A stretch of DNA of 32,421 bases from Candidatus Halobonum tyrrellensis G22. Its GTDB lineage: Archaea; Halobacteriota; Halobacteria; Halobacteriales; Haloferacaceae. Below the pieces are notes generated by a model. It did not search any database. It was not told where the DNA came from and was given only the letters and a program-made list of their open reading frames with translations. Made by a program: the position numbers and the translations under genes. Positions 1 to 32,421 of the stretch are shown piece after piece (the stretch's first letter is position 1; the number at the start of each line of letters is the position of its first letter). The stretch is taken from assembly GCF_000495475.1 (NCBI RefSeq), contig NZ_ASGZ01000055.1, positions 1-32,421 on the forward strand. Direction: 5' to 3'.

Positions 1-31
1 CGACCGCGACCACCCCCAGCGTGCGAACCAT
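1..31 (-). CDS. 5' end of a divergent gene (partial)
   Basis: Ten codons of a minus-strand reading frame begin at an ATG at 31-29 and run off the window edge, reading MVRTLGVVAV. The short hydrophobic start after one basic residue would suit a signal peptide or membrane segment, but that is a guess from ten residues. The main support is a TATA-like TTTATT centred 27 nt upstream, the spacing expected for a leaderless haloarchaeal transcript. Function cannot be judged. Confidence 0.45.
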   Translation of the reverse strand, partial: MVRTLGVVAV

Positions 32-53
32 GCTGCCCGTCCCAGCCGCGACG

Positions 54-65
54 GGAATAAACTCG
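54..65 (-). promoter_or_regulatory. TATA-like box for the divergent gene at the window edge
   Basis: On the minus strand this reads GAGTTTATTCCC. Its centre lies 27 nt before the ATG at 31, which would place transcription start at or next to the start codon. Confidence 0.5.
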
Positions 66-148
66 CCCCTCGTAGTATTTCATCTGGTAACTAAGCGGTG
101 CCGTCCGGCGGGCGAACCTACTTGCTCCGTCCGGCGCTACACCCACGT

Positions 149-613
149 ATGAGCGCCGTCCCCGCGTCGTTCTCGTCCCGCACGCTCCTCCGCGACTGGG
201 TCGCCGCGGCCGCCGTCCTCGGCGGACTGTACGCGCTGGCGTACGGCGTCCAGTTCCAGCCGCTGCAGGTCCCCGGCTACCTCCTGCTCGTCGGCTTCGA
301 CGCAGTGGAGTTCGTCCTCCCCGAGTTCGGGAGTTCGACCGCCTACGACCTCGGGTTCGCGTGCTACCTCGGCGTGCTCGCGGCGCTCGCGGCCGTCGGC
401 GCGTCCGCGGCCCGCGCCCGCGGGGCGACCGGACCGCTGGTCGGTGTCGGCGCGGGGCTGGCGGCGGTCGGCACGCTCGCGCTCCTGCTCGGCGCCGTCG
501 TCTACCTCCCGGTCGGCGGGACCCCCCTCGCCATCGTCGCCGGGACCGGACTCGTCCTCGCGCTCGCGGGCGCGGGCGTCGCGTTCGGTCTCGGCCGCAG
601 CCGGTCGACCTGA
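149..613 (+). CDS. small four-segment membrane protein, function unknown
   Basis: The 154-aa product starts at the ATG at 149. An in-frame GTG at 98 would add 17 residues unlike a signal sequence, so I reject it. Four hydrophobic segments are visible, near residues 17-33, 67-84, 94-117 and 120-143, separated by short polar loops, so it is a polytopic membrane protein. I see no catalytic or ligand-binding motif and do not recognise the family; small proteins of this kind are common and uncharacterised in haloarchaea. It converges with the acetyltransferase gene. An in-frame CGAACCTACTTG element upstream could serve as a weak BRE/TATA, but it is not convincing. Confidence 0.75.
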   Translation: MSAVPASFSSRTLLRDWVAAAAVLGGLYALAYGVQFQPLQVPGYLLLVGFDAVEFVLPEFGSSTAYDLGFACYLGVLAALAAVGASAARARGATGPLVGVGAGLAAVGTLALLLGAVVYLPVGGTPLAIVAGTGLVLALAGAGVAFGLGRSRST

Positions 614-680
614 CCGCGTTCGGGCCCACCGCCCGCGGGCGGAGACGGTCTCTGATACGGGATCCAGTCGACCCGTCCGC

Positions 681-1295
681 TCAGTACCGCACGTCGCTCC
701 GCGCGCCGTCGGCCGCGCGCCACTCCGCGCGGCTCACCGAGAAGCGGTGGTGGTCGGCGGGCGCGTCGTACCGCCCCGCGTGGTTCCGCAACCGCCCCTC
801 GTACCGGCCGCCGTGGCGCGTCACGTACCGCTCGACCGCCCGGTACGACCGCCGGTTGTCGGCGTGCAACGGCACCGCGACGACGCCGAACCCGAGCGCG
901 TCGAACGCCACGTCCAACAGCGCGTCGGCGCGTTCGCCCGAGTAGCGCCGCCCCCAGAACGGCTCGCGGAGCCAGATAGCGGGGAGCGCGAGGTCCTTCT
1001 CCGGCTCACAGATCAGTCCCGCGGTCCCCGCCAACTCGCCCGCGCCGTCCTCGCCCTCGCGGGGTCGTATCGCCCACTCGGCGCGCTCGCCGCTCGTCCA
1101 CTTCGCCCCGAACGACGCCAGCCGCTCCTCGGCGTCGCCGAGCGTGTCGAGCGGGTTCCACGGCAGGTACGCCGTCTCGCGTTCGACCGTCCGGCTCCGC
1201 CCCCGTCCCGCGGCGTCGTACAACTCGCGGGGGGACACGCGCTCGTCGGCGCGTTCGAGCCGCAACCGGTCGGTCTCGACGGTGTCGGGGAACAC
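681..1295 (-). CDS. GNAT-family N-acetyltransferase (RimJ/RimL type)
   Basis: The 204-aa protein begins MFPDTVETDRLRLERA, the usual opening of RimJ/RimL-like GNAT enzymes, which transfer an acetyl group from acetyl-CoA to an amine such as a protein N-terminus or small molecule. The acetyl-CoA pyrophosphate loop is likely the stretch FWGRRYSGERADALL near residues 113-127, followed by the helix and strand ending VPLHADNRRSYRAVERY, where the asparagine-serine pair is typical of this family. The start is a GTG fixed by the family's conserved first strand. The substrate is unknown. It is tail-to-tail with the small membrane protein and lies 72 nt downstream of the lipoprotein gene on the same strand. 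Confidence 0.85.
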   Translation of the reverse strand: MFPDTVETDRLRLERADERVSPRELYDAAGRGRSRTVERETAYLPWNPLDTLGDAEERLASFGAKWTSGERAEWAIRPREGEDGAGELAGTAGLICEPEKDLALPAIWLREPFWGRRYSGERADALLDVAFDALGFGVVAVPLHADNRRSYRAVERYVTRHGGRYEGRLRNHAGRYDAPADHHRFSVSRAEWRAADGARSDVRY

Positions 1296-1367
1296 GCGAG
1301 CCGGTTCGCCGCCCCCGGTGAACTCGTTTGGGTCCGTGTGGGACGGCGTGACGGTCCGCGGCGCGCG

Positions 1368-2258
1368 TCACCCCGTGAAGTCGAGCGGTTCGTACTCCAA
1401 CTCCGCCCAGTACGTCGTGCCGTCGTACCGCACCACCCACGACCCGCCGGAGTCGGTCGACCCGACCGGGTCGTGTGCGCGGAGCCGGTTCCGGACCGAC
1501 CGGAACACGTCGTCGTACGACGAGCCGGCGTAGTACGTCCCGTTCGTCGCCCGCGCGAGGAGGTCGCGCTCGGCCGACGAGAGGTCGGCGGGCGACAGCG
1601 TGAACGCGTAGTTCTCGCGGAGCGACGCGCCGTACGCCCCCGCGCTCGGGGCCACCTGGGTCGCCGTGTAGCGGTACTCCGTCACGGCCACCGGCTCCCG
1701 TTCGATCCTGACCGCTACGCGGTCACCCCCGTATCGGACCGCGACGTACTCCTCCGAGAACGCCGACGCCTCCAGTTGCGCCGGCGTGTACCGCCACACC
1801 GCCCCCTGGTCGTACCCCTCGTAGAGCCGTCTCGGCCGCTGGAGGGTCGCCCGGCGCAGCACGCTCCGGTCGACGGGCGAGAGGTCCGCGTACTCGACCG
1901 TCGGGTCGTCGGCCGAGCGATTGTAGTCGACGAGCAGGGTGACGGACCACTCGGTGTGGTTCCCCCTCGGCTCGACCGCGAGGTCGTAGTAGGCACCGTC
2001 GACGGCGTACGTCCGTCCCTCGGAGTCGAGCGGTGGTGAGGGGGCGGTCACCGTCGTGGACCCGTTCTCGACGGCCCTTTTCACGGTCTCTCCCCGGCCG
2101 TCCCTCGGGTCGGCCCGGGTGGTCGGCGGGTCGTGACTGGCGTGGCCGGCGAGTTCGGTGTCGTTCACCGCGGTCAGCTGTAGCGACCCGGCCGCACACC
2201 CGGAGACGGGGAGGAACAGCGCGAGCGCACCGAACGCGAGGAGGACGCGAGCGTTCAC
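1368..2258 (-). CDS. secreted lipoprotein, function unknown
   Basis: The 296-aa product has a lipoprotein signal: a short basic start (MNAR), a hydrophobic core, and a VSGC lipobox with its cysteine near residue 21, so it is probably lipid-anchored outside the cell membrane. I chose the GTG at 2258 because it gives a compact signal peptide and has a possible box (CACTTGT) about 27 nt upstream; a GTG at 2276 would add six residues. The mature part looks like one or two beta-rich domains with no enzyme motif. It contains several N-x-S/T sites suitable for archaeal N-glycosylation, for example NGST and NRSA. I do not recognise the family. Confidence 0.75.
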   Translation of the reverse strand: MNARVLLAFGALALFLPVSGCAAGSLQLTAVNDTELAGHASHDPPTTRADPRDGRGETVKRAVENGSTTVTAPSPPLDSEGRTYAVDGAYYDLAVEPRGNHTEWSVTLLVDYNRSADDPTVEYADLSPVDRSVLRRATLQRPRRLYEGYDQGAVWRYTPAQLEASAFSEEYVAVRYGGDRVAVRIEREPVAVTEYRYTATQVAPSAGAYGASLRENYAFTLSPADLSSAERDLLARATNGTYYAGSSYDDVFRSVRNRLRAHDPVGSTDSGGSWVVRYDGTTYWAELEYEPLDFTG

Positions 2259-2376
2259 ACCCCGGGGTCCCGACACCCGGACAAGTGAGTTGTGGGCCGT
2301 CTATCACGCTCGGTACTGGCGTGCGGCGGCGCGGTCGCTCGTGGGGTCACCTCCTGTGGCCGCCACCGGCCCGCGG

Positions 2377-2796
2377 TCACTCGGGCGCGACGACTTCGAC
2401 CGTGATCCCCTCGGGGTCCTCGCAGTAGAGCGCGTAGTAGCCGCCCGCGAACGGGTGGCGGTCCTCGTAGAGAAGGTCGGCGTCCGGTCGCTCGCGCACC
2501 CCGTCGGTCAGTCGGTCCACCTGCTCGCGGGAGGCGGCGTGGAACGCGAGGTGGTTCAGCCCGGCCGCGCGCCGGTCGAACGGTCGGTCGGGGTTTTCCG
2601 TCCGCTCGATCACCACGTAGGTCGGACCTCGCGACCACGAGCGGCCGCCGTCCCACTCCTCCTTTCGGTCGTAGCCGAGTTCGCCCAACAGCCAGTCCCA
2701 GAACTCGACCGACGCGTCGAGGTCGGACGCGGACAGTTCGACGTGGTGGAGCGCCCCCGCGTGGGCGGGGTCGGCGTGGTCGTGGCCGTCGCTCAC
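2377..2796 (-). CDS. VOC-family (glyoxalase/dioxygenase fold) protein
   Basis: The 139-aa protein is a single VOC domain of two beta-alpha-beta-beta-beta modules. Typical landmarks are LHHVELSASDLDASVEFWDWLL near the start (first metal-ligand His), LNHLAFHA in the middle (second His), and ITVEVVAPE at the end (Glu ligand), so a divalent metal site is likely intact. The family includes glyoxalase I, extradiol dioxygenases and resistance proteins; the substrate cannot be told. The GTG start at 2796 is preferred to a TTG at 2823 because a box reading GAGTACTTGTG lies about 27 nt upstream of it. It sits directly downstream of rps7 but is separated by a terminator-like tract. Confidence 0.85.
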   Translation of the reverse strand: MSDGHDHADPAHAGALHHVELSASDLDASVEFWDWLLGELGYDRKEEWDGGRSWSRGPTYVVIERTENPDRPFDRRAAGLNHLAFHAASREQVDRLTDGVRERPDADLLYEDRHPFAGGYYALYCEDPEGITVEVVAPE

Positions 2797-2880
2797 GGCT
2801 CGATTGACACGTCTCTCACACAAGTACTCCCCCCCGCGACCGCTCGGACCGTCAGCGCGACCGCTGGCCGACGCGGAGAC

Positions 2881-2934
2881 GCGAAGGGAGAGGAGAGAAC
2901 GAGAACGGCGAGAGAGGGAGAGCGAAGAGGGAAG
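2881..2934 (-). terminator. pyrimidine-rich terminator tract after rps7
   Basis: Immediately after the TAA of rps7 the minus strand is almost all C and T, with repeated TTCCCTCTTC and CTCTCC motifs. Archaeal termination commonly occurs in T/pyrimidine-rich stretches without a hairpin. This probably ends the rps12-rps7 transcript. Confidence 0.5.
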
Positions 2935-3573
2935 TTAGCGTGCGGCGGCGGCGACGCGTTCGCGCTCCTCCTTCTGGGCGATGGGGTACGACTGGACGTC
3001 GTACCGCTCGGCGCCGATCAGGAGGTCCGCGAGCGCCTCGGCGGCGCTGGTCGACGACTTGTACGTCGCCGACTGGACGCCGTCGCCGATGAACTTGAGC
3101 GCCTGGTCGACCCGGCGCTGGGGGGCGACGTCGACCGCCTTCGGGACGGAGATGCCGCCGTACTTCAGGCGGACCGTCTCCTCGCGGGGCGCGGCGTTCT
3201 CGACGGCGGTGACGAGCACCTGGATGGGGTTGTCGTCGGTCCGCTCGTGGACGATGTCGAGGGCGTCGCGGACGATCCGGGTCGCCTGCTGTTTCTTGCC
3301 CGTGTTCTCGTCGGTCTGCATCAGCCGGTTGATCAGCCGCTCGACAATCGAGATCTCGGACTTCTGGAACTGCTTGGAGGCGTGCCGGCCCATCGTGTGC
3401 GCGATGGGGGTCACGTTGAGGTACGGCCGCGTCGAGGGGTCGCCGTACTCGATCTCCGAGACGTCCCAGACGCCGAACAGCAGCGCGTTCTCCTCGGCCT
3501 GCTCGCTGTCCGCGGGCGCGTCCGGTTCGGGCGTCTCCTCCTCGGCGTCGGCGTCTTGCTCTGACTCGGACAT
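2935..3573 (-). CDS. rps7: 30S ribosomal protein S7 (uS7)
   Basis: The 212-aa protein is uS7, which nucleates assembly of the 30S head by binding the 3' major domain of 16S rRNA and helps form the E site. The core includes PYLNVTPIAHTMGRHASKQF, the ERLINRLM helix, the KYGGISVPKAVDVAPQRR hairpin region and the C-terminal helix. The first ~30 residues are a haloarchaeal acidic extension rich in D and E. The ATG overlaps the TAA of rps12 by one base (TAATG), so the two are translationally coupled. In many haloarchaea, from memory, an EF-2 gene follows; here a VOC gene follows instead, after a terminator-like tract. Confidence 0.97.
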   Translation of the reverse strand: MSESEQDADAEEETPEPDAPADSEQAEENALLFGVWDVSEIEYGDPSTRPYLNVTPIAHTMGRHASKQFQKSEISIVERLINRLMQTDENTGKKQQATRIVRDALDIVHERTDDNPIQVLVTAVENAAPREETVRLKYGGISVPKAVDVAPQRRVDQALKFIGDGVQSATYKSSTSAAEALADLLIGAERYDVQSYPIAQKEERERVAAAAR

Positions 3574-4001
3574 TATCGGACGGGCTTCTCCGCGTTACCG
3601 CGTACGAGTTCGATCATCGACACGCCGTTCACCTTCTCGACCTTGTAGTTGACGCCGGAGAGGTCGCCCATCGCGCGACCCTTCGCGCCGCCGATGCCGG
3701 CGATGGTGACCTCGTCGTGTTCGTCGATGAACGAGATGGCGCCGTCGCCGGGACAGAAGGCGGTGACCTGCTTGCCGTTCTTGATGAGTTGGACCCGGAC
3801 GCACTTCCGGATGGCCGAGTTGGGCTGTTTCGCCTCGATACCCACCTTCTCGAGGACGATGCCGCGCCCCTGCGGCGCGCCCTCCAGCGGGTCGGACTGT
3901 TCGCGGAGGCCGCGCTCGCGGCGCGCGTACTCCGAGTCGGACCACCGACGCTTCTGGCGGTCCTTCTTGAGCTTCCTCGCGGCGTACTTGCCGTTCGCCA
4001 T
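3573..4001 (-). CDS. rps12: 30S ribosomal protein S12 (uS12)
   Basis: This 142-aa protein is uS12, which lies at the decoding centre and influences translational accuracy. The conserved segment [18 protein letters not shown] is present, including the PNSA loop that contacts the decoding site, followed by [20 protein letters not shown] and the C-terminal [14 protein letters not shown]. Length and motifs match archaeal/eukaryotic S23-type S12. It starts at an ATG with a TATA-like TTACGTA centred about 27 nt upstream, so it can be transcribed independently of the upstream polymerase genes. It is coupled to rps7 by a one-base overlap. Confidence 0.97.
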
Positions 4002-4023
4002 ATGCGAGTGGGTTCCCGACGGA

Positions 4024-4035
4024 GCTACGTAAGGG
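4024..4035 (-). promoter_or_regulatory. rps12 promoter (TATA-like box)
   Basis: The minus strand reads AACCCTTACGTA, centred about 28 nt upstream of the rps12 ATG and preceded by a purine-rich GGCGAAAGGG that could act as a BRE. This suggests rps12-rps7 form their own leaderless transcription unit. Confidence 0.5.
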
Positions 4036-4168
4036 TTCCCTTTCGCCCCGACAAGACGCCGCGAGAACCGATTAGCGACACCTCTCGGGTTCTCTGAGCG
4101 CGTTTCTGATCCCGAACGGCGCGCTGGGCCGGCCGCTGGCGGTGGGTTCGACCGTCAGCGTCCGCCGG

Positions 4169-5095
4169 TCACGGCCGCGTTCCCCCCTCGCCGTCCGTTC
4201 GGTCCCGGTCGTCGCGTTCCTCGGTCGCCGAGACCGCAAGCGCGCCCGATAGCGACTGAGTGGCGGCCGCTCCGAGTTCGATCCCGGCGGCGGGGAGCCG
4301 TTCGAGCGCTCGCTCGCGGAACCGCACGCGCGCGCCGTACACCCGCTCGCCTGTCGGGTCGTCGACCCAGAACACCGCGCGGAGCGTGACGGACCCCTCC
4401 CCGAGCGTATCGACGATCGCGTTCGGCTCCGGGTCGGCCAGCACGCGGTCGTCCTCGCGCGCGATCCCGGCGAGCAGTTCGCGCGCCAGTTCCACGTCGT
4501 CGTCGTACGCGAGGTGGATCGTCTCGTCGATCCGGGCGCGCTTCCGGCCGAACGGCCGCGTGAGCGAGTTCGTCGTCAGTTCCGTGTTCGGGACGGTGAG
4601 CGTCTCGTAGGCGGGCGTGCGGATCCGGGTCACCCGGAAGTCGACCTCCTGGACCGTCCCCTCGCCGTTGGGCCACGAGACGAAGTCGCCGACGTTGAAG
4701 TCGGGGTCGGCGATGAGGAACAGCCCGCTGATGAGCGAGCCGAGCACCTCCCGGCCGGCGACGCCGAGCGCGACCGTCAGCGCGGCGACGACGAGCGCCG
4801 GGTTCGCGAGCGACGTGTACCCGCCGGAGACGAAGCCGGCGAACAGCGCGACCACGACGACCGCGTAGCCGAGGTACGTCTCGACGGCCGACTGGAGCGT
4901 CGGGTTGCGGCGGTTGCGCGCGCGGACGACCCGGACGACCGACGGTTCGACGACCAGTCGTCCCACCAGGTAGACGGCCGCGGCGACGAGGAGGAACGCG
5001 ACCGCGGCCTCTACGCTGCCGGTGTACGCCGTGAACGGCTCCGGCAGCGGGCCGCCGGGGAGCCAGGTTTGGAGTCCGAACGGGAGCGGGCGCAT
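4169..5095 (-). CDS. MscS-family small-conductance mechanosensitive channel
   Basis: The 308-aa protein has three hydrophobic segments, near residues 27-48, 70-91 and 97-131. The last is the pore-lining TM3, with small residues (ALTVALGVAGREVLGSLISG) as in MscS. It is followed by the MscS beta domain signature FNVGDFVSWPNGEGTVQEVD and the VPNTELTTN strand, then an alpha/beta cytoplasmic C-terminus. MscS channels open under membrane tension and release solutes on hypo-osmotic shock, relevant to an extreme halophile. It lies between nusA and rps12, 55 nt from nusA, and has its own TATA-like box, so it is probably an independent unit placed inside the conserved cluster. The ATG start fits the N-terminal periplasmic segment. 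Confidence 0.92.
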   Translation of the reverse strand: MRPLPFGLQTWLPGGPLPEPFTAYTGSVEAAVAFLLVAAAVYLVGRLVVEPSVVRVVRARNRRNPTLQSAVETYLGYAVVVVALFAGFVSGGYTSLANPALVVAALTVALGVAGREVLGSLISGLFLIADPDFNVGDFVSWPNGEGTVQEVDFRVTRIRTPAYETLTVPNTELTTNSLTRPFGRKRARIDETIHLAYDDDVELARELLAGIAREDDRVLADPEPNAIVDTLGEGSVTLRAVFWVDDPTGERVYGARVRFRERALERLPAAGIELGAAATQSLSGALAVSATEERDDRDRTDGEGGTRP

Positions 5096-5116
5096 GGAGT
5101 CGCGTGGCCGCCCGCC

Positions 5117-5126
5117 GACAATAAGT
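5117..5126 (-). promoter_or_regulatory. TATA-like box for the mechanosensitive channel gene
   Basis: The minus strand reads ACTTATTGTC, centred about 26-27 nt upstream of the ATG at 5095. It lies in the 55-nt gap after nusA and supports separate, leaderless expression of the channel gene. Confidence 0.55.
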
Positions 5127-5150
5127 GCCGCGTGACCCGGCCGGACCGCG

Positions 5151-5576
5151 CTACGCCAACTGCACGTCGTCGATGTCGAAGTGCCGGTGCGCGAGCTTCC
5201 GCGCCGCCTCGATGTTGCGGCCGTCGGTGCCGATCGCGACCCCGCGGTCGCGGTCGACCACCTCGGCGTACGCCACCACGTCGTTCTGCTCGCTGACGGT
5301 CACGCCGCGGACCGCCGCGGGCGCCAGCGAGTTGGCGACGAACGACTCGGGCGTGTCGGCGTCCTCGACGAGTTCGACGTCGGCGTTCAGCGCCTCCTCC
5401 ACCCGGCTGACCGTCCGGCCGTCGGGACCGATCGCCTCGCCCATCTCGCCCGTCGGGACGAGGAAGACCAGCCTGTCGCCGCCCTCCTCGACCAGACAGT
5501 CGAGCGGCGTCACGCCGGTCACCTCCGCGACGGTGGCGATGTAGCCGCGCGCCTCGTCGGAGATCTGGACCCGCAT
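5151..5576 (-). CDS. nusA: NusA-like transcription factor, KH domains only
   Basis: The 141-aa archaeal NusA has two KH RNA-binding domains and lacks the N-terminal polymerase-binding and S1 domains of bacterial NusA. The KH signatures are GEMGEAIGPDGRTVSRVE near residues 43-60 and RGVAIGTDGRNIEAARKL near 112-129, each with an intact GxxG RNA-gripping loop. It is thought to act in transcription elongation/termination or in rRNA synthesis. It begins directly after the stop codon of rpoA'' (no gap), so it belongs to the polymerase operon as its last gene here. Confidence 0.95.
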   Translation of the reverse strand: MRVQISDEARGYIATVAEVTGVTPLDCLVEEGGDRLVFLVPTGEMGEAIGPDGRTVSRVEEALNADVELVEDADTPESFVANSLAPAAVRGVTVSEQNDVVAYAEVVDRDRGVAIGTDGRNIEAARKLAHRHFDIDDVQLA

Positions 5577-6836
5577 TCAGTCGTCCGCGGACTTCCGCGC
5601 CGACGGCGCGGCGCCCATCCGCAGGTCCACGTCGCCGGTGCCGATCGCGACCGGCTTGCCGACGATGACGTTCTCGATGACGCCGTTGAGGTCGTCCGCC
5701 TCGCCGTGGATCGCGGCGTCGAGCAGGTGGTTCACCGTCACCTCGAAGGCGGCGCGCGCGAGCACCGACTCCTTCGACCCCGAGATGCCGTGGCGGCCGA
5801 TCGACTCGACGGTGCCGCGGTTGGTCATGATGTCCGACACCAACATCAGGTGGCGGATGTTCACGTCGTCGAGACCCTGCTCTTCGAGGGTCTCCATCGT
5901 CTCGTTGATGATCGTCTCGCGGGCCGCCTCAACCCCGAGCGTCCGGTAGATCTCGTGGATGTTGTTACACGTCGTCCGGGAGGCGTCGACGCCCTCGATC
6001 TCGAGCGCGTCCGCGAACGCCGACCCCTCGGTGTAGAGGACGAACTCCTCGTCGTTGTCGGAGTCGTCGACGGACTCCTTGCGGATCACGACGCGGGTGA
6101 CCTCCTCGATCCCCTTGAACACGATCTCGCGGAGCTGTTCGACCAGTTGGAGCAGTTCGCGGTAGCTCGGCTCCTCGGGACCGAACTCGATCTCGGTGCC
6201 CGTCCGCCGGGTTTCGACGCCGAGGTTGTCCTCGATGATGTCCGCGACGATCCCCGCCACCTCGGTCGCGCTCTCGTAGGTCGGCCAGCGTTCGAGCAGC
6301 GTCTCGTCGTTGAGGTCGATCGACACCAGCATGTCCGCGACGTTGGTCGACACGTCGCCGAGCGCGAGGATCTTCGTCGCCTCCAACTGCCACACCACCT
6401 CGTGGGCACGCTCGCGGTCGGTGGCGTGCTCGTCGTCGAGGTGGACGATCATGATCGGCGTGTCGGGCGTCTTCCGCGCGTCGACGAGTTCGATGAGGCG
6501 GGGCAGCCCCTGGGTCACGTCCATCTCCGCGACGCCCGCGTAGTGGAACGTGTTCATCGTCATCTGCGTCCCCGGCTCGCCGATCGACTGCGCGCTCACC
6601 GTACCGACGGGGTCGAGCGGGTCGACCCGCGTGTCGAGGTAGCGCGACTCGACCGCCTGTGCGATCTCGTCGGCCTGCTCGGTGGTGACGCCCTCGCGGG
6701 CGTCGACGGTGTCGTACACGCGGTCCTTCAGCCGCCGCGGGAGGTCGGTGTCCTCGACGACGAGCGCGATGTCCTCGGTGACGTGCTCGTGGGCGTCGAC
6801 GTACGTGTCGACGCTCTCGACGGTCGTCTCAGTCAT
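5577..6836 (-). CDS. rpoA2: DNA-directed RNA polymerase subunit A''
   Basis: The 419-aa protein is the C-terminal part of the largest polymerase subunit, split in Archaea. It forms part of the clamp, jaw and cleft and carries the trigger loop: [20 protein letters not shown] followed by [20 protein letters not shown], near residues 83-122, is the conserved trigger-loop and flanking region. C-terminal [19 protein letters not shown], near residue 350-370, is also conserved. Its ATG overlaps the 3' end of rpoA' by 8 nt, giving tight coupling, and nusA abuts its stop. The length is normal for haloarchaea, so no intein is present. Confidence 0.97.
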
Positions 6837-9774
6837 CCGACTGCGCCCCCATGCCCTGCGCCTTGTCGAGCCCCGGACCCGCGTACTCCGAGAGGTTGGT
6901 CGGCGGCTCCTCGCGGCCGAGGAAGCGCGCCTTCTCCTCGCTGGAGGTGAACTCCGCGTCGACGACCCGGTCGGCGATGCTGTCGACGTCGATGGCGTTC
7001 TCCTCGGTCGAGGAGACTTTCACGGGCGAGGTGCCGTCCTCGCCGAACTCGAACTGGACGATCGTGCCCGAGGTGTCCCGGACCGTCCCGTCGTACTGCG
7101 TCTCCAGTTCCGAGAGCGCGTTGATCAGCCGGCGCTGGAGGTAGCCCGACTTCGAGGTGCGGACCGCTGTGTCGACCAGCCCCTCGCGGCCGCCCATCGC
7201 GTGGAAGAAGAACTCCCGCGGGGTCAACCCGCCGCGGTAGGAGTTCTCCACGAACCCGTGCGCCTCCGCCGAGAGGTCGTCGGGCTTGTAGTGGGCGAGC
7301 GTGCGGTCCTCGTAGCCGCGGTTGATCCGCTCGCCGCGGACCGCCTGCTGGCCGACGCAGCCGGTCATCTGCGTCAGGTTGAGCATCGACCCGCGCGCGC
7401 CCGAGCGGGCCATGATCACGGCCGGGTTGTCGTCCGCGAAGTGGTCCTCCGCGATCTCGCCCGCGGAGTCGCGCGCCTTCCCGAGCGTCTGCATGATCTT
7501 CATCTCCAGCGTCTCGTCGACGGTCCGACCGGGGAGCGACTCCAGTTCGTCCGCCTCGTACGTGCCGATGAGTTCTTGGACCCGCTCGTACGCCGAGTCG
7601 ATCGCCTCGTCGACCTGCTCGTTCGCGGTCGGCGGGATCGACTCGTCGTCGATGCCGAGCGAGAACCCGAAGTGCATGATCGCGCGCATCGCCAGCGACG
7701 CCACCTCGTTGATGAACACGCGGGCGCGCGTCTCCGAGTACATCTTCGTCAGGGTGTCGACCACCTCGCCGCCGAACGCGCCGACGGCGTCCTCGTCGAC
7801 CGTCCCCCGGATCAGCTGACCGTCCTCGATGAGCACCTCGTCGCCCGACGACGACGTGAACTCCAGGTTGAGGTCGTCCGGGAGCAGTTCCGAGAACACG
7901 GTACGGCCGGTCCAGACGTCCTGGCCCGCGTCGTTCTGGCCGTCGGGCGCGGGCAGTTCGTCCACGCTGGTCGCCCGGAGCAGGTCGAGCGCCTGCGTCT
8001 CGGTGAACTCGGGATTCTCGTTCGTCAGCAGGTAGGTACCCGAGATGTGGTCCTGGATGGCGCCGATGATGTTCTCGCCGAACCGCGGCGAGAGGATCTG
8101 CTCTTGGACGCGCATCAACACGCGCGCCTCCGCACGCGCCTCCTCGTTTTGGAGCGCGTGCATGTTCATCTCGTCGCCGTCGAAGTCGGCGTTGTACGGC
8201 GGACAGACGACGGTGTTGAGCCGGAACGTCTTGTACGGCATCACGACCACCTCGTGGGCCATGATCGACATCCGGTGGAGCGACGGCTGGCGGTTGAAGA
8301 TCACGATGTCGCCGTCGACCAGGTGGCGGTTGACCTCCCAGCCGGGCTGGACCTTCTCCGCGAGCTCCTCGCAGTTCTTCTCGGTCACCTTCAGCCGGCG
8401 GCCGTCAGGCCGCTTGACGTAGTTCGCCCCGGGGTGCGCCTCCGGCCCGTTCTGGACGTACCGGCGCGCGCGGTCGATGTTCCGCTCGGAGACGTTCATC
8501 GTCTGGGTCATCTCCTCGGCGACCCGTTCGGGGACGCCCACCTCGTTGAGCGAGAGGGTGGGGTCCGGCGAGATGACGGTCCGCGCAGAGAAGTTGACGC
8601 GCTTGCCCGACAGGCTGCCGCGGAAGCGGCCCTCCTTCCCCTTCAGCCGCTGGGAGAGGGTCTTGAGCGGCCGGCCCGAGCGGTGCCGGGCGGGCGGCGT
8701 GCCCGATATCTCGTTGTCGACGAACGTGGTGACGTGGTACTGCAGCAGTTCCCAGAGGTCCTCGATGATCAGCTGGGGCGCACCCGCCTCGCGGTTCTCC
8801 ATGAACCGCTGGTTGATCCGGATGATGTCGACCAGCTTGTGAGTCAGGTCGTCCTCGGAGCGCTGGCCGTTGTCGAGCGTGATCGACGGCCGCGCCGTGA
8901 CCGGCGGCACCGGCAGCACCGTCAGGATCATCCACTCGGGGCGCGACCCTTGGGAGTCGATCCCGAGCGCTTCCAGGTCCTCGTCGGGGATGTCCTCGAA
9001 CCAGTCGCGGATGTCCGAGGGCATCAGCTTGTTCATGTCCTCCTCGGTCAGGTCGACGTCGAGCGCCTTCTCGAGCGCCTTGCGGTCCTCCTGGCGGGGG
9101 CGGAACTCCCCCGAGAGGATGTCGTTGACCCGGTCGAGCGCGATGCCCGTCTCGTCGGCGAGCTGCTGGGGTGCCATCCCCTCGCCGATCTCCTCGCCCT
9201 CCTCGTCCTCGTCGGGCTGCATCGCGCGGGCGATGCGTTCGGAGTACTCGCCCGCGAGCACGTCCTGCACCTCGTAGTAGGTGGTGGGCTTCTCGTGTTT
9301 GATGTCCGCCTGCGGGTGGCTACAGTACGGGCAGGTCTTCGCCTTCCGCGCCTGCCGCACGGCCGACTTGAGTACGTCCGTCGGGTCGCCACCGAGGTCC
9401 TTCGTCCGCTGGAGCTTCTCCGAGAACTCCTCCTTCTCCTCGTCGGTCAACGCGAGCCGACCGCACTCCCGACACGTCGAGCGCAGCAGCCGTCGGATGA
9501 GCTTCGTGAACCCGACGTGGATGACGGGCGCCGCGAGTTCGATGTGCCCGAAGTGGCCGTTACACGACCCGGAGTGTTTGCCGCAGGTGCGACACTCCAG
9601 CCCCGGGTCGATCACGCCCAGCCGCGGGTCCATCAGCCCCATGTCGATGGGGTAGCCGTCGTCGTCGTACGTGTCCGCGGTGATGACCTTCGTCGCGGAC
9701 ATGTCCCGGTACGTCTCGGGGTCCATCAAGCCGAACTTGATGCCGCCGATCTCTTTGGGTGTGGCTCCAGCCAT
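6829..9774 (-). CDS. rpoA1: DNA-directed RNA polymerase subunit A'
   Basis: The 981-aa protein is the N-terminal part of the largest subunit and holds the catalytic magnesium site: [12 protein letters not shown] gives the three aspartates D530, D532 and D534. The N-terminal clamp zinc site is [17 protein letters not shown] (C61, C64, C71, H74), with further cysteine pairs near residues 101-104 and 148-151 typical of archaeal A'. An acidic insertion near residues 187-275 replaces part of the clamp region, as expected in haloarchaea. The bridge-helix region [20 protein letters not shown] lies near the C-terminus. No intein interrupts the gene. It starts 3 nt after the rpoB' stop and overlaps rpoA'' by 8 nt. 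Confidence 0.97.
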
Positions 9775-9777
9775 TGG

Positions 9778-11604
9778 TTATACTGCGTCCTCCAGTTCGA
9801 GGGTCGGTCGAATGCCGAGCGCCTTCATCTCGTCGAGCAGCAGCTTGAACGCGTAGCTGATCTCGATCTCGTGGATGTCGTCCTCGTCGCCGGTGACGGG
9901 GTCGTAGATCCGCCGTTGCTCCACGTCCTCCACGGCGACCATCCCCGTCTCCTCGGAGACGTACACGGTCTCCTTGTCCGACGAGTCGAGCAGTCGCTCC
10001 TTGAGCGCCATCGCGGCGCCGTGTCCGATCAGCACCTCCCGCTCCATCTCGCCGACGCGCAGGCCGCCCTCGCGGGCGCGCCCCTCGGTCGGCTGGCGGG
10101 TGAGCACCTGCACCGGCCCGCGCGAGCGGGCGTGCAGCTTGTTCGACACCATGTGGTACAGCTTGTGGTAGAAGATGGTGCCGACGAAGATCTCCGCCTC
10201 GATCTTCTCGCCGGTCACGCCCGAGTACATGACCTCCTTCCCCGAGGACTTGTAGCCGTGCTCTTCGAGCGACGACCGGAGTTCCTCCTCGTCTTCGCCC
10301 TGGAACGCGGTACCGTCGACGCGCCGGCCCTCCAGCGAGCCGACCTTGCCGCCGAGCATCTCCAGGACGTGCCCCACCGTCATCCGCGACGGCAGCGCGT
10401 GGGGGTTGAGCACCAGGTCGGGGACGACCCCGTCCTCGGTGAACGGCATGTCCTCTTGGGGGGCGAGGTGGCCCACGACCCCCTTCTGGCCGTGTCGGGA
10501 GGCGAACTTGTCGCCGAGTTCGGGGATCCGCTCGTCACGGACCGACACCTTCGACAGCTTCGAGCCGTCCTCGCCCTCCATCAGCGTCACCGTGTCGACG
10601 ACGCCGTCCTCGCCCGACCGCATCGTCACGCTGGTCTCGCGGCGCTTCTGCGGGCTGAGGCCGCCCATGTCGTCCGGTTCCTCGAGGAACCGCGGCGGAC
10701 TGGTCTTCCCGAGGAGGACGGAGTTCTCGTCCACCGTCGTCTCGGGGTTGACCAGGCCGTCGTCGTCGAGGTGCGTGTACGCGTCCTCGCCGCGCGCGCC
10801 GCGGACGTCCTGACTCGGCGTCTCGAAGCGGTCCTCCTGCCCGCCGGGGTAGCGCCGCTCCTCGCCCTCGTAGGTGCGGAAGAAGTGCGAGCGCGCCATC
10901 GCGCGGTCGACCGACCCCTGGTTCATCACGAGCGCGTCCTCGATGTTGAACCCCTCGTAGGACATGACGGCGACGACGAAGTTCTGCGCCGCCGGCCGCT
11001 CGTCGAACCCGATCTGCTCGGTGGTCTGCGTCTTCACCATCGACAGCTGCGGGTAGTGCAGCAGGTGCTGACGCGTATCGGGGCGGATGCGGTAGTTCGC
11101 GGCGGGCAGCCCGAGCGACTGCTTCATCATCCCCGCGCCCATCGTGATGCGCGGGCTGGCGTTGTGCTCGGGGTAGGGGATCATCCCCGCGCCGATGCCG
11201 AAGATCAGCTGCGGGTCGATCTCCAGGTGGGTGGTCTCGGGGACGATGTCCTCCTCGTCGACGGCGACGAGGATGTCCTCCTCCTCCTCGGCGTCGATGA
11301 ACTCGACGAGGCCGTGTTCGACCAGGTCGTCGAACTCGATCTCGCCGTCGTTCATCGCCTCGATGTGCTCGTCGTCGAGCAGCGGTTCGCCGTTCTCGAC
11401 CACGATCAGCGGGCGGCGCGCGCGGCCCGCGTCGGCGTTGACGATGACCTCGCCCGTCCGCTCTTTGACCGAGACGTTCACCATGTCCGAGACGTCGCCC
11501 CGCCGGCGCGCCTCGCGGATCTGTGCTGCGAGCTGGTTGGGGTCCGGGTGGGTCCCGACCAAACTCCCGTTGACGTAGACTTTCGCTTCTCGTGCCTGAG
11601 CCAT
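9778..11604 (-). CDS. rpoB1: DNA-directed RNA polymerase subunit B'
   Basis: The 608-aa protein is the C-terminal half of the second-largest polymerase subunit, split from B'' in haloarchaea and many methanogens. Landmarks are [14 protein letters not shown] (residues 215-228), the active-site-adjacent [12 protein letters not shown] (364-375), and the C-terminal region [20 protein letters not shown] that packs on A'. I place the start at the ATG at 11604 ([13 protein letters not shown]); the frame is open for 20 more codons upstream, but these overlap rpoB'' and are not conserved-looking. Only 4 nt separate it from rpoB''. One oddity: the expected C-terminal zinc-binding cysteines are not seen in this translation. 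Confidence 0.96.
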
Positions 11605-11608
11605 GTTG

Positions 11609-13174
11609 TCAGTCGTCCGCGGATGCGCGGTCGACGCCCTCGATGCCGGGGATACCCTCGACACCCATCGACGCCAGTTCGCGCTTGAGTCCCTGTTCGT
11701 CCTCGATGTTCTGCGACAGCTCCATCGCCTGCGCGAAGTTCTTCACCAGCCCGCAGTTCGGCCCCTCCGGCGTCTCGGAGGGACAGATGCGGCCCCACTG
11801 GGTCGCGTGGAGGTCGCGCGCCTCGAAGTGCGGCTGCGAGCGCGACAGCGGCGAACGCAGCCGGCGGAGGTGCGAGAGCACCCCCATGTAGTCCGTCCGG
11901 TCGACCAACTGGGAGACGCCCGACCGGCCGCCCACCCAGTTGCCCGTCGCGATCGGGTGTTCGAGCCGCTCGGTCAGCACGTCCGACCGAACCACCGTGT
12001 TGACGGTGAGCTGTCGGTTGCGCATGTTCGCGCGTTCGAGCTGGTACTTCACGTCCCGCGCGAGCTTGTTGAGCGCGGTCCGGAACAGGTCCTTCATCAG
12101 GTCGCCGCTGACCTTCAGCCGCTTGTTGGCGTAGTGGTCCTTGTCGTCGGCCTCCCGGCGGTCGAGCGCGAGTTCGAAACACGCCTCGGCCATCCGGCAG
12201 AGGTAGTACGCCTTGTTCGAGCGGGTCTCCTCCTCCTCGACGCCGTCCTCGTGGAGGTGCGGCAGGAGGTAGCGGTCGATCACGTAGTTCGCCCGCTTCA
12301 GCTGGTAGTTCTTCCCCTGGCCGCTGGCGACGCGTTCGCCGAGCGTCTCGATCGCCTCCTCCTCGGACTGGACGTCGGCCTCCTCCAGGTTCTCCAGCAT
12401 GAACTTCACGATCTCGGGGTCGTCCGAGACGCGGTGGACGATCTCCTCGTCGGATTCGAGCCCGAGCGCGCGCACCAGCGTCACGAAGTTGACCGAGCCG
12501 GAGACCGAGGGGAACGACACCTCCAGTAGCCCCTCGCGGTTGCGCTCACAGAGCACGAGCGCGCGGTAGCCGCGGCGCTGGCTGAACGTCTTCGCCACCT
12601 GGATCTCGTCGCCGTACTTCGAGTCGTACTCCGCGAGGATCTTGTTGGGCGCGAGGTCCTCGCTCGTCATCAGCACCCGCTCGGAGCCGTTGACGATGAA
12701 GTAGCCGCCGGGGTCGACGGGGTCCTCGCCGATCTGGACGAGGTCGTCGTCGGAGAACCCCGAGATGTTGCACTTGTTCGAGCCGACCATGATGGGCATC
12801 CGGCCCACCTTGGTCTCGGTCTGGTCGACGACCGTCTCGGGTTCCTCCTCGCCGCCGCGGATGATCTTCATCTCCATGAAGACGGGGGCGGCGTAGGTGA
12901 TGTTGCGGAGGCGCGCCTCCTGTGGGTACAGCAGTTCCTCGGAGCCGTCGGCCTCGCGGACGCGCGGCGTCGTGATGCGAACGTCGCCGAGTTCGACGTA
13001 CACCGGCTCTTGACCCTCCTTGTCGCCGATGTCGGTGTCGATGGTCTCCTTCTCGTCTACGACATCCTGCATGCCGCGGTCGAGGAAGTTGTTGAACGAG
13101 CGGAAGTGGTGTTCTGCGAGGCGCTCTTGGGAGAAGTACTCCCGGGACACCTCGCGGCGGATCTGTCGGTCCAT
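11609..13174 (-). CDS. rpoB2: DNA-directed RNA polymerase subunit B''
   Basis: The 521-aa protein is the N-terminal half of the second-largest polymerase subunit (protrusion, lobe and fork). It contains [20 protein letters not shown] near residue 151-170, the lobe region, and the fork stretch [20 protein letters not shown] followed by [20 protein letters not shown] near its end, after which the protein stops and B' takes over. The start ATG overlaps the rpoH stop by one base (TAATG). The split point and length are those usual for haloarchaea. Confidence 0.97.
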
Positions 13175-13407
13175 TATGAGTCTACCACCAGCCGATAGAC
13201 GACGGCTGTGTCGGTGGTTCGCGAGTCGCGTTCGATGCGGACCACGTCGCCCGGCTCCGCCGCGTCGGGGAGCGCGGGGTCGGTCCGCGTGATCTTGGGC
13301 AGATCGGTCTTCTTCACGTTGTACTCCTCGAGCACCTCCTCGACGTGCTCCGGCTCGTCGAGGAGGCTGTGGTCCGGAACGAGCTCGTGTTGGCTTACGT
13401 CTACCAT
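13174..13407 (-). CDS. rpoH: DNA-directed RNA polymerase subunit H (Rpb5-like)
   Basis: The 77-aa protein matches archaeal RpoH, the equivalent of the C-terminal domain of eukaryotic Rpb5, which forms the lower jaw of the polymerase. Typical features are [20 protein letters not shown], the [17 protein letters not shown] segment, and the final [21 protein letters not shown] beta hairpin. It is the first gene of the polymerase operon and is coupled to rpoB'' by a TAATG overlap. Unlike most genes here, no TATA-like box sits 27 nt before its ATG; the nearest are about 75-95 nt upstream, implying a real 5' leader. Confidence 0.96.
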
Positions 13408-13478
13408 AGCTTGGGGGTGATCGCGTTCGGTACCGGCCGTGGGCGGTGGGGAGAAGTCTTCACGAGATACTACGGCGC

Positions 13479-13503
13479 TATATACGTCGGAGGCATTTAA
13501 CCC
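13479..13503 (-). promoter_or_regulatory. candidate rpoH operon promoter region
   Basis: Two TATA-like boxes lie on the minus strand: GGTTAAATG at 13494-13502 and CGTATATAG at 13479-13487. Starts about 25 nt downstream would give leaders of roughly 45 to 65 nt before the rpoH ATG. I cannot tell which is used. Confidence 0.5.
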
Positions 13504-13627
13504 TTGTCAAGTGTGAGGGACGCAGCGCTGGGCGTCCCGCACAGAGGGACGTTCCGTCCGATGGACCCCGACCCTTTCAACCTTGCGACGGACGGTATCG
13601 CACGACACAGTCGGGTAGGATAACAAG
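13504..13627. other. hairpin-rich spacer between the rpoH and tRNA-Asp promoters
   Basis: No gene is visible. It contains a hairpin with arms GGGACGC (13517-13523) and GCGTCCC (13532-13538) and a second with arms GGACG (13547-13551) and CGTCC (13555-13559). A small RNA or a double-sided regulatory region is possible. Confidence 0.4.
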
Positions 13628-13640
13628 CCTTAATTAGGTC
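13628..13640 (+). promoter_or_regulatory. tRNA-Asp promoter (TATA-like box)
   Basis: The stretch CCTTAATTAGG lies about 30 nt upstream of the mature tRNA 5' end and is the only AT-rich box nearby, as expected for a haloarchaeal tRNA promoter. Confidence 0.55.
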
Positions 13641-13664
13641 CCACCGAAACGAGGAGATGCGTTC

Positions 13665-13737
13665 GCCCGGATGGTGTAGTGGCCCATCATACGACCCTGT
13701 CACGGTCGTGACGCGGGTTCAAATCCCGCTCCGGGCG
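13665..13737 (+). tRNA. tRNA-Asp (anticodon GTC)
   Basis: A complete 73-nt cloverleaf: acceptor arms GCCCGGA and TCCGGGC pair over 7 bp, with discriminator G. The anticodon arm CGACC/GGTCG encloses CTGTCAC with anticodon GTC at 13699-13701. The T arm GCGGG/CCCGC encloses TTCAAAT. The D arm GTGTAGTGGCCCATCAT is typical of archaeal tRNA-Asp. CCA is not encoded, and no intron is present. Confidence 0.98.
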
Positions 13738-13779
13738 CTTCTCTCGGAACTACGCTCGCAGCCTCCGGTATCGGTCCCG

Positions 13780-14240
13780 GTGAACCGATGCGGAACCGTT
13801 CCGTCCCCGCTTCCGTCGAGCGACGGCTGCGGTGACTCGGTCTCGGGGTGATCTGTCCACGGTCCCGTCGAGGGGCCTTCTCGAGTGCGAAGGCGTCGAG
13901 TCGGACCCGGTCGAGTTCGACCGGCCCGGCGGTTCGTTCCCGTCCGGTGCCGGTCCGTTGACCACCCACTCGGCCCCGTCGGCGAGGATCCACTACCGGG
14001 TGTCGAACGCCGCGGTACTCGGCTATCGCCACCACCGACCCGTCCCGCACCGAGGTCGTTCACCGGCTTCACCTCCCCGACGTACGGGTCCGGGGTGTTC
14101 GTGACCCGGACGCCGGAGTACCGACTCCGGTCGCCGCCGCTCCGCGGTTCGAGTCGAGACGCCGGTCCGACCGCGTCGAGGAGCGGGTCGACCGGGTCGA
14201 ACCGGGTGACCGTCTCGGGTTCGTACCCGGCCCCACGTCT
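13780..14240 (-). pseudogene. possible decayed, frameshifted gene downstream of tRNA-Asp
   Basis: No intact gene fits 13738-14395 (658 nt). On the minus strand a protein-like reading can be followed only by changing frame. One frame gives YEPETVTRFDPVDPLLDAVG and then YSGVRVTNTPDPYVGEVKPV. The next frame continues with VVAIAEYRGVRHPVVDPRRR, and a third with VNGPAPDGNEPPG. No single start and stop enclose these, so an old gene broken by indels is a plausible reading; chance open frames in GC-rich DNA are the alternative. I do not recognise the ancestor. A small hairpin (GCTCCC-GAAG-GGGAGC, 14252-14267) lies at its 5' side. Confidence 0.3.
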
Positions 14241-14395
14241 GAGCGGGCGTCGCTCCCGAAGGGGAGCCGTTACACGCGATGGTCGGACGCTTCGACGACG
14301 ACGTCTCTAGAAAGCCGTACGGTACACTCCTGCAGTACGCCGCCCGCCCCTGCCGTACGACTCGGGTCGCGCGGTTCCGACTCGGCGTCGGCCGC

Positions 14396-14551
14396 TCACT
14401 CCGACGACGGGCCGACCGCCCGGAACTGCGACTGCGGGTGGCCGGCGACGCAGAACCGACCGACGCGACCCGTCGAATCCTCGATCTCGACGAGTTCACG
14501 GCTGCAGTACCCGCATTTCTCCTCGCCCGAGACTTGAACCTCGTAGCTCAC
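14396..14551 (-). CDS. 51-aa CxxC small protein, probable zinc-binding micro-protein
   Basis: A short minus-strand gene starting at a GTG at 14551 encodes 51 residues. It contains KCGYC near residue 13-16 and FCVAGH near residue 33-38, so a CxxC...CxxxH set could hold one zinc ion. The rest is acidic and polar. A TATA-like box (CGATTATACC) centred 26 nt before the GTG gives independent support for a real leaderless gene. Haloarchaea are known to encode many small zinc-finger proteins of 40-70 residues, several with roles in stress, swarming or biofilm phenotypes, but I cannot assign this one. A longer 113-residue frame opposite it on the plus strand is probably its shadow. Confidence 0.7.
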   Translation of the reverse strand: MSYEVQVSGEEKCGYCSRELVEIEDSTGRVGRFCVAGHPQSQFRAVGPSSE

Positions 14552-14572
14552 ACTCCCCGGTTCGACTCCCCC

Positions 14573-14582
14573 GGTATAATCG
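14573..14582 (-). promoter_or_regulatory. TATA-like box for the 51-aa protein gene
   Basis: The minus strand reads CGATTATACC, centred about 26 nt upstream of the GTG at 14551. It is one of the clearest boxes in the window. Confidence 0.6.
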
Positions 14583-14626
14583 CGGCGCTCAAAATATCGA
14601 ACGAGATACCGGCCGTGTGACCCCCG

Positions 14627-14773
14627 TCACAGGAACGTCGAGAGCACGACGACGCCCGCGACGAGGAAGCCGAGCGCCATGAGCAGGAGGACGACGACGA
14701 ACAGCGCCATCACCGGTTCGCCGGCCGCGCCGTCGAGGAGCTTTCGGCCCGTCGAGCGGTCGCCGGCGCTCAC
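14627..14773 (-). CDS. 48-aa single-pass membrane protein
   Basis: Starting at the GTG at 14773, the frame encodes 48 residues: a polar N-terminus with basic residues (SAGDRSTGRKLLDGAAGEP) and one long hydrophobic segment, residues about 21-46, ending at the C-terminus. The positive N-terminus suggests it faces the cytoplasm. The start overlaps the stop of a six-codon ORF (GTGA), and the promoter box lies upstream of that ORF. It follows crcB2 by 87 nt on the same strand. Function unknown; the length is normal for haloarchaeal membrane micro-proteins. Confidence 0.65.
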   Translation of the reverse strand: MSAGDRSTGRKLLDGAAGEPVMALFVVVLLLMALGFLVAGVVVLSTFL

Positions 14774-14790
14774 GGCGGGGTCACGTCCAT
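14770..14790 (-). promoter_or_regulatory. six-codon upstream ORF overlapping the membrane micro-protein start
   Basis: ATG at 14790-14788 opens a frame of only six codons (MDVTPP) ending in TGA at 14772-14770. Its last bases form GTGA with the GTG start of the 48-aa gene. It could act as a leader peptide coupling translation, or mark a frameshift relative to a longer ancestral start. Confidence 0.45.
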
Positions 14791-14810
14791 GGCCGCGGTA
14801 GGGGAGCCGG

Positions 14811-14820
14811 CCGAATAAAT
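14811..14820 (-). promoter_or_regulatory. TATA-like box upstream of the six-codon ORF
   Basis: The minus strand reads ATTTATTCGG. Its centre lies 26 nt before the ATG at 14790 but 43 nt before the GTG at 14773, so leaderless initiation would start at the six-codon ORF. Confidence 0.5.
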
Positions 14821-14860
14821 CCCCGCCGGTCCGTCGCGTGGCGGCCCCACCGACGGACGG

Positions 14861-15229
14861 TCACGGCCACAGTCCCCCGACGCGGCCGCCGACCGCCGCG
14901 CCAGCGAGCGCCGCGACGACGGTACCGACGGCGAAGCCGACGAGCGTCCGCCACTCGCCGTCGGCCGCGAGCGCGCGCATCTCGACGGCGAACGACGAGT
15001 ACGTCGTGAACGCGCCGCAGAAGCCCGTCCCGACGAGCAGTGCCGCCCCGCCCGGCGCGCCCGCCGCTACGGCGGCTCCCGTCGCGCCGAGGAGGAAGCT
15101 CCCGGCGACGTTCACCGCCACCGTCGCCCGGCGGCCGGGGATGCGCTCGCCGAGGAGGTAGCGGCCGCTCGCGCCGAGGGCGCCGCCGACGGCGACGAGC
15201 GCCGCCGCGAGCGGTCCGGCGGCGCTCAC
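14861..15229 (-). CDS. crcB2: fluoride channel subunit CrcB/FluC (second copy)
   Basis: The 122-aa protein is a CrcB/Fluc fluoride exporter subunit with four hydrophobic segments. The signatures are [13 protein letters not shown] near the N-terminus, NVAGSFLLG (the conserved Asn of the pore) near residue 40-48, and [12 protein letters not shown] near residue 70-81, whose TTYSSF holds the TM3 break and the phenylalanine box. Fluc channels are dual-topology dimers; two adjacent, diverged copies usually form a heterodimer with fixed opposite orientations. The GTG start overlaps the stop of the upstream copy by GTGA, so expression is coupled. I see no crcB-type fluoride riboswitch. Confidence 0.93.
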
Positions 15230-15582
15230 GCCTCCGCTCCCCTGGTTCGCCGCCCGACCGCGGTTCCCAGCGCCGCCGCCGCGACGCCGAGCGCGTACGT
15301 CGCGGCGACGTACGCCGCGCCGGCCCGCGGGCCGAGCGAGAGCGTCTCGACGGCGAACGTGCTGTAGGTGGTGAACGACGAACACAGGCCGGTCGCCGCG
15401 AACAACCGGACCCGGTCGGGGAGCGAGCGGGTGACGAGAACGCCGAGGAGGAAGCTCCCGACGACGTTGACGAGGAGCGTCCCTCCGACCCCGGTGACCG
15501 CGAGACCGGCGCCGTACCGGAGCGTCGCGCCGACCGCGCCGCCGACCCCGACGACCCCGACCGCGCCCAACTCCTCGCGCAT
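15226..15582 (-). CDS. crcB1: fluoride channel subunit CrcB/FluC (first copy)
   Basis: The 118-aa protein is the partner of the downstream copy. It has four hydrophobic segments, [13 protein letters not shown] near residue 14-26, [11 protein letters not shown] near residue 39-49, and [12 protein letters not shown] near residue 70-81. These are the residues that line the fluoride pathway in Fluc proteins. The pair exports fluoride down its electrochemical gradient and protects the cell at the cytoplasmic membrane. It begins 20 nt after the stop of the ATPase gene on the same strand, so it may be co-transcribed with it. The two copies differ enough that a heterodimer is likely. Confidence 0.93.
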
Positions 15583-15602
15583 GCCCCGACTGCGCGGCGA
15601 GC

Positions 15603-16697
15603 CTACTCGTCGCTTTCGACTTCGTCACCCCGTCCCGTCGACGCCGCGACCCCGCTCGCGCGCGGACTCGCCCCGCCGTGGTGGGTCCGCCGCTCGCGGA
15701 CGGCGAGCGGGTGGACCGACTCGGTGGCGTCGTCGACGACGAGCGCCTCGCCCACGCCGTCGGGGAGGCGGCTCCCGAACTCGTCGTCGAGGAACGTCGG
15801 CCGGGCGTCGTCGAGCGCCGCGATGTCGGCCCGGGCGGTGAGTCGGTGGGCGACCAGCAGGTCCGCCTGCGACACCGCGACGTCGGGGAGCGCCGACGGG
15901 CGCTGGGTGGCACAGACCAGCGAGACGCCCGGCGCCCGCCCGCGGGTGAGCAGCGTCCGCAGCGCCGGCCCGGCGACCCCCTCGAACAGCGCGTGCGCCT
16001 CGTCGACGAACAGCCACGGCAGGCGGTCGAGCGTTCCCCGAACCCCGGCGTCGTACAGCCCCGCGGCGACCGCCCGACAGACCGCGTTCGTCGCCGCCTC
16101 CGACAGCGCCGAGCAGTCGAGCACCGTCGGCTCGCCGCCCGCCAGGTCCGCCGCGGTCAGCCCGTCGGGGTCGAACGCGTCCCACGACGCGGCGAGGTCG
16201 ACGTGGTTCGCCGCCGCCCGCCGAGTCGCCCGCTCGGCGTCGCTCCCCGCCACGAACGACCGCGCGCCGTCGAGCGTCGCCCGCTCGGCGAACGCGCGCC
16301 ACAGCAGCCCGCCGACCGGACCCGCCGGGTCGAGACCGAACAGCCGCGGCCACGCCTCGGGTGCGAGCGCGTCCGCTCGGACGCGCGGGCGCTCGTGAAC
16401 CGTCCCGCCGTCGGCCGCGAGCCCGTCGAACACGCCCATCGGGTCGACGACGACGGGCGCCAGCCCCGCGGCGTCCGCGACGCCCTCGGCGACGACGCCG
16501 AGCGTGTACGACTTGCCGCTGCCGCGCTTGCCGACCACCAGCCCCGCGTGCGGGCGGTCGACGTCGAGTGCGACCCGCGCGCCGGCGCTCCCGTCGCGGG
16601 CGCGGTAGCGGCCGAGCGCCGCGGTCGGCCCGCCGCCGTCGCTCGTCTCCTCGCTCGCACCGTCCCCGTCGGTCTCGTCGCGCCCGATGACGTACAC
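15603..16697 (-). CDS. HerA/FtsK-superfamily P-loop ATPase
   Basis: The 364-aa protein has a clear P-loop, [16 protein letters not shown] (Walker A at residues 56-63), a Walker B with catalytic Glu in [13 protein letters not shown] (226-238), and [14 protein letters not shown] (259-272), the TQRP sensor motif characteristic of HerA/FtsK-like hexameric ATPases. The C-terminal ~35 residues are low complexity and charged. There is no transmembrane segment and no HAS-barrel that I can see. Members of this group move DNA or remodel complexes; the target here is unknown. No NurA nuclease gene is adjacent. The GTG start has a TTTAT box 28 nt upstream. crcB1 follows after 20 nt. Confidence 0.85.
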
Positions 16698-16720
16698 GCC
16701 GGCCGTGCCCGCGCCATCCG

Positions 16721-16750
16721 GGATAAACGGTCGCCCGAGGGTTCAAGTAC
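16721..16750. promoter_or_regulatory. divergent promoter pair (ATPase minus, membrane protein plus)
   Basis: On the minus strand, CGTTTATCC is centred 28 nt before the ATPase GTG at 16697. On the plus strand, GTTCAAGTAC is centred 27 nt before the ATG at 16773. Both fit leaderless starts. Confidence 0.5.
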
Positions 16751-16772
16751 CGGAGCGGGACCACCGCGGACC

Positions 16773-17348
16773 ATGCTCGACCGACTCGGGTTCGACCGGT
16801 TCGACAGGCTCGACAGTTCCGGCTGGTTCGGCGGGAAACCGCTCGCGGACGCGTTCGACGCGCTCGCCACCCTCGGCGGGTTCGACGCGTCGGGCGCGGC
16901 CGACTCGTTCGGCGCGTTCCGCCGCGACGAACGCGCCATCGAGGGGCTGCCGGTCAGGCTGGTGATCGCGCTCGTGGTCGGCGTCGCCAGCCTGAGCGTG
17001 ATGCTCAACATGGTGTCGGGGATCGGGGGGCTGGCGGTCACGGAACTCGACGCGCGGCCGACGCCGGAGGTGACGACGCCCGGCGCACAGGAGCTGACGG
17101 TCGCGGCGGTCGGCCCCGACGGCGCGCCGGTTGCGGACGCGACGGTCGTGGTGAAGGGCGGCACCGCGAGCCTCGACGGGGTGGCGACCGCGCGGACCGG
17201 CGACGACGGGACGGCGACGCTCTCGGTGGCGCCGGAACTCGGGGCGAACCAGGCGGAGGGGACGTTGGAGATATCGATCAAGCCGCCCGCGGGCGGCGAG
17301 TACGTCGACCGCCGCGGCAACACGCGCGTGCTCGTGGTCGCCGAGTAG
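16773..17348 (+). CDS. membrane-anchored protein with an extracellular beta domain (DUF7382-like)
   Basis: The 191-aa protein has an unusual N-terminal ~50 residues rich in F, D and G, with FDRFDRLD and GGFD/AFD motifs. Then comes RRDERAIEGLPVRLVIALVV leading into a hydrophobic segment (residues ~58-83), and a C-terminal Ig-like domain with the PDGAPVADATVVVKGG and DDGTATLSV pattern of carboxypeptidase-regulatory-like folds. I recall haloarchaeal relatives with the EGLP-VRLVIALVVG segment that start at about this point, so the N-terminal 50 residues look like an extension. The charged residues before the hydrophobic stretch resemble prepilin-like signals, but I see no firm pilin cleavage site. 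Function unknown. Confidence 0.7.
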   Translation: MLDRLGFDRFDRLDSSGWFGGKPLADAFDALATLGGFDASGAADSFGAFRRDERAIEGLPVRLVIALVVGVASLSVMLNMVSGIGGLAVTELDARPTPEVTTPGAQELTVAAVGPDGAPVADATVVVKGGTASLDGVATARTGDDGTATLSVAPELGANQAEGTLEISIKPPAGGEYVDRRGNTRVLVVAE

Positions 17349-17368
17349 CGCGAGGGGCGAGCGTCGGC

Positions 17369-17453
17369 GGTCGGTGCCGGTCGGCGGTCGGTGCCGCTCA
17401 GCGGTCGGTGCCGCTCAGCGGTCGGTGCCGCTCAGCGGTCGGTGCCGCGCAGG
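17369..17453. repeat. 17-bp tandem repeat, five units, overlapping the pcm-like stop
   Basis: Five head-to-tail 17-bp units start at 17369, 17386, 17403, 17420 and 17437. Units 2-4 are identical (GGTCGGTGCCGCTCAGC); the first and last differ at a few positions. Each exact unit contains CCGCTCAGCGG across its junction, a near-palindrome. The stop codon of the pcm-like gene lies inside unit 4, so the array repeats the last codons and stop of that gene. Confidence 0.9.
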
Positions 17454-18223
17454 CGGTCGTCCCAGTCGATCCACTCGTGCTCCCAGCCGGTGGGCGCGAA
17501 GTAACCCTGCCGGGCGAACTCGGCGTCCTCGCGCTCGGTTCGGTTCCTCACGCCGGCGTCGGCCTGTTCGCCCTCGACCAGCAGCGGCCGGAACGCGACC
17601 GGGCCGAACTCGTCGACCGCTCGGACGCCCGCGGCGTCGCCCGTGTCGTCCGAGTCCTCGGGTTCGAACGCGACCAGCGTCTGTTCCGCCCCTCGCCCCC
17701 GCGGCATCACCAGCCGACCGTCGGGCGCCAACTGTCCGACGAGCGCGCGCGGCGGGTCGACCGCCGCCGCCTCGACCAGCACCCGGTCGAACGGCGCGTA
17801 CTCCGGCAGCCCGTCGCTGCCGTCGCGGCGGTCGACCAGCACCCCGCCGTAGTCCGCCGCCGCGAGATTCGCGCGCGCCTCGTACACCATCTCGCGGGAG
17901 ATGTCGACGGCGTGGACGTGTTCCGCCCCGACCGTCTCCGCGATCACGGCGGGGGTGTAGCCGACGCCGGCGCCGACCACCAGCGTCCGGTCGCCGGGGT
18001 CGGCCGACAGCGCGGAGAGGACGCGCGCGGCGGTCGCGGGCGAGAGGACGCGCGTGCCGCCCTGCTCGCCCTCGCGGTTGGCGTACGGCGACTCCGCGAC
18101 GAACTCGTGGCGCGGGACCGCGGCCATCGCCGCGAGCACTCGCTCGTCGGGCGCGCGGTCGAGGGCGTATTCGAGCGCGTCTAACATGTCCTCTCGCAGA
18201 GCCGCCGGGTCGGGACCGCCCAT
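17432..18223 (-). CDS. diverged protein-L-isoaspartate O-methyltransferase paralogue
   Basis: The 263-aa protein has a class I SAM-methyltransferase fold related to Pcm. It shares the VPRHEFV segment (residues 37-43), the SAM motif I LVVGAGVGYTPAV (81-93), and HAVDISREMVYEARANL, and it has a typical Pcm region PDGRLVMPRGRGAEQTLVAF. However, the Pcm substrate-site stretch seen as QTISAPHM in its neighbour is replaced here by TRVLSPATA, and the C-terminus has an extra ~60 residues. It may have changed substrate. The gene's last codons are part of a 17-bp tandem array. A TATA-like TTGATTAG overlaps the stop of the upstream methyltransferase about 25 nt before the ATG. Confidence 0.82.
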   Translation of the reverse strand: MGGPDPAALREDMLDALEYALDRAPDERVLAAMAAVPRHEFVAESPYANREGEQGGTRVLSPATAARVLSALSADPGDRTLVVGAGVGYTPAVIAETVGAEHVHAVDISREMVYEARANLAAADYGGVLVDRRDGSDGLPEYAPFDRVLVEAAAVDPPRALVGQLAPDGRLVMPRGRGAEQTLVAFEPEDSDDTGDAAGVRAVDEFGPVAFRPLLVEGEQADAGVRNRTEREDAEFARQGYFAPTGWEHEWIDWDDRLRGTDR

Positions 18224-18244
18224 ACCTCGGCTCCGCGCCCAGCG

Positions 18245-19177
18245 CTAATCAACCATGTGCTTGTACCCCACCACCGCGTGCGCGTCCGTCCCGGGGACGG
18301 GTTCGACCGCGGTGTCGGCGAAACCGGCGTCCGCGAACCACTCGCGGTAGTCGGCCGCCGCGTGTGCGCCACCGTGGCCCGACGCCAGCCCCCGAACGTC
18401 GGCCGCGGTGGCCCCCCCGCTCCCGTCGGCCACCGTCTCGACGAGCACGAGCGTCCCCTCGGGTCCGAGCACGGCCGCGGCGGCGCCGACGAGGGCGGCC
18501 AGTTCTCCCGGGTCCATCGCGGTGGCGACGTCCGCGCCGAACGCGAGGTCGAACGGCCCCCCCAGCGTCGCGGGCGTCCCGGCGTGGACGGTCACGTTCG
18601 CGTCGTCGTACAGCGGTTCGACGAGGTCGACGGCCTCGGCCGAGTCGACCAGCGTCACCGCGCGGCCGCGCGCCGCGAACTCCGCGGCGTACACGCCCGA
18701 CCCGCCGCAGAGGTCGACCACCCGCTCGGCGTCGGGCGCCGCACGGACCGCCGCCGTGACGGCCGCGCGGACGAACGCCTCGTCGGTGGCCGCGTGCGCG
18801 CCGAGCGCGTTCGCCGTCCAGTCGTCGCCCCGCTCGGGCGGCACGCCCGTCTCCATCGTCGTCGGGAGGTCGACGAGTTCGTCGACGTCGTCGATGGCGT
18901 GCGGGACGCCCCCGATCGAGCGCACGTCGCGTTTCGCCAGCAGCCCCAGCGCCGCGTTCGTCGGCTCGTACTCGCCGTCCACCCGCGTGAGCAGCCCCAG
19001 GTCCGCGAGGACCTCCACCATGACCGCCGCCGCCTCCGGCGTCACGTCCGTCTCGGCGACCACTTCCTCCGGCGTACCCGCCCGGTCGACGAGCACGTCC
19101 AGCACCCCGGTCTCCCGCGCCGCCCACAGCGCCAACCGGAACTCGGTCGCCAATCCGGCCCACTCTCGCGTCGACAT
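18245..19177 (-). CDS. SAM-dependent methyltransferase with N-terminal winged helix
   Basis: The 310-aa protein has the layout of the O-methyltransferase/hydroxyindole-type family. An N-terminal winged-helix region (residues ~10-85; GTPEEVVAETDVTPEAAAVM then LADLGLLTRVDGEYEPT) serves dimerisation and substrate binding in relatives. A Rossmann methyltransferase domain follows, with SAM motif I RVVDLCGGSGVYAAEFA at residues 152-168, an acidic loop VTLVDSAEAVD, and FGADVATAMDPGEL. It lies between two Pcm-type genes, all on the same strand, 22 nt from the next and 106 nt from the one upstream. It has a clear TTTTTAC box 27 nt upstream. The substrate is unknown. Confidence 0.87.
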   Translation of the reverse strand: MSTREWAGLATEFRLALWAARETGVLDVLVDRAGTPEEVVAETDVTPEAAAVMVEVLADLGLLTRVDGEYEPTNAALGLLAKRDVRSIGGVPHAIDDVDELVDLPTTMETGVPPERGDDWTANALGAHAATDEAFVRAAVTAAVRAAPDAERVVDLCGGSGVYAAEFAARGRAVTLVDSAEAVDLVEPLYDDANVTVHAGTPATLGGPFDLAFGADVATAMDPGELAALVGAAAAVLGPEGTLVLVETVADGSGGATAADVRGLASGHGGAHAAADYREWFADAGFADTAVEPVPGTDAHAVVGYKHMVD

Positions 19178-19200
19178 GTCCCGCCGGACGACGTGCCGGC

Positions 19201-19208
19201 GTAAAAAC
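19201..19208 (-). promoter_or_regulatory. TATA-like box for the winged-helix methyltransferase
   Basis: The minus strand reads GGTTTTTAC, centred 27 nt before the ATG at 19177, which fits a leaderless transcript separate from the upstream pcm. Confidence 0.6.
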
Positions 19209-19283
19209 CAGTCGTCCCGGACCGACCGAGGCGGCTTGCGAGACGCCTGCCCGGTCCGTGCGAGGTTCGTCGGGGCTCCCGGC

Positions 19284-19913
19284 TCACCCGCCCCGCATCT
19301 GCACGAACCGAACCCCGCCGTGGTCCTCGCGGTCGATGCCGTCGGCGCGGACCCGGAGGGTGACGAGCCGTTGACGCCGTTCGCCGACGGGTGCGACGAC
19401 GACGCCGCCCTCGCGCACCTGGTCGACGACCGCGTCGGGCACCGACGGCGTCGCGCAGGTGAGGTACGCCGCGTCGTACGGCGCGTGTCGCGGCCAGCCC
19501 TCGTGGCCGTCGCCGACCCGCACCCGCACCCGGTCGTAGCCCAGGCTGTCGAGCGTCTCCCGCGCGCGGTCGGCGAGGGCGGGCCGGTACTCCACGCTGG
19601 AGACGGTGCCGTCGTCGACGAGTTCGGCCGTGACGGCGGCGTGGTAGCCGCAGCCCGTCCCGACCTCCAGGACGTCGTCGTCCGGGTCGGGCGCCAGCAG
19701 GTCGGACATCACCGCCACCATGTGCGGAGCGCTGATGGTCTGGCCGTCGCCGATGGGGAGCGGCCGGTCGTCGTACGCCCCGCCGCGGCGCTCGGCCGGG
19801 ACGAACTCGTGGCGCGGGACCGCCCGGAGCGCGTCAGCCGTCGCGGGTCGCTCGGCGTACCCGCCGGCCTCCAGTCGGTCCACCATCGCCTCGCGCGCCG
19901 ACGCGAACTCCAT
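19284..19913 (-). CDS. pcm: protein-L-isoaspartate O-methyltransferase
   Basis: The 209-aa enzyme methylates L-isoaspartyl residues in damaged proteins using SAM, beginning their repair. Canonical Pcm motifs are intact: VPRHEFVPAE (residues 32-41), the substrate-site GDGQTISAPHMVAVMSDLL (56-74), SAM motif I DVLEVGTGCGYHAAV (80-94), and the C-terminal RFVQMRGG. I start it at the ATG at 19913; upstream in-frame codons encode a proline/glycine-rich stretch and the TATA-like TAGTTTTCC centred ~28 nt before this ATG. It is the first of three methyltransferase genes on this strand and diverges from a winged-helix protein gene. Confidence 0.93.
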   Translation of the reverse strand: MEFASAREAMVDRLEAGGYAERPATADALRAVPRHEFVPAERRGGAYDDRPLPIGDGQTISAPHMVAVMSDLLAPDPDDDVLEVGTGCGYHAAVTAELVDDGTVSSVEYRPALADRARETLDSLGYDRVRVRVGDGHEGWPRHAPYDAAYLTCATPSVPDAVVDQVREGGVVVAPVGERRQRLVTLRVRADGIDREDHGGVRFVQMRGG

Positions 19914-19936
19914 GTGTTCGGGTAGGACGCGAGCGA

Positions 19937-19945
19937 GGAAAACTA
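19937..19945 (-). promoter_or_regulatory. pcm promoter (TATA-like box)
   Basis: The minus strand reads GATAGTTTTCC around this site, centred about 28 nt before the ATG at 19913. It supports that ATG over the longer open frame. Confidence 0.6.
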
Positions 19946-20052
19946 TCACGCCGGCCGCGTCGTTCCCGGCGCCCGGACCGTCCGCGCGGCCCGCGCCGCC
20001 CCGGGTGCCGGACCGTACGGGCGCGGACGTCACCCGGACGGTGCCGGTGACA

Positions 20053-20061
20053 GGTGTAAGC
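20053..20061 (+). promoter_or_regulatory. TATA-like box for the winged-helix protein gene
   Basis: GGTGTAAGC is centred 28 nt before the GTG at 20085; the match to a TATA box is partial. Confidence 0.4.
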
Positions 20062-20084
20062 CCCCGGGCGTCCTACTCGGGGGC

Positions 20085-20927
20085 GTGTCGAATCCCACCC
20101 TGACGGCGGTCGACCTGTCGGTCCTCGTGGCGCTCGCAGACGACCCCGCGGACGCCGAGGCGCTCGCCGACCGAGTCGACGCCTCGCCCGACGAGGCGGA
20201 CGACCGGCTGTCGGTCCTCCTCGACAACGGACTCGTGCGCGAGACCGACGACGGCTACGCGCTCACCGACAGCGGCCGGCGCGTGGCCCGCACGCCCGAC
20301 GGCGACGCGGCCGACGACTCCGTCGACGCGCCCCCGGAGGTCCGGGAGGCGCTCCGCGAGCGCGGACTCGACGCCGACCGCCTCGACGCGGTGCTCGCGG
20401 CGTTCGCGTTCCTCCGCTACTGGGGGACCGCGACCGGCGCGGAGATAGCCGACGGCGCGTTCGGCGAGGTCCCCCTCGACCACCCGACCGCCGACGCGTG
20501 GTGGGGGTTCGTCGCCGACCACCTCGCGGCCGTCCCGACGGTCGACGCGCCCGACCGCGAGGGCGACTTCTGGCGGTTCGACGGTCGACCCGGCGTCGCG
20601 GACCTCTCGGACGACGGACGGAAGCGGCTGTTCGACCACGGGAGCCCGGCGCAGTACGCCAGCGCGACCGAGGCGATGGCCGCGATGGACCTCCCGGACG
20701 ACGCCCGACGGGCGGTGGCGGCGGCGCTCGCGGCGCTCCAGGGGAACGAGGCGGTCGAGACGGGGACGCTCCGCGCGGCCGTCGGCGACGCCGGCGGTGC
20801 GACGGACGGGTCGACCGACCCCGACGCCGAGGAACTGCTGGCGACGCTCGAACGGCTTCCCGGCGTCGTCCGCGAGGGGGAGCGGTGGCGGTACACGCTG
20901 ACGCCCGACGGCTACGCGTCGGCGTGA
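20085..20927 (+). CDS. winged-helix-domain protein, function unknown
   Basis: The 280-aa protein starts at a GTG. Residues 5-65 look like a winged-helix domain: LTAVDLSVLVALADDPADAE, a recognition-helix region SPDEADDRLSVLLDNGLV, and a wing DDGYALTDSGRRVA. The remainder is acidic, alpha-helical and without a recognised motif; two aromatic stretches stand out, FLRYWGTATGAEIADG and DAWWGFVADHLAAVP. The final 35 residues (LLATLERLPGVV...WRYTLTPDG) resemble a second, smaller winged-helix or a dimerisation wing. It could be a DNA-binding regulator or a protein-binding adaptor. It diverges from pcm and converges with the MetE-like gene. Confidence 0.75.
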   Translation: MSNPTLTAVDLSVLVALADDPADAEALADRVDASPDEADDRLSVLLDNGLVRETDDGYALTDSGRRVARTPDGDAADDSVDAPPEVREALRERGLDADRLDAVLAAFAFLRYWGTATGAEIADGAFGEVPLDHPTADAWWGFVADHLAAVPTVDAPDREGDFWRFDGRPGVADLSDDGRKRLFDHGSPAQYASATEAMAAMDLPDDARRAVAAALAALQGNEAVETGTLRAAVGDAGGATDGSTDPDAEELLATLERLPGVVREGERWRYTLTPDGYASA

Positions 20928-20988
20928 GCGGGCCGCGGAGGGGGTGGCCGACCCGCGACTCGGCGCCGGCCGCGCCGCGACCGGCGAC

Positions 20989-22146
20989 CTACGACAGCCG
21001 CTCGCTCGCGATCGCGGCGCCGTCGGTCAGCGCGTCGAGTTTCGCCCACGCGATCTCGGGGTCGACCATCCCGATCCCGGCCTGCGTGCCGAAGCCGCAG
21101 TCGGGGGCGGCGACCAGCGGCGTGTCGTCGGCGACGGCGTCGGCGACGCGTTCGATCCGGTCGGCGATCGTCTCGGGGTGGTCGATGACGTTCGTCTTCA
21201 CGTCGACCACGCCCGGCATGAGCGTCCAGCCGTCGGGTAGCGGGTGTTCGGCGAACGCGCGGTACTCGTGTTGGTGCCGGGGGTTGGCCTGCTCGACGCT
21301 CAGCCCCGTGATGTCCGCCTCGTAGATGACGGGCAGCATCTCGGCGAGGTCGGTGTCGAGGTGGTGGGGGCCCTCGTAGCTGCCCCAACAGGTGTGGAGG
21401 CGGACCTGTTCGTCGGGCACGCCCGAGAGCGCCTCGTTGAGCGCCTCGACGTGGAGGCGGGTCGCCCCCTTGATCTCCTCGAGCGACTCGTCGGCGTACG
21501 CCTCGGTCTGACCGACCGTGAGGAGTTCGGGCGCGTCGATCTGGAGGGTGAGTCCCGCGTCGGCGACGAGTTCGTACTCGGTCGCCATCGCGTCGGCGGC
21601 CGCGAACAGGTACTCCTCGTAGTCGTCGTAGTAGTCGTCGACGTGCGTGGCGGTGACGATGCTCGGCGACGCCGCGGTCATGAACGTCCCCTCGGCGTCG
21701 GCATCGACGCCCGCCTCGTCGAGGGCGTCGAGGAACCCCTCGATCTCGGCTTCCGCCTCCTCGCGGCCGGTGTACTCGATGGGACCCGCGACGACCGGGT
21801 GCATCGAAAGATCGATCACGTCGGTCTTGAACGTCTCCTCGGCGTAGTCGGGGAACTCCTGGAGGTCCGCCCACAGCGCGGTCTCGCGTTCCCCCTCGAT
21901 GCCGCTCAGCCGGTCGGCGACGTACCAGTTGAACGAGACGCGCGACTGCTCGCCGTTGTTGATCGCGTCGAGCCCCACCTCGCGCTGTCGGTCGACTACG
22001 GCTCGGGTGGCGTCGGCCACCGTCTCCTCCCACTCCTCGTCGTCCACGTCCTCGCCGTCCTGCCGTCGCGTGAGCAGGTCCAACAGCTCGGGCGGTCGCG
22101 GCAGGCTCCCGACGTGCGTCGTGCGGATGCGGTCGTCGCTGGTCAT
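20989..22146 (-). CDS. MetE-like cobalamin-independent methionine synthase (catalytic domain only)
   Basis: The 385-aa protein matches the C-terminal, zinc-bearing barrel of MetE: it opens with THVGSLPRPPELL, and all four zinc ligands can be placed, H251 and C253 in LHTCWGSYEGPHH, E276 in LPVIYEADITG, and C350 in AAPDCGFGTQ, with spacing like that of bacterial MetE. The duplicated N-terminal barrel of bacterial MetE is absent, as in archaeal short forms, whose methyl donor may be a methylated corrinoid protein or another pterin rather than triglutamyl-folate. The family also contains related methyl or alkyl transferases, so methionine synthesis is probable but not certain. No partner gene is adjacent. 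It converges with the winged-helix gene. Confidence 0.85.
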   Translation of the reverse strand: MTSDDRIRTTHVGSLPRPPELLDLLTRRQDGEDVDDEEWEETVADATRAVVDRQREVGLDAINNGEQSRVSFNWYVADRLSGIEGERETALWADLQEFPDYAEETFKTDVIDLSMHPVVAGPIEYTGREEAEAEIEGFLDALDEAGVDADAEGTFMTAASPSIVTATHVDDYYDDYEEYLFAAADAMATEYELVADAGLTLQIDAPELLTVGQTEAYADESLEEIKGATRLHVEALNEALSGVPDEQVRLHTCWGSYEGPHHLDTDLAEMLPVIYEADITGLSVEQANPRHQHEYRAFAEHPLPDGWTLMPGVVDVKTNVIDHPETIADRIERVADAVADDTPLVAAPDCGFGTQAGIGMVDPEIAWAKLDALTDGAAIASERLS

Positions 22147-22178
22147 CGTCTACTGGTGCGGTAATACTCGCTCGAAAT

Positions 22179-22187
22179 GATATAACC
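22179..22187 (-). promoter_or_regulatory. TATA-like box for the MetE-like gene
   Basis: The minus strand reads GGTTATATC, 33-41 nt upstream of the ATG at 22146. Transcription would start about 10 nt before the start codon. Confidence 0.5.
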
Positions 22188-22225
22188 TGTGGTATTGGCA
22201 ACCCCGGGTCGGTCCGGGCGCCGCC

Positions 22226-22876
22226 CTACCACGCCGACCAGGCGGTGGTGGTCTCGTCGCGGGCGTACACCCGCTTGACGTCCTTGGCGAACACCATGTC
22301 GCCCTCGTGGTCGAACTTCTCGCGGCGGTAGCCCTCGGAGTCGTCGCGGACCTGCACGCCCTCGATGACGAACTCGTCGTCGCCGAACGACTCGACGTCG
22401 CCGACGGTGAACTCGAAGTCGCCGGGGACGTACACCTTCAGCCCCCGGCTCTCGTCGTGCCGGCCGTCCTTCGGGTGGACGGTGACGTTGACGCCGACGT
22501 TGTCGACGACGCGCGTCCACACCGTCGCGGCGTCGTCGACGGGTGCCGCCTCGACCCGACGGTCGCCGTCGAGTTCGACCGACGTGACCCGCACCTGCTG
22601 GATCGCCTCCGGCGTCTCGACGATGAACTCGTCGCCCGTCTCCACCGTCTCCTCGGGGTCGGCCCCCAGCGTCGCCGGGTACGACTCGCCGTCCTGGGAG
22701 ACGACCACGTCCACGTCGACCGTCTCGGGCTCCTCGAGTTCGACCTTGTGCGTGTGGCCGCAGGCGGTACACTGCACCGTGGCGTGCCCGCCGGGCTTCA
22801 ACACCTCGTGGGGTGTCCGGTCGTTACACGCCGGACAGTCGACCGGGATCTGGCCCGGCTCGCTCGTCTCGCTCAT
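22226..22876 (-). CDS. HVO_0476-family zinc-ribbon protein
   Basis: The 216-aa protein opens with a zinc ribbon: CPAC at residues 14-17 and CTAC at 36-39, spaced as in transcription-factor ribbons, followed by HTHKVELEEPETV. The remaining ~165 residues form a conserved haloarchaeal region with VTVHPKDGRHDESRGLKVYV and a YRREKFDHEGDMVFAKDVKR segment near the end. I recognise it as the type named after Haloferax volcanii HVO_0476; its function is not known to me, though nucleic-acid or protein binding is likely. It starts at the ATG at 22876 with a TTTTTACC box centred 26 nt upstream, and it diverges from the surface-protein gene. Confidence 0.9.
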   Translation of the reverse strand: MSETSEPGQIPVDCPACNDRTPHEVLKPGGHATVQCTACGHTHKVELEEPETVDVDVVVSQDGESYPATLGADPEETVETGDEFIVETPEAIQQVRVTSVELDGDRRVEAAPVDDAATVWTRVVDNVGVNVTVHPKDGRHDESRGLKVYVPGDFEFTVGDVESFGDDEFVIEGVQVRDDSEGYRREKFDHEGDMVFAKDVKRVYARDETTTAWSAW

Positions 22877-22897
22877 GCGCTGAGTTCCGTCTCGGGC

Positions 22898-22905
22898 GGT
22901 AAAAA
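22898..22905 (-). promoter_or_regulatory. TATA-like box for the zinc-ribbon gene
   Basis: The minus strand reads GTTTTTAC, centred 26 nt before the ATG at 22876, typical of a leaderless transcript. Confidence 0.6.
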
Positions 22906-23037
22906 CCCGCGCTTCCGTCGCTCCGACGGTCGAGCGGCGACGTTCTCTCGTCCTCGTCGGACGCCTTCGGTCCGACCGCGACCGGTGACCGATCGCGACG
23001 AGTCGGTCGTACGCTCAATTCTGCGGTTGAACGTACG

Positions 23038-23052
23038 CCACGAATATCGTGG
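23038..23052. promoter_or_regulatory. palindrome upstream of the surface-protein gene (candidate operator)
   Basis: CCACGA-ATA-TCGTGG is a perfect 6+3+6 palindrome with an AT centre, 73 nt before the GTG at 23125. The AT core could also serve as a TATA-like element. It lies between two divergent genes, so a dimeric regulator might act on either. Confidence 0.4.
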
Positions 23053-23124
23053 GAGCGGCGTAACGATCACTCGCGATGGTCGCACTCCCAACGCTGACGT
23101 TCGGCCCTCCACGACGTACGACAC

Positions 23125-24960
23125 GTGACGGATCCCCCGCCAGCGGAGGTGGTCGCGGTGGGCGGTAGCCGTCTCGGACGACTCTGCGCGCTCGCGGTCG
23201 CCGCGCTCCTCCTCGCGAGTTCCGTCGCTCCCGTCGCGGCGGCCGCCCGGTCGCCCGCCGCGGACGCGACGACGCTCGCCTCCGACGGCGAGGCGATCTC
23301 GCTCGCCGCCGGTCCCGGACAGGTCGTCCGCGGCGAGTCGCCGCTCCCGCCGGGAACGACTCTCCGCGTGACCATCGAGGGCGGTGGGTCGGGAACGCCG
23401 CAGTTCGTCCGGGCGACCGAGACGGTGGTCGGGACGGACGGCGAGTTCGCCGCCGTGTTCGACCTGTCGACGGTCGACGCCGGCACGAGCGTCGAGGTGA
23501 GCGTCGCGTCCGACGGCGAGTCGCTCGCCACGGCACGGGGGGAGATCACCGAGTGTCGCGACGCCTGCGCGGCCCCGACACCCGAGTCGCCGACGGCGTC
23601 GCTCGACGCCCCGGACGGGACGGTGACCCGCGAGGCCGGTCCGGGTCGCGTCCTCGCGGGCGAGACGAACCTCCCGCCGGGGACGCCGCTCACAGTGCTG
23701 GTCGGATCGCGCGACGGCGGCGAGAACGGTACGACGACGCGGACGACCACGACGGCCGCCGGGACGTTCCGCGCGGTCGTCGACCTCTCGGACGCGCCGA
23801 CGGACGCACCGCTGCGGGTGACGGTCCGGTCCGACGGCACCGACCTGGCGACGAGCGACCTGACGGTCGACCCGTGCTCGGAGTCGTGTGACCGGCCGTC
23901 CGGGACCGAACCGGGGACCGACTCGGCCGACGAGGAACCGGTCGAACGGCGTGCGAACGTCGACGACCTGACCCTCTACGACGCACCGCAGGGCGAGGTC
24001 GTCCGGATTCCGGTGACGTTCGGCCCCTCGAACGGAACGCTCACCGTCGGCGGGGAGAACTTCACGTACGCGCTCCACCTCGCGCTCCACGACGGTGACG
24101 ACGACAACCGCGTCGTCGTCGCGTTCGACACGGCGAAGGTCGGCGCGGGGAGCGAAGCGGTTCGCGCCGTCGACGAGTCGGACTCCGTTCGCGTGCTGTC
24201 CGAGCGCGGGCAGTCGGACCGCTCCGTCCTCGACGAGGGCAGCTACCTCCTGACGCAGCGCCCGGGCGGTCTCGGCCCGGTCGAACACGGCACGCTCGTC
24301 GTGCGCGCCACCGACGCCGACCGGGACACGGCGGACGCCCCCGTCGAGCGGTTCGGGTTCCCGGTCGTCCGCGAGGACGGCGAGTACGACGGGTTCGACC
24401 CGGTTACGACCGCCATCGGGCAGCCCGCCCGCATCCCGTTCCGGACGGACGAAGTCGAGCGCCCCGTCGTCTTCGTCGGCGACCCGAACGAGGGGTTCTT
24501 CCTCCGCGCGGTCGTCGAGGACGGGAACGGTGACGAGCGGGTGACGCTCGTCCTCGACACCGCCGCGGCGGCCAACGGCTCGCACGAGTCGATCCTCACG
24601 ACCGCCGCCTCCGAGGACTCGGTCGACGTTCGGGCCGTCCACGGACGGCTGGAGGCGAAACGGTACTTCCTCCGCGGCTACGTCGCCACGGCGAACCAGA
24701 GTTCGCCCGATCAGTCGCCGGTAGTGGAGAACCTCGTCGTCCGGTCGAGCGGCCGTCTCGTCGTCGGCGAACGGGGGACGACGCCCACGGGGAGCGCGAA
24801 CGGCGGCGACGCCGTCACCACCGAACCGTCGGCACGGGTCGGGCCGTTCGGCCCGCTGTCGGGGTCGAACGGACCCGGACCGCTCCTGCTCGTGGCGGTC
24901 GGCGGCCTCCTCGCTGTCGGCGGCGTCGTCGTCCTGACCGGCGCGGTCGAGTGGGAGTAG
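23125..24960 (+). CDS. surface protein with duplicated BGTF-type and second-domain repeats and a C-terminal anchor
   Basis: The 611-aa protein is exported: a signal peptide ends near residue 41. Two similar beta-rich domains follow, residues ~57-148 and ~164-255, each with an AGPG(Q/R)V...LPPGT(P/T)L pattern and each ending in a CxxxC pair (C144/C148 and C251/C255). Two further related domains are at ~279-400 and ~420-540, sharing IPVTF/IPFRT, LALHDG/VVEDGNG and VVAFDTA/LVLDTA elements. A Ser/Thr/Gly linker leads to a hydrophobic anchor (584-606). Several N-x-S/T sites could be glycosylated (N201, N303, N312, N484, N524). I think it is a BGTF-type cell-surface protein, role unknown. A GTG at 23158 is an alternative start. 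Confidence 0.8.
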   Translation: MTDPPPAEVVAVGGSRLGRLCALAVAALLLASSVAPVAAAARSPAADATTLASDGEAISLAAGPGQVVRGESPLPPGTTLRVTIEGGGSGTPQFVRATETVVGTDGEFAAVFDLSTVDAGTSVEVSVASDGESLATARGEITECRDACAAPTPESPTASLDAPDGTVTREAGPGRVLAGETNLPPGTPLTVLVGSRDGGENGTTTRTTTTAAGTFRAVVDLSDAPTDAPLRVTVRSDGTDLATSDLTVDPCSESCDRPSGTEPGTDSADEEPVERRANVDDLTLYDAPQGEVVRIPVTFGPSNGTLTVGGENFTYALHLALHDGDDDNRVVVAFDTAKVGAGSEAVRAVDESDSVRVLSERGQSDRSVLDEGSYLLTQRPGGLGPVEHGTLVVRATDADRDTADAPVERFGFPVVREDGEYDGFDPVTTAIGQPARIPFRTDEVERPVVFVGDPNEGFFLRAVVEDGNGDERVTLVLDTAAAANGSHESILTTAASEDSVDVRAVHGRLEAKRYFLRGYVATANQSSPDQSPVVENLVVRSSGRLVVGERGTTPTGSANGGDAVTTEPSARVGPFGPLSGSNGPGPLLLVAVGGLLAVGGVVVLTGAVEWE

Positions 24961-25002
24961 ACGGACCGACGGTTCGCCGCCCGCCTCCGTCGTCCGCCGT
25001 CG

Positions 25003-25050
25003 ACTCTCCCCTCTTTCCACCTCTCGCTCGCCGCTTCTTCCCCCCCCTCG
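25003..25050 (+). terminator. pyrimidine-rich terminator tract after the surface-protein gene
   Basis: A nearly pure C/T stretch (CTCTCCCCTCTTTCC onward, with CTTCTTCCCCCCCC) starts about 40 nt after the stop. It probably ends this transcript; the rest of 24961-25237 holds nothing I can name. Confidence 0.4.
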
Positions 25051-25237
25051 TGCGTGGAACCGATCCCCAGTTCGTGCTCCGGACCGACCGTACGGACCCC
25101 CGGTACTCCGTCCGGGACGACGTTCGTCGCCGGTCAGGACCGAGGGCTATCGACGTCGTGGTGGCCGCTCTCGTCGGCGCCGGAGCCGGCCCGGACCGAC
25201 ATCGGTCGGCGATCCGAACGCCGCTACGCCGACGCGA

Positions 25238-25849
25238 CTACCGGTCGACGACGAGGAGCGCGGCCGCGAGAACGAGACACGCGAGCAGGAAGACGATGCC
25301 GGGTTCGAGGAGACCGAAGACGACCCACTCGAGGAGCGCGAGCGGGTCGGATCCGCCGCCCGGGTAGCTCAGCGGCGCGACGCCCGGCGCGGTCGGATCC
25401 GCCGGTGCGGCGAGTCGCTCGACGCCGACCTGCACGAGCACCGTCGCGCCGGCGAGGAGCGCACCCCCCGCGAGGAGGGTCGTGAGGTCGGCCCGAACGC
25501 GCCGCTCGCGGTCCGCGTCGCCCACGAGGACGAGCGGGTCGTTCGCGGGCGCGAACAGGCGCATCTCGGCGCCCTTCTCCGAGTAGACGGTTCCGACGGA
25601 CGAGACCAGCCCCGCCTCTTCGAGCCGTCCGAGATGCTGGTGGACGTTCTGCACCGAACTGTCGAGGTCCGCCGCGAGTTCCGAGGTGGTCGCTGGCTCC
25701 TCGAACAACCGTCTGACGATGTCGCGCCGCGTCTCGGTCCCCAGCGCGTCCAGCATCGCGTCCGCGTCGCCGTCGGCGAGACACACGACGCGCGCCTCCC
25801 CCGACTCCACCTCCGGCCGCGACTGGACCCGGTCGATGATCTCCGACAT
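25238..25849 (-). CDS. membrane-tethered ArsR-like winged-helix regulator
   Basis: The 203-aa protein has an N-terminal winged helix (residues ~30-100). MLDALGTETRRDIVRRLFEE and EPATTSELAADLDSSVQNVH place the helix-turn-helix, and GRLEEAGLVSSVGTVYSEKG forms the wing, as in ArsR/HTH_20 regulators. Two hydrophobic segments follow (~123-141 and ~178-201) around a short outside loop rich in P and G, so the DNA-binding domain would be tethered on the cytoplasmic side. I start it at the ATG at 25849. A TATA-like box lies 30-37 nt upstream and a palindrome just beyond it. It is 131 nt downstream of the protease gene on the same strand, which suggests a functional pair; the ligand or signal is unknown. 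Confidence 0.85.
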   Translation of the reverse strand: MSEIIDRVQSRPEVESGEARVVCLADGDADAMLDALGTETRRDIVRRLFEEPATTSELAADLDSSVQNVHQHLGRLEEAGLVSSVGTVYSEKGAEMRLFAPANDPLVLVGDADRERRVRADLTTLLAGGALLAGATVLVQVGVERLAAPADPTAPGVAPLSYPGGGSDPLALLEWVVFGLLEPGIVFLLACLVLAAALLVVDR

Positions 25850-25878
25850 CTCTAGCTCGCTACCGAGACGACCGACTC

Positions 25879-25913
25879 GTAAATCTCTATCCGTGAGTAA
25901 ACTGCGGAGTTTA
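25879..25913 (-). promoter_or_regulatory. regulator promoter with a TAAACT-N4-AGTTTA palindrome
   Basis: On the minus strand a TATA-like AGATTTAC (25879-25886) lies about 33 nt before the ATG. Just upstream, 25898-25913 is a palindrome of two 6-bp arms, TAAACT and AGTTTA, separated by 4 bp. This spacing fits binding of a dimeric winged-helix protein, perhaps the regulator itself. Confidence 0.45.
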
Positions 25914-25980
25914 GCCGACCGCGGTTCGACAGCCGACTCCGGAAGTGGGCCCCGTCTCCCCCGCCGAGACACACCGGCGT

Positions 25981-27282
25981 TCACCCGCCGGCGCTCACGT
26001 TCCCGGCGCGTCGAACGACGGTTATCGGGTCCAGCCGCCCGCTCCCCGTGACCGGGTCGACGCCGTCCGGACCGGTCTCGACGGCCGTCGACTCCACCAC
26101 CGCCTCCACCCGTCGCGGCGTCAGCACGGGGTTCGCGTCCAGTACCAGTGCGACCACGCCCGCGGCGTAGGCGGCGGCGGCCGACGTGCCGACGAACCGG
26201 TCCGCACGCGCCGGGAGGTGGAACCCGCTGGGGGCGACTACGTCCACCCCGGGGCGGTCGTCGACGGGACCGACGCTGCTGAACGGTTCGAGCCGTCCGG
26301 TTCGCCGGTCGACGGCCCCGACGGTGAGCGCGCGCCTGGCCGTCGCCGGCGCGACGACGCTCCCGGACTGCGTGATGTACTGGAGCCGGTGGGTCGGCGA
26401 GACCAGTTCGAGCGGAACGCCGTCGAGGTCCGCGGGGCCGGTTATCTCGACGTAGTAGCTGCCGCCGGGGTCGACCCGCTCGGAGAGCCAGACGTTCGGC
26501 GTCTCGTCGCGGCGGTAGGGGCGCGACTGCGCCACGAGCGTCGCGCGGTCGCCCCGCGACCGGTAGAGGCTCACGGTGACGTTCGCTCGCTGGCTCCGGT
26601 TCACCCGTGACCAGCGGAGCCAGACGGAGACGCGCCCGGTCGACCCGTTCAGGAGGTAGCTGCGGCTCCCGCCGGCGAACCGGTGGACGCCGTCGTCGTC
26701 CGGGTCGAATCGGCCCGCCCAGTGACCGGACCGAGTGTTACCGGCCGCCGTGACGACGGTGACGCCGGCCTCGGCCGCCGCGGTCACGACGGCGGCGACC
26801 CGACTCGACCCGTCGCCGCGCCGCCCGTAGAACGCCACCGGGACGAGCAGCACGTCGACGTCGTTCCGGACGAGCCACTCGACGGCGCGCTCGAACTCCC
26901 CCGGCGTCGAGAACGACGCCAGATACAGGCTCGCCCCGGGGGCGAGGCGGTGGACCGTCTCGGCCGCCGCCGCCCCGTGTCTCCCGCCGGGTCGCTCCCC
27001 GACCGCCGCCTTCCCGAACCGTCGGCGGGCCGAGACGGCACCCTGGACCCTGTCGGACGGGAGCGCGAACCCGGTCGCGTCGACGATGCCGACCCTGACG
27101 CCCTCGCCGGTCAGCCCGGCGTCGTGGAGCGGGTCGACGCCGCCGACGCCCGTCGGCTCCGCAGCCTCCTCGTCGGCGACGACGGCGAGCGGGTCGGGGG
27201 GTGCACTCCGTATCGCGACGCCCGAGATGGCAGCGAGGACGACCGCGACGAGGACGACGACCACCGGTAGACGGCTCCGCAT
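25981..27282 (-). CDS. membrane-anchored subtilisin-like serine protease (S8 family)
   Basis: The 433-aa protein has an N-terminal hydrophobic segment (residues 6-24) that is a signal peptide or anchor, then an S8 domain. The catalytic Asp is D68 in RVGIVDATGF, the His is H102 in GGRHGAAAAE, the oxyanion Asn is N182 in TAAGN, and the Ser is S367 in VGTSAAAAYAAG. The Ser motif is atypical: the usual GTSMAxPHVAG has lost its Met, Pro and His. A beta-rich insert of ~110 residues (193-300, with NVTVSLY and SYYVEITG) sits between N182 and the serine, resembling a PPC or jelly-roll domain. An extracellular protease is likely; the targets are unknown. I use the ATG at 27282; the regulator gene follows. 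Confidence 0.85.
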   Translation of the reverse strand: MRSRLPVVVVLVAVVLAAISGVAIRSAPPDPLAVVADEEAAEPTGVGGVDPLHDAGLTGEGVRVGIVDATGFALPSDRVQGAVSARRRFGKAAVGERPGGRHGAAAAETVHRLAPGASLYLASFSTPGEFERAVEWLVRNDVDVLLVPVAFYGRRGDGSSRVAAVVTAAAEAGVTVVTAAGNTRSGHWAGRFDPDDDGVHRFAGGSRSYLLNGSTGRVSVWLRWSRVNRSQRANVTVSLYRSRGDRATLVAQSRPYRRDETPNVWLSERVDPGGSYYVEITGPADLDGVPLELVSPTHRLQYITQSGSVVAPATARRALTVGAVDRRTGRLEPFSSVGPVDDRPGVDVVAPSGFHLPARADRFVGTSAAAAYAAGVVALVLDANPVLTPRRVEAVVESTAVETGPDGVDPVTGSGRLDPITVVRRAGNVSAGG

Positions 27283-27316
27283 TGTCGAGTACTCGCGTAG
27301 CTGCGTCTCCGGGGAT

Positions 27317-27324
27317 GATAAATC
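27317..27324 (-). promoter_or_regulatory. TATA-like box for the protease gene
   Basis: The minus strand reads GATTTATC, about 38 nt before the ATG at 27282, giving a leader of about 10 nt. Confidence 0.5.
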
Positions 27325-27403
27325 GGCCTCTCTCGTCCCGACGCCCGACGCACGACCGCTCACGTTCGCCGTCCGCCGCACGGGGGACGGTCGACACCAA
27401 CCA

Positions 27404-27412
27404 CCGTTATGC
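27404..27412 (+). promoter_or_regulatory. TATA-like box for the ATP-grasp gene
   Basis: CCGTTATGC is centred 30 nt before the GTG at 27438. It is one of two divergent promoters in the 155-nt gap with the protease gene. Confidence 0.45.
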
Positions 27413-27437
27413 CGCCCGCCGCCCACCCACCCACGTC

Positions 27438-28331
27438 GTGCCCACCGCCGACCCCGACCTCAGACTCGCGGTCACCACCGACGCGGAGACGTTCGAGCGC
27501 CTACGCGGCCTCCTCCCGGACCGCGGCATCGCCGTCGAGTACGTCCAGCCCGACGAGCGGGTTCACCCCCTGACCGCGGGCGCGGGCGACGCCGGACTCC
27601 CGGACGCGGACGTCGGCTGGGTGTACCCCTCGCGGCTGATGGAGGGGGCGGTGGTCGACGCCCGCCTCGGCGTGCCGTGGGTCAACGGCCGCGACGTGGT
27701 GCTCGCCTCGCGCAACAAAGCCGGGGTGATCGCGCGACTCGCCGACGCGGGCGTGTCGGTGCCCGACACCGCGATGGTGTCGAACCCCGCCGACGAGGCG
27801 GAGGTGCTCGCGGCGGCCGAGCGGGTGGGCTACCCGCTGGTGGTCAAGCCCAACTCCACCACCCGCGGGGTCGGTATCGCCTCCGTCTCCGACCCCGACT
27901 CGCTGCTCGGCGTGACCGACTACCTCGACTTGGTCCACGACTACCGCGCGACCGGCGACAAGTCGTACCTGCTCCAGGAGTTCCTCCCCGACGCGCGCGA
28001 CTACCGGGTGATGGTGCTCGACGGGTCGTACGCGGGCGCGGTCGAGCGCCGACTCCCCGACGCCGAACGCGCGGCGGGGCGGTGGAAACACAACGTCCAC
28101 CGCGGGGCGGTCGCCGAACGGGTCGACCCGCCGGCCGAGGCGCGCGCGACGGCCGAGCGCGCGGCGGCGACGCTCGACGCGCCGCTTCTGGGCGTGGACC
28201 TGCTGGTCTCGGAGGGTCGGCTCGTGGTGTCGGAGACGAACGCGCGGCCGACGGTCGACGCGGCCGAGAAGTACGAACCCGGGTTCCTCGACGGCCTCGA
28301 AGCGCTCGTGCGGCGGACCGCGGCGGAGTGA
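27438..28331 (+). CDS. RimK/LysX-type ATP-grasp ligase
   Basis: The 297-aa protein is an ATP-grasp enzyme, which joins a carboxylate to an amine using ATP through an acyl-phosphate. Expected features are present: the lysine-bearing strand YPLVVKPNSTTRGVGIA near residues 132-148, LLQEFLPDARDYRVMVLDG (178-196) at the ATP hinge, KHNVHRGA near 217-224, and the magnesium-binding VSETNARP (264-271). The order and the R-W-K-x-N motif match the RimK/LysX/tetrahydromethanopterin-glutamate ligase group, so an amino-acid ligase is likely, substrate unknown. The GTG start leaves only a short N-terminal strand. It diverges from the protease gene and is tail-to-tail with hsp20. Confidence 0.87.
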   Translation: MPTADPDLRLAVTTDAETFERLRGLLPDRGIAVEYVQPDERVHPLTAGAGDAGLPDADVGWVYPSRLMEGAVVDARLGVPWVNGRDVVLASRNKAGVIARLADAGVSVPDTAMVSNPADEAEVLAAAERVGYPLVVKPNSTTRGVGIASVSDPDSLLGVTDYLDLVHDYRATGDKSYLLQEFLPDARDYRVMVLDGSYAGAVERRLPDAERAAGRWKHNVHRGAVAERVDPPAEARATAERAAATLDAPLLGVDLLVSEGRLVVSETNARPTVDAAEKYEPGFLDGLEALVRRTAAE

Positions 28332-28397
28332 GCGGCCGTCGCTCGGGGGGACGGACGCGCCCGAACGCCCACGGCCGCGGATCGGGACGCCGTGACG

Positions 28398-28769
28398 CTA
28401 CTCCACGTCGATGCCGGCGGAGGGTTCCGCGCGGTCGAACGTGACCTCGAGTACGCCGTTGTTGAACGTCGCGTTCGCGGAGTGTTCGTCGACGTGGACG
28501 GGGAGTCGGACCCGTTCGTCGTACTGACGGCCGCCGCCGGCCGCCGAGACGGTCAGCGTCGTGCCGTCGCACTTGAGGTCGACGCCCTCCTTCTCGATAC
28601 CGGGGAGGTCGGCGACCACGCGCACCGACCCGTCCCCCTCGAAGACGGAGACGTGCGTCTCGGAGGCGAACCCGGTGTCGCCGCCGGCGCCCGCCCCCGT
28701 CATCTCGTTCATCATCCGTTCGATCTCGTCGAAGATGTCGCCGAACGGGTCGTCGCGCTCGTCCCGCAT
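28398..28769 (-). CDS. hsp20: Hsp20-family small heat-shock protein
   Basis: The 123-aa protein is a small heat-shock chaperone that binds unfolding proteins without ATP. A short N-terminal region rich in D, E and M (GDIFDEIERMMNEMTGAG) leads to the alpha-crystallin domain, which has VFEGDGSVRVVADLPGIEKE and the strand DLKCDGTTLTVSA, ending with the NNGVLEVTFDRA segment. The C-terminal I-x-I motif that mediates oligomer assembly is not obvious. I use the ATG at 28769; a TTAT box lies about 31 nt upstream. It diverges from the glyceraldehyde-3-phosphate dehydrogenase gene. Confidence 0.93.
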   Translation of the reverse strand: MRDERDDPFGDIFDEIERMMNEMTGAGAGGDTGFASETHVSVFEGDGSVRVVADLPGIEKEGVDLKCDGTTLTVSAAGGGRQYDERVRLPVHVDEHSANATFNNGVLEVTFDRAEPSAGIDVE

Positions 28770-28794
28770 GTACACTCGATCGTGTTCGTTTGAG

Positions 28795-28805
28795 CGGATA
28801 AGCCT
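28795..28805 (-). promoter_or_regulatory. hsp20 promoter (TATA-like box)
   Basis: The minus strand reads AGGCTTATCCG, about 31 nt before the ATG at 28769, preceded by a purine-rich GGGGAGA that could be the BRE. Confidence 0.5.
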
Positions 28806-28923
28806 TCTCCCCCCGGCATGCGGTGGCACACACGCCGGCCGCGCCGCTCGTGAGTTCACGTGCCCCCGCCCCGCCGTGTCGGGTTCGCGGGCGGCGTGCG
28901 CGTCGCGCGCGCCGACCCGAGGA

Positions 28924-28931
28924 AGTTAAGT
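28924..28931 (+). promoter_or_regulatory. gap promoter (TATA-like box)
   Basis: AGTTAAGT is centred 27 nt before the ATG at 28955, with a purine-rich CGAGGA upstream. It fits a leaderless transcript. Confidence 0.6.
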
Positions 28932-28954
28932 CCACACGCGCTCCGAATCCGCAT

Positions 28955-30004
28955 ATGAGTAAATCGTACCTTGCGGCGGGACCGGACGCGGAGGAGCCGG
29001 TTCGCGTGGGACTCAACGGCTTCGGTCGCATCGGGCGGAACCTGTTCCGCGCGGTGCTGGAGGACCCCCGTGTCGAACTCGTCGGGATCAACGACGTGAT
29101 GGACGCCGAGGAGATGCGCTACCTCGCGTCGTACGACACCGTGATGGGTCGGCTCGACGGCGTCGAGTACGACGCAGACGCGGGCGAACTCGCGGTGGGC
29201 GGGACGTCGGTGCCCCTCCTCGACGTACAGGACCCCGCGGACCTCCCGTGGGACGAGTACGACGTCGACGTGGCGCTGGAGTGTACGGGCGTGTTCCGCA
29301 CGCGCGCGGACGCCGAACGGCACGTCGAGGCGGGCGCGGACACGGTGGTCATCTCCGCGCCGCCGAAGGGGGACGAGCCGGTGAAACAGCTGGTGTACGG
29401 CGTCAACCACGACGAGTACGACGGCGAGACCGTGGTGTCGAACGCGTCGTGTACCACCAACTCGGTGACGCCGGTGGCGAAGGTGCTCGACGAGGAGTTC
29501 GGCATCGAACACGGCCTGCTCACGACGGTCCACGCGTACACGGGGAGTCAGAACCTCGTCGACGGGCCGAAGGCCAAGACCCGCCGCGGCCGCGCGGCCG
29601 CCGAGAACATCGTCCCCACCTCGACGGGCGCGGCGCAGGCGGCGACGCGGATCCTCCCGCAGTTGGAGGGGAAACTCGACGGGATGGCGATGCGCGTTCC
29701 CGTCCCGAACGGTTCGATCACCGAACTCGTCGTCGACCTCGAGTCGTCGCCCGACGCCGAGGCGATCAACGACGCGTTCCGCGCGGCCGCCGACGACGGA
29801 CCGCTCGCGGGCGTGCTCGGCTACACCGACGACGAAGTGGTCTCCAGCGACATCGTGGGGCTGCCGTTCTCGTCGTACGTCGACCTGAACTCGACCAACA
29901 CCGTCGGCGACGACGGCCTGGCGAAGATCCTCACCTGGTACGACAACGAGTACGGCTTCTCGTGCCGGATGCTCGACATGGCGGCGTTCGTCGACGGCTA
30001 CTGA
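28955..30004 (+). CDS. gap: glyceraldehyde-3-phosphate dehydrogenase, type I
   Basis: The 349-aa enzyme converts glyceraldehyde 3-phosphate, NAD(P)+ and phosphate to 1,3-bisphosphoglycerate. It is the bacterial-type (class I) enzyme. The Rossmann motif is VGLNGFGRIGRNLFRA (residues 18-33), the catalytic cysteine is C166 in VSNASCTTNS, and the catalytic His is H193 in TTVHAYTGSQN. D47 after GIN suggests preference for NAD+. The C-terminal SWYDNE-type motif reads TWYDNEYGFS. The start is the ATG at 28955, with the 12 or so residues before VRVGLNG being a small haloarchaeal extension. No phosphoglycerate kinase gene is in the window. gcvT follows after 46 nt but has its own promoter. Confidence 0.96.
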   Translation: MSKSYLAAGPDAEEPVRVGLNGFGRIGRNLFRAVLEDPRVELVGINDVMDAEEMRYLASYDTVMGRLDGVEYDADAGELAVGGTSVPLLDVQDPADLPWDEYDVDVALECTGVFRTRADAERHVEAGADTVVISAPPKGDEPVKQLVYGVNHDEYDGETVVSNASCTTNSVTPVAKVLDEEFGIEHGLLTTVHAYTGSQNLVDGPKAKTRRGRAAAENIVPTSTGAAQAATRILPQLEGKLDGMAMRVPVPNGSITELVVDLESSPDAEAINDAFRAAADDGPLAGVLGYTDDEVVSSDIVGLPFSSYVDLNSTNTVGDDGLAKILTWYDNEYGFSCRMLDMAAFVDGY

Positions 30005-30021
30005 CCGCCGCAAGGACAAGA

Positions 30022-30029
30022 CATTACTT
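30022..30029 (+). promoter_or_regulatory. gcvT promoter (TATA-like box)
   Basis: CATTACTT is centred 25-26 nt before the ATG at 30051, in the gap after gap. gcvT and gcvH probably form one leaderless unit from here. Confidence 0.55.
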
Positions 30030-30050
30030 CCGGCCCGCAGACGCGGGGGT

Positions 30051-31223
30051 ATGGCCCTACGGAAGCCGCCGTTGCGGGAGGTTCACGCCGACCGCGGCGC
30101 GAAGTTCACCGAGTTCGGCGGGTGGGACATGCCCGTGGAGTTCGACTCCATCCGGGCCGAACACGAGGCCGTCCGCGGGGCGGCCGGGGTGTTCGACGTC
30201 TCGCACATGGGCGAGATAGCGGTCGTCGGGCCCGACGCGACCGCGCTGACCCAGCGGCTCACCACCAACGACGTGACGCGGCTCGACCCCGGCGAGTCGC
30301 AGTACTCGGCGCTCACCCGCGAGGACGGCGTGATGCTCGACGACACCGTGGTGTACCGGCTGCCCGCCGACCGGCCGGCGGGCGTCATCGGCGGCGAGCG
30401 GTCGGTCGGCGCTCCCGGCGGGTCCGACGCGGGCGGCGCGAGCGACGCGCCGGCCGACGACGCCTACCTGTTCGTCCCGAACGCGGGCCACGACGAGGGG
30501 ACCCACGAGCGGTGGGTCGCCCACCGCGACGAGTGGGACCTCGACGCCGAGGTGCGCAACGTGACCGACGACTGGGCGATGTTCGCGATCCAGGGTCCCG
30601 ACGCGCCCGGCCTCGTCGACGCGGCCGCCGACGGCGACGTACTCGGTCTCGACCGGTTCGCGGCGTCGTTCCTCGACGTGGCCGGCGTCGAGTGTTGGGT
30701 CGCCCGGACGGGGTACACCGGCGAGGACGGCTTCGAACTCCTCTGCCCGTGGGGCGACGCCGAGACGGTGTGGGCGGCGTTCGCCGACGACTGCCAGCCG
30801 TGCGGGCTGGGCGCGCGCGACACGCTCCGCATCGAGGAGGGGTTCCTCCTCTCTGGGCAGGACTTCCACCCCGACGAGGAGCCGCACACGCCCTACGAGG
30901 CGGATATCGGCTTCGTGGTCGCGCTCGACACCGAGTTCGTGGGCCGCGATGCGCTCGCGGACCAGGACGCGGCGGGCGTCGACGAGCGGTTCGTCGGCTT
31001 GGAACTGCTCGACCGGGGCGTCCCGCGGCACGGCTACGACGTGACCGACCACGACGGCCACGTCGTCGGCAGCGTGACCAGCGGCACGATGAGTCCCAGC
31101 CTCGATAAACCGATCGCGCTGGGCTACCTCCCGACGGACCTGACCGACCCCGGGACGCACGTCAGCGTCGTGGTCCGCGGCCAGGACAAGCGCGCGAAGG
31201 TCGTCCAGCCCCCGTTCAACTGA
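30051..31223 (+). CDS. gcvT: glycine cleavage system T protein (aminomethyltransferase)
   Basis: The 390-aa T protein takes the aminomethyl group from the lipoyl arm of H protein and makes methylene-tetrahydropterin and ammonia. Conserved features are [20 protein letters not shown] near the start, [11 protein letters not shown], the catalytic aspartate region [12 protein letters not shown] (D97), [14 protein letters not shown], and the C-terminal GYVTS-like [14 protein letters not shown]. An odd feature is a stretch of ~30 residues at about 108-137 ([20 protein letters not shown]) that is Gly/Ser/Ala/Asp-rich and breaks the usual strand order; it is probably a flexible loop insertion. gcvH follows 25 nt later. 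Confidence 0.95.
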
Positions 31224-31248
31224 ACCCTCCGACCGTTCCACAGCACCA

Positions 31249-31626
31249 ATGAGCTTCGACGTACCCGACGACAACCGCTACCGCGAATCGCACGAGTGGG
31301 TCTCGACCGAACCGCCGCACCGCGTCGGCATCACCGAGTTCGCGCAGGACGAACTCGGCGACGTGGTGTTCGTCGAACTCCCCGACGTGGGCGACACCGT
31401 CGCCGCGGGCGAGGAGTTCGGCGTCGTGGAGTCGATCAAGGCGGTGTCGGACCTCTACGCGCCCGTCTCGGGCGAGGTGACCGCCGTCAACGACGACCTG
31501 TTCGACGCGCCGGAACTCGTCAACGACGACCCGTTCGGCGACGGCTGGATGCTCGAAGTCGAGCCTAGCGACGACGGGTTCGACGCACTCCTCTCGCCCG
31601 AGGAGTACCGCGACCAGACGGCGTAG
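31249..31626 (+). CDS. gcvH: glycine cleavage system H protein
   Basis: The 125-aa H protein is the lipoylated carrier of the glycine cleavage system, shuttling the aminomethyl group between P, T and L proteins. The lipoyl lysine is K64 in [20 protein letters not shown], with [20 protein letters not shown] upstream and the C-terminal [11 protein letters not shown] typical of the family. The ATG start is 25 nt after gcvT, so the two are likely co-transcribed. The P-protein genes, which often follow in haloarchaea, are not in this window; what comes next is gene-poor DNA. Confidence 0.96.
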
Positions 31627-31660
31627 GTGTCCGGCGTGACCGGATAGTTCGACGCCCGAT

Positions 31661-31699
31661 CCGTCTTCTCACTCCCGTTCGTCTCCATTCGTCCGTTCG
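31661..31699 (+). terminator. pyrimidine-rich tract after gcvH
   Basis: A C/T-rich stretch (CCGTCTTCTCACTCCC, then TTCGTCTCC) starts 35 nt after the gcvH stop, a likely termination zone for the gcvT-gcvH transcript. Confidence 0.35.
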
Positions 31700-31821
31700 C
31701 CACCGGCCGGCGGCGAGTCCCGACTCCGGTCGGGCCGAGGCAGGCTGACCCCTCGCTAGTCGACTGGACTACCGCTCGGCGATCGTGAGAATAGTAATTT
31801 TACGATAGTACCTCGATGTCG

Positions 31822-31978
31822 GACAGATACTCTATCTGTCTTTTATCGGTCTGCGGGCGACAGATGGGAGTATATCGACGATAGAAGTGGAGATGAGGCG
31901 GTTCGGAGGTTCGAGCGACCCTCTCGAACTGACCGGTCTATCCGAACGGGATAGGGCAGGAAGACGCGAATAAACGCG
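31822..31978. repeat. cluster of four short inverted repeats
   Basis: Four hairpin-forming repeats follow one another. GACAGATA/TATCTGTC at 31822-31840 has a 3-nt loop and is followed by TTTT. GTTCGAG/CTCGAAC at 31909-31929 has a 7-nt loop. CTATCC/GGATAG at 31938-31954 has a 5-nt loop. CGCG/CGCG at 31965-31978 has a 6-nt loop. They could shape a non-coding RNA or a terminator/regulatory zone. Confidence 0.6.
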
Positions 31979-32153
31979 CTTGAAGGCCCACAACTGGGGA
32001 TATCGGCTGAGGTCTATAAGATCCAACTACTCTATTTTGACTGACTATTGTAGGTTATACTCGGAAATAATATATTAGAGGCTGGCTAGCTATTCGTCTC
32101 ATCTCACACGAGTTCCGGCCCGCCATTACGATCGTATTGTTGTAACGCTCTCG

Positions 32154-32391
32154 TCCGGTGTCACCGGAACCACATCGGACAGTCCGCGTTTCGTTTCACG
32201 GCTCCAGATCCGGACCGAACCGGCGACGTGCCCGATCCGCACGGTCGCGGCGGTCGGGCGACAGTCGCGACGCGCGGCCGGCCCCCGCGTCGGTTCCGCT
32301 CTCGTCGGACGCCGCGCACCCGAGCGGGGTGTGACCCCGCCCCCGGCCAGCGGGTGGGACGGGCCCACCTGCATGCTGGCTGAGAGAAGCC
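32154..32391. repeat. GC-rich palindrome and hairpins near the right edge
   Basis: TCCGGTG-T-CACCGGA at 32154-32168 is a perfect 15-bp palindrome. GCGGGGT-GTG-ACCCCGC at 32324-32340 is a strong 7-bp hairpin. GGTGGG/CCCACC at 32353-32369 and GGCT/AGCC at 32378-32391 follow. The last three are contiguous and may belong to one structured transcript running past the window. Confidence 0.5.
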
Positions 32392-32421
32392 GTAAGAATC
32401 GTATGGGTGAACGTCCGAGGT

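Follow-up and report, generated by a model that had tools for sequence, protein, structure and literature searches.

In the SREBP/site-1 protease system, a bHLH regulator carries its N-terminal DNA-binding domain on the inside, followed by two membrane helices that enclose a short outside loop, and an anchored subtilase sits on the side of that loop. ToxR/CadC-type regulators are membrane-bound one-component transcription factors with an N-terminal HTH domain. The passages of PMC13286277 that deal with ArnR/ArnR1 of Sulfolobus describe factors of this same kind, and PMC11231238 deals with regulated intramembrane proteolysis. According to the sections of PMC7935941 devoted to engineered D32G subtilisins (6ube), nitrite or azide activates these enzymes, and formate or chloride does so weakly.

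The locus described here comes from contig NZ_ASGZ01000055.1 (GCF_000495475.1) of Candidatus Halobonum tyrrellensis G22 (Haloferacaceae); the stretch analyzed, 32,421 nt, is referred to as the window. Its regulator, protease, and S-layer-like surface protein are inherited together in salt-loving archaea and look like a self-contained surface-state circuit. The layout of regulator and protease is like that of SREBP and site-1 protease in every feature listed above except the bHLH domain, which is replaced by an archaeal ArsR-type winged helix. The protease gene adjoins the regulator, and an S-layer-like protein is a third partner. The module would operate in the manner of these tethered-regulator circuits (SREBP/S1P, ToxR/CadC, ArnR), and we place it in none of their classes; the bHLH feature of SREBP is absent and cleavage is a prediction here. 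Like ArnR/ArnR1 and the ToxR/CadC-type factors, the window regulator combines an HTH and membrane segments in one chain, with DNA binding predicted. Unlike ArnR/ArnR1, it is inherited with a protease and a surface protein, and the passages of PMC13286277 on those factors mention no paired subtilase. The winged-helix fold is that of the Pyrococcus Phr/ArsR proteins (2p4w, 1uly; Foldseek E ~2e-5 to 4e-5), but the window regulator has two C-terminal TM helices and scores 29 against the Phr_regulator cut-off of 320. The surface partner has the same kind of domains as the haloarchaeal S-layer glycoprotein (NF041335), namely BGTF and DUF7827, but it scores far below the equivalog cut-off and ends in a TM segment with a short tail. 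The gene pair occurs in two arrangements, protease-first (as in the window) and regulator-first. The regulator-first relatives resemble the D32G subtilisins of PMC7935941 in carrying an Asp-to-Gly change, which is natural here and absent from the window protease. By analogy with the anion activation reported in those sections, the regulator-first proteases may, speculatively, be natural switchable enzymes.

Each part has a known fold. New within the literature searched, which largely lay outside subscription papers and in which the module was not found, are the way the parts are combined, the loops specific to each pairing, and the S-layer-like partner. The conservation of the three genes, loop motifs that track pairing, and a shared promoter pattern are directly supported; we infer that the regulator binds DNA and in which direction it regulates, that the loop is recognized and cut, and what signal is sensed. 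We judge the chances slightly better than even that the three genes form one local surface-state circuit, with the protease acting on the regulator loop and the regulator controlling both its own gene and the surface gene. The module is a compact candidate for relaying the state of the S-layer or envelope to transcription in archaea, with a defined loop, a protease, and two promoters. Its presence in Haloarcula sebkhae and Natrialba asiatica makes each step testable by ordinary genetics in that group.

The three gene products

The sequence-only reading described an anchored subtilase followed on the same strand by a winged-helix regulator with two TM segments and a short loop, and Pfam matches, hydrophobic segments, and AlphaFold2 modeling all bear this out (Table 1).

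Table 1. Features of the module in the window
Feature	Position	Strand	Description
S8 subtilase, membrane-anchored	25981..27282	-	433 aa; triad D68/H102/S367 and oxyanion N182; beta-rich insert ~187-300
ArsR/Phr-like winged-helix regulator, membrane-tethered	25238..25849	-	203 aa; two C-terminal TM helices; loop APLSY replaces the family xPAS
Operator-like palindrome TAAACTGCGGAGTTTA	25898-25913	.	regulator promoter, -64 from ATG; diverged from the family consensus
Facing surface protein	23125..24960	+	611 aa; signal-peptide-like start, BGTF, DUF7827, C-terminal TM
Second operator-like site TCAATTCTGCGGTTGA	23015-23030	.	before the surface gene; inside the 30-bp inverted repeat 23008-23037

The regulator exceeds the Pfam gathering cut-offs of HTH_20 (50.9 versus 27 bits) and HTH_5 (41 versus 22 bits), which makes it a member of the ArsR family, and it does not reach the NCBIfam metalloregulator (ArsR/SmtB) cut-off (43.9 versus 55 bits). 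Its hydrophobic segments lie at residues 125-143 and 183-201. The AlphaFold2 model (mean pLDDT 68, 8 sequences) places the winged helix in residues 39-101, followed by a long helix (112-147), coil (148-168), and a last helix (183-202). Confidence in the model is moderate, and the assignment of inside and outside derives from hydrophobicity and this model. Its top PDB matches are a Pyrococcus heat-shock regulator and other ArsR proteins (Foldseek E ~2e-5). The GTG start given in the open-reading-frame list is unlikely because orthologues begin at the same ATG (MSxxI...), and the ATG at 25849 is preferred.

The protease matches Peptidase_S8 with 76.2 bits (Pfam cut-off 21.8) and has one N-terminal hydrophobic segment, residues 6-24. 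Residues D68, H102, N182, and S367 align with the catalytic residues of subtilisin, giving a complete Asp/His/Ser/Asn set. Foldseek relates the AlphaFold2 model (pLDDT 70.7, pTM 0.69, 9 sequences) to subtilisins with E ~1e-14 and a TM-score by target of ~0.76. The enzyme is not a mycosin of type VII secretion (TIGR03921, 56.8 versus 278.75 bits). Class-wide, a clear N-terminal TM segment is present in 44 of 56 readable protease-first partners, and the median distance from that segment to the catalytic core in these 44 is 39 residues, which is too short for the usual I9 prodomain.

The facing surface protein passes the cut-offs of models NF045517 and DUF7827 and falls below that of the S-layer glycoprotein equivalog NF041335 (64.3 versus 1100 bits). 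Among six relatives tested, BGTF is present in all six and DUF7827 in four. No ArtA signal was seen by eye in the C-terminal ends of the surface proteins.

Conservation of the pair and of the surface gene

Conservation of the protease-regulator pair had been put forward as a check, and the pair holds up well. Within the family, 27 of the 30 best protease matches adjoin a regulator on the same strand, and class-wide 29 of the best 30 do; the two sets share genomes and each include the window. The pair is likewise held by 24 of the best 30 regulator matches (window included), and no opposite-strand pair was found in the best-30 protease and regulator sets. Five family groups within the class contain pairs. 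Named protease-first examples are Haloarcula sebkhae, Natrialba asiatica, Halobellus rufus, and Halonotius pteroides, and Haloprofundus marisrubri is a regulator-first example. A search of 148 family genomes gave a regulator-like match (E ≤ 1e-15) in 139 and a protease match (1e-30) in 53. Over all fetched loci there are 128 distinct S8 domains, 106 of them paired (58 protease-first and 48 regulator-first); this set is enriched for pairs, since similarity to the regulator was the basis for fetching many of the loci, and related genomes and loci are not independent in the pairing, motif, or promoter counts. A contig scan for subtilases contributed nine of these loci (L171-L175 and L177-L180); most of the matches listed, at 80 loci, were other subtilases. 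The 22 unpaired S8 domains all lie in open frames of at least 690 codons, except those of L172, L304, and L177.

Regulator and protease distances are correlated (Mantel r 0.76 for the 58 protease-first pairs and 0.85 for the 48 regulator-first pairs; none of 2000 permutations reached these values), and species history contributes to this correlation. In a midpoint-rooted tree of 167 regulators, the protease-first members form one group (SH-aLRT 96) that includes four relatives without a protease, and the regulator-first members form another (98), which sits beside unpaired relatives in a group with support of 99. The tree of the 128 S8 domains puts the regulator-first proteases in one group (98) and requires two changes of the protease-first label. 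Both are quick reconstructions with a number of long branches, including that of the window regulator, and they fit equally a pairing that arose twice and one that was lost in the unpaired group.

The guess that the facing surface gene belongs with the pair was sound. A profile search, with the window not counted, found a relative at 32 of 38 distinct protease-first loci and at none of 124 control loci (58 unpaired regulators, 46 regulator-first loci, and 20 lone S8 loci). None of the 32 is more than 1.2 kb from the pair. The window layout, in which the surface gene faces the regulator, is shared by 21; in four the gene comes ahead of the protease on a shared strand, and in seven it lies at the protease end on the other strand. 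The profile was started from the facing surface protein of the window and extended with matches in the same loci, and a whole-genome search with a single surface protein as query agrees with it. That search matched 19 of 148 genomes, 15 of them beside the pair; in the other four, all of one genus, the matches are short frames. The facing surface protein is the only match in the window genome at E 1e-8. The surface gene is missing from six of the 38 protease-first loci; four of these belong to a diverged branch with no clear operator, and two of those four are without the catalytic Asp. Three of the loci lacking the surface gene share another gene, which in L100 encodes a solute-binding protein.

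Operator and promoters

A TAAACT-N4-AGTTTA palindrome beside the regulator promoter had been picked out from the sequence. The match is exact (0.03 expected in the window at up to two mismatches) and lies in the 131-bp gap between protease and regulator. It has diverged from the operator of the family, and a second site, the one before the surface gene, had been overlooked. In the proposed genome search, the palindrome is the sole site with at most one mismatch in the 3.68-Mb genome. At two mismatches four more sites appear, and the total of five is below the nine of a reversed control pattern.

The family operator reads TYAAA-N6-TTTRA. At least 8 of its 10 positions are matched in 51 of 58 protease-first regulator promoters compared to 3.0% of mononucleotide shuffles; regulator-first promoters reach this level in 3 of 35 readable cases and other unpaired promoters in 1 of 57. 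An alternative pattern, T[CA]AAA-N6-TTT[GT]A, likewise finds 51 of 58 (shuffles 3.4%). The window promoter is among the seven that score below 8. Its best match to the family consensus is 6 of 10, and its own palindrome, TAAAC-N6-GTTTA, is perfect with the arms offset by one base relative to the family operator. Loci L082-L085, which are without protease, surface gene, and PAS, retain the palindrome in place (8, 8, 8, and 9 of 10). The most AT-rich 6-mer begins 12-17 nt past the operator in 20 of 31 non-redundant promoters (shuffles 16%), and bases 15-17 past it are A or T in 81-97% of 32 promoters. This conserved operator near a TATA-like element supports binding by the regulator in the family, and less strongly in the window, where the site has diverged. 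Given what is generally known of archaeal promoters, an operator just upstream of the BRE/TATA region suggests activation.

A 36-bp operator-plus-promoter pattern was built from 30 protease-first regulator promoters, with the window excluded. Surface genes exceeded the 99% shuffle level in 25 of 33 cases (the window counted, close relatives kept) and proteases in 2 of 32. Since promoter bases form part of the pattern, an ordinary promoter could account for some of the surface-gene score, and the protease promoters serve as the control. The regulator promoter of the window scores 17.5 at the palindrome, compared to a lowest value of 16.5 and a median of 31.6 for the training promoters under leave-one-out. 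The site before the window surface gene scores 8.2 against a threshold of 3.3. A control with random windows was weak, for it drew stretches containing real regulator promoters (99% point 32.1, 95% point 0.4). The arms of the 30-bp inverted repeat around the surface-gene site match at 10 of 11 positions, and dinucleotide shuffles of the window gave no match to this repeat, a pattern taken from the site itself.

A wider regulon was considered and rejected. Site counts were 0-8 per genome versus 0-4 for controls. An extended form of the operator has 16 exact matches in 27 genomes, 10 inside the module by coordinates and six outside, compared to 48 for its reversed control. There is no genome-wide excess outside the module, and the predicted targets are thus the regulator itself and the surface gene.

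Regulators that adjoin their targets are common, as is autoregulation, and both would be expected if a secreted protease and a local repressor were ordinary neighbors with no direct protein contact. The protease is not an evident target, since its promoters mostly lack the operator (2 of 32 above, and 2 of 28 in a separate scoring), and mere adjacency leaves the loop motifs and the third gene unexplained. We regard this explanation as highly improbable.

The regulator loop and its protease partner

The outside loop differs with the arrangement of the genes. Its core measures 34.7 ± 3.5 residues in protease-first regulators, 28.1 ± 2.9 in regulator-first regulators, and 53.5 ± 31 in unpaired ones. 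PAS occurs in the loop of 48 of 58 protease-first regulators, 0 of 48 regulator-first regulators, and 0 of 61 unpaired regulators; the count covers the loop only, as the cytoplasmic wing also has a PAS. The motif PR[VIM][GAPT]D shows the converse distribution (46 of 48 regulator-first regulators, none of the 58 protease-first or 61 unpaired ones), and its Arg and Asp are invariant in all 48 regulator-first loops. The window loop has PLS instead of PAS. Loops are also better conserved in paired regulators. For winged helices 50-60% identical, the loops average an identity of 0.31 (protease-first) and 0.40 (regulator-first) versus 0.20 (unpaired), and for those 60-70% identical the means are 0.39 and 0.49 versus 0.27 (L082-L085 omitted). 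The loop motif is pairing-specific and tracks the protease partner. This pattern fits a regulator whose state would be altered by proteolysis or an outside signal.

Cutting of the loop is favored by the subtilase fold, by the full triad in 54 of 58 protease-first members (judged by the Asp column), and by the M50 (site-2) proteases of the genome. Four M50 matches were obtained, two of which adjoin each other on a single contig, but their presence is unspecific because all 14 control genomes have M50 as well. Haloferax volcanii has four site-2 proteases whose function is given as unknown in a review table (PMC9263693). A full counterpart of the SREBP/site-1 protease pathway can be drawn from these elements. 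An S-layer-like sensor would gate a subtilase that cuts the xPAS loop, a site-2 protease would free the regulator, and the surface gene would be turned on; the regulator-first protease would be a natural D32G-type enzyme, either silent or dependent on a small anion or on the loop Arg/Asp, acting as a receptor or as a chemical sensor, for example of salinity. We hold this elaborated pathway to be a tentative and rather unlikely account.

The catalytic Asp is replaced by Gly in 42 of 48 regulator-first partners, whose loop motif is nevertheless nearly invariant, and it is absent from four protease-first relatives (L018, L019, L054, and L064). Two of these four keep PAS, so PAS does not follow the intact triad. 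Binding, not cutting, could therefore be the conserved act, and the subtilase fold may serve as a co-receptor that holds the loop, and perhaps the surface protein, with release or binding changing the regulator. Csp pseudoproteases are germinant receptors, and the structure of C. difficile CspA ranks sixth in the Foldseek search with the window protease model. However, His102, Asn182, and Ser367 are kept in 128 of 128 aligned S8 domains, even where the Asp is gone, which suggests that some Ser-His chemistry is retained in the Asp-less partners, and the window protease has the full triad. We think a co-receptor that does not cut rather improbable.

The protease might instead trim or shed the surface protein, with the regulator only setting the amount of this substrate and the loop conserved for an unrelated reason. 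The surface gene was found beside protease-first pairs only, in three gene orders, and in its relatives the C-terminal TM segment is preceded by a polar region that is often rich in Thr/Ser. But the regulator loop motif follows the protease pairing, and the regulator-first pairs, which have no surface gene (0 of 46), still keep a near-invariant loop. We consider this reading distinctly unlikely.

In the local surface-state circuit that we prefer, the tethered ArsR-type regulator, assumed to be a dimer, would bind from the membrane to palindromes situated just ahead of two sets of promoter elements, those of the regulator gene and those of the surface gene; judging by the position of the operator, it would most likely activate them. 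The anchored subtilase would recognize the short xPAS loop of the regulator on the outside, and the surface protein or its lattice would decide whether the protease has access to it. Cutting or binding of the loop would shift the amount of active regulator, and the cell would thereby adjust surface protein and regulator to the state of its envelope.

PAS was also considered as a cleavage site common to the surface proteins and was discarded, as it appears in only two of 35 C-terminal ends (L071 and L079) and is not conserved. The window surface protein contains GPLSG, a likeness to the APLSY of the regulator loop that we take as chance.

Catalytic Asp in the regulator-first subtilases

The alignment of 128 S8 domains was used to compare the catalytic residues of the subtilases. 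Gly occupies the catalytic Asp position in 42 of the 48 regulator-first subtilases (e.g., haloarchaeal loci L119, L098, and L141), and the Asp is kept at L110, L294–L297, and L300. His, Asn, and Ser are retained in the regulator-first subtilases despite the Asp to Gly replacement, which is a natural form of the change in the engineered D32G subtilisins. The quick S8 tree explains the Asp/Gly distribution within this group by as few as two changes. In the L090 pair, Gly replaces the catalytic Asp of the subtilase, and PRVGD is present in the outside loop of the regulator.

Regulator-first pair in the G22 genome
Locus	Arrangement	Position	Genome
L090	regulator-first	G000:C53:17861-19783	same as the window's protease-first pair

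Solitary proteases and unpartnered regulators

L172 (Halosimplex pelagicum) and L304 look like decay of the module because each has a lone protease of the protease-first type with the Asp to Gly change, and neither a regulator nor a surface gene was found within the fetched stretch. The L082–L085 regulators belong to the protease-first clade, and their promoters retain the predicted operator palindrome, although the fetched 17 kb contain neither a protease nor a surface gene and the loops lack the PAS motif.

Variation in promoters, loops, and neighbors

A different palindrome, TCAGTA...TACTGA, lies about 105 nt upstream of the regulator's profile start in regulator-first promoters of one genus (L119, L150). 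Many unpaired two-TM winged-helix relatives (L031, L136, L166, L168, and others) have long, low-complexity outside loops of up to 171 residues. In a diverged protease-first branch (L100, L307, and L308), a gene common to the three loci and close to the pair takes the surface gene's place; in L100, the locus whose copy was assigned to a domain family, it encodes a Tat-lipoprotein-like solute-binding protein (SBP_bac_8).
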